From the NCBI GenBank assembly GCA_021527695.1, contig JAKFAO010000003.1, positions 372,001 to 436,000 of the forward strand: a stretch of 64,000 bases of DNA, read 5' to 3'. The DNA comes from Naematelia aurantialba (lineage: Eukaryota > Basidiomycota > Tremellomycetes > Tremellales > Naemateliaceae). Shown piece after piece: positions 1-64,000 of the stretch (the first letter of the stretch is position 1; each line of letters starts with the position of its first letter). Position numbers and translations under genes: made by a program. The notes below the pieces were generated by a model, which worked only from the letters and a program-made list of their open reading frames with translations, was not told where the DNA came from and did not search any database.

Positions 1-1199
1 TCAACGAGCCGAAGAAGCCGCTGTTTCCGTTCTCCGGCAAGAAAGCCTTGAATTCGTCGAGTAAGTCTGGCTCGTGATTGAACAACTCGGAGACCTGCTT
101 GTACACGTCGCTGATGTCCCGGTTGTCCTTTTGATACGTCTGCAGGATCTCGAGGAACTGTTTGTAGGTGTCGGGAGAACTGCTGAAGCGGTTCTTGATC
201 TTGTTGACAAATGCAATGGCGTGGTTGAATTCAAGGATGGAGCCGCCGCCTCGCGCAGCTGAACCAGCTGGTCCCCCGCCCAAGGGGCCGTTTGCCAGGA
301 CCTGGGCAGCAGAAGGAGTGGAAGGACCCGAAGGCACCAGAGCAGGTAGCTGACTGTGGGGCGGAATCGGCAGGGGGCCGGGCGCATTTCCCACTATACG
401 GGAGGGAGCTGCAGTCCGATTGGCGATATTGAAGGGAGGTGGGCCGGTGGTGAGATGTGAGTGAATAGGCACTGGCTCGGGAGGGATGATGGGTTTATCT
501 GGCGACCTTCTCCCGTTGCCCAGCAACATCTCGCGCTGCCGTTGCTCCCTCTCACGCGCGTCGAGAGCCGCCGAGAATCCCCCAGGTACTTGACTCATGG
601 TGCCCGAGGGTGTCGTGACGGTGATCATCTGCGAGCCGCCTTCATCAGAACACTCGATGCGATAACCCGGAGGCAAGAAGGTGTTGAACCCCTGGATGAG
701 AGAGGGATGGCCGCGGAAGAGGGTCGAGACGCGGTCAATGACTCCGGGTGTGTCAATGCTAGGTGGGGTGTAAGCGAGACGGGACCCTCCCTGCGGGGAT
801 CCGAGGGCTCACATCTGTCCCTTGAACTCTTTCATCACATCGAGAAAGCGGTTGTAGACCTCTGGCTGCTCTACGAATTGGATCTATCGCCCAAGTCAGC
901 CCGAACAGCAACGGGAGCAGGAGGTGGAGGGCTGCCGCGGAGATCGAGGGCATGTCCGCGTTTCCCGACCTGCAGTGAGAAGCTGCTGAGCAGCGACCCC
1001 GGGGGCAGAGATGTCGGAGATCGCAACGTGACGGCAGTGGATGCGATGTGTTTCGTGTCCGAGGCGCGCAGTCTGATCGAGCTGCGGTGAGGTGGGAGAC
1101 GGAGGAGAGTGAGCGTACCTTGACTTGGTCCAGATAACTCAGCGCATCTCTCACGTTCAGCGGTCGGTACGGATCATTCGCCCGCTGCGATGCAGACAT
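1..1199 (-). CDS. SIN3: SIN3 transcriptional corepressor, N-terminal part (partial)
   Basis: Scaffold of the Sin3-HDAC (Rpd3-type) complex in the nucleus. Seen: exons complement(<1..758, 813..883, 1119..1199), with the start at 1197-1199. Exon 1 reads MSASQRANDPYRPLNVRDAL and leads into a first paired amphipathic helix (PAH1: ...YLDQVKIQFVEQPEVYNRF..., then RVSTLFRGHPSLIQGFNTFL, PPGYRIE). After a linker rich in Pro and Ser comes a second PAH (LEFNHAIAFVNKIKNRF, then YKQFLEILQTYQKD and VSELFNHEPDLLDEFKAFLP). These motifs are diagnostic for Sin3. Introns are 54 and 235 nt. The third and later PAH copies and the HDAC-interaction domain lie beyond the left edge. The gene is divergent from CMC1. 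Confidence 0.95.
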
Positions 1200-1630
1200 C
1201 GTGGCTCGTGTCGCGTGCCTGTGTAGGACACCGTGCCGGGATGGAGTGGGTATGCAGGTGCGAGGAGGCGGATCTGCCGACTCCTAGGCAGAGGGGAATG
1301 AACGGTGTTTGACGAGGCGTGACGAGAGCGTGACGCCGACAGCCGACCCGCGCCAGTCGATCGGGCGCCTACGAGCGGGTGCGCTGGAGGGTCTCTGTGT
1401 GTGAAAGGTCTGACTGTCGCTGTTGTGTCTGTGTCTGGAAGTCTGGATGCGTGATGCAATGTGATGGATGAACGGACAGCCAGCCTACGAAGGGGAGGAA
1501 GGGGGTTGTCAATATCCGAAGCCCGGCGGTGTGATAAGTTCAATGCCACGTCACTGTATATGGTTAGGCGATGAACTCGCTCGTTTGACTCGCCAGCACT
1601 CGGTCGACGAGTATTTGCGCCTGTCCCAAC
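1200..1630. promoter_or_regulatory. Shared intergenic region between SIN3 and CMC1
   Basis: 431 bp between two divergent starts, so it must hold both promoters. No convincing coding exon or TATA box was seen. Open frames here lack splice logic or family resemblance. Confidence 0.5.
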
Positions 1631-2269
1631 ATGCAGGCTCTTTCTCGGAGAGAGGAGACCGACGTGATGGATCGCATGCGGAAGGAGGCGCTGGTCAAAT
1701 GCGAGGACGTCGTGAGAGGTGAGCTTCACGATCGTGCACCAAGCATCCGATCAACAGAGGCGTTGATCTGGCCTGTGGATCGATATGAGAGGCAGCGTCT
1801 CGTCCGTATAGCTGACTTGCTGTTCCAGAGTATGTCGAATGCACACGGTCGAGGACGATCACTATTGGTTGGGCATGCAGTGCTCAGCTCAAAGCTTGGA
1901 CAGATTGCATGCACAAGTAGTGAGTCTTTCCCCTGGACGCCGTAGGTGTGTCCGCCGATGACACTGCTGCTGCATCGAGCTTTCCTCATTCCAGTCTCGT
2001 TTCGCTGCAGTCGTTTTATTCCGGTCTCGTTTAGCTTCACTGTCCCAATACCCATCTCCTCGGATCACCCAGAAATTCAGTCCTTGATACCCGATCATGA
2101 GCACAGAGAACATCGCTGACAGGGAGATGCAAGTGTGACACAGGAATCAATAGATGCCGCCAAGCTGGAATATTTGGCAACACGGGGGGACAAGGAGCGG
2201 GAGGCGATTGAGCGGCTCAAGAAGGAGCGAGTGGAGAGTTACAAGCGGCATGCTGGGATCAAGGATTGA
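1631..2269 (+). CDS. CMC1: Cmc1-type twin CX9C mitochondrial cytochrome oxidase assembly protein
   Basis: Small intermembrane-space protein of the Cmc1 family, linked to copper delivery and COX1 assembly in complex IV biogenesis. Seen: exons 1631..1718, 1829..1919, 2134..2269 give 104 aa. The start MQALSRREETDVMDRMRKEA is typical of the family. Twin CX9C motifs are visible: C-EDVVREYVE-C and C-SAQLKAWTD-C, each with nine residues between cysteines, as needed for Mia40-dependent disulfide formation. The C-terminus is a basic helix ending in RHAGIKD. The second intron (1920..2133) is 214 nt and its acceptor was chosen because it is the one that restores the frame. Frame and phase agree at both introns. 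Confidence 0.9.
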
Positions 2270-2792
2270 AGTTTCGGCGTGCAGCTGCGCAGCTTGTTCA
2301 AGCATTGCCGAGAGTCGCCAGAGGACACAGTCGCGAGAGGACACAGTCGCCAGAGGACAGAGTCGCCAGAGGACAGAGTCGCCAGAGGACAGAGTCGCCA
2401 GAGGACACAGTCGCGAGAGGACACAGTCGCGAGCTGGGCCCAAGCGGCAAGCTGTGCATGAGGGGAGGCTTGGATAGGCCAAGCCACTCGAGAGAGGAAG
2501 ACATCAGACAGGAGAGCCACGATCGCCCAGCTACAATTCCAGTTGTAGCCAGACGCTGGGAACCCAGATTCTGTAATGCCCATCACGACACTCACCATTG
2601 CATGTATTGTATCCCAGTATAGTCTGCCTCGGCATCGACATCAACGCAGAGATACCTCAGCGCAAGACGGGGCAAGACGGGGCCAGAGCGCGGAAAGCCG
2701 ACAGAAGGTCGGGCTTGGGGAACGAGAATGGCCGATGAATAGATGCAATGCATGCTACATCCACAACCCTAGCATCGACCCCGAGCTCGACC
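2270..2792. other. Convergent intergenic region between CMC1 and SEC63
   Basis: Contains the 3' ends of both genes and a 16-bp minisatellite (listed separately). No further coding exon was recognised. Confidence 0.6.
2312..2438. repeat. 16-bp minisatellite (about 7-8 copies)
   Basis: Tandem units of the form GAGTCGCCAGAGGACA with variants CACAGTCGC(C/G)AGAGGA. The array stays open in several frames on both strands, which explains the low-complexity ORFs here. It lies just 3' of the CMC1 stop. Confidence 0.9.
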
Positions 2793-5542
2793 TCAATCGC
2801 TATCGCTATCACTATCCTCGTTAATCGCCTTGCCCCTCTTTGGCGTGTCTTCATCACTGCTACTCTCGTACTCTCCCTCGCTACTTTCCTCGCCATCTAC
2901 ATCATCGCCGTCATGAACAGCAGATGGCTTCACCTTGCCACCGCGCATCATGGCCATCTGGCCCGCCAGAGTATCTTCTTCCGGGTCGGAAATATCTTCG
3001 TCGTCGTCAGAAAGCGAGTCGGGCGGAGCCTCCTCGACTTTGAGCTGTGGTGGTGTTAGCGGCTGGGCGGTCTGACGCATCGGCCAAGGCGTCACGTCAT
3101 ATCAGGTGTGCGAGAGGCAGGGCAGTGGCATGGGCAGCGGAAGTGGAGAGAATGGAGGAATCGTCAAATGGGAGTATGGGAGAATGGCGGAGACGTGGGT
3201 CCGATAAATAGGCGAGATGGATCCTACAGTCAGGTGGAGTCGAAAACACTCACCATGATCGGCTTTGTCACATCCGTGCCGAGAAAAGTATCGCTCGTAG
3301 CATACAACACAAACGAGTAAAGATTCGCCTGTGGTGGAGCTTGGAATTGGAGAGAAAACTCGCGCGGCTCGGACGGCAAGCCATCGGCTCGAGGAAGCGG
3401 GACATCGGTGATTTTGGTCGGTTGCACGATGACTTTATCGAGCTTTGAATCGCCCAACAAGACGTGGAAATGCGGTTTGCGCAACTGCGAGATAAAACCA
3501 AATCGTCAGCTGGCATGTACAGGCGAATAGCGACAAGTGGCAACATACGCCAGGCCAGTGTGGAGCATGGGCATAGCCGTTGGGCGCCCAAACCTTCTTC
3601 TCGTCCGCCTTGCCTCTTCGTCCAATCTCCGCTTGCTTCTCCTCTATCCTCACTGCGATCGCCTCCTTGACTTCGCGAACTTTCTCCTTCACGTCCACAT
3701 CTCGCTCTTTGGCATCACCGTCTGCCTCGACCTTGGTCACGGCGTCTTCAATGTCCGCGACAGAGTCGGCATCGATGGCGTGACCATTCTCTTTCGAGTC
3801 CCCATTGGGCAGGGCAGGTTTCGACGGTGTGGCTGATACGGTCGGATACACATAGCGGCATTGGAAGAGCAGTTGAACGATCGACGATGGACTGACTACC
3901 TTCTCCCCAACAACTAACCATGTCAGCGCGAGTCGTTTGATCTCGAACCCACCTTTGAACTCGGCATTGGTGATCTCTAGTTTGGGCCACCGTTTTGCCA
4001 CTTCCTTCGCTTCGACAAGGCTAGACTCGCTTCCGAGCCACTTCTCTAGCCACCGCTTCCCCTCGAGCGAGCTGACAGCCTCCAGCTCGATGGCGTTGTC
4101 TAAAGAGATTCCCGGCAACTGCGCCAGAGGTGATGCGTTTGCTGGAAGAGCTTGAGCAAGACATGGCTGCACTTGGGTGACCAAAAGTGATGTCTTCAGC
4201 CAGTTGTGCGCGAGAGCAATGTTTAGCATTGCGTTGAGAAGAGGGGGGCTCGCTCTGAGCACTGATTCGAGTTCTAATTGTCAGGCCCCAAACCATTCTC
4301 AGCACTCACCACTCTGGAACTCGGAGTCGTCGAGATCAATTCTCAACATGTGCGCCCACAACAGCGCCTTTGCCCTCCGCGCCACAGCGGTGGAGACCAC
4401 TACTCGCGAGTCTTTCTTCATAATAGGGCTCTCTTCCACGCCAAGTTCGATCCTTCGCCGCTCGACCTCCTTTTCCAGATCTTCGAGTTTCGCTAGTCTC
4501 TCTTTGCGCTCCTTCTTTCCCGCCTTCTTCTTGTTGCCAAGGATAGCCTTTAGCTCCAAAGCAGACGCGAGCAGGGCGACAAGTGAGACGAAATCGGTAT
4601 CGTCACGAAGCTGGTGAAAGAAGAGCTCGGCAGTGGGGTTGAGTATCCCATCTCGCGTGAGCTGGCGTTGTGCGAACCACCATCGTCCCTGCCAAGGTCA
4701 ATCTTTCCCCGTGCAACAGCTGGACGAAAGGAGAGACACTTACAACGACAAACGGGATTCCGCCACCCAGCACCAGTCCATATGCCGCCAATACCCAGAT
4801 ACTGTTCTTTCCCTCCACAATCCATTGCGGGATGGCAATCTTGTCTTCCCTCTGCTGTGGGCCATCTGGATTACCATACTTTGCCAGGTTTTCCCGTGTC
4901 ACCTCATCCGTCAACGACTTGTATGCTTTTGTGAGCTCGACGAATTTGGAATCCGCGTCCTCTTTTGTCTGATTCTCCGAGAGCTTGATTTTATCGGGAT
5001 GACTACATCTGCGTCAGCTCCTTGTAACGGTGTGACAGAGGGCATGCTGATGGCGAAGGACGGCATGGACGGCGGCGGCAAGCTCACAATTGCAGCGAGA
5101 GCTTTTTGTAATGCTTTTTGATTTGCTTTTCGGTTGACGAATCAGCGAGACCTAGGATCTCGAACGGATTGTAGAGTGTACCGCCTGAGAGACTGGGTGC
5201 TCGCGCAATGTTGAAGCAGAGGTACGCAAAGAGCATCCACGCCGCCGCGAGCGGAAGGATGCGTTTTGCGAAACGTCGTCTCCTCTCACTCGATCGGTTG
5301 CTCGCCAGCCGTTTTGCATTCGCGCGACATTCTGAGCAGTCGCACAGCGACACGAGTGGATCTGTATCGTTCCACGATCAGCTACAACTCCCAGACACGT
5401 TTCTGTCTACGTGCAAAGGGCGCTCACCGTGCTTTGGCGGTCTGCACACAAGCCAGGTGACGGGAACGAGGATGACGGCGAGGAAGGTCACGCCAAAGTA
5501 GCTCGCCAGCGAGCCCGAGTCATCGTAGGAGATTCCGGGCAT
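2793..5542 (-). CDS. SEC63: Sec63 ER translocon J-domain protein
   Basis: ER membrane protein of the Sec62/Sec63 post-translational translocon; it recruits the lumenal Hsp70 (BiP/Kar2) through its J domain. Seen: seven exons, complement(2793..3071, 3254..3484, 3549..4261, 4310..4688, 4744..5002, 5088..5361, 5428..5542), giving 749 aa. The start MPGISYDDSGSLASYF was chosen because it restores the expected N-terminal membrane segment (FGVTFLAVILVPVTWLV). A second hydrophobic segment follows (LPLAAAWMLFAYLCF). The J domain has the HPD motif, formed across the intron 5003..5087 (SLQFHPDKIKL). Then come the third membrane segment (IWVLAAYGLVLGGGIPFVV), the Sec63/Brl domain (GRWWFAQRQL onward) with a Lys/Glu-rich insert, and an acidic Ser/Asp tail. 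Length fits the family. Divergent from COX13. Confidence 0.96.
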
Positions 5543-5830
5543 CGCTACCGTGTCAGGCCCAGTGCAGAGTTGTCGACTGCCGAGGGTATACGAATGAGCA
5601 TCAATCCCACAGTGTATACGACATTTTTGGGACACGTCGAGAGGCCCACCGCGCACGGAAGCAAAGCCACGTGTGGCAGTCCCACTCCAAAAGGGAGGCT
5701 CGAATAGATACACTAGGAGCATGTCGGAAACAGACCAATCAGTGGATTCCCTTGACCTTTGCTCTCCTGCTTTTTGTATCTCTGTTCGTCTCTGTCTCTG
5801 CAGCCTAATACACAAGTCGACCCACAAGCA
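5543..5830. promoter_or_regulatory. Shared promoter region SEC63/COX13
   Basis: 288 bp between divergent starts. A CT-rich stretch lies just upstream of the COX13 ATG. No specific binding site was identified. Confidence 0.45.
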
Positions 5831-6988
5831 ATGTTCCGCGTCGGTCTCCGTCCTGCGACAGTCGCTATGCGCACTGTGCGCACTATGCGTGCGCCGCGCG
5901 TTGCACCTGTCGTCGCCCGTCGGTTGCAGTCTACCACGCCCGCTGTGTCGGACAACTTTAAAAGCGAGGAGTTTTACGAGGAAGATATCATCGTCACTCC
6001 ACTGCACGACCCTCGGATCGCCAAGGGCGCAGAGGCGTACGTCATCGAGCTGCCTGAGGCGCTCCCGGCGAACGACTTTAACAACAGGAGGCTTTCCGTG
6101 ACCCAGCACGCCCAACGTGAGTCCGATATGTCTTGGGTCGTTATCTGCGTCTGCAGGCTGCAATCCCGCAATCTCGCGACCGTTGTCTCTGGGAGATAGA
6201 GTGGTGCAGGCGAGACGTGGGCGGATGGGTCGATAGACACCAGGACCCACCTGCTCCGTAGCGCCCGTTCCCACCTGTTCTCCAAGAGACGTAATCGGAG
6301 GCACATCAGAGGGCACGAGAACCACGCTGACACGGTGCAGACGCCACGGAGCTTTGGCGCCGAATCTCGTTTGTCTTTCTCTTGCTGTCGCGATACGCCG
6401 TCTTCTAACCCGAAATTCCAGGTACTACATCTGCTTGCCGGCTATCATCGTCTGTGGGCTGTATGTGTACGGGGTCGAAAAGGCCCACGAGGAGCACCAC
6501 AAGCACGTCGTGTACGTCTGCAAAGCCAAGCTTCGCTTCGGTCTCACACGGATGGCTGACACCACGCACAGCGAGGCGAACGGCGGCGAAGAGCCCGAGC
6601 GCAAGGTCTACTCGTACATGAACATCCGGACCAAGCCTTTCCCGTGGGGCAACCAGGCTCTTTTCTTCAACGTGAGTGGTTGCGTCTTTCCTTCCGCCTT
6701 CTCTGCCACATCGTCCTTCACGTCTTCCTCGACATGTCTGCCTCCCCACGTCTTCGCGCGTCTGCTCCCCGTGTCTTCCTGACATAGCTTGATCGCCACC
6801 CCACCACTTTGACGCCGATGGCCCTCCGCACAGCCGGCACTCGTTGCCATATGGCTTACTATACCCCCACACTCCCTTACTTCCCTTGCGTTTTTCGATG
6901 CGTCATCGTTCCCGCTCTGACTGTACCCGCCCGTCTGCCAGCTAACCCTCTGCAGCCCAAGGTCAACATTCCCGCCGAGGACCTGTGA
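5831..6988 (+). CDS. COX13: Cytochrome c oxidase subunit VIa (Cox13/COX6A)
   Basis: Nuclear-encoded regulatory subunit of complex IV in the inner mitochondrial membrane. Seen: exons 5831..6116, 6341..6368, 6422..6511, 6572..6671, 6956..6988 give 178 aa. An Arg-rich presequence (MFRVGLRPATVAMRTVRTMR) fits mitochondrial import. The conserved core includes WRRISYYICLPAIIVCGLYV (the single membrane helix), EKAHEEHHKHV, and RTKPFPWGNQALFFNPK, the family hallmark. Exon 2 is only 28 nt. Between presequence and core lies an acidic stretch of about 50 residues (about 38-90: SDNFKSEEFYEEDI onward) that I do not know from other Cox6a proteins. It could be lineage-specific, or an undetected intron, although no good GT-AG pair was obvious. 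Confidence 0.92.
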
Positions 6989-7307
6989 TTATATTCCCTC
7001 TTTTGTTTAAATGCAGAATTGTCGACTTGAAATGTATGCAAAGATGCAGATCTATCGGCTGGACGAGATCGCACCGGTCTCTTCCCGAGCCTGGTGCCCG
7101 TTCCCGTTCCCGTGTCGTATCAGTTGGTGTCTTGCATTTATTGATCCTTTTACATCCCTCGAGCCATCCACATATACAGCGATAGATGTCGTACAAACAG
7201 GGGACAAACAGGAGACGTCGCAGTCACAGCATCACACACATACATCGCGCAGACTAGACTACTCTCAGATACCCACACCGCCCCCCTTCACTCTCCACTT
7301 TCGCAGA
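6989..7307. other. Convergent intergenic region COX13/SCYL2
   Basis: 319 bp holding both 3' ends. No additional gene seen. Confidence 0.5.
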
Positions 7308-10300
7308 TCACTTGAGCGGATCGAAATCCCCCCAATCTCCTTTCCCCGCAGCCGCGGCCGGCCACGACGGTTTCGGCGCAATCGTAGGCTGCATGAGGCC
7401 CGGTGTCCACCCTGGCGGCGGACGCACAGTTCCTGCTCCTGTTCCTGCTCCGCCTCCGCCTCCGCCTCCCGCTGCCGTTGACGCCAAGTTCTGAGCCAGA
7501 GTCGGGGCCAGAGCCAAAGTTTGAGTCGGAGCCAGAGTCGGAGCCAGAGTCTGCGCCTGAATCTGAGGCTGCATCGGAGTCGACATGGACTGCTGCCGCC
7601 GTGGAGCTGGCGGCGGGTTCATAAATGACATGCTCGATACGGAGGCGCCCATGGGCGACTGTAGCGGCTGAGCAGGCCCTTGCGCTGGTAATGAGATATT
7701 ATAGTTGGGTCCGGCGGACGACGACGATACCGTGCGCTGCGGCTGGAGTGGCGGCTGAGCGCGTATCGCACCCAAAGACGAGATCGACGTCGACGTCGAG
7801 GCTGTTGCCTGGAGCTGGGGTCGGGATGGGTATTGCGATTGAGACGCGTTTTGGAATTGGGGCTGCATCGCAGCGAAAGATGAAGTCGTCGGTTGCAGCG
7901 CTTGGAAAGACGGTGCTGGAGGCGAAGCGAACGCCGGCGGCGGCGAGAACGAAAAGGCTGGGACGGAGACGTCGGGGGACGGTTTGGGCGGTTCGCCGAA
8001 CGCCGCCGCGTTGAACGCTGTAGGGGGTATAGATCTGGCTTTCAAGCGAGACGATGATCCTGACTGGCGACTCATCGATGATGTCTGCTTCGGCGCGTTT
8101 GCGTTCGGGTTGGGAGAGGAAGGGAACGAGGTAGGGAAGGAGGGGACGGAGGGGACGGAGGAGCCGGAGCCGGAGCCGTGAACGGCAAGGGAGGGGAAAG
8201 TCGTAGCCTGTTTTCGCGCGTCAACCCAAACCCAATCCCGATTTCGATCACCACCCAGATCCAAGATCCGCCGATACCAAAGACTGGCGGACAGGGAAGG
8301 TGTCACAAACTCACCAAGCCGTCGGCATCATCGTTCGCCCACCCATCATCACCCCATGGATCAATCACGGCAGGCGCGGCAGAGGGCATCCCCGCAGGAG
8401 TCCCGTTGCTGCCGCTGCCACTACCACCGCCCTTGACGAGCGACTCAAAGTCGATCTCTCCACCTGAACCATTCATTCCATAGGTGTTACCGTTCGAGAC
8501 GACTCCGTCAAATGTTGCAGTCTGCGCCTCGAGCCGCCGGACATCTTGTAGATGCTGTGAGTGCTCCTTCTCTACTCGCGTGCCAAGGGATTTGATTACT
8601 CTGACCGTCTGTCAATCAAAGCTCTTGATCAGATGGCAGGAACACAAATCCTCACCTCATGAAGTTGGCGAATTGATCGGCATTAAGGACTGAACTGCGG
8701 TCAATCCTGCAGGTCCCTGACAGGCAGCTTGATAACTCACGAGGTCCCATTGACATGGCCCACAGTTGGGGTAGAACGAGCGTTGCAATCGCTTCTCTGT
8801 CGACTTTGGCCCCCATCGCCTCGTGCACAGCCAAAGTCGCCATCTACATGTTCGTCAAACGACGCTTGAGTACCAGCAGTCTGGACGTACCATCACAGGG
8901 GGTTCTGCGCCGGATCAGTTTGAGCTCCCTCGGTTAAAGACAAGCTTACCTTTCGTTTTGATTTTGGCTAAGAGAGGAACCAATTTCGTAGTCAAAGTTG
9001 CCTGTGCATGTCAATTAGACTCGGACGTCGCCACTGTTCGAGAGTGTCTCTACCTTATCGAGAGTCTTGACCATCGCGGTAAAACACTCCAGAGTCTGGA
9101 CTTTGATGCTTAATATCCTGGTTCGCGTGAACAGTATCTGTACATGTCAGGCGTGGCATTCCAGTCGATGGGCGTAGCTTACGGCAACTTTGACCAGTAG
9201 CACATTTTGGACGGTGCCATAGTCTAGAATCTCGCAGAGATGAGGGACAGTCTTGAGCACCTTTTCTTGAACGGGCAAGTGCTCGCACTCGATAGAATTA
9301 TAAATGAGTGGCATGACATCTGCGTCACATCAGCATCTTTGCCACAGTCAGGGCTGGAAGAGCTGACGTTCTCGAAAGACCATAGTAGTAGTCTTTTCCT
9401 CGAAAAGTGTCAGGTGCTCAAGGAGGGCTAAAAGTCAGCTTTCTTCAGTCTGGACGGACGCTAGGCCTACTGAGCATGTTCTGTGGAGGATCTTTAAGTG
9501 CGAACAGCGGTTGCAGCTTTGGTAGGACGATGCCGAACTCCTCTTTGCTGAGGGTTTTGGATATCTCGAATACGTTCGGCAGGATGAATGGCAGTAGATA
9601 CGGGTCCTTCATCTACACGATCCCGTCAATCAACCGTGACGTACAACCGCAGACGCGACTGACCTCTTCCAGGAGGCTGGGCAAGATCTTGCTCCTCCTG
9701 AGCCGATCTGAGAAGGTCGGTAACACTCTGACTAGGCCTCTCAAGAAGGTGGCTTTCTCTTCACGGGGTTTCGAGGCAAAGGTGGTGGGATCGAGGAAAT
9801 TGAGCGTGTTGATGGCGAGGGACGAAAAGAACGGGTGTGAAGGCAAGGATTGGAGCGACAGGCGCTGCTGAGGGTAGCGTGTCAGGAGTCTCGGCAAGAG
9901 GTCTACAAATGACCGAATCAGCACGTTTGTAGGCGAGAGACAAGGGTAAGGGAGAGAGAGACAGCAGAAAGAGTGGGAACGGGAGGGGAATCCAAGAGCC
10001 TCACCTTTCAGCTCGGGACTGCTGTGCTCCCACTTGGACCCGCTTGCCCAGTCTCTACGACCAAGGGGCCCCTCTGCATTATCGCGCAACGACTGCATAG
10101 ACCCTCGGTTCTGGAACGGCGGCTTGCCTCCCATGTGGACTGCGAAGAGCACGCAGCCGAGCGAATAGAGGTCGTTGGCCGGGGTCATCTGTGAATCCAG
10201 AGCGTATTCTGGCGCTGCTCGACGTCAGTGACCGCCAACCAAGTGTGGGCCAGGAAGATGTATGTTTGGTTGACCAGGTGGTGGTCCCAGTAAGATGCGT

Positions 10301-11770
10301 GTCGCTTGAGCAGCGGGGGAGGCGAGGAAGATGTAAATCTGCTCGACGAGATCTAGAGTGGAGCGATATCTGCTTGACCAGGTCTAGAGAGGAGTAAGTA
10401 GAGACATACCGATGTAGTCTAGCTTCCACTGGACCTGGGGAGGGAGCTTGGCGTCGACTTCGGGGTAGATATACTTTGTTGGTGTACCGTCGGACTGCAT
10501 GAGCGGCGTCGTCAAGCTCAGACCGGAGAGCTTCCAGTCTCCCTGTTCCGCGCGTCAACTTGACTCGTATCCCATCTCCATGGGCCCCGATGGCCGATGC
10601 CCAAGAGAGTTTGATGGGGCGTTGAGAGTATATCTGGGTGGAGACTCAAGGGGAGCTGGAACAAGGCTGGAGGGGAGCGGGAGGAGGGCGGTGGACCGAG
10701 AAGAGCTGCAGCAGGGAGGAGAGGCTAGAAGAGCTGCAGGAGCCCTGGTGACATACCTTCGCATTGACGATTATCGCTTCCGGCGACAAGTTGAGGTGCA
10801 CCATCCTAGCTTGCCCATGGAGGAATCCCAGGCCTCTCGCAATCTGCAGCACGCCCTTTTGGATCTCCACCTCGTCCAGATCGACCTCGCCGCTCGCCTC
10901 ACGTTCTGGCGGACGACTTTGGTGCCCGTGCCCGTGTCCGTGCCCATTCCCGGTCCCGGTCCGCCGCGACGGGGGACCATATGCAGCGGAGAGCAGAGAG
11001 GCCAACGAGGCCGTCACGTATTCCGTCACGAATGTCAGTTCAGAGCGGGTTTCTTCGAGCGGTTCAACGGTGTGCAGGATGTCCGGGTGACGGAGGCGCG
11101 AGAGGCCCGTTGCCTATGCTGGCATCAGCTGACGTCGAGTCAAGTTCCAGTGCTCCATATAGTCCAGTCAATATGGCCCATGTAGCCCATGTAGCCCATG
11201 TAGCCCATGTAGCCCATGTAGCCCATGTAGCCCATGTAGCCCATGTAGCCCATGTAGCCCATGTGCGCAGGTAATCCAGGGGTCCCATGCAATCAAGATA
11301 TCCCGCGTAATCGGGTATCCCATGTCGCATCATGCGTACCCCATCAAGCCAAGGTGTGCAGTTAGGGGGAGAAGACAAGGACAGACCTCCTTCTTGAGCT
11401 GCTCGACGACCCAATCCCGCTTGCCGGGAATAGAGTCCAGCACCTTCTTCTCAAACGCCCACACGCTCACGTCCTTGCCCGTCGTCTTGTGTGTCGCACC
11501 CGTCACTCTCCATAGACCGACATTGAACGGATACGAATGGGCAGCGGACGACGACGCTGCAATCGCCGATCCCGACCCCGACCCACTCGCTGATCCCGAC
11601 GCTGAGGCAGAGCCAGTCGCTGAGGCTGATCCAGTCGCTGAGGCCGACCCCGACCCCGACGCTGGGAGGTGTGTGGAAGACGGTGATGGCGAGGCGGTGG
11701 GGGTCGTGTGCAGCGTATATGCCGAGAGGGAGGTCGGGCGGGAAAAGAGGTTGGACGCGACGGCCAGCAT
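7308..11770 (-). CDS. SCY1-like pseudokinase 2 family protein (SCYL2/Ppk32-like)
   Basis: SCYL2-type proteins are catalytically impaired kinases with HEAT repeats that act in clathrin and trans-Golgi trafficking. Seen: 15 exons, complement(7308..8207, 8315..8600, 8656..8689, 8741..8843, 8891..8904, 8950..9001, 9054..9137, 9183..9319, 9368..9427, 9471..9612, 9664..9902, 10005..10208, 10410..10542, 10757..11113, 11387..11770), giving 1042 aa. A Ser/Gly repeat lies near the N-terminus, then [20 protein letters not shown]. The catalytic-loop equivalent reads [14 protein letters not shown] (HLN where kinases have HRD), and the DFG position reads [10 protein letters not shown], so it is a pseudokinase. 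HEAT repeats follow ([24 protein letters not shown]), and the C-terminus ends in WGDFDPLK after a Ser/Pro-rich tail. Exon 8891..8904 is only 14 nt. The first coding intron (11114..11386) carries a 9-bp repeat. Confidence 0.92.
11177..11263. repeat. 9-bp tandem repeat inside SCYL2-like intron
   Basis: About ten nearly perfect copies of CATGTAGCC. They lie wholly in the intron 11114..11386 and translate as His-Val-Ala or Thr-Trp-Ala repeats only in spurious frames. Confidence 0.95.
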
Positions 11771-12113
11771 GCCGCGGTCCCTCTCGCGCTGGGCTAGATG
11801 CTACGTCTGTGGCTGTAGAGTTGACTGTGGAATGGCAAGCAATGCCCCCCCAAGACGAGAGACGTGACGACAAGACAAAGGGCAGATTGAGAAACAAGAG
11901 ACACATCCGCAAGTCGGTCTTGGAATCAATCGTCGCCGCCGCGCGCAGCAAAACAGTACACCGAGTCACTCCTAGGTGGGTGTGGTGTACAAGCGACAGC
12001 CGACAGCGGCATGGGTCTCTGCATTGCATGGCATGTGTTATGTATGGCAGATATAGAGTACTTGGAGATTACTGCAGATCGTCTTTCGTCTTGATCACCT
12101 CGCTCACTTCGCC
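11771..12113. other. Intergenic region upstream of SCYL2-like gene
   Basis: 343 bp between the SCYL2-like start and the stop of the next minus-strand gene. It must carry the former's promoter. No coding signal seen. Confidence 0.45.
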
Positions 12114-14321
12114 TCAAATCATCACGGCGCGATCGACGTTGACCGTCCTTCTGACCGTTTCGAAAATCCTAAACAGGCTCAACAACATGTTACCGCCGTA
12201 CAACAGGAGCGCCAGCAGACTGAGGGCGATACACCCGATTTGCCTGTGGCAGATCTCGTGTACCGCATGACCGGCTACAAGGGAGTCAGGCAGCGTGATG
12301 TCGAAATTACGAACAGCGGCAGGTCGTTCGCGATATCCGACGCTCGTGTCATTCTCAGCCGCCGCACTCAGACCCGCGACAAGTGACTCGTAATCGTCAC
12401 TCAGGCCCTGACGCCACCATGGGTCGCCCGACGCACACTCCAGTGCCGTAGCAATATAGTCGTTGAGCGCGAGCGAGGCGGCCGACGACCACAGGGCCAC
12501 AAAGAGGAGGTCGAGGCACACCCACAGCATCTTGGAGCGAAGGCCCCAGAGACCAATGGGTCTGCCGTAGTATTCGCGGTAGATCGCCGTCAAGACATGC
12601 AAGATCGTAAGGGACGAGTACGAGATGATCAGAGTCGTGGACGACCCGATCAGCCCGGAAAGCTGAAGGCTGTCGAGCTGGAGGCGTATGGTGACGGCCA
12701 ACGCAAGCGCAGGGACCACTGCAGCGAGGTTGACCAGCCGAATCCAGATGGTCACCCTTGCATCGAGAAACATGATGCGACGCCACCGCGCCCTCCGATC
12801 CGTCTCGATCCGGGGTCGCTGACTTGGACCGAACCACTTGAGCCCCACCCGCTTCTTGGCGACCACAGTTCCCTTCTCAGTCGCTCGGGTCTCTGATCGC
12901 GACAGCTCGTCGCCCTCTTCAATATCGTTGGTCCGGTTGTTCTCGCCCCAGTCAAACCCATGTTGGTTCACTCGCCCTTCTTTCCACGGCTCGGCTTGCA
13001 CGGCTGCGCCGGACGGCGTGAATCCAAGACCAGACGGGGTGGGGGGGACCAAAGCCTGCCTGTACCGCCTCGTACGCTTGTTCTTGCTTCGCTTGTTTTC
13101 CGCGAGCTTCGACCCGTTGCCCGGCGCCCGACGCCCAGCTTCATCTTGAAGAGCCACTCGTTCGGGAGAGCTCTGAAATTCCTTTCCTGCAGCAACAGCC
13201 TTGTCTGGTAGACCGTTCTTCCGATCGGCGTCTCTCGCGCCAACTTCAGTAGAAGCCTTCTTGTACGCCACCTGTGATGGCTCCTCGTACGTCCCGTGAA
13301 GCGCATCTTGCCAGGAGCCAGCGTGCGGCCATCCGTCCTTGAAGTGCTCTCGGACAGGATCAGGAAGATTGAGGCGAAGTCGATGACTGCCGCGACGGCG
13401 TTGTTCCGGCCTGCTGGGTGTCTCTGCCACATCGGGGGTAGAGTCGCCCCCAGACTCAGGACCGACCGTCTGAGTCTGTGCTCGACGACGCATTTTATTT
13501 CGAGGAGTGTACGGCGCCGCTGCCTCGGTATCGGTATGCGGCTCTACCTCGCGCCTTAGAAACCGGAATGCGTTGGAATGCCGACGAGGTGCAGAGGTTG
13601 GGTTCACTCCCAGCGGTGTAGACGGGGGCGTCCCCGTATCACTACCTTGTCGGGCTACATCCTGATTGAGCGAGGAGAGTAGACCTCCCTTAGGAGCCTC
13701 ATTGGCAGGAGACGTGGGGGCCGAGCTGGACCGCACAACGTCGACCGGCTCGTCCAGGGAGATTATAGGGATGTCCTTGGTTTTCGCTCGGCGGGCTAAG
13801 AGGCTATTCTGAGCTACTCTCGGCGCTGATCGAGAGAGTCTCCCTGGAACCTCTGGATCCGAAGCTCTCTGGGAAGCATCCTTGCTGTCTCCTCTTGGAG
13901 TGCCGTATCCTCTTGGGGTGCCGCTCCCTCTTGGAGTGCCGTCCATCCTGGGAGTGCCGTCCCCTTTTGGAGTGCCGTCCATTCTTGGAGTGTTCCCCCC
14001 TCTTGGAGTGTTTCCCCCTCTTGAAGTATGCCGAAATCTATCCCTTATGCGTTCCCTCTCACCCTCTCGATGCGGAGTCTCCGAAGAGCCGGCTTCGAGA
14101 TCCGAGTTGGTAGGCCTCATCGATCTAGCCCGCATCTTCGCCATGCCCCTATGTGTGAAAGTCCACCACGGCGGCTCGTCATCGTCGGAATCGTCGTCGG
14201 AATCTGCGGAAGACCCGGAAGTGGAGTATTGAAGTTTGAGTCGAGGACGCTTCTTGCTGGTCGGTAAGGGTGCGGTTGCGGCCGTCTGGCCAGCTGGGGC
14301 AGTACTCGATCCCGCCTCCAT
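12114..14321 (-). CDS. Multi-pass membrane protein with long disordered N-terminus (MARVEL-like topology, function unknown)
   Basis: Single-exon ORF of 735 aa. Residues 1 to about 515 are polar and disordered, with an acidic Ser/Asp cluster (SADSDDDSDDDEPPWW) and a short tandem repeat near residues 95-150 of the form TPR(G/M)(D/G/Y)G. The C-terminal third has four hydrophobic segments: about 527-550 (IWIRLVNLAAVVPALALAVT), 558-585 (LIGSSTTLIISYSSLTILHV), 597-622 (MLWVCLDLLFVALWSSAAS) and 697-720 (CIALSLLALLLYGGNMLLSL). An extracytoplasmic-looking loop with two Trp and several Cys lies between the third and fourth. This is a MARVEL-like four-helix arrangement. I do not recognise the family with certainty and assign no function. 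Confidence 0.85.
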   Translation of the reverse strand: MEAGSSTAPAGQTAATAPLPTSKKRPRLKLQYSTSGSSADSDDDSDDDEPPWWTFTHRGMAKMRARSMRPTNSDLEAGSSETPHREGERERIRDRFRHTSRGGNTPRGGNTPRMDGTPKGDGTPRMDGTPRGSGTPRGYGTPRGDSKDASQRASDPEVPGRLSRSAPRVAQNSLLARRAKTKDIPIISLDEPVDVVRSSSAPTSPANEAPKGGLLSSLNQDVARQGSDTGTPPSTPLGVNPTSAPRRHSNAFRFLRREVEPHTDTEAAAPYTPRNKMRRRAQTQTVGPESGGDSTPDVAETPSRPEQRRRGSHRLRLNLPDPVREHFKDGWPHAGSWQDALHGTYEEPSQVAYKKASTEVGARDADRKNGLPDKAVAAGKEFQSSPERVALQDEAGRRAPGNGSKLAENKRSKNKRTRRYRQALVPPTPSGLGFTPSGAAVQAEPWKEGRVNQHGFDWGENNRTNDIEEGDELSRSETRATEKGTVVAKKRVGLKWFGPSQRPRIETDRRARWRRIMFLDARVTIWIRLVNLAAVVPALALAVTIRLQLDSLQLSGLIGSSTTLIISYSSLTILHVLTAIYREYYGRPIGLWGLRSKMLWVCLDLLFVALWSSAASLALNDYIATALECASGDPWWRQGLSDDYESLVAGLSAAAENDTSVGYRERPAAVRNFDITLPDSLVAGHAVHEICHRQIGCIALSLLALLLYGGNMLLSLFRIFETVRRTVNVDRAVMI

Positions 14322-15641
14322 GGACGGGGCGACGTATGCCTCATGGTCGGATGATGGTGTAGGGGGGTCAAAAATGGCGGATGCTGCTTAGTGAGCATAA
14401 TGAGCGGTTGACCAAGGATATACACGTACGAGGAATAGTCCGGACTTTTCGCTGCACGGTGCTCTTGTGGGTTGTGGCCGAGCCAGTTGGACTCGTGACT
14501 CTCTCCATGGATAGCGACTGTCCTCCTGGGCTTGGAGAGCGAGCGGCATCTCGGAAGGCAGACGATGAAGCGACGGCGTGGGTGTTGATGCCGGTAGACA
14601 TTCTGTCTAGCCGGGTGGAATGATAGAGCGCCGTTCACTGGTCTATACAGCGTGCTCCCGCAAGGCATCCAGGCATGTCAACGTCAATGTCATGTGCAAG
14701 CGCGAGCCATGTAGTGTGGTCGGTTGCAGATGCGAAGGTATGTGTTCAAGTTGAGCGGGGATTTTGTATGCCTGGTTGTGTTTGCAATCAGGGCCGTCCT
14801 CTCCCGTTCTCGCCTCTTATGATCAACTTTGAAAGCGAGGCAGTTTTGAAGCCGTGATATGTATACAAGAGAGGATGTCGACTGCGTTTACAGTATTATA
14901 TGTTATATATACAGACAGAGAGGAAAGGTTGTGGTAGTGGATGGAGTAGATGCAACAGCAATCCATGTCGTCTCCCGCTCAGGGCTGGGTACAACGTGGC
15001 AACGCATAGGGGGGGTTACTAACCGCCTGGTATTGTTTATAACAGACGTGTGCTCTTCTCAACCTCGTCTCTCTCAAGCAGCTCTTGCATACACACACAC
15101 ATACACCCTTCCTGTCCATGACTGCTCTCTTCCATGCATGCACCTCTGCAGTCGCTGTGTCCCCCTCAAGCAACTCCGAGTGGCTCAACACCCCCCCCCC
15201 AACCGAGTGCCACAGACGGAATCAAATTCGGTGAACGGAAACCTCCCAATGACGAGGTGTTGCGCTTTGGATTCTCAACAAACTCTGCTTTCCTCGTTGG
15301 TGCATTGGACTGCATATTCCCTCTACAAAGCATTGCCTCGGACGCTCGCTCTCACCCTTTGTTAGACGGGGACGGGCCGCTACCAGACACTCTGCAGCTT
15401 TCGAATCGTCTTCTTTCGACGGGAATCGCAGCATCCAAGGCTCAGCAGTCTTTTTGGCACAACTTGCCACCTAAAAGCGGCCAAACGCTTGGACACTGCA
15501 CGCGACCACCATTCGCATCGATACTCTGCAACTGATGGAACGTTGCGCCTCGCAAGAGCCTCGATAGAGATCTGCAAGGCAAGGCAGAGCCCTCGTTGTG
15601 GCGTACCACCGCAATCCTTGGATCGAGGCTGGCCCTTAACC
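14322..15641. other. Intergenic region between divergent genes
   Basis: About 1.3 kb upstream of both the membrane-protein gene and the PPP4R1-like gene. Short open frames show no splice logic or known family. A C10 run lies near 15190. Confidence 0.5.
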
Positions 15642-18600
15642 ATGGAGCCGACCGACAGTCAAAGGGACGTCGTGGCGAGTCCCAGCGGTGAGTAAAGAAG
15701 ACTTTCGTCGAACCAGACGGAAAGTCGTGACATGCTGACTCGACGCTGCACAGGCGCGTTGCACCCTCTGAACGAGCACGAGATCTCAGCGCAGTCTCCT
15801 CCAGAGCCGCCTCGAAACTTTAATCCACCTGCAGACGACCCGATCAGCCCCACACAGAGTATCTCGTCGCCTGCCGACTCGCCCGAAGGCCTGAATATAG
15901 CCGCCGGCGCATCGTCCACATCCTTATCCCTGGCTATCAGACAGCTATACGCCAACCGTCCACAGCTTCGAGATTTGCAGAGAGTGTCCAACGACAGTAT
16001 CAGGTCCCCCGGCTCGGAAGGCAGCACCGGCACGCCGCACTCTGGAATGAGCTCCGAGTTTGGGGAACATCTGGTCGAGGCGAGAGACCGCCTGTTGAGC
16101 GAGAGTGGTAGTGGCAGTCCAGAGGGGAGAAGCCGTGGCGGATCGATGGACGGATTCGAGTTCAGTGTCATTAATCCCACGCCGCCTTCGAGGTCCATGC
16201 CTCTCGAAGCAGAGTCGACCCAGGCTCGCCGACATGGAAGTGTCTTGGGTGTCCATGGCCAGGACGAAGAGGGCCACGACCTCCCTCCGGAGCATGCTTG
16301 GGACAGCGTGGTAAGTGGATCAAATGTTGGCATTTATCGACACAGCTAACATTGACTTTCACAGTGGCCTGCAGCAGGGACGTCACATCGTCCAGTCCCT
16401 CCGGATACCGGGGCTTCTCGTTTTCCAGTCGCACCAATCAACCCATACTCCACCCCTACCTTTTCTCCCGCTGTCATACCAGTCACAGCGCAAACACGCA
16501 AACCCAGCTCACCTATGCTTACTCCCCGTGATAAGCGACCCAGCTCGCCGTTGCGGATATCCCCGCGCAAGTCACCAGATCAAGACCCGACACGAAACGA
16601 ATACTTTGCAAGTGGCCGACGGCGCAGTATCGTCAGTCCATCGAGTCCTCGCCTTGCCTCGTCCCCGACAAATTCTGGTCCTCTCGCAGCCTCCACTCGA
16701 AACATGCTCGCTCACTGTCAAACTCATCGCCAACCACTCGACCGGTCGGTCGTGACTCGCTCGAAAGGACAAGACGATCTCCACCACTGGCTGCTAGTCC
16801 TCCGAGCAGCCCACTGAAACGAGGGGCACGTATCTCACCTCCGCATGCGACGGGACTGCCGCCCAGTGTCCAGCTGAAGAAGCAAGACTCTGGCTCGGGA
16901 GCTGGTCCTTCACGATTAACGGATCTGGGTCTCTCACCTCCGTCGTCGTCCACGATGAGTCGGCCGAGAGGCAGGAGCGTGTCGGGCATCCGGCATGTCG
17001 TCGATCCAATAGAACGTAGAGACTCGCCTCATCCGCGTCAGTCACCCCGGAACCTGCAGATAGGATTCGAGCCGCCGCCTGCCCTTTCGCCAGAGCCATC
17101 ATTCCCCCCGATAGCTCTACCTCCAGCTGTGGCCTCCGCTCCTCCCGCTCGATCAGCCATAAGGATAGGTGAAGATACGTCCGAAGTCGCTGTGGCCACT
17201 CCAAATGAGACCTTGCCAATTTCGCCTACTGCCTCGTCGTCACCACCTCTCTTTCCGCCATCAGCACGGCCGGCTGTATTGCGTCGCGCCCTGTCAGACT
17301 ACGATGCCAACCAACGTGTGGCGTCACCTTCCTTCCTCCGACACCACAGCGCTGCCGAGGTGGAAAGGTCACCTAAAGAGACGCAGGCGCATGCAGATCT
17401 CCCAGCACCAGTCATTCCTGGGCCTGGGGAGGATCCCTCCTCATCGCCACCGAGGACGAGCCCTCGGTCGTCGCCGACGCAGGCCGTTCCAATCGAGGAT
17501 TCGCCGGTCGAGTCGACCGCACCGCCCGCCAAGCCGGAGCATGTCGAGACTCGCGCGCCTCCAAGTTCAGAAAAGTTTGGGGAGATGGGTTTGGTAGACG
17601 AAGGGGATATTCTCCCTTCCGGTGACTTCACCATGGACGTGACCTTTGATGATGAGGGGCTGAATACCCTCGAGCGGATATTTCTCTTGTCCAAGTCGGA
17701 ATACCCGTTCCATCGATCGTATGTCGCGCGCGTACTTGGCGACCTGCTCAACGATGTCGATCCTTGCGAAAGTGTGGAATATGTCCTTCCCCTACTTAGT
17801 GGATTCAGCATGGACGAGGACGAGAGCGTCAAAGAAGCCTTTGCGAGCGAGCTCCACCGGATCTTGTGGTACTTTTACTCGACGTGCAAATTGGTTGGAG
17901 AGCAGGATGTCGCGGAATCCGGGGCAGAGCTCGAGCCCGAGGCTGCCCAGGAGCGCGAAACGCTTACGATCACCTCGGAAGGCGTATCAGTTGTTCCCAC
18001 TCCCACTGCCGCGGACATTGCGGCCATACCCATCGTCGAGGAACGGCGGAATTCACTCGGTTCTCTCGCTGGTCCCAGTAGTGCAGGATCAAGCCTGCGG
18101 AATCGCTCGGTCTCTACCGTCGAGGACGGGAGCACTCCGGCGTCCACCGTTAGCGAGACGGACACGGTGTTCAGCCCGGACGCCTTGGTCCAACCGTATA
18201 TCGACGATCCGGAGAGGGGATACACCAAAGGTACTGGACCACTGGTGGACCGTCCTGTATTGGCTGTCTCGTTCTTCACCCCCCTCCTCGGGAGCCTTTT
18301 ACTCAATTCCAACGCGGTCATATCAGAATCGGTCCGTTCTGGTGTTGTCTCCATCATTGCGAGGCTCCGGCGCAAGTCACCGGATCCGGAGCGGTGGGGC
18401 GCTGGTGTCAGCGAACATGAGCCGGATGAGCGTCGGGTGTTTGCCTCGCAAACCGGACCTCACTCGCACGATATTCGGCCCTTTGACGATGCATCCCGGA
18501 CGGCTGTGGAAGCTGAACTCCTCCAAGGGATCGTGTTGGGTATGGGCCAGCTCGCCACGGAGATGCCGGACAACATGTTCCAGGAGAGTCTGGAGGACGA

Positions 18601-20881
18601 GCAACGGTATATGGAAGGATACAACCAAGGGGGCGAGATGGACGATGAGGCTGAGCTGTTCCGCGCCCAGTTGATTGCTGAGGCTACGGCGGGGAGGGCG
18701 ACGAGCCTGAATCTCATCGGATCGATATGCGAGGAATACAGTGGGCAGGAAGCGGTTGATAATGGCTTTGTGGATGAAGTGCTGAGGTGTGGCGACGGAG
18801 ATGTCGCTGTGAGAGCAGAAGCAGCAGTCGCCCTGAGTCTGTTGGCAAAGACTGTCCCCATCGATCAGATCAATCAAATGGTATGTTGCGGCAGTATCAG
18901 TAGCTGACAGCACAGGTTCCCGTTTTTGAGGCGCTCTTATCTGACCCGTCATCACATGTGCGCCAGTCGGCGTGTTTGTGTCTTGCGCCTCTGTGTGAGC
19001 GCATCGACTCGGCAGACGAGCGCCGTGCGCTGGCGATCAGCACGGTCGAAACGCTCAGTGATGGTGACTATGACGTGCGATGCGCCCTTCTCGAGATGAT
19101 GGGCGAGGTGATCTATGCTTTCAGGGACGACGGGCGAGGTCCGCCGACCGAGCTTTTGGAGGTGTACATGGATGCAGGGGATGAAGATCCGATCATCGAT
19201 GGGGACTGGGCAGTTGTGGCTTCTTTCAACGTACGTCCCATCTCCCCCTTTGTCCGCTTGCCCGTCTGTCCGTTCCACCCATCCTTTCCCGTGGCGGGAT
19301 GACAGTCTGATGCGGTTGGCGTAGTTACCTGGAGTCTGCTTGACACTTGGTCCTGATCGGTGGCCCCAACTACGCGAGCTGTACAGAACCCTCCAGCAGT
19401 GCGCGGGCGACAAAGTCATCCACACCCTCGCAGCGTCCCTGCACGAATTAGCCAAAATCCTGCACCCTGCCGATGTCGACACCGACCTAGTGCCAGTCTA
19501 CAAGCGATGCCTCAACTGCGCCGACGAGATTCGTGAACGCGTGTTTGAACACGTCGATGTCTTTCTCTCCCGGCTTCCAGAGGAGAGAGCGTGGGAGCTG
19601 TTTCTTGATTTGGCGCACGCTTGGGCGGACAAGGATCTGGGGGGTTGGAGAGCGAGGGAACAGCTCGCGACGCACATTCCCAGCTTCTTCGGCATCTTCA
19701 TTGGAAAGCAGAGGCCGATGGAGGTGGTGCTTGACATCACGAAGGATGCGCTCTCGGATCCGTTTGCCGCCGTCCGCGAGGCTGCGATACGTGGGGTGAG
19801 TGTTGTATTCCCCGCATACTTCTGCCCTGTTTCCCTCTTGAGCTCGACCTCGTCGTATCTCTCCTCTTCTACCGTCAGGGCTCGATGTGCCGGCCGGCTG
19901 CCCGTCGGTCCCTACGTAGGCAACGTGGTGTGCTGACATCCCAGATGCCTTTGTCCTACGAGCGGCTTGAGGGCGAGGGTGCTATCGCCGAGGCATATCG
20001 CAACATGCTATTGGATCTCAGCAACTCGGGCTCCTATCGCGCGCGACTGACGTTCCTGCGGTGTATCAAAGCGTTCATCCAGCCGCCACCGAACCGGACG
20101 GCGTTTGAAGAGTTTTTCCTACAGGCCCTGCCGCGGTTGAGTCAGGACGTGGTGGATGTGCGCATCGGACTGGCGCAGGTCGTTGCGGATCTGTTCATCG
20201 ATGGTGAGCGGCGGCGCATGCGTGCTGCGTGTCGTGTTCGATCTGGTTGCTGACTCTCTAGGCGCGTTCTACCACCTAGAGACTAGTCCTATTCCAGGGC
20301 CGATCAGGCAGCTGGTCGCGGCCTTGGCACAAGATGATGCAGTGGACGTTAGGGATATCATCCGGCGTATCGACATGCTCCGCGTCTTCAAGGGCAAGAA
20401 CGTCCCGCCAGCGACGCAAGGCCCAGGGACGTTGCACGACCTCGACCAAGGACGAGGGCTCGGAACGCTGCACGACCTCGACCAAGAACTCGAGGACACC
20501 AAAGTTGTCGAGTCGGAATCCTACTCTGCCGAGTCCGCACCGCACTCCGACGCGACGGTACGAGCGCACGCGACCGCGGACGCCAGGACGGGCCGGATAC
20601 CCAGCGCCGAGCTCGCAGCGCGGATGGGAGGGGTGCACCTCGATCGAACGACACCTCTGGCGGTGGCTGTGGCTGCGGGCGCGGTGCCAGAGGACGTCGC
20701 GGCCGCTATTGCGGCAGGGACAGAGGGGCACGCCGCGGCAGCGCCAGGTAGGACAGAGGCAAGCAGGGAAGGGCGGATGAAGAGTCCTACCCCGGGTGGG
20801 ACTCCTGGTAGGGAGACTCCGGACCCGTTTGCAGCGAGTTTCGAGGAGGCGACTCACTCGCCTTCTGGCTGTACGCCTTAG
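15642..20881 (+). CDS. PPP4R1-like HEAT-repeat protein phosphatase regulatory subunit (frame break in exon 3)
   Basis: Resembles regulatory subunit 1 of protein phosphatase 4, a HEAT-repeat scaffold. Seen: exons 15642..15687, 15754..16310, 16365..18880, 18916..19230, 19325..19795, 19945..20203, 20262..20881. The first 500 residues or so are Ser/Pro-rich and disordered. HEAT-type helices follow: TLERIFLLSKSEYPFHRSYV, YVLPLLSGFSMDEDESVK, VFEALLSDPSSHVRQSACLC, MPLSYERLEGEGAIAEAYRN. Exon 3 as read is not in one frame: the frame of ...SSPTNSGPLAASTRN is left for that of RSLSNSSPTTRPVGRDSLER near 16690-16800. Either a one-base indel or a small unrecognised intron (for example 16745..16797, 53 nt, GT-AG) explains this. 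The intron 18881..18915 is only 35 nt. Family assignment is by resemblance only. Confidence 0.75.
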
Positions 20882-21159
20882 AGGCGATGCGGCGATGCGG
20901 CGAACGGTGCAGTTCGGCAATGGTGAGACTTGGCATCCTGTTGGCGAGATTCGGTGGCGAGATTCGGCATCCTGGTGGCGAGAATCTGCTGCACGGCGAG
21001 AATCTGCTGCACGGCGAGTCTGCAACACGGCAAGTCTGCAACAAGCGACACTGCGCGTGCATGTGTCTCTGGTCTGGCGTCAGCATCTGTGTTATGCTCT
21101 GGGCCAATCTGGTGGAAGGTGGAAGGTGAAAGGCGGGAGTTGAAAGCATTGCATGTTTG

Positions 21160-21290
21160 CGAATGGAGGTGGAGATGCAGATGCAGATGGAGATGCAGAT
21201 GCAGATGGAGATGGAGATGGAGAGGAGATGGAGAGGAGATGGAGACGGAGATGGAGATGGAGAGGAGATGGAGATGGAGGTGGAGGGGGT
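21160..21290. repeat. GGAGAT/GCAGAT hexamer tandem array
   Basis: Purine-rich imperfect repeats of GGAGAT mixed with GCAGAT, about 20 units. The strand asymmetry gives Arg/Trp-rich or Ser/Pro-rich spurious frames. Confidence 0.9.
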
Positions 21291-21994
21291 AATTCTTCCG
21301 ATCTGGGACACAGTTTGTCCAAATGTAGCTTTATGGCCGATACGCGGCGGAGACGTGTCTACATGGTGATGTGTAGAGTGTAGAGTAGGAGCAGCGAGGT
21401 GATCTGCATATCGTATCTATCGTGACGGCCCAAGCCTGCAGTCACGTGCACGCGGCGCCATGGTGGTGGTTCGCTGCTCAGCGGGCAGCTGGTGCGCTGG
21501 ATTCGTACTACTGGAATGCAAGACGCGCCGGCATGCAATATGCGTGCGATAATCGGCGCAGACGAGGCGGAGCATGCAGGCGAGGCAGAGCATCCAGAGC
21601 ATCCAGTCGAGACATACGAGGGAGAAGAGGGAGAAGAGGGAGAAGAGGCCCGGCCTATTCAGCGTCGCTCGCTCCGCCACAGACACGACGAGTTCGTCCC
21701 GGGCCCCAGCCTCTCCGGCTGTCCAGCAGTCCCTTGAAGCGGACAAACGACGAGGCTATGAACATGTACGCGCGGCGGAGGTGCTCGCCCAACCGCATTG
21801 TGCTCTGTCTGGGGTGGCATTGCCTGATCGTTGATACGGGCTGATACATTGATACAGTATACTGATACAGTGTGATATTTGCATGTGCGTCCATGATACC
21901 AACTTATGCAGGATGGACAATACGAGGGGACCAATCGGACCACAGGCAACAATCATGTTGCCCCTCACTCGATGGGCATAGGGGCATAGTGGGA

Positions 21995-22118
21995 AGCTTG
22001 CACGGGGACGAGGTCGTGGGATGCTTGTGCGGGACGAGGTCGTGGGATGCTTGTGCGGGACGAGGTCGTAGGAAGCTTGTGCGGGACGAGGTCGTAGGAA
22101 GCTTGTACGGGACGAGGT
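21995..22118. repeat. 26-bp minisatellite (about 4-5 copies)
   Basis: Units of about 26 bp built on CGGGACGAGGTCGT followed by GGGATGCTTGTG or AGGAAGCTTGTG. The copies differ at a few positions. Just 3' of the TRK gene. Confidence 0.9.
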
Positions 22119-22256
22119 CGCCGCCGACGCATTCGCTACGCAGGGCGGCCGTTCGGCGACTCGAAACCATTGTTCGACTCGCGCTTGGTCGCTGGCGGCT
22201 CGGCGGCTTCTGACCTGCGATCGATCCGTGCGTACTCGCGCGGAAGCATCACGGCA

Positions 22257-25200
22257 CTACGGGTGAACGGGATCAGCGCGTGCGCTGCTAATGGTGCTAA
22301 TGGATAACGGGACTTGCCGATCGATAGCGACAGGCAGACCGCGATGTCGTCCTCTCAGCATGACGAGGATCATCTGGTAGCGTCAGCGTCAGCACCAGCA
22401 CCGCGAGTCCGATCACAAGCTGTCGCCGGAGCGAAGGCCAAGCATGAGGGACAGCTATAGGAGACGGTAGAGTGAGGATGAGAAGGAGTGAGTAGGAACA
22501 AAGAGGGAGCATGAGAATGGGTGATAAGGAGAATGAATGAGCTAGGCGGTGAAAGTGACTGGCGACCGAACTGACGATAAGCTTGCTGACGGTCGAGAGT
22601 TCGCCCGAGAACGCAAAGTTGTTGTTCGGCGTGCCGAGACTGAGCCCGACGGTCGAGTACGCGCTGGTACATTCGAAGATGATGCGGAAGACGGTGAACC
22701 AGTCGGACGTGGCTGGATCGAGGAGTTTGCCCCGCTCGGCAATGCAGATGAGGAAGATGGCGACCGCCAGCGGCCAGATGTCGAAGGCCAGCTGGCGCCG
22801 CATGTGCCACTGGAGGTACTTGCTGAACACCTCGCCGCGCTGACCCTGGAACAGCGGCTCTTGCTCGTCCAGGAGCTCGGGGTGTTTGTTCTCGTACACC
22901 CCGAGTGCTGTGCCGTCAGCCAAGACACACATCTCCTGGACAGTGGTGGCCCACCTCGCTCTTCGTAGACGTTGGTCGAGCGGACCGACATGGCGATAGC
23001 TAGTCACGTTGTCAGCTTGGTAACACGAACAGTTGGCCGAAAGACGATAAAGACGATACACACGATAGATGGCCACGTACATCAAGACCTGAAGAGGTCA
23101 GTATAGGCGTTGATGAGAATATGGAATGCGCTCACCACATACAAGAATCTGCAGAAGACAAGTCAGCATGAACACCGGTGATACAACTATAATGGTCAGG
23201 CGTACAAAACCGCCGGAGCCATGTCGGCAACGGCAACGATGCTGAAACCAGCTGCTCGCACGCTGAGACTCTGGAGCAGCCCATCACTGAACATCTCCCA
23301 GCCGCTCAGGGGAGACAGCACCGAAAGATCAATATTCAGCACGAGAAAGCCAAACAGCTCGACCCCGCTAACCGACGAGTGAGCATTGCCACTGCCTGCT
23401 ATCGGAGTACAAAGGCCAGAACGCACGAGAAAGCGACCAACACAACGACGAGATACCACGTCTGGTGGCTGGGGAACAGATAGAGAAAACATCTGCACAC
23501 GAGTCAGGGGCCGCCGTGTCGAGTGCAGTGCCACGAGATACCCACCGCCGCGGATGATCCAGCAGGAAATGCAGCGACTCGTGGATTTCGCCTGCACGCC
23601 ATATCTTGCTGGCGAGCCATATCACCAGGCGAAGCGTCATCGGCAGGGCGTGGCTCCCGGCGAGCATGACAATGTCGAGCACGTAAAGCAGCAGGTAGCA
23701 AGATGTAAACGGCACCATGCTTCGGTCTACCAGGCTGTGATCTCGATCAGCGGCGTCTGTGCCGGGACGCCATCGGCGGGGAAACGGTAAACTGACCTCA
23801 TGCCGGCACCCGTATACGTGGTGACGACCTGGAATAGACTGAACCACGTAGGGTCGACCGCAGCGTCCTGGACCCCGAAGCTTTCCTGAAAGACTGCATC
23901 CCAGCTGCGCACTCTGGAGAAGTAGATGGCGAGGATGGCGAACGGGACGAGCTGGAAGAACAAGATGTACTAAGCGAAGATCAGCAGGGTGTTTGAGTAT
24001 TGGGTGGAGCCCATGGCGGAGCTCAGGAAGACGCTCACCCCAAAGACTATGCGACTGAGCAGCCTGAGCGCGCGGTATTCTACACCGCCTAGTTGCTCGA
24101 GCTCCTCATCGTCTAGCTCTTCCGTGTAGAACCGACTGTTGCGACCAATGACCAAGCCTCCGAGACTCGCGGGCAGCCATGCCGCGGCCTTTGCACCCCA
24201 CCCAGTCTCGACCTGGCCGCCCAGCTCGACGGTTGGGTTACGAGCGACGGTCAAGTGGCGGTCGGGGCGAGTGAGACGCCTGCGGATCTGCAATGTGGTC
24301 GACCGCGGCAGGGCAGAGACGACGGCCTGCAGAGGAGACGGAAATCCGCCATAGCCCGTGTGCTTGGTGTGGATCGGATGCGGGATATGTTTCGGCGCTG
24401 GGGCGGTCCCCGTCCGGGAGAGAGGCACCTGAGAAAGCGGGACGCCAAGCGACATGGCGCGTGATTTCTGTCGAAGGAGCTGCCGTGCCATCCACTCTGA
24501 TGGTCCGCTGGGAAGTAGGGGCGAAGGCAGATGATCGTTGTCCAATCCTTGTGGCTGCGAGGGATCTCGCGCCGCCACAAAGGCTACTGGCGACGACGTC
24601 CCAGGCTGCTCGCCGTCATGCCACAAGATGCCTGGTTGACTCCGCGGGGATGCAGGCTGGCTCTGGGCAAAGCTGTCTCGACCGCCTTCGCCTCTCAGTA
24701 TGCTGCGCGGACCAACGCGCCTGCCGTCCGTGTCCACCTGCCCCGGCGGGCCGCACCTGCCTCCGTCGACTCCGTCGCCTGCCGACGACCGGGTCCCGTC
24801 CAAGCTGCCGTCCACCGCAGTAGGGCTCTCGGCCAACACTCGACGCGCATCGTCTTCGACATAGCCTTCCTGGGGCCGCGCGTCGACGGGCGCGGAAATG
24901 ACGGCTCCCGCCTTGAACGCCTTGGCCGGGTTGGCCTTGGGCCGAAACGTAAACGTCCGTGTCCAGAGGGTGCTGCTCTCGGGACCTAGGCCGGTATTGA
25001 CGCGCCTGAGCCGATCGTTCGCAAGCAGCTGCTCGCAGTGCCGGCGAAAGTAGTGTTTCCGCACCTGGACCATGACGAGCGACACGACCGAGTAGTCGCC
25101 AAGGATGAAGAGGATGAACAGCAGCGCCTGCTGGAACGGATGCAGTGCCGACACACTGAGTGGTGCATCAGCCTCGGGCTGTCCCACGACGAGTGAGGGA

Positions 25201-25676
25201 AGATGATGGACCCACTTGACGGTCACCAGTCCAGTCACTCTAGAATGAGGTGGTCAGCTACCGTGTGGTTGGTTATGCAGCAACGCAGCTGGACAAGTCA
25301 AGGACGAGGTCAGACAAGTGGGAGGGGGCAAGCACGAGGTCAGGCAAGTGGGAGAAGGGATGGGAAGCACGGGAAAGGGAAGAAGAGGGGACACGCGAGG
25401 GCAGATAGACCAGAGACTCTACACGCACGACATGGCACTGAAGCAGAGGAAGAGCGAGTCGACGTATCCGACCCGCAAGCGGCCGGTCGCGACGGCCTCT
25501 GCGTTCCCTCTGGCGCCGGCATTACCAGCGTAAAACAGCCCCGAGAACACGAGCGGCACCAGCGTGAAGAGCACGAGGTGCGCGCGGTAGAAGTTGAGCT
25601 GGGGCGAGACCGCGGCCCACCCCCTCGCCAGCGTCGGCGATGGGCTCAGGCGCAGGCGCAGGCGCAGTCGGCGCAT
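22257..25676 (-). CDS. TRK1: TRK-type potassium transporter
   Basis: Plasma-membrane K+ uptake protein of the TrkH/KtrB/Trk superfamily. Seen: eleven exons, complement(22257..22373, 22567..22907, 22955..22999, 23064..23088, 23136..23148, 23206..23367, 23442..23492, 23546..23734, 23797..23969, 24039..25239, 25429..25676), giving 854 aa. Four pore loops with the filter glycine are readable: SAMSVTGLVTV, TTYTGAGMSLVDRSM, SVRAAGFSIVAV and TSAYSTVGLSLGTP. Other family landmarks are FLLDHPRRCF, VLMYVAIYPIAMSVRSTNVY and MLRGRHRGLPVAIDR. A large cytosolic loop (about residues 145-420) sits between the first two pore units, as in fungal Trk1. Exons of 13 and 25 nt are needed to join the third and fourth units. 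The in-frame TAG at the 5' end of exon 23797..23969 is the acceptor of a 69-nt intron, not a nonsense codon. The start (MRRLRLRLRLSP) is the best in-frame ATG. Confidence 0.94.
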
Positions 25677-26508
25677 CGCGACTCGAGCCGTGCACGACGC
25701 GTACCCGCACCCCGCTCTGGCCAAGGACTTCGGGGGGCGGGCGGGGGAGGGGGGGGGGCCGAGGACGAGGGGACGAAGGGGGGAGGACGAGGGGACGAAG
25801 GGGGGAGGGGGGAAGGGGGGGAGGGGGGCACGCCGAGCTGGCGGTATGGGACGTTGAGCGGTGTCCTGTCGAGCTGCAAGTGCAAGTGAGAAGAGAGGGC
25901 GATCGCAGCGTGCGTGAGTTGCTGTCCTAGTTGGATTTGTCGTTGTTCTGGATTCTTGGGCCACTAGTCAGACCAGTCGTTGTTTCGCGCTCGTCGCAGC
26001 CGATGCGAACAGCTCTGACAGCGATCAGACCACGCCAAGCTGCCCTCCCGGCTCATGGCGACCACCCCGGGACACAGGTCGCTGGCCGGATGACCGTCGA
26101 CGTGTCAAGGGGCAAAAGGGCAGAATGGCAACGCAAGTCGGGGCAACGCCATGTTCTCTGTTACACATTACACATCACATGCACGTGCACATGCATCACT
26201 GTCTCTCCCCAGGAGCCGCCTGACAAGACGGGCAAGCTTGACGCGGTGGACACGATGGCAACGCACCATCTCCCAGGACGCGGCGTGCAAGACACTGCAT
26301 GAGACACTGTGCTTTCTACTACGACACTCTACGAGCTACACGCGGGAGTCTGCTCCATGCCGGCGCTCGACCCTGCAGTATTATAATCCCCACCTCGCCA
26401 GCGGCCGTGTCGACCCCGTGTCCGCCCACTGGCACACTAGGGTCGCGCCGACTGCATGCACCCCTCTATGCATCCGCCACCCAGCCTATACGGCTTCTGG
26501 CACTCGCG
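25677..26508. other. Intergenic region upstream of TRK1
   Basis: About 830 bp between the TRK1 start and the stop of the MFS gene. G-rich runs lie at 25728-25840, partly overlapping an open frame that continues upstream of the TRK1 ATG. No gene recognised. Confidence 0.5.
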
Positions 26509-29149
26509 CTACTCCGAGGGGCCGGTATGCGAGTGGCTGCGCTGGGATTTCAACGACAACGACCTCCGTCTCTGGATCTCCTGCTGATGCGCGAATCGCT
26601 TGTGCAGCTCGGCGAGTCTGACACGCTCGTCGTCGCTCAGGTCAACTTCGTCTCGGTCCGCTAGGGCCGAGTAGATCGTCCATTCCTTGTAAGCCGGGTG
26701 CGCCGGGTGACTCGGGTGCAGCTCGCCGCCGTATGCCTCTCCGTGCTCGTGTGCCTTCTCCTTCTCCGCCTCCGCCTCAACCGCCGTCGTACCTTGTCCG
26801 CCAGCCGACTCAGCAGGCAGGGTCTCTACGCCTGGCTTCTCGGTAGCTCCGCCGACCGCTTCGGGGGCCGGCGGCGTCGTCGTGTCCTGAGCCTCGACCT
26901 CGCCAGCAGCCTTGCGTGCCGCCGCCATACGCGCCGCCATGATGACGGCCATCTGGCGCTCAGCGTCGGCAGCGTACTTGCAGCGCGCGCGGATCTTGGC
27001 CCCGTACTTCCAGAACAACACCGTGAACGGAATCATCGCGGCGGCGATAAAGCCCGGCAGCGCTGCGGCCCAATGCACTCCAAGCGCGTCGTACATGTAT
27101 CGGGTGAAGAGGGGGAACGCGGCGCCAAACAACGACCGTAGGACCGAGTTGGCAGCGAGTACAGACGCCGCGTAGATTGTGTACGAGTCGATGAGGTAGC
27201 CCAGTACAGCGAGGAAGACGACGATGACACCCAGTCCAAACGGCATGCCAAAGATGATCGGGGCGATCCAGTGGACGTTGGGCCCGTCGGTGGCGGCAAA
27301 GCCCGCAAGCCCAATCACGATCAGCACCCCGCCCCAGATGGAAGATGGCAGGCGGTCCTCGGGCGCCGCGCGCCCGCCTTTCGCCTTGGCCGTCTTGACG
27401 TACTGCGGGTTGATGTAGGTCTGGTCGAGTCAGCATGCTGCGGCTCGACACTAGACGGGGGAATCAATCAGGCATGGGACTTACGACCGAGACGACGACC
27501 GAGATGACGACGCCGACCAGGATACCCAAGAACGCGAGGCCGCCGACACCCGTGTTCCAGCCTCGATTGAGCTCAAAGATGATCGGGTAGGCGGCAAAGT
27601 TGAGGTAGAGGATACCGTAGATCAGAGCAGTGTAGATGGTGAGGATGATGACGATGGGTTCGTAGATGAGGAATTTCCATGGGCGGAGCATCGATGCCTT
27701 GAAGAGCTCCGTGATGACGATAGGCTTTTGTGCGTCTGCGCGGAAGCGGTAGGCCTTGCCGGTCGCGCGGGAGAGGGTGGCCGCACGGCGTCGGAGCAGC
27801 TGAGGCGCGTACGTCTCTCCTGCGAACACGATCAGGAGCACGCAGATCACGCCACAAAAGATGGCGAGGAAGCCTTCGACCCAGCGCCAGCCACTGGTGA
27901 GACCGAGGAATCCGCCGGTGATGGGACCGAGCGCCGGACCAAGGAACGGTGCCGCAGCAAACATGGCCATGCCGAGCCCACGCTGATTGGCGTCCAAGAC
28001 GTCTGAGATCGACCCGCCGGCGTTGGCCAGCGGCGACGACCCAAAGAAGCCCGCCAAGAACCGGAAGACGAGGACCTGCGCGACGGTCTGCGACGCCGCC
28101 GTCACCGCTTGCCATAGAGTCAGCAGCGCGTATGAGATGATGAAGATGATTCTTCGCCCGTACACCTGGGATCATCAGCGCTGTTCACGGAGCCTGGAAA
28201 GGCGGCAGGGAGAGGTCGTCGGGAGCGATGAGGCGGAAAGGGTGAGGAGAGGGGGCTCACCTCGGAAGCCGGTGCCCACATGAGCGGACCAAACGCAAAG
28301 CCAACGACGAAGAGCGAGATACCGCCTGTGAGCAGTTCCTGGCTGGCTCCAAAGTCTTCAATGAGGCTTTCGAGGCCGCCGGAATACGCAGACGATGAGA
28401 GGGCGACGGCGAGTGTGGCCCATGAGACGATGGCAATGTTCCACCACTTGTAGATCTGTGGCCAGCGCTGTGGGTCTTCCGGATCCTCGGGCAGCCAGTC
28501 GACAATGTACGGATCTGCGTCGGTGCCCGAGCCAGAGTAGTTGTGCGCAACGATGGCCTCAAAGGGCGTGACGTATCGCCGCCATGGCCGCTTTTTCAGG
28601 CTATACGACGACGGCGGGTTGATGGTCAGCGCGCCATTGGTGCCGGTCATGGCACCGTTAGTGGTCGCGCTGTTGGAGGGACTAAAGCCATTGGCAGTGG
28701 GAGCGGAAGCGCGGGGCTTGGCGTCGAGTGGAGCGGGCTGAGACGAGGGGGAGGGAGGGGTGGCAGAGGTCGTGGCGACGTGCGTTGTGCTCGATGATGC
28801 GGTGGACTGGGGGAGTTAGTGTGCGGCTCGTGTGAGACGGTTGTGCGGTGTGGGGTGGTTGTCAGACGAGCCAAGTGAGGGGGGGTTGTATGACGGGGAG
28901 CGAGTCATGGGCAGTGGATTGTCAGACGGATGAGCAAGCGATGGGGTGGTTGTCGGAAGGATGAGCAGGTGATGAAGTGGTCGTTGGATAGAGAGCATGT
29001 GATGGATTGGACGGAGAGCAAGTGAGGCGGGAGAGGACGTCGGACGAGTGACTAGTGAGTATGAGGGTGAAGCAACCGTGGTAAGAGGTTACGGTCGACG
29101 AAGCAGGAAACGGCGACGACGGCGATGGCGGCGGATCACTCACGGCCAT
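26509..29149 (-). CDS. MFS drug/polyamine:H+ antiporter (DHA1-like)
   Basis: Twelve-helix major facilitator of the DHA1 type (Tpo/Flr1-like), probably at the plasma membrane. Seen: exons complement(26509..27420, 27485..28165, 28261..28806, 29144..29149), giving 714 aa. The first exon codes only Met-Ala; ATGGCC is followed by a consensus donor, and the frame of exon 28261..28806 is open with Ser/Thr/Pro-rich sequence up to its acceptor, so the Met at 28650 is internal. Motifs: DPEDPQRWPQIYKWW before helix 1, GPLMWAPASEVYGRR at the helix 2-3 loop (motif A), and FRFLAGFFGSSPLANAGGSI. The C-terminal tail of about 150 residues is charged and cytosolic (EVEAQDTTTPPAPEAVGG onward). The substrate cannot be read from sequence. 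Confidence 0.92.
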
Positions 29150-29579
29150 GTTCGCGTCTCAACCAACGCGCGCTCCGTGCAATGGCAGTTACTCTGCACC
29201 TCGTTTTTCAATGAAGCCTGCACTCGTTGAGATCCGACAAACGAGAGACACAGAGACCAGACAAGGACGTAGACGACAGACAAGACGAGACAGAAACCAA
29301 GAACGAGAGCCCAATGTCCCCAGGGGGGGTGGTCTATGTAACCAGCTGAATAAGCACAATGGCAGAATGCACTACATATAAACTCTCGGCTCTCGGGCAC
29401 CCAACTCGGCCAGCCAGCACCAATCGCAATACCTCGACCGGCTGCACTAGCACCGAACAGCTCGTTGTCCACCTGGTAGCTGCACCGACGAAAATATTCA
29501 CAGACGCCGAGGTGATCTAAGACGGCAGCCGGTGACTAATAACGCAGCGTACAGCAACATCACCCAACTCGCCTCCTTC

Positions 29580-29773
29580 CTCGCCTCCCTTCTCTCTCCT
29601 CCCAGCCTCTCCTCCCCCCCCCCCCCCCTCCCCCTTCCCTCCCTCTACCCTCCCTCCCCCCCCCCCCTCCCTCCTCCCCCCCTCCCTCTACCCTCCCTCC
29701 CCCCCTCCCCCCCTCCCCTTCCCTCCCCCCCCCCCTCCCCTTCCCTCCCTCTACCCTCCCCCCCCCCCCCCTC
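29580..29773. repeat. C-rich polypyrimidine tract (CCCTCC/CCCTT)n
   Basis: About 190 bp almost free of purines on the plus strand, with several C8-C12 runs. The complementary strand is G-rich with many GGG runs. It gives Pro/Ser or Gly/Glu/Arg repeats in spurious frames. Confidence 0.95.
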
Positions 29774-30309
29774 CTGCCAACCCAAAGCGCACGCGGTCGC
29801 CAACACCTGCCAATGCTCGGCTTTGCCCGCGTCACGGGGACAGGGATAACAAAATCCCCCCGGCCGTAAAGCCGAGGGCGGGAATCCACAACGGCCGCTG
29901 CGACTCCGGAAATACCGGGGATTCGCAAGCCCACATAAATTGGTTTAGCTGCAAGGCACCAAAGGGATCCCTCCAAGCGTGGCAGTGTGGCACATTTCAG
30001 CATCCACATCATGAATCATCTTGCACCTGTATACGCTCTCGACTCAGCGAGCAATACATGCACGGCAGATGGCGCAGAGAGGTTACGACATCTGAGCTGT
30101 CTGATCCAGCCGGAAACACGCTTCTCGGTCCGGGCACTCGGCTTCGGTGTCTTCATCTAAGATCTGGATCTACGATGCCCGCCGGCGCAGCAAGCCGGTA
30201 CGCCGAAACGTCGATGCACCCGTGTTATCGCTGATAGAACATACGGCGAGATGCAGCTACATGCAGATGGACAAAAAAGATCATCAACTGGCTCTGCCCT
30301 GCAGAGGCT

Positions 30310-30392
30310 CTGCTCTCGTGTCTCGCTCACGTCTCTCCTCTCGCGTCTCGCTCACGTCTCTCCTCTCGCGTCTCGCTCACGTCTCTCCTCTC
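30310..30392. repeat. 25-bp tandem repeat (about 3 copies)
   Basis: Units of TCTCGCTCACGTCTCTCCTC plus CGCG or TCGCG, ending 14 bp from the stop codon of the transcription-factor gene. Confidence 0.9.
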
Positions 30393-30405
30393 AACCCGCG
30401 TCGTG

Positions 30406-33400
30406 CTACCACGCCTCGGCCCCCACGTCCTCGGAATCAGGCAGAGAAAATTGCGCCCCCGTCGTCCCGCTCGGCAAGAACATGTTGGCCAATTCCACAG
30501 GGAGGAAGAGCGAGTCTGACCCGTCGACTGGTAATCCGAGATCGGTAAAGTTCTGCTCGCCACCAACGACGTGTCGATACATAGAAGAGCAAGTGACACC
30601 AACAATCCGCCGACACCACCAGAAAACATCCGAGAACCGGGCGATACAGTCGCAAGATGGGAAAGACAAGACAACGATAACCTTGCATCAGCACGGCACA
30701 AACGGTCTCGGCTAAAGCGAGAGGCGAACAAGAGAAAAGGGGACGTAAAAGAGCGGATACGCAGGGAGAAAGGATTGGATACGCAGGGAGGAAGGAGGGG
30801 ATACATAGGAAGCGAGAACGCTCGCGCTCGCACTCACGCCATCCTGCAGCCAGACAGGCAGGTTGCTCGGGCTGAACTCGGTGGGCCACTCGAAACCGCC
30901 CAGTTCTGCATCATCGAGGTTCCAACCTTCCAATTCGTCTCCCGCCTGCCCACCAGGCGGGACAGGCAGACTCAGCAGGCTCTGCAACCCGCCATCAAGG
31001 TCTCCCACGGCCGATCCGGAGCCTCCGAGAGTCCCAGTACCATTGCCGACGCCGACGCCGATGCCGTTGCCGTTGCCGGGATGCGAAGGTAGGGTAGTGC
31101 CAGGCTGCCATGAAGCGAGACGGGGTGTGCCAGGGACGGTGGAGAGTGCCCCGGTCTTGCGCCGGAAGTTGGACAGCATCAGCCGGAGCGTAAGGGCGTA
31201 GCGCTCTGCAAAGCATTCGGCCGATAACAGGTGGCACAGGTCCGAGACTTGCGAGATGAGATGGGGTAGAGGAATCGCCGTGGGGTACAGAATCGCACTG
31301 AGTGGTCAGCTCCACAGTTCCGATCGTTGTGATTGAGACCAGTCCAGCGACTTACATCTTGAGGAGGAAGACGGCGGCAAATGCGACAGACACCAACTGA
31401 TCATGAGTCGCATCTGCATCCGTCAATTTAACCCATTCAAGCAAGCCGCTATGCTCACACTTGAGATGCGCTCTAAAATTCGGTGACCGCAGGAACAATT
31501 CCAAGCACCGCAATGCAGCGTCCTTGGCTTGGAATGCCAGCTCCTTCTGTTCTCCCTCCAACTACGGATCGTCATCAGCTGCAAATTCGTTTCACGAACA
31601 GCAGCTCCAGTCCCCCATGACGCTAGCGATACCACGTCGATGCAACGCGTTCACCAGCATACCACTCCCAGCATCCCAGAACTGCGACTCACCTTATCCC
31701 ACTGACACCCCCTCAGGGCGACACAGACCGTCCACATCTGGGCATACACCAGCTCCGTCTCGAGCAACTTGACGAGCACGTGGTCCACGTCGTATCGCTG
31801 CCGGTGAATCGCGTGCCACTCATGGTACCAGTCCTGCAGGTCGCTGAACATGCGCCGGCAGAATGAAATTGTCGTCGAGTCGACTTTACCGTGCAATGGC
31901 GAGAGATGCTCGACGACCCGGACTACGGCGTGGTCAGCTTTCTTCCTTTCTCGTTCCCATATTGCCAGATCGCCAATCCACCGACCCCGCCACCCCCGCC
32001 CCAGCAGTGTCGGGGACCACGACCACTCACTGCGCAGATTGACCAGCTCCACCCCGGCGATCAGCCGCATATCCGTCTCAGATGCCATCGAGTGTGTGCT
32101 GCTGCAGTCAGCGAGACTCCCCGCAAACTCGTTGCGAACCCACAGCAGTATACGAGCGTGCTTCACACTCGTGTTATCCCTCAACAACATCGGCTTCCCG
32201 GTTCCCAGGCTGACCCTATACGCGGATCAGCTTGTCTTTCCCACTGGAACTTGGTGACTCACAGGTGATCGTGCATATAGCAGTTGAGCCATATCCGTGC
32301 AGATACGACTGCATGTGTCAGCTCTGTCAGTGTCCCATATGGTTCTCTTGCCCAGAAGGGCAAGGCTAGGAGACTCGCGAGCTCAATACTGAACTCACCC
32401 AGATCGCGTTCCTCGGCGTCTGACCGCTGCTCAGTCCCTTCTGCTAGCTTATCCAGCGCTCTATGGAGGTTCATGTCCAGCCCCATCCTCAAAGCGTGTC
32501 TGTCGCGCACATCAGCTTGCCCGTTTTCCTCCGAGGCGCGGAGAATTCAAGCTCACCCGCAAGGAAGCCAGCCATTCTGCGACCAAACCGATAAGATGAG
32601 CATAGCCATCACTGCCTCCTTGCGGACGATGGGACCGAACAGCGTCGAACGAGCGATTCCTTGGGCTTCTTCCAAACAGCGATGGAACGTGTGACCTAGC
32701 GGACCGTTTCCGGCGCGGATCTTTGCCGCAACCGCGAGAAGACCTTTATCAAGAGTCAGCGTGGAGGCTCGGAACGTCCTGCAACTGCGAGTCGGAGCTA
32801 AACATACCGTTAGTCGAGAAAGGAGTGCGCTCGATATAGGTCTCATAGACATCGTACTTCTTGTCCCACAGCGGCACAAAATAATGACAACCAGTGAAAA
32901 AGCTGCACAATATCAGCAAACGATACTCTCACTGACACCGCGCGCTGGATAGAAATCTTTCAGAGAGTGATTGGGACAGAAACTCACATATCCCAGAGCT
33001 CCCGTGCTTCTGCTTCCGTGACCAAGCCTTTTGTGACGACATCTGGAAACGGATTCCGCGGTATCGGATCAGGCTTGACCTTCTTCCGTACTTTGAGATG
33101 TATGTTCCTGCCGTCGATTGTCACCCTCTTTCTCTTTTTTGACCGGCCCCTATCGGGATTCCCCCCGGCGTCTCCCAGCAACCCAGTCTCTCTGGCTTGC
33201 TCTCCATCCACCGAGTTGCGTCCGGTGGTCGTGGCATACTCGTCACCATCCGCTATTGCAGCCGCTTGATCCGCTGCGTTTGCCAAAGCTTGGAGGGCTT
33301 GAATCGGTGCCGTCAGGGAATCTTCCGGAATGGCAGATGAACCTGCCGACTCAGATGACGGCGATCGGCGAGATGAATGTGAGTGATTCGGCGACGGAGG

Positions 33401-34589
33401 CGCGGAGGAGAGCGGGATGATCCCGTACGTCCCGAATCGATGATTCGGGGGTGCGAAGCCCGGCAACTTTGGAAACTCTGCCGTCGAACGAGTCGTAGAA
33501 GACACGCTATCTTGCCGTAGTCGACTGGTTGCCTTGTTGGAAGGCGAGCGCATCTGAGAGGCGAATGTGCTCATCTGTTCGGCGGTGGTGGGGCCGGGTC
33601 CAGACGGCAGAGCCGTCGACGGCGAGTGATGGGCGAATAACGATCCCTGCGGGGAGACGGAGGAATTAAATATGTTGGCGGTGGCTACTCCGCCCAAAGT
33701 GTCATTCTGAGGTACGAAGGAAGGCATAGACGTCGGCGTGGGCAGTGCCGAGTTGCCAGGCAGCATGGAAAGGATTTGTTGCAGCTGAAGTCACATTGTC
33801 AATTGGCCTTGTAGTACGCAGTGAGTTAAACGAACAGCGTTCTGGATCTGAGACTGGCCTTGGGCGAGATCGTGCACACTCCGCTCCAGATTTGTGACTC
33901 GCCTACTCGGATCAGCATGGCTCTCCTTGCCAGATGACAAGTGGCACACCCTTCTGCCTCGCCTGAGAGGTCGTGGGCGTCACTATCACGCCTTGCCCTA
34001 GATGACTTGTCTGCTGCCTTTTCAAAAACACAGGGGACACCGTTGAGCGTGCAACGCCGACACGACCCACTGGCGTTTGTTGGATCGCTCTCGCACCTGT
34101 TCTTTCCTTTGCGACCTATACGAATCGGTCATGAGCCTTGCTAGAAAATCATTCTTCTGACGACGTACAAGCGACACAAGCCTTGCTGCCCCTCTTTGCA
34201 TGTCCCGTCGAGCTGCTTTCCTGTCCGGCGTGCGACTGATTGCCACCATGATGACTTGCTCCTGTCTCGCTATATGCTTTATCGCGTGCCTGTGTTCCAC
34301 TGGCAGTCCCCGCCGCGGCATTACCGTACCCACGGTACTCGTCCTTGGCGCCACTACGCCCCATGCTGTAAGACGCCCCTTCACGCGAGAACGAGTCGTG
34401 TGGGCTCTTCAGGAGCCTGTCGAGACCTTGGTAGCCTCTGCCGTAGCTCGAGGGGATCATAGGCGAGGGATGGCTGGTGCTGCCGACCAACGACGAGTGG
34501 GGAGAAGGATTGGAATTTGACGTGGGGGATACGGATAATGGTTGTCGTGGGGGCAGGAATACTGGGTAGCGGGAGCGATACGTGTCCAT
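30406..34589 (-). CDS. Zn(II)2Cys6 fungal transcription factor
   Basis: Nuclear DNA-binding regulator. Seen: 13 exons by my model from the ATG at 34587-34589 (MDTYRSRYPVFLPPRQ) to the TAG at 30406. The zinc cluster is split by the intron 34116..34168: KACVACRKGKNRCE, then SCRRCTLNGVPCVFEK, with the spacing CX2CX6C...CX2CX6C. A coiled-coil linker follows (RVTNLERSVHDLAQGQSQIQ, then LQQILSMLPG). A disordered segment leads to the fungal-specific TF domain: ELWDIFFTGCHYFVPLWDKK, LIRKEAVMAMLILSVWSQNG (the first two residues of this reading are uncertain) and HALRMGLDMNLHRALDKL. The C-terminus is acidic and Gly-rich, ending in SEDVGAEAW. The target genes are unknown. An alternative start at 34626-34628 would add 13 residues. 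Confidence 0.88.
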
Positions 34590-35378
34590 GGAAGTGAATG
34601 TGCTGAATACCAGGTCTGCTCCTCCCACCTCCCCCTATCGATACATTGGAATATATACACAAGCAAGGAAGAGAATGAACGGAACAGTTCCCGGGGGCAA
34701 CAGGATTTCTCCACGGGTACCCCTCACCGGTTGACCAACATAAATTGCCACATTGGGTAAATCCGACAGGTCGGCCCGAGAATTGCCGGTTTGTAACCCC
34801 AGTCACATTCTTCCTTGGTTAGCCATGCAGCGTCAACGCATTGCTTCACACTGCAGTGGTCTCTCCTCATGCAGGCTGGCCTCTACTCACACAGATCCAG
34901 CACGCAGTCCTCTCCCCGGACTTGACATACTGAAGTATACGCCTCGTCTCCCACCGTCCGCAAGGATGACGCGATGCGCTGAAATTTCCTTTACTCTCCA
35001 CCTCCTGGAAGCTCCTTTATGGCCACCTCGACGTCTCCATTCATCGACGTGTTCACTGACTGGTCATCGAGGATCATCCCACACTGCTCTCTCCTCCTTT
35101 CTTTTGGCATCTTCTGCCATACAGACTGATTATCCAAGCCGGCAGCATGCATTCTTACTCTCACTACTAACATTTCCTGCACGGCTCTTACATCTGGCAC
35201 TGCTGATGCACAACCTCCTGGATGTGGTGGAAGAAACTGAGCATTGGAAACGGCAATGGCAATGTGACGCCACCGCAACACGACCTTAGTGGCCCTCTCT
35301 TTGGGGGGCATTACCGTGGTGACTTTTCTCTACGAGTGAGCATGCTGTCCCCTTCTTGCATTGGAGCCAGTAGCCAAT
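34590..35378. other. Region between transcription factor and small proline-rich protein gene
   Basis: About 790 bp. It holds the promoter of the minus-strand transcription factor and probably the unresolved 5' exon(s) of the plus-strand gene that follows. Candidate signals are an ATG at 35017 with an open frame beginning MATSTSPFID and a TACTAAC-like branch site near 35165. I could not build a consistent model. Confidence 0.4.
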
Positions 35379-35719
35379 TTTGACGAGACGCAGAAAAAGT
35401 CGTTGGACGTGCACAAACCCCTTCCTGCGCCGCCACAGCAGAAGAAGGTCAGCTTCGGCTACCACCCTCCGTATGTCCACTTGTCGTTACCGTCCCCCGC
35501 TGCTCGCGCGGCGTTTGGACACCCGGCTTGTGGGTCTTGCTGAAACGCCGTAGGGCATGGGAATTCTACAAGAACGCACCGGCGTCAGACAACACAGCAA
35601 ACACGCGGTACTGCTCCCCGGCCTCGTCGCCCGCCAGCGAAGGAACGGCCATGACGCCCCCGCCCGCGTACCCATCGCACATGGCTGGCCAAGGGCAGAT
35701 GTACGTCGTGAATCGATGA
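35379..35719 (+). CDS. Small proline-rich hypothetical protein (5' end unresolved)
   Basis: Two exons fit together: about 35379..35470 and 35554..35719, joined by an 83-nt intron (GTATGT...TAG) with matching phase. The product reads ANFDETQKKSLDVHKPLPAP, then KKVSFGYHPPAWEFYKNA, and ends PPPAYPSHMAGQGQMYVVNR. No family was recognised. The first exon and the true start are not settled; several upstream combinations meet stop codons. The Pro-rich composition and the clean splice phase support it being a real gene. No function is proposed. Confidence 0.5.
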
Positions 35720-35975
35720 TGCATGCTGCAGTGTCTTTCTGTGATTACATCTAGCGTCTCTAGAGGATCCATCTGGAGGAGATCCATCGTAGCTGTCGAT
35801 GCAAAGCTGCCCAAACAGGACATGCATAGTCGAATACCGACAAAAGCGGCAACTGGCTGGGTGGCGACAAGGCGACAACCGCTTGTGGCAATTCTGCTTC
35901 CGTTACTCTTTCCTCCATCTCCCTGATTCTTCCATTTTGTCTTCTCCAATCTAGACAACTACTCGCACATCCATC

Positions 35976-37080
35976 ATGTTCACCGCTGCACGCCTCGCTC
36001 CAGCTCTCAAATCATCTGCGCGAGTGAGTAGGCGGTACTGAGCGTCACCGAGCAGCCTCGGAGGAAGCACTCTCTGGCGTCCCCTGCTGAATGCTTGATA
36101 GGCATTTTCGACCTCTCGCGTTGCCGCCGATGTGTCCAAGGTGACGCTCGTTGGGCGGTTGGGTGCAGACCCGACGCTGCGTACGGTGAGTTTCTCTACC
36201 CTCAAATCTCTTCCTGATCACCCCAAGACTTCTCCCAGAGGACGCGCTGACGCCCCAGTAGACCAAAGACGACAAGCCGTACTACACGTTGGTGTCTTCC
36301 TTCCTGTGTCTATGTGGATGAGAAGATCTATGACTGACGCTATTGTAGATACGTCGTAGCGACGTCTGGACCCCCCGCCAAGGACGCGACTGGCGGTACG
36401 TCGTGCCCTCGCGATGGATGATTCGGACTGCTGACGCTTTGGGTAGCCTTTGTGGATCCTCACACTTCGTGGCATACTGTGTTCTCCTTCAGCGAGGCTC
36501 AGCACCCGGGCGTGTCTCGCCTCACAAAAGGGTAAGTGCCCCTCTCATCTGCTCAATTGCTCGCATATTGGACCGCAACTCTCGCTGTCAACGCGGTCTT
36601 GTCGTGCACGACTCCTGGTCGAAACTCTTGCAGTGGACTCAAGCCTTTTGGATTGTCTAGGCGCCAGGACCACAGCTGACTCGCCCAGGTCGACCGTGTA
36701 CGTCGAGGCTGATCTCGAAATGAGGGAGTCGGAACCTATCGATGGGCAGCCGGTGCCTCCTCGTGTCCTCCTCAGGCAGCGTACGTTGACTTTCATCGCC
36801 GGTCCCCCGCACATCCTCCCATCCACCCTTTCACTCATCCTCCACCTACCTCTCATCCATCTGCCCATCTCCCCGACCGCCCATCCATCCATCCCCCATC
36901 CATCCGTTCGACACATCCATTGGTCCTATACAGGCGTCCACCCACCCAGTCAGGCACAGTGCTGCTTGACAATTACACCATTTCCCTACGTTTGAGCAGT
37001 AATCTGACATGGTCGTAGTCTCGCTGCGCCCGGTCGCACGGAGCCAGAAGTCCGAGCCGGCTGAAGCTTCGTCCGAGTAG
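35976..37080 (+). CDS. RIM1: Mitochondrial single-stranded DNA-binding protein (Rim1-like)
   Basis: OB-fold SSB protein needed for mitochondrial DNA maintenance. Seen: seven small exons, 35976..36023, 36102..36185, 36262..36287, 36349..36395, 36447..36531, 36689..36780, 37019..37080, giving 147 aa. The N-terminus MFTAARLAPALKSSARAFST is a typical presequence, ending in an AFSTS-type cleavage region. The SSB signature starts with VSKVTLVGRLGADPTLRT. It continues with YYTYVVATSGP, TSWHTVFSFSEAQHPGVSRL, VYVEADLEMRE and PPRVLLRQLSLRPVAR. The length matches Rim1. Exon 3 is 26 nt with a GTTGGT donor, slightly non-consensus, but the phase fits. Confidence 0.94.
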
Positions 37081-37316
37081 ACCTTGAGATCAATGGGCCG
37101 GGAAGCACGACAGGCGCTGGGGAAGAAGGATTTCGATCGAATAGATACCAGTGGTTGTTCGGGATGCGTGGTTGCTCGGATGCATGACACTCCGCTCTAC
37201 GAGGTTCATGAATCAATACATAGATGGTACACACACACATAGTGCAGAACACATTAAAACAGAATGTGCACTGGTCGCAATACCCAAGTTGCACATCCTT
37301 CACTCATCCACAAGCA

Positions 37317-38111
37317 TCATCTTCTGGATTTGGGCTCTGGTGAGGGCGCGGAACTGGGCACAGCGGTGACTGGCACCAGGCCGTCGACCTCGCCGCTGCC
37401 TGCCAAGACCTCGATGGTCGGCATATTTGTCTGCCCAAATGTCCGCAGTACGGCACTGATGGTGTTCATCAGCTTATGAGCCTTGTTTCGTGCACCAGTG
37501 GAGGGACAGGGGGATGGAGGAATGGAGGGACAGATGGACAGAGGAACAGAGGGACGGAGGGATGGAGGGATGGTGGGATGGAGGGATGGAGGGATGGAGG
37601 GATGGAGGGATGGAGGGATGGAGGGATGGAGGGATGAAGGGACAGAGGGACAGAAGATGAGGGACGAACCGCCGCTTCTCTGCTTCGTTCCCGAGCATAC
37701 CAATCAGGTCCTCAATCTCAAGGATGCTGAGATGTCCGCCGGGCAAGTGCAGCGCTGCGCTTTGCATCCCCATCAATGCAGCCTTTAACTCTCGGGCCTA
37801 CGGACCAAGCGTCAGCATCAGATCGGTATCGCTGTCGGTGTCGGCGTCCATCTCAATACAAGCAGGTGAGTTCCTGCGGGATCCAACCGGCTAGGAGAGG
37901 AGAGACAACAGACAACAAAAGAGAAGACGCTCACTCTAGCCGCCACGCTCTCGCTGGCTTCGATGGTGTTGGGTGGCTCCGTCGAGGTCCCGTGTTGATA
38001 GATTGTCTGCAAGAGGTCGTCCAAGATGGGTAGCAGAGACCTGAAGGTGCCAGCCTTGACGAGGTCGGCTGTCTCTGCCCGCGGTGCCGCTGCACTCGTG
38101 CTCGTGCTCAT
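37317..38111 (-). CDS. Mediator subunit 9-like small coiled-coil protein
   Basis: Exons complement(37317..37481, 37666..37797, 37935..38111) give 157 aa. The sequence FRSLLPILDDLLQTIYQHGT followed by ESVAARARELKAALMGMQSA and a leucine-rich helix (LSILEIEDLIGMLGNEAEKR) resembles the Med9 pattern: an N-terminal LLPIL helix, a loop, then a coiled coil. This is inference from pattern only; another small coiled-coil subunit is possible. The second intron (37482..37665) is filled with a tandem repeat. The acceptor and donor there were chosen by phase. Confidence 0.75.
37500..37652. repeat. GGATGGAG / GGAACGGAG minisatellite in the Med9-like intron
   Basis: About 15 units of GATGGAGG (8 bp) with degenerate ends (GACAGAGG), inside intron 37482..37665. 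The minus strand gives a Pro-Ser-Ile-Pro-Pro-Ser repeat in a spurious ORF. Confidence 0.93.
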
Positions 38112-38442
38112 CTCGTCGCACAGTCACTGCTCTTGACGGGCGCTATGAGCTCGTCATGTGGGCCGTGCGATGGGAAGAGATGTAAGAGAGAGTATGTGGA
38201 GCGCAGAAAGGGAAGATAAATGGTGACAGTCTGGTTTTCAGACTTTCTGCTTTCTACCTCGACAACCCCAACAACTGTCTGCATAGTCGTCAACTTGGTT
38301 TCTGCTACTGCCTCGCCTTTGAGTCGGGCAGACGGTTGAGCGAGCGTGTCATGGTTCTGACATGAAAACTTGGGGAGGATAGCAGTCGCTAGCCATCCCG
38401 TGCCACGCTCTCGCTAGCCATCCGTGCCACGCCCTCGCCGCC
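38112..38442. promoter_or_regulatory. Shared intergenic region of Med9-like and cyclin-fold genes
   Basis: 331 bp between two divergent starts. A short imperfect direct repeat built on CGTGCCACGC(C/T)CTCGC lies at about 38398-38441 next to the plus-strand ATG. No known motif identified. Confidence 0.45.
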
Positions 38443-41400
38443 ATGTCGCTGCCGTACGATGGCGAGCTCGTAGACGACGGCTGGGACAACCGTGGGTCGT
38501 ATCACCGCACCAAGGAGGAAATCAGCGAAGAAGCGTATCTCGTGAGTCTGTCTCACCGCCGTCCGCGGCCAGAATACAAGGCGACACCATTCAAGCTCAC
38601 AGGGTCGGTAGGGCAAGATCGACTCTCTGCTACAAACTTTCCTCGTCAATCCTCGTACCGCCATCCTTCCTCCACCCGCAAACGAGTCGGTCAACACTGT
38701 CAGGCTATGGGTGCTGCGCCTACGCGCGGCTCAGCTGGCTGCACTGCAGACCGAGAATCAAACACATAGTGGCCCGTTGACGCCCAAGAGCAAGACCAAG
38801 ACGCGCAACAGCGATGTCCGGTACGCAGCCATCGTCGTCACCGCCATCAAGCTGGCATTCACGACAGGATGTGTGGTCGAGCTTGATACCCGGCTCAGGG
38901 CGGTTAAGCAGGCGCCCGAGCGGCTGGTCCTCGGAAGGACCGACAGCAGGATCCCGCCTCCGTCCCTTCAACGGCTCATAGTGAGCTCACCATTCCCGAT
39001 GATTTTGTTGCCATCTCAGGTGGCTGACGGTACATGTAGGATCTCGCGATCAAGAGCGATACACATCTTCTAGACATCAAGGAGGACCATGGGACACTTG
39101 CCATGACGACGGTATATCGGCAACTGTGCCGCGACCTGCGGGTGTCCTTCTCCGCAATGGACACCACGCTCAGCGTCGCCATGCACATTCTTGACCGCAT
39201 AGAGCGGGCATTGAAAATTGCGATCAGCTCTCCGCCTTCCAGCACATCCAGTGCGCCATACTGGCAGGGCGATCGGAGCGCATATTTCCCACCACCCGGG
39301 CCAGCTTGGAAGACCATCCTCGAAACGGCATATCACATTTACGAGCTGCAGACGACCGTGTCCTTGTTTGCAGGGAGAGCGATGGCGCCAACCGCCCTTG
39401 CCCTGGCGGTGTGTGCGATCGAGGCAGTCGTTGGTAAGGAAGTACCGAATAGCACCGAATTCACAGCGATGGTCGGCGAATGGGTGGGGCAAAGCCCGTA
39501 TGCCGCGCGAGAGCGATGCAGAGAATTCCACATGATGTGTGTGGCATGGTCGACCAGCCTGCAAGATGCAGGCCTCAAGGTCCCCCAACTTCTGCCACCG
39601 CCGCGAGGCGGTCTCGGAGACGGTCTCAGATACTATTCTGGCCAGCGCAATCGCTCGGTACCACCACGCATGATTTACGCCGCTTCTGCACTGACCATCG
39701 CGAGGAACTGGCGGATCTTGGCCAAGACACGACTACGAACGCGACTCTACGCTCTTCCCTTGGACGACGAGATCACATATGCGCGGCAAATGTTTGCTCT
39801 GAACGGAATGAAAGGCACCCCACCGCGCTGGCCCCCAGCCCCAGGTACCGGACCTGCGAGTCTCAACAGTCAGATCATGGATCTCCTTCCGGCTCCGGCC
39901 GAGCCGACTCTGGAAGACTTACTGGCGATGGAGGGGGCCTCGTCGGACGAAGATGAGCAGTCGGTCGCGTCTAGTTCAGCTGGCTTGGAAGAACATGGAA
40001 ACATTCGCGCAGACTCGGGCACGGCGGGTCGCCCTTTCCCCCTCCTTACTGGCGCCGTGGACAGTACACCTGCTTCTGTGGACTACGTATCTATCGGCAC
40101 GCCCATGTCGCGCACACCGTCGACTGCCTCAACAACACAATACACCTCAGCTTCCGACACGGAATCAGACAGTTCCACAAACAGGTTTCGCAGACTTCTG
40201 CATGGAAGCAAGCGGGGTCACCACAGTCGACGTGCTGCTTCCGCAGCCAATACTACCCGGTCTTCTTCTGTCAGTACGGCAGTGTCCGTGGGATCCTCAT
40301 CTGCGGCCTATCAGCGATACCTGCGCGAGGCGTCCTGCATCGACGATGCATCTCTGCCCCATGCCGGTGTTCTGGTTCGTGAGCGTGAGGAATATGTCGG
40401 CTATCAGATGTGGAAGTACCGACAACGTGGCCTTCTCGTGTCTGCTGTGGTTGAAGCGGCCATGCTTAAATGGTACGGCGAGCAAGTCGAGCGCGGCAGC
40501 ATCCCCCGCGTCATCGATGAAGACTATATCACCGCTCTTGGCATTCCTGGAGATGTTCGAAAGGTCAACTTGGAGCCATTCATTGCTGACAATCGATGGC
40601 GTTGGTCGCCGACAGAATCTCTTCTTCGAGCCGGTGTCAAGCCCACTGAATTCCCAATACGGTATATCCCTACTTCACTCACATCTCTCGCCCAACAGCT
40701 GGAGCATTACAACAGCGACGAGCTGGCTCCCCTGGGTCCAGAGAGAATCGACGAGGTTCAACTTGATCGCGAGCTGGATATCCTATTTCCCCCCGGCACA
40801 CAGTCATTCAAAAGTCTGCTGAATGACGAACGCGAGCAGGCTCAGCGCGCCAAAGTGCTCGCAGAGTACGACGAGTATCTGCAAGATTTGGCCGAGAGAT
40901 CCAAGCACGAAGTGCACGAGGACGACGATGACGACGACGACCGGTGGGACCCGCTCAGGGCGATAGCCGAGGAGGAGAAGGATGGTCAAACCGGCGGCGA
41001 ATTCGAGGCGGACCGGCTGAGAGAGGCTACGCTCATGGCGATCTTGCGCCGGGGGCAGGCGCGGCTCGGCGACGAGGAAGCGGATGACGAGGACTCGTGG
41101 GACCGCATGTTCGAGCTCGACGCCGAGCCTCGCGCGAGTGGGTCTAGGACAAACAAGGGCAAACGGACGGCCTTGGCAAGAGATGGAGACGCCACAGGCG
41201 CAGATGCACCCGCCGATCACGGTGAAGCGGGTGGTAAACGGAGGAAGGGGAGACAGAAACACCATGGGCAGCAAGACGCAGCTGTCGGAATCGACAACGA
41301 TGGTGAAGGCATGCCGGGGCGCAAACCTCGCAAGGGCAAGGGAGCCGTCAAATCGAACGCTTCTCAGAGTTCGTCGCATGCGGCCCCTGCGTTGATAAGC

Positions 41401-41490
41401 GGGGGCGAAGAAGTCTCAGTTAATTCGCAAGGTCATGTGCCGGCCTCGTCTTTCGGTGTACCCCCGTCGCTGGCTCCCGCTAGCCCCTAG
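38443..41490 (+). CDS. Large protein with TFIIB/cyclin-like fold region (Brf-like?), function uncertain
   Basis: Exons 38443..38541, 38612..38980, 39040..41490 give 972 aa. The first 150 residues are helical (YLGKIDSLLQTFLVNPRTAI; VRYAAIVVTAIKLAFTTGCV). Residues about 170-330 resemble a TFIIB-type cyclin repeat pair: TTVYRQLCRDLRVSFSAMDT, then SLFAGRAMAPTALALAVCAI, then VGEWVGQSPYAARERCREFH. The GR-x-P-x3-A pattern followed by a REF helix is the TFIIB/Brf cyclin-repeat look. No N-terminal zinc ribbon (CX2C) is present and no Brf homology block was seen. The C-terminal half has YVGYQMWKYRQRGLLVSAVV, a poly-Asp run (about residue 778) and a basic tail. A TFIIIB-type or Rrn7-type factor is one possibility, but the assignment is weak. 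Confidence 0.82.
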
Positions 41491-42133
41491 CCTGATGGAT
41501 GGTAGTCGTTTTCATTACAATTGGTCAGGTCCGCGAGGTCATGACCAGGTGCCAGATGCGACGAGTGCCGATGTGGCAATTATCCAAAGATTCTAGGCAA
41601 GGAAGCACGAGCACTAGGCGGTGGAGTAGACCACGCGCTTCGAAGTGGGAGGGGTCTCGAGAAAGGGAAGCTGAGGAAGATGGACGCGTTGAACTCCTCG
41701 ACGAGATGGTATATATAGACAGGGCAGTCATGGTAGACCGATGGGATTCAGCGACTGTCGACTGGATCACATATGTAGCCTATACAGTACACTGTACATG
41801 CGCGCTGTGCTTCAGCTTTGGCAGCGCTGCTGCTACGGCTACTTTGCGTCTATCGGGGACTCGCGGGACTGGTACGACTGGTCTGCGCGGACTCGCCCCA
41901 AGGCGTTGCTGGGCGGTTCTAATTCTTTATGGGTTCTTCCATGTACAGAGGGATCAGACGTAGACGGCCATGACGGAGTTGGCGTGCCAACAAGCTGCCA
42001 CCGAGGCCACTGCATCTTGAACCCCGTGCATACCCTTACAGCGTGACTGATTGCATTGCCCAGAAGGGGAGCAAGTAAGATACTGCAAAGTAAGATACTG
42101 CAAAGAGGTGCAGTAGGTGCAGACGGTCAGGCG
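41491..42133. other. Convergent intergenic region
   Basis: About 640 bp holding both 3' ends. A short duplication AGTAAGATACTGCAA lies at 42075-42106. No gene recognised. Confidence 0.5.
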
Positions 42134-44679
42134 CTAGGCGTCGGCGCCGCCATCCAGTCCGTCCAATTCCTCGCCAGTCGCATTCGCACCGCCGACCTCA
42201 AACTTCCTCTTGCCGCTCTTGGTCCTGTCCTTTCCGGCCCGCACGTCCCGCGCGCTCTTCTCCCTCAGAGCGTCGACGTCGACGCCGTCGCCCTCCTTGG
42301 CCCATTCGAGCACGAGGTGCCGTCCGAGCAAGTGCGTGTGCTTGAGCGCGTCCATGGCGCGCAGCGCTTCGGCGTGCGTCGTGAATTCCAAAAAGGCGAA
42401 GCCGCGCGTCGACGACGAGCCGGACGCAGTTGGGAGAGACTTTTTCGGCACCCGGAGCGATTTGAGCGTCCCGTATGCGCTGCAATGTCAGCTTGTGTCT
42501 CTGTCTGCATATCAGGGATCTGACGGAGGCTCGTGCAAGGGGAAAGAGTAGGACTGAGGCTGGGCAGAGCTAAGGCTTGGGCGAGGCCGGGCGCTAGACC
42601 TAGAGCCAAAACTCACCTGAACAGTTCCCGCACATCCTTCTTGCTCGCCTCGAATGGCAGATTCTTGACGAGCACCTTGGTAGACTTGGTCTTGCCCTTC
42701 ATCTCCTCGCTGTCCTTGTCCTCCGCACCACGCTGGGCAAACTTGACTTCAAGCTGCTTGCCGTCCACCTCGAACCCGCGCAGACCGGCCAACGCCTTTG
42801 TCGCATCCTGCTTGGCCTTGAAGCCAACAAACCCGTAGCCCATCGAGAGGCGCTCCCCAGGCCGCTTCGGATCGGGTTTGGTCTGGACTCGCGCGAAGCT
42901 GAATCCAGGCAGCGACGACAAGAGCGAGATGAGCCGCGCGGTCGTGGTGGAGAAATTCAGGTTCTTGAGGAACAGCGTCGCACCAGCCTCGTCCGTCTCG
43001 GCCGGAGCATCCTGCGCAGCTTCCATCTTCTCGGCAAGCAGTGCGCGTTCATCTTCGACGGTGGTCGAGACTTTGGCGGCAGTGAACATGCCGGCCGGTC
43101 CCTTCTCGAGGTACAGCACGGCATTGCCAAGGCGCCGGTAGTTGAGCGCCTTGAACGCCTTGGCCGCCTGAGCGGGGTTTTTAAATTCCACCACGCCAAG
43201 TGTCCCAGCTGGAGGAAGAAGAAGCCGCGTGATATCCCCATGCGGCGAGAAGAGCTCGGTCAGGGACTCGAGTGTGGTACCGAACGGGATGTTCTTCACT
43301 AAAACCGTCGTCTGCGATCGAGGCTTGCCAGGTTGCAGCGATTCCAGCACGATGCCGGCCTCCTCAAAATACTTTTTCGTCTCCTCAATGACGTGCGTCT
43401 CGGCAAGCGCGAGCTTCACAGCGGGATTCGAGTCGTCGGATGAAGAAAGTAGTTCTGACTTGGGGATGTTCAGTCGAGAGGCTATGGATGAAGCTACAGC
43501 GTCGCTCTGTCTCATTAGTCGGGACCAATAGGGTGCACTCACGTTCATATACATGGTTGCCCAGTTGACCCCTTTTGCCCCTTCCTCTTTCCGCCGGGTC
43601 TCGACTTTTCCCTTGACCTGCCCTCTCGACTCGGCGACCTTGCCTAGCACTTTGCCATCTACCACACCCTGGACCCCGCTGTTGTCCTGCCCGGGCTTTG
43701 CGCGGCCCGGCAGCACATGCAGCAGTCGTCCTTGAAACGTCGTCTTGTCGAGCGCCTTGTACGCTGCGAGCGCGTTTGCCGGATCGTGGAACAGTATAAA
43801 GGCGGTGCCGAGTGGCTCTCCGGTTGACTGACTGAGAGGAAGGTGAACTTCGTCAATCTGCCCGTACACGGCAAAGTGTTCGGACAGGTCTGTTGCGCTA
43901 GTGACAAAGGCGAGATTGCGGACGAACAGTCGACCAGTGGAAAGAATGAGAGCTTCGTCAGGCGGGTGGGTCTGTTTGTCAGCTTGCCCTGCGACAGTCG
44001 CTCACCGTCTGTCCAGACTCGGTCGCTGCGAGCGCCGCCGTCTGTCGCTTTCTTAACCACTCCGCATCATCGTCATCCGCCTCATGGTCTGGCACCGTAC
44101 GCATCGGACTCTGAGCTTTCTCCTTGCCTTTCCTTTTGCGCATGCCGTCGACCGTCCATCCCTCTTCTCCTGGTACAGCTGCGTCGGCGCTCTTTGAGCT
44201 CGATGCCACCGGCTCGTCAACGCCCTTCATGACGCTCATGAACTCCTGCAGCCTCTTGGACGGTGCTCTGGTGCTTTCCGTGGGCCGCTCTCGAGATTCG
44301 GAGACCTTGACACGCTTGGCAGGTCTCGGCGCCAACGGCTAGTCGCGGATCAGCTCGAGCGGAGCCATGCGCTTCAGCTATGAGCGTACCTCATCTCGAA
44401 CAAAGTCCACCTTGACTTTCCCACCGCCCAGAGCAAAGCTCCCATCAAACCACTCCTTTACCTTGCGAGCCTCTTCTTCGGTCTTGTAGCCGACAAAGGC
44501 AAACCGCCGTCTTGGGACGAGCTTGGTATCCGTGACGGTCGTTCCCGAGAGTGAAGCGGGAGAGGTGAGGTGCGAGTGGAGCTGTGCGGGGGTGAAGGAA
44601 GAGGGTAAGTTGGTGAATATGAGTCGCGACCTGACGTTCATTAGGTCTGTTTGACTTGCTCCTAGTCCCATACTCACAT
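42134..44679 (-). CDS. MRD1: Mrd1/RBM19 multiple RNA-binding-domain protein for rRNA processing
   Basis: Nucleolar protein required for 18S rRNA maturation in the small-subunit processome. Seen: exons complement(42134..42479, 42617..43506, 43543..43971, 44006..44338, 44390..44630, 44678..44679), giving 746 aa. RRMs in order: RLIFTNLPSSF (RRM1); GRLFVRNLAFV with GTAFILFHDP; TTVLVKNIPFGT with LGVVEFKNPAQA; ATLFLKNLNFST with GYGFVGFKAKQD; TKVLVKNLPFEASKKDVREL with RGFAFLEFTTHAEALRA. The order and the closing RRM match Mrd1. The start codon is interrupted: AT at 44679-44678, then a 47-nt intron with a consensus GTGAGT donor, then G followed by TCGCGACTC (Met-Ser-Arg-Leu). Introns of 34 and 36 nt are also present. 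Confidence 0.94.
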
Positions 44680-44962
44680 GGTGGATCAGCACCAATCGAG
44701 CAAATGGTCAGACGGAATGCTGTCAATAACCAGACGTTGCCACTGCAAAATATCAAGTTTCCCACGGTTGCTCAGATATCACAGAGGAGGAAGAATCGAA
44801 GCTATCGGAGATAATTCTGATCTTATCTCCGCCAATGCCCACATTGTTACGAATGCCACATCCACTTCGCTGTCGGCGATTTTTCTAATCCCCGCTGGGT
44901 CCCGGTGCTGCAATTTGAGCATAGATGAAGTGCATCAGAGGTCTTTCAACCCATATCCCAAA
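44680..44962. promoter_or_regulatory. Shared promoter of MRD1 and RPS19
   Basis: 283 bp between two divergent ribosome-related genes. Co-regulation is plausible but no motif was identified. Confidence 0.5.
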
Positions 44963-46155
44963 ATGCCCGGTGTCAGAGACGTCAGGTGAGTCTACGCGCT
45001 GCTCAGGAGGTATCACAGTCAGCAGCATCCTAGGCGGCGGTAGGCGGGGCCTAGGGCATACAATGGGAATGAAGTCGGGTTGTACGGTCGATTGAGGGAG
45101 GAGTGCTCTAGCCTGGACTGTTTGAGACGAGGTCTTTGGATGACGAGTCTCGCGAGACCGTCCTGGTGAGGGAGATTGAGTATGGGTGCTGGCTGTTGAT
45201 GCCGTGACTGTGGAACGGATGACTGCTTGAAGAATGAATGCCAAAGGACAATTGCTGACCGAGATCTTCTTCACTTCTTCGTCAACATTACGCCCATCCC
45301 AATCCTCACGCGTCACAACCCGCCTGATCTGTCCATACGCCTCAAACTCGCTCCTCATTCGTCATCACGATGTCGTCTCATTGCGATACAATCACACAGC
45401 GCCGAAGCTTTCATTGTCGCGTACTCCGGCCACCTCAAGCGGTCGGGTAAGCTCGAGATCCCCCAATGGGTCGACACGGTCAAGACCGGTTCCCAGAAGG
45501 AGCTCGCCCCATATGACCCGGACTGGTTCTACGTCCGAGCTGGTGAGTCTTGGTTGTATCCTGAGCTGGAACGGGGTGCAACCTGGAGGAGGATGGGTCG
45601 GGGAATCAGAACGGCGACAGGCTGGCAAGTGGAGAGAGTGGAAGAAGACGTCGCGGAGAGATTGGTCGTCTGGCAATTTGGGCGCTGACCCGTTGTTCAG
45701 CCGCTGTCGCTCGCCACATCTACCTGCGCAAGTCTTGTGGTGTCGGTGCCCTCGCCAAGCTGCACGGCAGCAAGAACCGACGAGGAACCCGCCCAACCCA
45801 CCACCGTGACGCGTCGACCGGTGTCCAACGTACCGTCGTTCAGGCCCTCGAGAAGATTGGTGTGCTCGAGTCTGCTCCCGACGGTGGACGCAAGATCTCG
45901 CAGGACGGCATGTGAGTGTTTCTCTCAAACGGACTATGCGCGGGTTGCTGGCATGCGGGGATGCCGGTGTGCCGGTGTGCTGGTGTGATGGTGAACTGGT
46001 GTGCCGGTGCTGACGAGGTCAGGCGTGACTTGGACCGTATCGCCACTGCCGTGCTAGAGGCTGAGCGTGCCAACGAGGAAGAGGAAGACGAGGAGGAAGA
46101 AGAGGAGGAGGATGAGGAGGAAGAGGAGGAGGAGGATGAGGCGGACGAAGAGTAG
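44963..46155 (+). CDS. RPS19: 40S ribosomal protein S19 (eS19) with acidic C-terminal tail
   Basis: Small-subunit ribosomal protein needed for 18S rRNA 3' maturation. Seen: exons 44963..44985, 45400..45542, 45701..45911, 46023..46155 give 169 aa. The start [20 protein letters not shown] is canonical, followed by [66 protein letters not shown] and [16 protein letters not shown]. After this, where eS19 proteins usually stop, the frame continues with about 26 Glu/Asp residues before the stop. The first intron (44986..45399) is 414 nt, long for this genome, as is common for ribosomal protein genes. No snoRNA box C/D was confirmed in it. Confidence 0.95.
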
Positions 46156-46848
46156 GCGTCTGGACGAGATGTAGGTATACGGGTTTCTCGTCATGAGATC
46201 TGTGCATTTCACTTTCACATTACGGGTGGTCGCGGACCGCGTCTCGTCTGCGATTGGACTCGTCTGCAACCTCTCAGTTGGAAGGAGGCGCATCAAGGCG
46301 TCATCGGCTTGCCTGATGGACGAGTGACGAGCAGCAGGGACAATGGACCAAGGCGAGCACGCGCTTGGCTCAGGCGGTGACCGGCAGCTATAGCCTGCCG
46401 TCATGCCGTCCCGGTCACAGTGTACCTGTGATTATCTATTCGCTGCATGAGCTTATCAAGGCTCGAGAGTCATCTTGGGCGGCGGTGACACGCCAGGCTC
46501 CAATCGCGTCTCAGGCCAAGTGGGCCATGGGGGTGAGCGCCGGCTTATACTGCGCGCGGGAAATATCATCTTGGAGCAGGAGATACATGGAGACTTGCCC
46601 GCTTGCCCTGAGAGGCGGGCGTGTCGTCAGGGGTGCAGCTGAGCGGGGGCACATCGTCTGAACGGTCCACGATGTGGTCCTAGCCTTGCCAGGGAACGCC
46701 CGGCGACCGCTTTCGTAGCTGTCCGGAGACCACGTTGTCGACCGTTGACCGTTACCGTTGACCGTTGACCGTTGACAGAGAGCTGCTGCTGACCTACGGA
46801 CAGTGTAGGTGTGGTCGCCGTGGCTAGTACAGTACACGATTTGATGCA
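46156..46848. other. Convergent intergenic region RPS19/RIB5
   Basis: About 690 bp holding both 3' ends. A short tandem GTTGACCGTT(A/G)ACC array lies near 46735-46775. No gene recognised. Confidence 0.55.
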
Positions 46849-48108
46849 TCACAACAAACCCTTGTCCTTGAGCCTTCGCTCGACGATGCGCTCGACGATG
46901 GCCTCTATCCGCTTCTCGCTACCGAGGATGTACTTGCCCACGCAGTCCACTTCGACATTAACGGCCTCTCCGACCTCCTTGCCCGTCAGGGTCAGCTTCT
47001 CCTGGCTGTGCGCGATGAGCATGATCCCGAAGCTCGCGGCGTCCTCGTCGACGTGGGTGATGGTGAGGGACGCGCCGTCGAGCGTGATGTACCCCTTTTC
47101 GATAATGTACGCTAGGTAGTGGGTCGAGGCGGGCGGCAGCTGGAAGGTGTATCGGATGGAGTTGCCGTCGGGGCTCTTGGAGACGATGGTCGCGGTCGTG
47201 TCGACGTGGCCCTGCGCGGTGTCAGCGATCGATATGGTTCCTAGTGATCACTAGCATTCACGATCCCTATTGATCACTAGCATTCACAATCCCTAGTGAA
47301 CCCTAGTGGTCACGAACGCTAAGCGGAGAACCGGGGGGGGGGGGGGGGGTGGGAGTGAGGGAGGACGGGGGTGGGACGGAAGACGGGGGTAGGATTGAGG
47401 GAGACGGAGACAGAGCGATACGGGAGGCGACGGAGCAGGAGAACGTAGCCCACCTGGACCATATGGCCGCCGAAACGAGTGTGGCCCGACATGGCTCGTT
47501 CGCAGTTGACCTTGTCGCCGACTTTGAGCTGTCCTGAGCCGAGTCAGCGACAGGCGACGCCAGGCGATGCGGCTGCTGGTTGACGTGAGACGAGCAGCCC
47601 GTCCTGTCATCTCCTGCTCGTACTCGTCCTCATGCCCTGCCTGTGCTGCTCCTAGCTCTGCACCTCGCGTCCTTGCTCCTGCTCCCTGCTCTGCACTGGT
47701 TCCTACATCCATACCGGGTACGCCATAATGCACGCCATACGAGCCAGGCGTGCGGCACTCACCCAAGTTGGTCCGGCTCAGCGTCTCCGGCGCCAGACCA
47801 ACAGTGAACCACCCCCGCTCGGCGCCATCGCCGTTGAAGTCCGTGACGGTCAAGCACGCCCCGTTGACACAGATCGAGTCGCCGATCGAGCAGTCGCTCA
47901 GGATCGGCGCAGCGTCCGACAGGGTGAACGTGAAGCCAGAGGACGAGGCGGCCGGGGTGATGGAGGTGATGGGTGCAGTGTGCTCAATCTGCTTGGTCAG
48001 CCGTGTGGGTGTGGGTGCGGGTGTGGGTGTCGGAGTGGGTGTGGGTGTGGGTGTGGGTGTGGGTGTGGATAGCGGATCAGATGGCGAGCTTACCAGACCT
48101 GTGAACAT
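46849..48108 (-). CDS. RIB5: Riboflavin synthase
   Basis: Last enzyme of riboflavin synthesis: dismutation of two 6,7-dimethyl-8-ribityllumazine molecules to riboflavin. Seen: exons complement(46849..47211, 47454..47533, 47763..47988, 48094..48108), giving 227 aa. The start MFTGL is the conserved N-terminus, joined across an intron to IEHTAPITSI. The two lumazine-binding repeats show GDSICVNGACLTV and LAPETLSRTNLG in the first, then GHMVQGHVDTTATIVS, GYITLDGASLTITHVDEDAA and LAYIIEKG in the second. The length matches the family. The first intron (47989..48093) contains a hexamer repeat. The second residue series of the ORF upstream of MFTGL is probably 5' leader. Confidence 0.95.
47331..47350. 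repeat. G homopolymer run in a RIB5 intron
   Basis: An almost pure G run of about 18 bases inside intron 47212..47453. It is a likely slippage or assembly-error site. Confidence 0.9.
47998..48068. repeat. GTGGGT hexamer array in the RIB5 first intron
   Basis: About ten units of GTGTGG/GTGGGT with two variants. It lies within intron 47989..48093, leaving little other intron sequence. Confidence 0.93.
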
Positions 48109-48261
48109 GGCGAGTAAGAGGTCAGAGGCAGAAGGACACGAGATTACATGGCAGCAATGGCAGTCGTCGGGAATTGTTGAAATGTTGGCCAGGCATCTTG
48201 ACAGGCCGTCTGGCATCGTCGAGCTCTCTCGTTTACTCGTCGACGGGTACACAACGAGACC
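48109..48261. promoter_or_regulatory. Compact bidirectional promoter RIB5/ERG28
   Basis: Only 153 bp separate the two divergent ATGs, so the promoters must overlap. Confidence 0.6.
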
Positions 48262-49221
48262 ATGTCCTGTGAGCTTGCCTCACTGCTCTGGTCAAGCGAG
48301 ACGCTGTGCATGCGGCAGGTGATACGCTGACGCGGTAGCAGTCCTGCCCCAGTCCGCCGGGGGTTTCCTCCCATATTGGCTGCTGCTCACCTCTGCCGCG
48401 TCAGTCTACAACGTCGTCCAGAGCTACAGCACGACCTGGCAGAGCAAGGAAGTCTATGCGGGCCGCGCAGCGGAGAGTGAGTGAGCGTCGGGTCTGTGTT
48501 GGTGTCTCGAGTGTCAGCGTCACACCGTTTCTATACTCTTCTTCCACCCTCCCACCGTCAATAGCACCGCCTAGGCCAGGCAACAGGCAACAGGCACAGG
48601 CAACAGGACATGCAATAGGCAACAGACGAGCAACGAGTCTCGGCACGAGGAGCTGAAATGGCATAGTGACACCCCTCGCATCGCGCATCTTTGGCAGCTG
48701 GACACTGGTGTCGGCGATGATTCGTGCGACCGCCGCGTACAATGTGACCGACCCGACGTGAGTGAGGATGATCATGCTCGCGACCGGAATTGAGATTCGA
48801 GGTGTTGAGGGATAAAGACACCAGAGGAATGAGCGACGACGAGGAGCAGGCGACTATGAGGGATAGGTGACTCTGACGGGTAGGAGACACCTGAGGGATA
48901 GGTGATGACGGTCAGGAGATACCAGCACCACCTGTGCCCTGTAATGAGCTGAGGCTGACGCGGTGCTGATGCTGACGTGCTTGCGAGCTGACGCACGTAG
49001 CGCATACAACCTCGTCATCGGGACGTATGTGATCGCGGGCGCCCACTTTGGCGCCGAGCTGCTCGTCTTCAAAGGCGTCCAGATCAACCGCGCCTCGTTG
49101 CCCGTCTTCACCGTTGCCAGTACGTCGCCGCGCCGAGCCCTCTTGTGCAGCGCTGACGCTCCCGCCAGTCGTGAGCTTGGTGTGGACAATCAGCCAGCGC
49201 GCATTCTACCTGGGCCTCTGA
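48262..49221 (+). CDS. ERG28: Erg28-like sterol C4-demethylation scaffold
   Basis: ER membrane scaffold that tethers Erg25-Erg26-Erg27 in ergosterol synthesis. Seen: exons 48262..48268, 48342..48476, 48667..48757, 49001..49119, 49169..49221 give 134 aa. Exon 1 is 7 nt (Met-Ser plus one base). Family landmarks: FLPQSAGGFLPYWLLLTSAA (helix 1), VYAGRAAEMTPLASRIFGSW, LVSAMIRATAAYNVTDPTAY (helix 2), YVIAGAHFGAELLVFKG (helix 3) and VVSLVWTISQRAFYLGL (helix 4). Size and four-helix pattern match Erg28. All phases agree. Confidence 0.93.
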
Positions 49222-49362
49222 GTCATATCACTGAATGCATGGATTGCGGATCATGGGGCACAAGTGTTGGAATTGTGGATCACAGAGCAGAAATCGTGGA
49301 ATTGTCGATCACAGAGCACAGATCACGGATCATGGAGCACATAGCAGCCATGGGTAATATAG

Positions 49363-50713
49363 TTACAAACGAGCCTTGTCGCTGCCCACGCGGGCCCAGA
49401 ACGCTTTCGCTTCCTGGGCCGGAAAGTGCAGCGGCCGCAAGCTCCTCGAAGCATCCATCACATCGTGGTACAGCCCGTCCTAGCGTCCGTCAGCACCGGC
49501 GATTGTCAGACGACGAGTTTACCCACCTTGATGGACCCCCAAGCGCCGCCTTTGACGCGCTCGCCCTCGCGCTCGCCCCACTCCAAGGCGACCTTGAGCA
49601 GCTGGCCGGACTGCTCGCCCTGGTCGTCCACCACGGCATCCACCAGGCCGGCACGCAGGAGCTCGGGCTGCGCCCATCGTTTTGCCAGCATCGTCTGTGT
49701 CAGATCGGGGGGGTGGGGGATGCGCAGGCGCAGCAGCGCGGCAAAGGAGTTGGGTATGGGCGAGCCAAATTGCAGCTTGGGCGCTGTTAGCTGCAGCGGC
49801 GGGGGAGGGGGGCTTGCAAGACTAGGTGTTGGGGGCTTGACAAAACTACGTCTGGGGGGAGCGGCTGAGGTAGCAGGGAAACAGGGGGGGAGTAGAGGTC
49901 GAGGCATACCTCGTTCATACACAACAAGCCCTTGCCCGAGGTGATGAGCCTAAAGTCGCAGCACAGCGCCATGACCATGCCGCCTGCGAACGCTGCGAGC
50001 GGTCAGCTGGAGACTAGTGAGTTGTTGGGATGCGTCCCCCGATGGTAGAGGATAGGCCAGCATAGAAGCGGTAAATGGAGCTGCAGAAAGCTGTAGATGG
50101 AGCAGCAGAACGCTGCAGAAAGATCTACAGATGGAGCTGCAGATAGAGCTTCGGAGTGGATCGTGCATAGACGAGGATGAGGCTGGAAACACTGACCGTG
50201 GCCGTTGATAGCGCAGATGGTGACGAGCGGGAAGGTGAGGAGGCGGTACATGACTGGATCGAATATGTCTAGATGGTCAGCCTTGCGTCGTCTCTGGCGT
50301 TCCTGCTGTATCCCGTCCGGGCTGCGCTTCCAGTGGAGACGAGAGCCAAACGCAGGTTCCACCATAACCAACACACCAACAACCACACAACCACACAACC
50401 TGTCGCCTCTACCCACCGCCAACTCACTCTCAAAGAACCGCTCGACCTTCACGCTCCGCTCGTAATCCAGCCCATTCGAGAAGAACCTCTCACACCCCGA
50501 CGTGACCACCACCGCCCCCGCACCCCAATCGCCGCCCATCCGAACCGCCTTTGCCCCGCCGCCATCGACGCGCGCCCGCCACTCTGCCTCGATGGTGTCC
50601 AAGTCGCTCGAGAGCGAGCGGAGCAGGTCAGGCGTGAGGCGGTTATCTGGCGGCGAGGTGAGCGCGATCTGCCACGTCGTAGAGCCCGGGCGGGAGAGGG
50701 TGGTCAGTCCCAT
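49363..50713 (-). CDS. Enoyl-CoA hydratase/isomerase family protein, probable peroxisomal
   Basis: Crotonase-fold enzyme, likely a delta3,delta2-enoyl-CoA isomerase or hydratase of fatty-acid beta-oxidation. Seen: exons complement(49363..49479, 49527..49775, 49910..49992, 50197..50268, 50428..50713), giving 268 aa. Conserved pieces: AVVVTSGCERFFSNGLDYER (oxyanion loop 1), FPLVTICAINGHAFAGGMVM (oxyanion loop 2) and LCCDFRLITSGKGLLCMNE. The general-acid Glu of hydratases is not obvious, which fits an isomerase. The protein ends in Ala-Arg-Leu, a match to the PTS1 consensus (S/A/C)(K/R/H)(L/M), so peroxisomal import is inferred. Confidence 0.9.
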
Positions 50714-50984
50714 GCTGGAGAGTGAGTATGGATACTTGTGAGCTGATCCAGCGTCCTACTTGCGTCTCGCAGTGTGCGTGCAGCCTCAGAACGGCTGTCG
50801 AGACGCTCCTCGACGTCGACTCGGAGACTGTCAATGCAGACAGAGTTGCGAGCTCAAAGAGACGAGACAAACCACTCCGGGTAAATCACGTAGCCGGCCA
50901 ACTGCCAACTTGAATAGTTGTGGCATACTGGGATCACAGCGGCGCATCGTCTGGCCGCCTGCATGCATCTCCCTTGCGCGCCAA

Positions 50985-52367
50985 CTACGACGCCTGCGTG
51001 TTGCTGCGGCCGGCGCCACCCACTCCAGCAGGACTAGCACTGCGACTACCTCCTCCTCCGCCGCCTCCACCCCCTCCACCCCCTCCACCGCCCAGCTTGG
51101 GCTTCTTCCCCACGCCGACACCCGCACCTCCAGCATCCGGGGCAGGCCGCTTACTCCCCAGCCCCGTCCCGGGAGGAGCCGTCATCCTAGCGCCACCACG
51201 ACCAAACGGCTTGACCCCGCCGCCGACTCCTCCAGGACCGCCAAACCCTCCAAAGCCGGAGCCGCCGGCAGAGCTGCGTCGGGCCGCGTTGCCAAACGGC
51301 GGGGGGCCGCGTGACGGCGGGGAGACAGGAAGCAGAGGCTCGTGTGGGACTGGTGTGTCTGGATGGGGGGTCGGAGGCGGCGCAGCGAGCGATTGCAGGA
51401 GTTTTTGTTTTCGTTTCTGCATGGATTAGGGCTGCATTGTAGGGAAAGAGCTGCAAGTTGCCAGACGGGACGACGCGCTTGTAAGGACGGAAAAGAGGGG
51501 TATGCAAGGCACTGCACTGGCTGTGGAAGTGGGGATAGCGGCGATAGTGCCGAAGCACAAAGAACACCAAAGTGAGACGAGCAGCAAGCAAAGGTCACAG
51601 TTGAAACGACTCTAGACAGTCTACAACCCGTACTCACCTGTCGTCGCATCTCAGCCTCTTGGACGCCGGCCTTGCGCCCCAATTCGTACTGCAAATCAGC
51701 AACCTCTCCACTTCTCCACCTGACGTGGTGCTTTGCCGGCGGAGCACTACTCACTCCATGCTCTCTATGTCCCTCGGGCAGCCTGGCGACTCGCAGCGTG
51801 CTCTCCCACTCGAGTCGCTCGATCGCGCCGTCGTACACCTCGACCCAGGGTGGGTCGGCGAGTAACGGCAGGATGTGGTTCGTGTCTCTTCCGTCGCCGA
51901 CAGGGGTGGGATCTACCCTCGTCGTATATCAGCCGAGGCTCGGACGCGCCCGCCGTCATGGCATAGCACACAGACGCACCGATACAGTCCTCGATGAGCC
52001 CTATGTATCCTTTCTCCAACTTGCGTCTCCGTCTGTTCCGCTTTCCCGGCCCTTGACCTTGCCCTTGAGCTTGGCCCCGTCCCTGTCCTGGAGCTTGGCC
52101 TTGTCCAGGAGCTTGTCCTTGTCCCTGTGATTGCGTCGTCGGAAGCCCCTGGCTCTGTGCGCTCCCGGAGGGACCCGGCGCATCGTCGTCGAGATACGGC
52201 AGGACGTGCGCTGCGTACAGGGGGGCGAGGTCCAGCAGCGTCAAGAGATCCTGCGATGGGTGGACGGGTTTAGGCGGTGGGAGATCAAACGCGGGAAGGA
52301 CCAAGCGCGCCCGCGATGCAGAGAGACCGGTAGGAGACGACGGTTCGCCTGGCTTGACGACGTCCAT
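50985..52367 (-). CDS. Med19/Rox3-like protein with Gly/Gln-rich tails (tentative)
   Basis: Exons complement(50985..51416, 51638..51688, 51755..51912, 51980..52367) give 342 aa. N-terminal block: PVHPSQDLLTLLDLAPLYAA, then a Gln/Gly/Pro repeat (residues about 75-115), a basic cluster GKRNRRRRKLEKGYIGLIED and a predicted helix (WVEVYDGAIERLEWESTLRV). The tail has GVQEAEMRRQKRKQKLLQSL followed by long Gly runs and Pro-rich sequence. The LLxLL...basic...KGYxxLIED order recalls fungal Med19, but I recognise no firm signature. A low-complexity nuclear protein of another kind is equally possible. Splice phases agree. Confidence 0.7.
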
Positions 52368-52612
52368 GGCGACAGTAAGGCTTGACGGTCGCTGACAATA
52401 ATGTAGTGAATGACTCGTAGCACCTACTGAACATGGACGGATTCGATTCTCTATTCGATCCCCACGTTAATGTCGCGCACTTGACCATATTCTCGCTCTT
52501 CGCGACTGGCAACAGCGAGCACAGCGAGCACAGCGAGCACGAGCACGAGCACAGCGACAACGTGACTACCCAAGCCTGTCGGTCATCCGGGCAGCCGAAG
52601 AGGAAGGGCACC

Positions 52613-55077
52613 ATGGCGTATCCGCTGAGAGCGCGAGACCGGCCGTCGCGCGGTTCCATCGGCGGTGCAGGGGTCACGCCAACGCCTGCCCCCAGTCTGC
52701 CGAGTTATGGACGAGGTGAGTTGCCATGGCGACGCCGAGGCGAGATGGGTAGGCGAGGACAACAGGAGATGCATGCTGCACGATTCGAATGATGAGCCTC
52801 GCTGACATATATGTTTCTTATGCCTCCTATTCGTCCTCTCTTGCTGCTCTGCTGCGTGTTGTATCCCCTCGACGCTATATTACTCTCGACGCTGTACCAC
52901 CCTTGACACGACCTGCTCTTGGCACTTGAATCTGCCTTGACGCTACGGTATATCTCGACGCCACGATCGACCCTCGCCGCACAGGAGCCCCACCACCGGC
53001 GTATGGCCGGCCCCAGAAGCAAGTATACCACACTCCGTCGTACCCTGCTGGACCGCTGCCGTTCTTCGCCGCACCGCCTGGGCAGCCCACGCTGGACCCC
53101 AACACGTCGACCCCTCCAACGACGCAGGGCTTGTACTCGACCTACGCGACACGCTTGCGCACCGGTGTGACGGGCCTGATCCAGCCCGAAACCATCACGG
53201 GTGGTCCGAGGGAGCGGGAGTGGTTGTTGGCCGAGCTGGATCGGGAGCTGGGTCTCGCGCGCGGCGGGAGCACCCCGCCGCCTAGGCGGGTCACCCTGTC
53301 CGGTCGGGCCAGGCGGGTCAACTACGCCGAGGCGGAGGAGGACGACTCGGACCCGGAGGACGAGGACGACGACGATCGCCGGGGCAACGGAATCGGGGCA
53401 GCAGCGGGCGCAGGCCCAGGCGCAGGGGGAAGCAGCAGCGAGCTGCAGGCGGCGATGCGTGCTGGAAAGTTGCGGAAGAAGCGCGAAGAGATGGACCGCG
53501 GTCTGACGTGGCTAGGCGATCGTACGCCCGCAGAAAGGGTGCAGGCACGTAGAGCCAAGATGACCACACACACTTATTGGTGAGCAGAGTCTCCAGCTGG
53601 GGAGGGGATGGGTGTTGCGAGATCCATGGCAAGCAAAGTATCTAGCCTGGGGAGGGGATGGGTGTTGCGAGGTCCATGGCAAGGGATCAACGCGCCATGT
53701 TGTCGTGGTTCATGGCTGACGAGCGCAGGCCGGAAGAGGATTTGGAGAGAGAAAAAGATCGGCCTGAATGGCTGGTTCCGATCACTATCGACTTTGACGT
53801 CCCGAGCACGTCTCCTGACAATATGGGCATCAAGGTCAAAGACCGTTTCTTATGGAACTTGAATGGTGTGTGGCTTTCTTGCCTTTCCCGACATTGTCGT
53901 CACTCGTTGCTGCGCTGCTTCCATTGACTTTGACGGCGTCGTCGACGTCACTTGGTGCCAAAGTTGTTACCTTTCAGTCTCCACTTGATCATCCCTCGTC
54001 ACTTGTGCTTGCCCCGTCCCTCGTCACATGTGCCGTTGTATCAGCGTTGTGTTGCCTCCACTCCCCTTAGCTCGACTCGTCCTCGTCCGTCACTGGAAGC
54101 AGCTGAGAGGCAGAACCCCACTTGACACCCATGACATTCGCCCGGATATTCTGCGAGGACATCCAGATACCGGCGAGCCAACATGCGCAGACTATTGCGG
54201 ATCTCATCCAGGCCCAGCTGGAGGAAGCGGCAGGGTGTGTCGAGCTCGACTTGACGGATCGCCAAGTCGGGGATGGGGACGTGGGGTGGGATGACGACGA
54301 GAGAGATGACGACGACGAGGAGGGTACCCGCAACGGAGGCGAGGTCGATGCAGATTGTCGCATTATTGTCAATGTGAGTGTGATTGGTCAGGAGACGGGG
54401 TAGTACACCAGTCCTAGAATACCAGTCCTACACCAGTTCTGTGCCTCTCACGCAGACTCGAATGCCTCTCACGCAGACTCGAATGCCTCTCACGCAGACT
54501 CGAATGCCTCTCACGCAGACTCGAATGCCTATCACGCACGCTGCGCGGGAACACATGCCCTCTTTCTCAAAAAACAGACACTCCCGTGGCGAGTGGGCGA
54601 AGCGGCTGTGCTAAGCGACTGCTAACGACATCACAGCTCGACGTGCAGATCTACACATACATCCTGCGCGACCGGATCGAATGGGACCTGTCTTCGCCTC
54701 TCCCTCCTGCGCTCTTTGCCAAACACTATTGCGCCGAGCTTGGGCTGACGGGCGAGGCGGTACCGCTCGTTGCGCATGCCATCACCGACGAGCTGCTGAA
54801 ACACCGGCGCGACGCGCTCGAGCTGGACATGTTTGCGCGCAGCCATCCGTCGGAACAGGCAAAGTGGGAAAGGGGATCGAGCGGGATCCCAAGGGTGAAC
54901 GACCGGCGTGGGGCCAAGCGGTTGGTGGGGGTTTGGCGTGATTGGTGGGAGCGTGACGAGTTTGGCCCAGTCCTGGTCGAGCTGAGTATGGAGGAGATGG
55001 ATAGGCGCGAGATGGAGCGCACGAGAGAGGCCCGGAGAATGATGCGTGGCCTGGCGGGGGGTAAGAGGCGGCGGTAG
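52613..55077 (+). CDS. SFH1: SNF5/SFH1 (SMARCB1) chromatin-remodelling subunit
   Basis: Core subunit of SWI/SNF or RSC complexes. Seen: exons 52613..52715, 52985..53579, 53729..53865, 54114..54373, 54637..55077 give 511 aa. A Pro-rich N-terminus (AYGRPQKQVYHTPSYPAGPL) leads to an acidic stretch (EEDDSDPEDEDDDD). The SNF5 domain has two repeats: repeat 1 LVPITIDFDVPS, FLWNLNEPHLTPMTFARIFC and HAQTIADLIQAQLEE; repeat 2 YILRDRIEWDLSSPLPPALF, AKHYCAELGLTGEAVPLVAH and AITDELLKHRRDAL. SFH1 and SNF5 cannot be told apart here. The start at 52613 (MAYPLRARDRP) was preferred; the frame is open up to an ATG at 52433 that would add a His/Glu/Ser repeat. Confidence 0.92.
53588..53690. repeat. Direct duplication of about 48 bp in an SFH1 intron
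   Basis: GGGGAGGGGATGGGTGTTGC plus the following 17 bases occurs twice, with one mismatch, in intron 53580..53728. Confidence 0.9.
54420..54535. repeat. 20-bp tandem repeat in an SFH1 intron
   Basis: Four to five copies of GAATGCCTCTCACGCAGACT, within intron 54374..54636. Confidence 0.93.
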
Positions 55078-56524
55078 TTGGGCCATACAGCATGGGAGAT
55101 CTTGTTGCATGTATGGATCTTTGGATATCTCTCCTTGTCTGCATGTGTGTGTCTGCATATCCGTGCGTGTCTGCATGTCTCTGTCTGTATACATACTGGC
55201 GTGTCTGATGCATGATGGATCCTGTCACACACATGTACCGATGCAGCAAGTCTCGTTATCTCACGTGCTTTGAACTCTGCATGGATAGGCTCGGTGTCCA
55301 CTCTGCTCCATCCTCACTACTCGTCCTCGTCCTCGATGGCGCTCGGTCTGCCCCTGGTGACTCCAAGGTGACTGTCTTGGCTGGTAGATCTACGTACTCC
55401 AGCTGGGTCGATGCAACCCGCCGTGGGCAGTGATATCTCTACGCCAAGGCGGCGGTGGTACTGGCCTGGGTGTCGAGTACCAACAGATTCCAGTCTGCTT
55501 CTGCTTCTGCCGCATACCGCATCCCCTGTATACCCTGTGGTTAGGGCATACCAATGTATACATGTAATCACCGATAGTCTCCAGTGCATGCCCCCCCCCC
55601 CAGCACACCCTCCATGGCGCACATCGCGTCGCGTCGAGTAGTAGCTGGGTGTGCTACCAAACCTCTGGTGTTGCCCTGAAGAGGGAATCCCACAATACTG
55701 GGCCAAAAGAGGCGCAACAGGGCAATTCTGACCAGGGCTCTGTCTCTGTCTCATTGTATGGTAGGGGAAGCGCAGCAGGGCAGCAGCAGGGTGAGCAGGG
55801 CAGCAGCAGCAGCAGCAGCAGCCGAGGGCAAGCACCCAGAGCAGCAGGCAGCGGCGGCGCAGCAACAAGGAAAAAACTCTATAGTTCAACTAGACCCTTG
55901 GGACCCAAACTACGTACTATCTTGCAGCCACTGCATCCTCTTTACAGACTCTCTCTCGCCTACTCTCACACCCCTCGCTCTTCACTGTCACTCTCACTGT
56001 CACTCCCACCCTCACCCTCGTCCTCACTGACCCACGCCTCGAGCTCAACGCCCCCCTCGCCCGCCCCGGCCGCCGCGAGGCACCAGCGCACCCAGCACCA
56101 ATCTCGAGGGATCGTCGCCTGCTGCGCGCTCTCTGCCCGAGACCAGCCCGCCTGCCCGTCCCTCCTTGCACTCCATCCCGACCACAGACCGCTTCTCGCT
56201 CCCGCATCGTATACAAAGCACCTCCCCCTGCTACTCTTCCCACCGCTCTTCCCTCACCACGAACACTCACACCCACACCCTCAACCCTCAACCCCAGCCC
56301 CACTATCACATTCACCCGTAGCCAAAACATCCACAGCCCCAATCGCGAGTCCCCCAGCACCACATTGCCAAACCATCTGGGCTCTGCGGCCGAGACGTCA
56401 CTTGGGCCCGAGCTCGCGCAAACACCAGCGCGCTCTCCGTCGCTGCCTTTGACTGTCTGTCTCTGCCCCCTACCCACCCCTTGCCTCGCATCGTCCATCC
56501 GCATCCGCACCCACCACTCACACC
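55078..56524. other. Intergenic region upstream of OPT gene
   Basis: About 1.45 kb. It holds a GCA-repeat region and a CT/CA-rich 500-bp stretch just before the OPT ATG, likely 5' leader and promoter. No other gene recognised. Confidence 0.5.
55768..55866. repeat. CAG/GCAGCA trinucleotide-type repeat
   Basis: Imperfect GCA/CAG runs, including a block of about six perfect CAG at 55803-55822. Upstream of the OPT gene. Confidence 0.9.
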
Positions 56525-59500
56525 ATGCTAGGATTCCTCAAGGACAAGAAGAAGCGCAGGGAGACCCCCGAGCCTGTCCCGAGCAGCTTGGCCATGTCGG
56601 AACCGGACCCTCACAGGCAGGGCACGAGCGCCAGTCCTCACCCAACCCCGGCGTCAGCCATGCCCGTCACCCCTCCGTCGGCTCCCCTCAACACGGTCGC
56701 CTACGACACTGCCCGCCCCAGCGCCCCGGCCGTCGCGTTTGCAGACGCGCCTGCAGGGCCCCAGACGGCGGGGGGAGCGGCGTCTGCGCGCCGACCCAAC
56801 ACTGCCCGACCCGACACCGGCGTGTCTGAGATTGGCGACCTGCCCGCCAAGCAGTTCTTCCCCGAAAGCACCGACTTTGACGACGATGACGAGCAGGAGG
56901 ACGAGCCCGAAGACGGCGTCTTTGCCTTTAAGCGCCCGATCACGAGCGCTCAGTCTGGCGTTGCGTTTTCAGACTACACGTCCTCGGCGCCGACGACGGG
57001 CTTGCACCCCACCCCCGGCGCATCCGCGTCGGGCTCTGGCGCCCCAGGAACTGGTATCCTGAGGCGTGGCCCTCCGCCCCAGGTCACCGTGGTGGGCGAC
57101 CACAACCACAACCGCCGGGAGCTGGGCCTCAGACGAGGATCCGGCGACACCCAACTCAGCATCAAAGACGTCCCGCCACCGACGGGCGTCATCGATGTGG
57201 GCGGGCACCTGCCCGAAGTCGCGTACGACCCCAACAACCCCCCTCCGTTCAGCGGACGGCACAACCCCAACAACTCGAGCTTTGCATTCATGAACCGCCT
57301 GCACGACGAGGCGGTGGCCGCTCAAGGGCAGAGTCCTATGCTGCCGCAGCGCGAACGGGTAGCTCGGCGGCCGTTCTCCGGGCAGCTGTTTGACCGGCTT
57401 CACATGCGTCGCCGCAACCAGACGGCCACGACCACGGCGACAGCCACCACGACTGCCACTGAATTCACGACCGAGGCGTCGCACACCTCGGACGACTCGC
57501 TCGATCCCTCGGACGCCGGCTCGTTTGTCGCGGGGACGGCGGGGCGACCCCACCGGCCGCGCCGGGTCAAGTCGTCTCAGCCGCTCATTCAGCCTTCCAC
57601 GGCCGGAGGCGACTCGTTCATGACCGACTCTGATGTGCGCAGCCGCGGCGTCAGTCGCGGCAGTTACGGAATGACCGAAATCAGCGGCGACATGACCGTC
57701 GCCGACGGCAAGACGACGTATGGAGACGGCGCTGGCGGGTTCATCAAGGAAGAGGGAGACGCAGGCTTCGACGTCCTCGTCGAGGAGGACAGCCCATACC
57801 CCGAAGTCCGCGCGTCCGTGTCCAACATCGACGACCCCGAGATGCCAGGTATGTCCCATCGCGTCCTCCATGCCCCGTATCGCTAGTTGACAATCTCAGC
57901 TCTCACGTTGCGATCTTGGTGTCTGGGCATGACTTTCGCCATCATCGGTTCGGCCGTCAACACGTTCTTCCACTTTCGCACTCCGGCGCCTTATGTGTCG
58001 CCGCTCATTGTCCAGTAAGTGGCCGTAGCCGGTCTGCACCGTTTGTCCGTGCACGGCTCAGGCTGATCATACCGCTAGGGTCATCGCGTATCCGATCGGC
58101 AAGTTCTTTGCGTGGTGCATGCCTATCCGGGACTACCACCTGCCGCAGTTCGTGGGAGGACACGCGTTCTCGCTGAACCCGGGGCCGTTCAACATCAAGG
58201 AACACACGATCATCGTCATGATGGCCAATGTGGCGATTGGGCCGGCCTACGCGCTGTACGCCACCGTGTCGTCCGAGCTGTTTTACAAGCACGATTTCGG
58301 CGTCGTCTTTAATATCCTGTATGTGCTCGCGACGCAGCTCACGGGATTCGCCTTTGCAGGCATGGCGCGCCGGTTTGTCATCTGGCCAGCGAGCATGATC
58401 TGGCCAGGCAATCTCGTGGTCGCTACGAATCTCAACACGTTCCACGCAGAGGACGACGGCTTTACGGGAGGTATCAGCAGGTATCGGTTCTTGATGATCT
58501 GGATGGGCGCGGCGTTTGCGTGGTACTTCCTGCCGGGTGAGTCCGAGTCAGATGTCCGCCATTGTCACGATTATCATCCTTGTCATCACTGCCACGATTG
58601 TCTCGACTGCCACAATTGTCACAATTGCAACGGTTGTCATCTTTGTATCACTGCCGCGACTGCCGCGATTCAGAGCACCGAGCGCCCACCAGACTCCTGT
58701 TGCAGCCAGTGCCCAACAGCGTCAGCTGACGTGCCCAGGCTTCCTCTTCACCGCCTTGTCGTACTTTTCCTACGCGTGCTGGATCGCGCCCAACAACCGC
58801 GTCGTCAACGAGTTGTTTGGCAGTGCGACGGGCCTGGGAATGGGGATCCTGACGTTTGACTGGAGTCAGATAACGTGGATCGGATCGCCACTGACCAGTC
58901 CGTGGTGGGCCGAGGTCAATGTCGGTGTGGGATTCGTCTTGTTTTACTGGATCCTCGTCCCGGTCCTCTACTACAACAACGTGGGTCTCTTGTCTCTCTG
59001 TTCTTGTCTCTTGTCTTGTCTCTCTTGTTTTGTCTTGTCTCTTGTTCTTGTCTCTTGTCTCTTGTCTCTTGTCTCTTGTCTCTTGTCTCTTGTCTCTTGT
59101 CTCTTGTCTCCGCTCCCCTGCAGCGCGCTTTCTTGACTCTTCTCCATTGCCGCTAGCGTTCTCGTCTCTTGTCCGTCGCCGCTCCGTTCTCAACTCTGGT
59201 CTTGTCTCCTGTCTTTCGATTCGTCGCACTTGACTCGTCCCCCCACTAACCCCTCCAGGTATGGCAGACGGCATATCTCCCGATGAATGTGATCGAGGTG
59301 GCAGATCGATTCGGTGACTCGTACGACATCTTCAATGTGCTCACGCCGGACGTCGATCTCAACATCACCGCGTACGCCGAGTACTCGCCCATCTACCTTT
59401 CCGCCTCGTTCAGCATGACGTACATGCTGGCCTTTGCGCTATCGACGGCGCTTATCGTGCATACGGCACTCCATCACGGGCCGCGGATCTACCGCGCCAT

Positions 59501-61064
59501 CATCAACGTCAAGACGGAGGCAGACGACGTGCACATGAAACTCATGCGCACGTACCCCGACGTCCCGCATTGGTGGTACTTGATCCTCTTTGTCGTGTTC
59601 TTTGTCATCTCCGTCGTTGCCATCGAGGTGTTCCACACCGGCCTCCCCGTGTGGGGATACATCCTCAGCATTCTCTTGCCGTTCATCTACGTCATTCCGG
59701 CAGCATTCATCTATGCCATGACGTCGCAACTCATCGCTATCAACCTCCTCGCCGAGCTCATTCCGGGCTACATCTTCCAAGGGCAGCCTATCCCAGGCAT
59801 GGTGAGTTGCTTCCTGTATGACGAGCCGCTGCTGACGAGTCCCCTCGTACCCTTTTCCCGCGCGTATTCTCGCATCCTCTACTCCATGTCACCTCTCTCG
59901 CCCGCCACCCGCACTACCCCACACGCTATCGGTGCCGCCATCCAACAGATCTTCAAAGCCTTCTCGGTCCAAACCGTCACAGAAACCCTGACGTTCCTGC
60001 AAGACCAGAAACTAGGGCACTACATGAAGATTCCGCCTCGTGCGACATTCTTTGTCCAGATCAGCGCGACGACCGTCACGTGTTTAATCCAGATCGCCAC
60101 GAAAGAGGTCTTGTTCAAGACTGTCTCTGATATTTGCGGAAGTAACCAGAAACATCTCTTGACTTGTGCTTCTACGAAGGTCTTTTTCTCGTCGTCGGTG
60201 GTCTGGTGAGTCTCTGTTTCTTGTTCCGGGATGGTGTTGCTCGGAGCTGTGTTTGCCACATTACACACCACACTTCGCACCACCTGGTACAAGTCGCGCC
60301 CAAACACGGCACACCTCTGCCCCTACACATGTCACATGTACGCGCGCGCAAGTCGCACATAAACACGCACCACACCTCTGCTACTTTGCGTGTCGCACGC
60401 ACGAACACTCAAGTCGGGACCCGTCCGGCGGATCAATGCGATATCTTGCTCATTTGCTCACGCTGGTGCAGGGGATTGATCGGTCCCGAGCGGCTGTTCT
60501 CCAAAGGATCCATGTTCTATCCTCAAACCTTCGCGGCTCTCGCCGGCGCCCTCCTACCTATCCCTCTGTGGCTCTGGGTCCGTCGCTGGCCCCGATCCAT
60601 CTTCCGCAACGTCAACCTTCCGGTCATCTTCAACGGCGCGTTGGCCATCCCGCCAGCGACAGGTGTCAACTATGCCTCGTGGCTTGTCACTGGGGCCATC
60701 TTCCAGTTCTACATGCGACGACGCAATTTCGCCTGGTGGTCCAAGGTCGGCTTTTGTTATGTTTGCACATGAGGAGCAGCGAGCTGACGGCAATGGCAGT
60801 ACAACTACGTTTTGAGTGCCGCACTGGATGTCGGGACGGCCATGTCGGCCGTGGTGATCTTCCTCGTTTTGGATCTTCCTGGCGCCTCGCTCAGCTGGTG
60901 GGGCAACGAGGTGTACAAGAACAGTGAGTGGGAGGGCGCCGGCGCACCCTTGGCTTTGGGCTCCATGCTGATGGGACATCTTAGCTGCCGACTGGACGGC
61001 TGAAGGTGCATCTTATCTTACCCCGCCCGCGACTGGTTTCGGGCCCGACACGTGGAAAGTTTAG
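56525..61064 (+). CDS. OPT-family oligopeptide transporter
   Basis: Proton-coupled importer of small peptides or related compounds at the plasma membrane. Seen: nine exons, 56525..57848, 57900..58014, 58079..58536, 58739..58980, 59259..59801, 59949..60205, 60472..60745, 60800..60923, 60985..61064, giving 1138 aa. About 440 N-terminal residues are disordered and phospho-site-rich (Ser/Thr/Pro), with an acidic patch (DFDDDDEQEDEPEDG). The membrane part then shows OPT landmarks: TLRSWCLGMTFAIIGSAVNT, FNIKEHTIIVMMANVAIGPA (the NPGPFN-KEH motif), YWILVPVLYYNN, SPIYLSASFSMTYMLAFALS, GLPVWGYILSILLPFIYVIP, IPGYIFQGQPIPGM, HYMKIPPRATFFVQI, GPERLFSKGSMFYP and SWWGNEVYKN. About 12-16 helices are expected. 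It is tail to tail with a Qsp1-like peptide precursor gene. Confidence 0.95.
58985..59112. repeat. TCTTGTC heptamer array in an OPT intron
   Basis: About 14 units of TCTTGTC, some degenerate, within intron 58981..59258. Confidence 0.93.
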
Positions 61065-61599
61065 AACCGTCTCGTGGCGCGAAAGCACACGAGACGCAGA
61101 TCGACCGCGTCTGACAAGGGCTTGAATGTGTGTAGTCGTATATATCTCGCCTCGTCTCTTCCCCCCTGTGACCTGTTCTGTGCCACCCTGTCCATCGCGT
61201 CACCCATGCTCTTGTGCCGCATCACCATGTTCTGCAACCACGTCATCGTCTCCATGATACTGCCATCATCCATACCATCCAGTCTATGACGTCCCTCGTC
61301 TGGCCAGCGGTCCCGACCAGGCTAGACGCGCGGTGTACATCGCTCGACCGTCGGCTCTTCCTATATCCCACCTGGGTTTCTCCAGGCTGTGCCTGGGGGT
61401 CCTTGTGGTTATATGCTGTAGATGTCTATCTCGCTTCTTTGGCGTGTTCTTTTTCTTTGGCCGGGGCTGCCGTTCGTTGTACCATATTGGGCTTGGTTGG
61501 TCAAGTTTGTCGTTTGTCGTATATCGAGATGAGGCGCAGGTGGTTACGCTTGGGGTGGTGTTTATTGCCGGTTATGGACTGCTAAGGGGGGGGTGGGGG

Positions 61600-61684
61600 G
61601 AGTGTAGGGTGTGATGATGGAGTGGGAGGAGTGTAGAGTGTGATGATGGAGTGGGAGGAGTGTAGAGAGTGTGATGGAGTGGGA
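61600..61684. repeat. GATGGAGTGGGAGGAGTGTA tandem repeat
   Basis: About three units of 27-28 bp, purine-rich on the plus strand. Confidence 0.88.
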
Positions 61685-62043
61685 GCGGGCAGGGGTAGTG
61701 TGTGCGGACGGCAGTGGGTAAATTGCAGTCTTCAGCACCTCGTGTATGTACTTGTAGATTACCTGCATAATGACAAACCGATATCATTTGTGCTTGTGCC
61801 TGTGCGGTGCTGTTATCTACGAGTGCTACGTGGTGCTTGTGGCCAGGGATCCGATATTGTGGTTTGTCGTTCTAGCCTCTTTAGCATTCTAGCCTCGTAG
61901 TCATTATAGCCTCCTTGTCATTCTAGCATCTTGTTCCAGCCTCTTTGCCATTCTAGCATCTTGTTCTAGCTCTCGCGGCAGTCGCCAGTACTGCCCGTGC
62001 GTATACTCCGCCGCATCACGTTGACGCTGATCATCCGAGATCC

Positions 62044-62090
62044 ACAATCGACAATCGACAATCGACAATCGACAATCATTCGCCATTCGC
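62044..62090. repeat. CGACAAT array (about 5 copies)
   Basis: Perfect octamer-like units CAATCGACAATCGA, followed by a CATTCGC triplicate. Confidence 0.88.
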
Positions 62091-62814
62091 CATTCGCCAC
62101 TCATGCCACAACCGCCCATGCAACACCAGCCGCCTCACCGCCGTATCACCTTGCTACTAGACAGCCATGTTCCCATTCCCGTACTCGGCAGCGACAACGG
62201 CATGCCATGCACCTTGCTGGTCAGGAACTGCATTCATCGAACTGCATTCGTCCATCCAATGATACATGGCTAACGCTCTTCGACGTCTACCTGCTCTACC
62301 ATCTACCGCTCCGTAACGCCAAGTAAGCAACAGGGAAAGTCAAGCACGAAAGCCCGCAGGAACAGGAACACCAGAAGCCGGGAGGAAAGGGAGCCAGCCT
62401 AAGAAGAAGACTGGTATAACGGGACACGGCATGCGGGATGCAGCAGGTTGCTCGATTCGGACAGAAGAATGGCAATCGCCGCTTCTTGCAGAAAGTCCCG
62501 TCTCTGCGAGCTACTGGAATGCCAGCGAAGCCCGCGGGCAAGCGGGACGAAGTGGACATAGAGTGAAGCATGGCCGGGCGCGCACGAGATTGAGGTCGGA
62601 ACGATATGTCGAGAGCAGCGAGAGAGAATTCAGCGTAAAGCACCGAGGTAACGGGGGTCAAGGGCATAGGCGAATCGAGCAGAGTCGAGTCGAGATGGAA
62701 GGCGGGAGTCCGGAAGCAGGAAGAAAGACCAGTAAGAATGCATCGACAGAAGAGAAGCACGGTCAGCGCGGCTCACCCTCGCGATCAAACCTGAAATCAA
62801 TACTCACCCGACCA

Positions 62815-63249
62815 TCACTCCCCATCCGGCTCTTCCTTGATAAATGGCTTGGGGCAGCCTCCGCCGAGAGGGCACGGCTCCCGCTTGACGGACGCGGGCG
62901 TACCACGGCCCTCTTGCAGGTGCTTGGCGAACGGAGTGGCGCCGCAGGGACCGAAAAAGCACTCTCGTGCCCGCTTAAGCGGCTGCGGCGCATCACTGTC
63001 TTCTGGCTCGGTTTTGATAAAGGGATTGGCGCCGCCAGGGCCAAAGTAGTTGGACTCGCGCTTCACAAGTGTATCGACGTCATCGTCGGCACGGTCCTGG
63101 CGCTCGACAAATGGTTGCACACGGACGCTGCCTCCGCCACGGACGAAGAAGGCGTCGACGGCGTTGTCGTGGCGCATGGCTGGGAGAGGCATCGCGAGTG
63201 CCGCGGGCGCAAGCAGCGCAAAGATAAGCACCAACAGACGGAACTGCAT
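62815..63249 (-). CDS. Secreted repeat-peptide preproprotein (Kex2-processed, Qsp1-like)
   Basis: Intronless ORF of 144 aa from the ATG at 63247-63249. Residues 1-19 form a classic signal peptide (MQFRLLVLIFALLAPAALA). Lys-Arg dipeptides at 63-64, 92-93 and 122-123 are Kex2-type sites that divide the protein into repeats of about 30 residues. Each unit has a Phe/Gly-rich core ending in Pro-Phe: AFFVRGGG...VQPFVE, NYFGPGGANPFIK, CFFGPCGATPFAK and CPLGGGCPKPFIK, followed by an acidic/Pro-rich spacer. Units 3 and 4 carry closely spaced Cys pairs. The NYFGPGGANPF core resembles Cryptococcus Qsp1 as I remember it. The frame is open upstream to a Met at 63495, but the signal peptide argues for 63249. 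Function is inferred, not shown. Confidence 0.85.
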   Translation of the reverse strand: MQFRLLVLIFALLAPAALAMPLPAMRHDNAVDAFFVRGGGSVRVQPFVERQDRADDDVDTLVKRESNYFGPGGANPFIKTEPEDSDAPQPLKRARECFFGPCGATPFAKHLQEGRGTPASVKREPCPLGGGCPKPFIKEEPDGE

Positions 63250-63623
63250 GGTTAATTCGGTTGGCAAGTGCGAGTGTAAGTGCAAGTGGCAAAAGCTCAA
63301 AGTCTGTTGAAGCTGGAGCGGACAATCAGCGAGGGCAGGGCGAGATGACAAGGGCGGGGGTGCGGACAGGGACGCACTGGACAGAGAAGACTGGAAATAC
63401 TTGATGAGAAGAGGGAGGAAATTTTGGACGCTGAGCGGCGCTCTTATGCGTTGGGCCCATGGCAAGCCGAGGGAGGCGAGGACGAGGTGCTGCATGGTCG
63501 ACGCAGACCGGAATCCCTGGACAGGGTGAAAGGAGGGACCTCGAAATTGAATAATTGCGAGGAACCATCATCGATACGAGTACCATGCGGCATCAACTGA
63601 GCAGCACATGATCCGCGCAATAT
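63250..63623. promoter_or_regulatory. Upstream region of the peptide-precursor gene
   Basis: 374 bp between the NCS2-like stop and the precursor ATG. It is the likely promoter and leader of the peptide gene, which is oriented the same way as NCS2. No motif identified. Confidence 0.45.
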
Positions 63624-64000
63624 TCACTCTTCATCGCCGATCAGAAACTCTGTAATGGAGGCCGGGGCGACGTGCGCGGCGACCCAGCGTGGCAGCACGA
63701 CCGGCGTGCCCTGTCCCGCGTGCGTCGGCGCCACCAAGCGGCCGCCGACGGTCGCGGGCGCCACGGTCGTGAGACACGCGTAGCAGAGCATGCTGGCCAG
63801 ACCCTGTCGGCGAGGACGGTGATAATCGAGGGTGGGGAATGCGTTCGAGGCAGTGAGGGACGTTAGGGCCGAGCGGCACTTCCAATCAAGGGCAGACGGC
63901 TCGAGCGGCCTTTGATCATCACCATCAGCGTCATCAACAGGGCCACCCCAACTCAGCTGCGAATACGAAATCCAGATCAACGTACGATTCGCAAAGTGGG
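63624..64000 (-). CDS. NCS2/CTU2-like tRNA 2-thiolation protein, C-terminal end (partial)
   Basis: The Ncs2-Ncs6 complex thiolates the wobble uridine of some cytosolic tRNAs. Only the C-terminal part is in the window; the rest lies to the right. Seen: EPSALDWKCRSALTSLTASN, then GLASMLCYACLTTVAP, and an ending in ITEFLIGDEE. The LCYACLTT motif followed by a short C-terminal helix is the Ncs2 ending as I know it. An intron acceptor may lie near 63900-63990, so the upstream part of the open frame is uncertain. Confidence 0.6.
   Translation of the reverse strand, partial: HFANRTLIWISYSQLSWGGPVDDADGDDQRPLEPSALDWKCRSALTSLTASNAFPTLDYHRPRRQGLASMLCYACLTTVAPATVGGRLVAPTHAGQGTPVVLPRWVAAHVAPASITEFLIGDEE

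What the first reader, a model, noticed from the sequence alone, without database searches (positions are those of the whole stretch)
62815..63249. Undescribed Qsp1-like, Kex2-processed repeat peptide precursor
A 144-aa protein has a signal peptide, three Lys-Arg sites and four diverged Gly/Phe/Pro cores, one being NYFGPGGANPF. From memory, C. neoformans Qsp1 is NFGAPGGAYPW, made from a short single-copy precursor. Here several related peptides would come from one precursor, two of them with Cys pairs (C-x4-C and C-x5-C) that could form rings. This fits a fungal KEP (Kex2-processed repeat) precursor and a candidate peptide signal or RiPP.
Basis: partly seen in the sequence, partly recalled or inferred. 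Interest (0 to 1): 0.92.

Follow-up and report, generated by a model that had tools for sequence, protein, structure and literature searches.

The report
Qsp1-like peptide gene beside Opt1
A jelly fungus, probably an edible one, appears to carry a gene for several small secreted signal-like peptides right next to the transporter that, in a related yeast, imports the density-sensing peptide Qsp1, so this kind of fungal cell-to-cell signalling may be older and more varied than known.

Summary
On the minus strand at 63249-62815 lies a single-exon 144-aa ORF with a signal-peptide-like start, KR sites at residues 63, 92 and 122, and PF-ended cores in a 30-residue register (46, 76, 106, 135). Three cores are clear; the first is degenerate. 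Codon statistics favour this strand, though not on every measure.

The adjacent gene (56525-61064, nine exons, 1138 aa) is an OPT transporter. Its best C. neoformans match (73% identity) carries the residues P358, M484 and W932 that a published mutation table gives for OPT1 (CNAG_03013), the Qsp1 importer. In C. neoformans, QSP1 (CNAG_03012) and OPT1 are also neighbours. A core sharing 6 of 11 residues with Qsp1, beside the Opt1 orthologue, makes this most likely the QSP1 counterpart of a Tremellales fungus, probably Naematelia aurantialba.

Against: QSP1 seems to lie on the other side of OPT1 in C. neoformans, and two database searches found no homologous precursor.

New here are several diverged cores in one precursor, two with Cys pairs. 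Expression, processing and signalling are untested. Verdict: real; Qsp1 system likely; new variant of a known kind.

The parts
62815..63249 (-). Precursor gene, 144 aa, single exon: signal peptide plus 30-residue repeat units separated by KR
63193..63249 (-). Signal-peptide-like N-terminus (residues 1-19, predicted cut after ALA)
   Evidence: sequence; hydropathy 3.41; no SignalP run
63109..63141 (-). Degenerate core 1 RGGGSVRVQPF (residues 37-47), no KR before it
   Evidence: register of PF
63058..63063 (-). KR site 1 (residues 63-64)
63019..63051 (-). Core 2 NYFGPGGANPF (residues 67-77), the Qsp1-like core: 6 of 11 identical to NFGAPGGAYPW
62971..62976 (-). KR site 2 (residues 92-93)
62929..62961 (-). 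Core 3 CFFGPCGATPF (residues 97-107), C-x4-C
62881..62886 (-). KR site 3 (residues 122-123)
62842..62874 (-). Core 4 CPLGGGCPKPF (residues 126-136), C-x5-C
56525..61064 (+). Opt1 orthologue, oligopeptide transporter, 1138 aa in 9 exons (56525-57848, 57900-58014, 58079-58536, 58739-58980, 59259-59801, 59949-60205, 60472-60745, 60800-60923, 60985-61064); convergent with the precursor gene
   Evidence: model by hand; PF03169 E=4.8e-190; orthology; placement
61065..62814 (.). Intergenic stretch: none of the 19 ORFs of at least 50 codons lying wholly inside has a positive codon score (best -12.3 bits), so the two genes look like immediate neighbours

Best explanation
The gene is the QSP1 counterpart of this Tremellales fungus and works with the adjacent Opt1 importer. 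The precursor enters the secretory path by its signal peptide. The kexin cuts after the three KR sites and frees pro-peptides of about 21-30 residues, each a Gly/Pro core ending in PF followed by a charged tail. An extracellular serine protease of the Pqp1 type would then trim the tail, leaving mature peptides of about 11 residues. These build up with cell density, are imported by Opt1 and act inside the cell on gene expression. Cores 3 and 4, with Cys pairs, would be sister signals, possibly as disulfide rings. Shown here: the ORF, its repeats and KR sites, one kexin match in the genome, Opt1 orthology and adjacency, and core resemblance. Inferred: secretion, every cut, import, action.
For: (1) Core 2 shares N, PGGA and P at the same positions with Qsp1 and ends in an aromatic residue. 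By chance: 5 of 20,000 shuffles; 1 of 99,379 window 11-mers, itself.
(2) The glycine whose change to Ala gives the published inactive Qsp1 analogue NFGAPGAAYPW (PMC5959073, passages) is kept in cores 2 and 3 (Cys in core 4).
(3) The neighbour is the Opt1 orthologue: P0010 (C. neoformans) carries P358, M484 and W932 of the OPT1 mutation table. Back-search with P0010: five window rows at 65-76% identity in the transporter domain and one at 52% over the N-terminal extension, against 28-51% for the 23 rows at other OPT loci.
(4) QSP1 (CNAG_03012) and OPT1 (CNAG_03013) share an intergenic region in C. neoformans (PMC2848560; PMC8187385). A random gene would neighbour Opt1 in about 2 of 5860 cases (gene number from PMC8777972).
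(5) It is the only ATG ORF of at least 40 codons between 53 and 64 kb with a strongly hydrophobic start and KR sites (introns ignored).
(6) Amino-acid-level constraint: cores 2 and 3 share 8 of 13 residues, 6 of those 8 with different codons.
(7) The genome has one kexin match and WOPR-factor matches at two loci; Liv3 of the Qsp1 pathway is a WOPR factor.
Against: No precursor relative was found among 5.8 billion proteins, though by my estimate a single 11-residue core could not reach E<=10 there. The C. neoformans precursor was never seen, so precursor-to-precursor homology is untested. In C. neoformans QSP1 seems to lie 5' of OPT1 (my inference from coordinates), here it lies 3': adjacency is kept, order is not. 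Three of the four cores resemble Qsp1 much less (20, 4 and below the listed top six). Synonymous-codon choice does not separate the two strands; cores 2/4 and 3/4 show less codon turnover (2 of 6 and 3 of 5 shared residues). No expression or peptide data. Pqp1 was not sought.
Confidence: 0.7

Rival explanations
1. An ordinary KEP precursor of another function (cell-surface repellent like Rep1, pheromone-like or antimicrobial peptide) that lies beside Opt1 by chance and resembles Qsp1 by Gly/Pro-rich composition.
For: KEPs are common and very diverse in Basidiomycota (5.30 per strain; PMC7329392, passages). Cores 1 and 4 are far from Qsp1. Gene order differs from C. neoformans (inferred). No sequence relative found.
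Against: Requires two coincidences: core match (5 of 20,000 shuffles) and adjacency to the Opt1 orthologue (about 2 of 5860). KEPs are scarce in Tremellomycetes, 1.00 per strain.
Confidence: 0.22
2. A RiPP precursor: the cores are cyclised by tailoring enzymes (dikaritin/ustiloxin type).
For: Signal peptide, repeats and Kex2 spacing are shared with ustiloxin-type precursors (PMC7329392, passages).
Against: No UstYa (PF11807) match in the whole genome (no control genome rang, so weak). The flanking genes are a transporter and a CTU2-like gene, not tailoring enzymes. Only one core has Tyr.
Confidence: 0.05
3. Spurious ORF on the strand opposite to a longer reading frame.
For: The other strand is open for 312 codons over the same stretch. 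Synonymous-codon choice is as good on that strand within the gene (0.197 against 0.189).
Against: Whole-codon score +21.7 bits sense against +9.0 opposite, and -55.8 bits for the opposite ORF outside the gene. Cores 2 and 3 are conserved at amino-acid level with changed codons. Signal peptide and KR register. The opposite frame has no Pfam match (nor has the precursor).
Confidence: 0.03

Closest known systems
Qsp1 (CQS1/QSP1, CNAG_03012) quorum-sensing peptide of Cryptococcus neoformans with its importer Opt1 (CNAG_03013)
   Same: 11-residue core with N1, P5-G-G-A8, P10 and an aromatic last residue; gene next to the Opt1 orthologue; secreted precursor (here predicted)
   Different: Three to four diverged cores, two with Cys pairs, ending PF not PW; gene on the 3' side of Opt1 and convergent; precursor sequences not compared because the C. 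neoformans one was not available
Kex2-processed repeat proteins (KEPs) of fungi
   Same: Signal peptide, internal repeats, KR between repeats
   Different: Repeats are diverged rather than near-identical; placed beside Opt1
KEP of the basidiomycete yeast Trichosporon oleaginosus with repeated peptide QSWGGCGGRGTPCW (PMC6339444, passage)
   Same: Gly-rich short peptide from a KEP of a Tremellomycete, two Cys, Pro near an aromatic C-terminus, like cores 3 and 4
   Different: Described there as alpha-pheromone-like; whether it lies beside an Opt1 orthologue was not tested here
Ustiloxin/phomopsin-type RiPP precursors (a subset of KEPs)
   Same: Signal peptide and Kex2-spaced repeats
   Different: No UstYa match found; no conserved Tyr core
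Ascomycete alpha-pheromone precursors
   Same: Kex2-spaced short peptides in one precursor
   Different: Only one of three units (KR-EP) has an XA/XP Ste13 signature; no Trp in any core

Membership tests
KEP (Kex2-processed repeat protein) | Signal peptide | tested here: met
   MQFRLLVLIFALLAPAALA|MP; hydropathy 3.41; by rule, not by SignalP
KEP (Kex2-processed repeat protein) | Internal repeats | tested here: met
   30-residue register; internal match 44, 0 of 1000 shuffles
KEP (Kex2-processed repeat protein) | Kex2 sites between repeats, at least four fragments | tested here: met
   Three KR sites give four fragments, the first published cut-off (PMC6339444 passages); the later steps of that pipeline were not run
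KEP (Kex2-processed repeat protein) | Repeats identical or nearly identical | tested here: inconclusive
   Core pairs share 8, 6 and 5 of 13 residues
Qsp1 quorum-sensing system | Qsp1 core peptide | tested here: met
   Core 2: 6 of 11 identical, score 35 of 70; cores 1, 3 and 4 weaker
Qsp1 quorum-sensing system | Opt1 importer present (orthologue) | tested here: met
Qsp1 quorum-sensing system | Precursor gene adjacent to OPT1 | tested here: met
   here; for C. neoformans
Qsp1 quorum-sensing system | Same side of OPT1 as in C. neoformans (not known to be a defining feature) | tested here: not met
   3' side here; 5' side in C. neoformans is my inference
Qsp1 quorum-sensing system | Precursor homologous over its length | tested here: inconclusive
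   Two protein searches without a hit; C. neoformans precursor not in hand
Qsp1 quorum-sensing system | Extracellular maturation by Pqp1 | not tested
   Pqp1 = CNAG_00150; sequence not fetched
Qsp1 quorum-sensing system | Density-dependent secretion and Opt1-dependent action | not testable with these tools
   needs culture work
Ustiloxin-type RiPP | UstYa/DUF3328 enzymes near the gene | tested here: inconclusive
   None in the genome, but no control genome rang
Ascomycete alpha-pheromone | Ste13 XA/XP after KR in the repeats | tested here: not met
   KR-ES, KR-AR, KR-EP: one of three

The most novel reading that the evidence does not exclude
One precursor beside the Opt1 importer encodes a small set of different imported signals, one linear Qsp1-like and two disulfide-ringed. 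The fungus would then read a blend of peptides through a single transporter: a multi-word version of eukaryotic peptide quorum sensing in a jelly fungus.
Probability: 0.33. Interest if true: 0.85.

Novelty: new variant of a known kind. Interest (0 to 1): 0.7.

Why it matters
Peptide quorum sensing in C. [quoted passage not shown] no library paper pairs Qsp1 with any Tremell* term. A precursor next to Opt1 in a jelly fungus would suggest that the pair is older than Cryptococcus and not an invention of pathogenicity. It gives a simple rule for finding further signals: look beside the Opt1-like gene, whose close relatives appear in several Tremellales and Trichosporonales genera in the search list. 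It also raises the question of why one precursor should carry several diverged cores.

Tried and rejected
Precursor homologues: the full protein gave 77 candidates, none at E<=10. A four-row profile of its units plus the published Qsp1 core gave 7994 scored candidates (a capped set), none at E<=10. By my estimate neither search could detect a lone 11-residue core at that database size.

Second copy in the genome: only the locus itself. A DNA pattern for P-x-G-A-x-P followed by a TKB codon (Phe, Trp, Cys or Leu) gave 76 matches (36 forward, 40 reverse) against 60 of the reversed control (34 and 26). Two lie in this gene. Two others read PGGAxP[FW]; neither has KR in the stretch printed (up to 100 residues before, 80 after), and signal peptides were not scored for them.

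A QSP1-like gene on the 5' side of Opt1, where C. neoformans seems to have it: no ORF with a strongly hydrophobic start and KR there, down to 53 kb.

Rfam and tRNA scans of the window were empty. Promoter scan: a bacterial model, not informative. RiPP reading: given low odds for lack of UstYa. Antisense-noise reading: given low odds. Structure prediction was not run: a 144-aa precursor without relatives is unlikely to give a usable model.

Full report
What is in the sequence. The ORF is on the minus strand, 63249 to 62815, 144 aa and a stop, without introns. It begins with a signal-peptide-like stretch and continues in a 30-residue register: PF at residues 46, 76, 106 and 135, KR at 63, 92 and 122. 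Units 2 to 4 read KR-ES-NYFGPGGANPF-IKTEPED..., KR-ARE-CFFGPCGATPF-AKHLQEG... and KR-EP-CPLGGGCPKPF-IKEEPDGE. Unit 1 is degenerate and lacks a KR before it. The internal repeat scores 44, and 0 of 1000 shuffles reach that (maximum 41).

Is it a gene? A codon model trained on four long reading frames of the window (the transporter among them) gives +21.7 bits for the sense frame. The opposite strand is also open, but scores +9.0 within the gene and -55.8 in its own part outside. A score on synonymous choice alone does not tell the strands apart: 0.189 sense, 0.197 opposite, 0.269 for the transporter. Of 310 stop-to-stop ORFs of at least 100 codons, six score as high per codon, at least two of them from the training set. 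Cores 2 and 3 share 8 of 13 residues, and 6 of those 8 use different codons, as expected of an old repeat held at protein level; the pairs 2/4 and 3/4 are less clear (2 of 6 and 3 of 5). No transcript data exist here.

The neighbour. The convergent gene at 56525-61064 was modelled by hand with GT-AG introns, one with a weak donor: nine exons, 1138 aa, no frameshift. It is a full OPT domain (PF03169, E=4.8e-190, profile positions 2-622 of 623) behind an N-terminal extension of about 440 residues. A protein search scored the 7995 candidates sharing most words and listed the best 120 of 1902 matches. The top ones are Tremellomycete proteins: N. encephala at 79%, Kwoniella 72-76%, Cryptococcus 73-75%. 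P0010 from C. neoformans carries P at 358, M at 484 and W at 932, the three residues named for CNAG_03013/OPT1 in a mutation table (PMC8092252, passages), so I take P0010 to be Opt1. Searched back against this genome, P0010 gives 29 rows: six at the window locus (65-76% in the transporter domain, 52% in the extension) and 23 elsewhere at 28-51%, the 51% over only a 66-residue stretch. The genome has nine OPT loci by my grouping of 42 domain matches. A tree of 22 rows (21 of the 120 listed proteins plus the window) puts the window protein with N. encephala at 100/100, inside a 17-row Tremellomycete group. The genome's other OPT genes were not in that tree, so orthology rests on the two searches.

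Why adjacency matters. Passages in three papers identify CNAG_03012 as QSP1/CQS1 (PMC6687208; PMC8561399) and CNAG_03013 as OPT1 (PMC8092252). [quoted passage not shown] PMC8187385). So the two genes are neighbours in C. neoformans, as here, where none of the 19 ORFs of at least 50 codons lying wholly between them has a positive codon score. Qsp1 is secreted as a pro-peptide, matured outside by Pqp1, imported by Opt1 and acts inside through Liv3, Nrg1 and Cqs2 (PMC7537855, introduction read).

A point against. OPT1 coordinates run upward from P358 at 211,137 to W932 at 213,165, so the gene starts near 210.0 kb. An inversion of 'the first ~210 kb' touches both CNAG_03013 and CNAG_03012 (PMC3618354, passages). 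I infer that QSP1 lies on the 5' side of OPT1 there. Here the precursor gene is on the 3' side. Adjacency is kept, order is not. A small local inversion would explain it but is not shown.

Core comparison. NYFGPGGANPF against NFGAPGGAYPW, without gaps, has six identities (N1, P5, G6, G7, A8, P10) and an aromatic last residue, BLOSUM62 score 35 of 70. Shuffles of the protein reach this in 5 of 20,000 cases, and no other of 99,379 stop-free window 11-mers does. Core 3 scores 20, core 1 scores 4 and core 4 is below the six best listed; the mean best of shuffles is 11.1. A published inactive analogue differs from Qsp1 only at G7 (PMC5959073, passages). Cores 2 and 3 keep that Gly; core 4 has Cys there.

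Which organism. G000 has 20,997,016 bases in 15 contigs. PMC8777972 (passages) reports N. aurantialba NX-20 at 20,998,359 bp in 15 contigs with 5860 genes. With the tree, N. aurantialba, the edible 'Jin Er' mushroom, is very likely; this is an inference, not a label. Its dimorphism is known to me here only from a title in a search listing (PMC11355420).

Relation to known kinds. The layout meets the KEP definition in PMC6339444 (passages): signal peptide, repeats, Kex2 sites between them, at least four fragments. The repeats are more diverged than 'identical or nearly identical'. PMC7329392 (passages) counts 1.00 KEP per Tremellomycete strain and lists a KEP type shared by Talaromyces and Cryptococcus. 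Whether that type is QSP1 itself could not be checked, as its supplement was not readable here, so Cryptococcus relatives may already be listed there without a name. PMC6339444 also reports a KEP of Trichosporon oleaginosus with the peptide QSWGGCGGRGTPCW, Gly-rich with two Cys; it may be kin to cores 3 and 4 rather than a pheromone, which is a guess. No library paper holds both Qsp1 and Tremell*, but the key Qsp1 papers of 2007, 2016 and 2018 are recalled, not seen.

Mechanism, with status. Secretion: inferred from the signal peptide. Cutting by kexin: one kexin match is present and KR sites are shown, the cuts are inferred. Trimming of the tail by a Pqp1-type protease: inferred from C. neoformans, not sought here. 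Import by Opt1: inferred from orthology and adjacency. Intracellular action through a WOPR factor: inferred; WOPR matches lie at two loci, which is common in fungi (recalled) and so weak evidence. Disulfide rings in cores 3 and 4: possible from Cys spacing alone.

Noticed in passing
L063:934-2259 (minus), 5' of the precursor gene, running past the window edge: CTU2-like gene (cytoplasmic tRNA 2-thiolation protein 2, PF10288 E=5.4e-8); useful as a synteny anchor for the locus in other species.
   Followed up: partly
outside the window: Trichosporon oleaginosus KEP in PMC6339444 (passage): A Tremellomycete KEP with peptide QSWGGCGGRGTPCW, called alpha-pheromone-like there, is Gly-rich with two Cys and could instead belong with the Qsp1-like peptides; its neighbourhood was not looked at.
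   Followed up: no
G000:C5:11675-14229 and C6:10346-12900: Two OPT transporter genes with equal scores 10-14 kb from the starts of two contigs, perhaps a recent subtelomeric duplication.
   Followed up: no
window 59000-59110 (intron 4 of the Opt1 gene): A low-complexity run of CTTGTCTCTTGT repeats, seen by eye, in the longest of the gene's eight introns (278 bp; two others exceed 200 bp).
   Followed up: no
window 61600-61690 and 62045-62080: Short tandem repeats seen by eye in the Opt1-precursor intergenic stretch.
   Followed up: no
window 62802-62807 (minus strand, just after the precursor stop): A GTGAGT donor-like motif begins seven bases after the stop codon, so a 3'-UTR intron is possible; the 3' end of the gene should be checked by RNA-seq.
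   Followed up: no
PMC9426920 (passages): The paper gives the Qsp1 peptide as NFGAPGGAYPW in the results but with one extra C-terminal residue in the methods; probably a slip.
   Followed up: no
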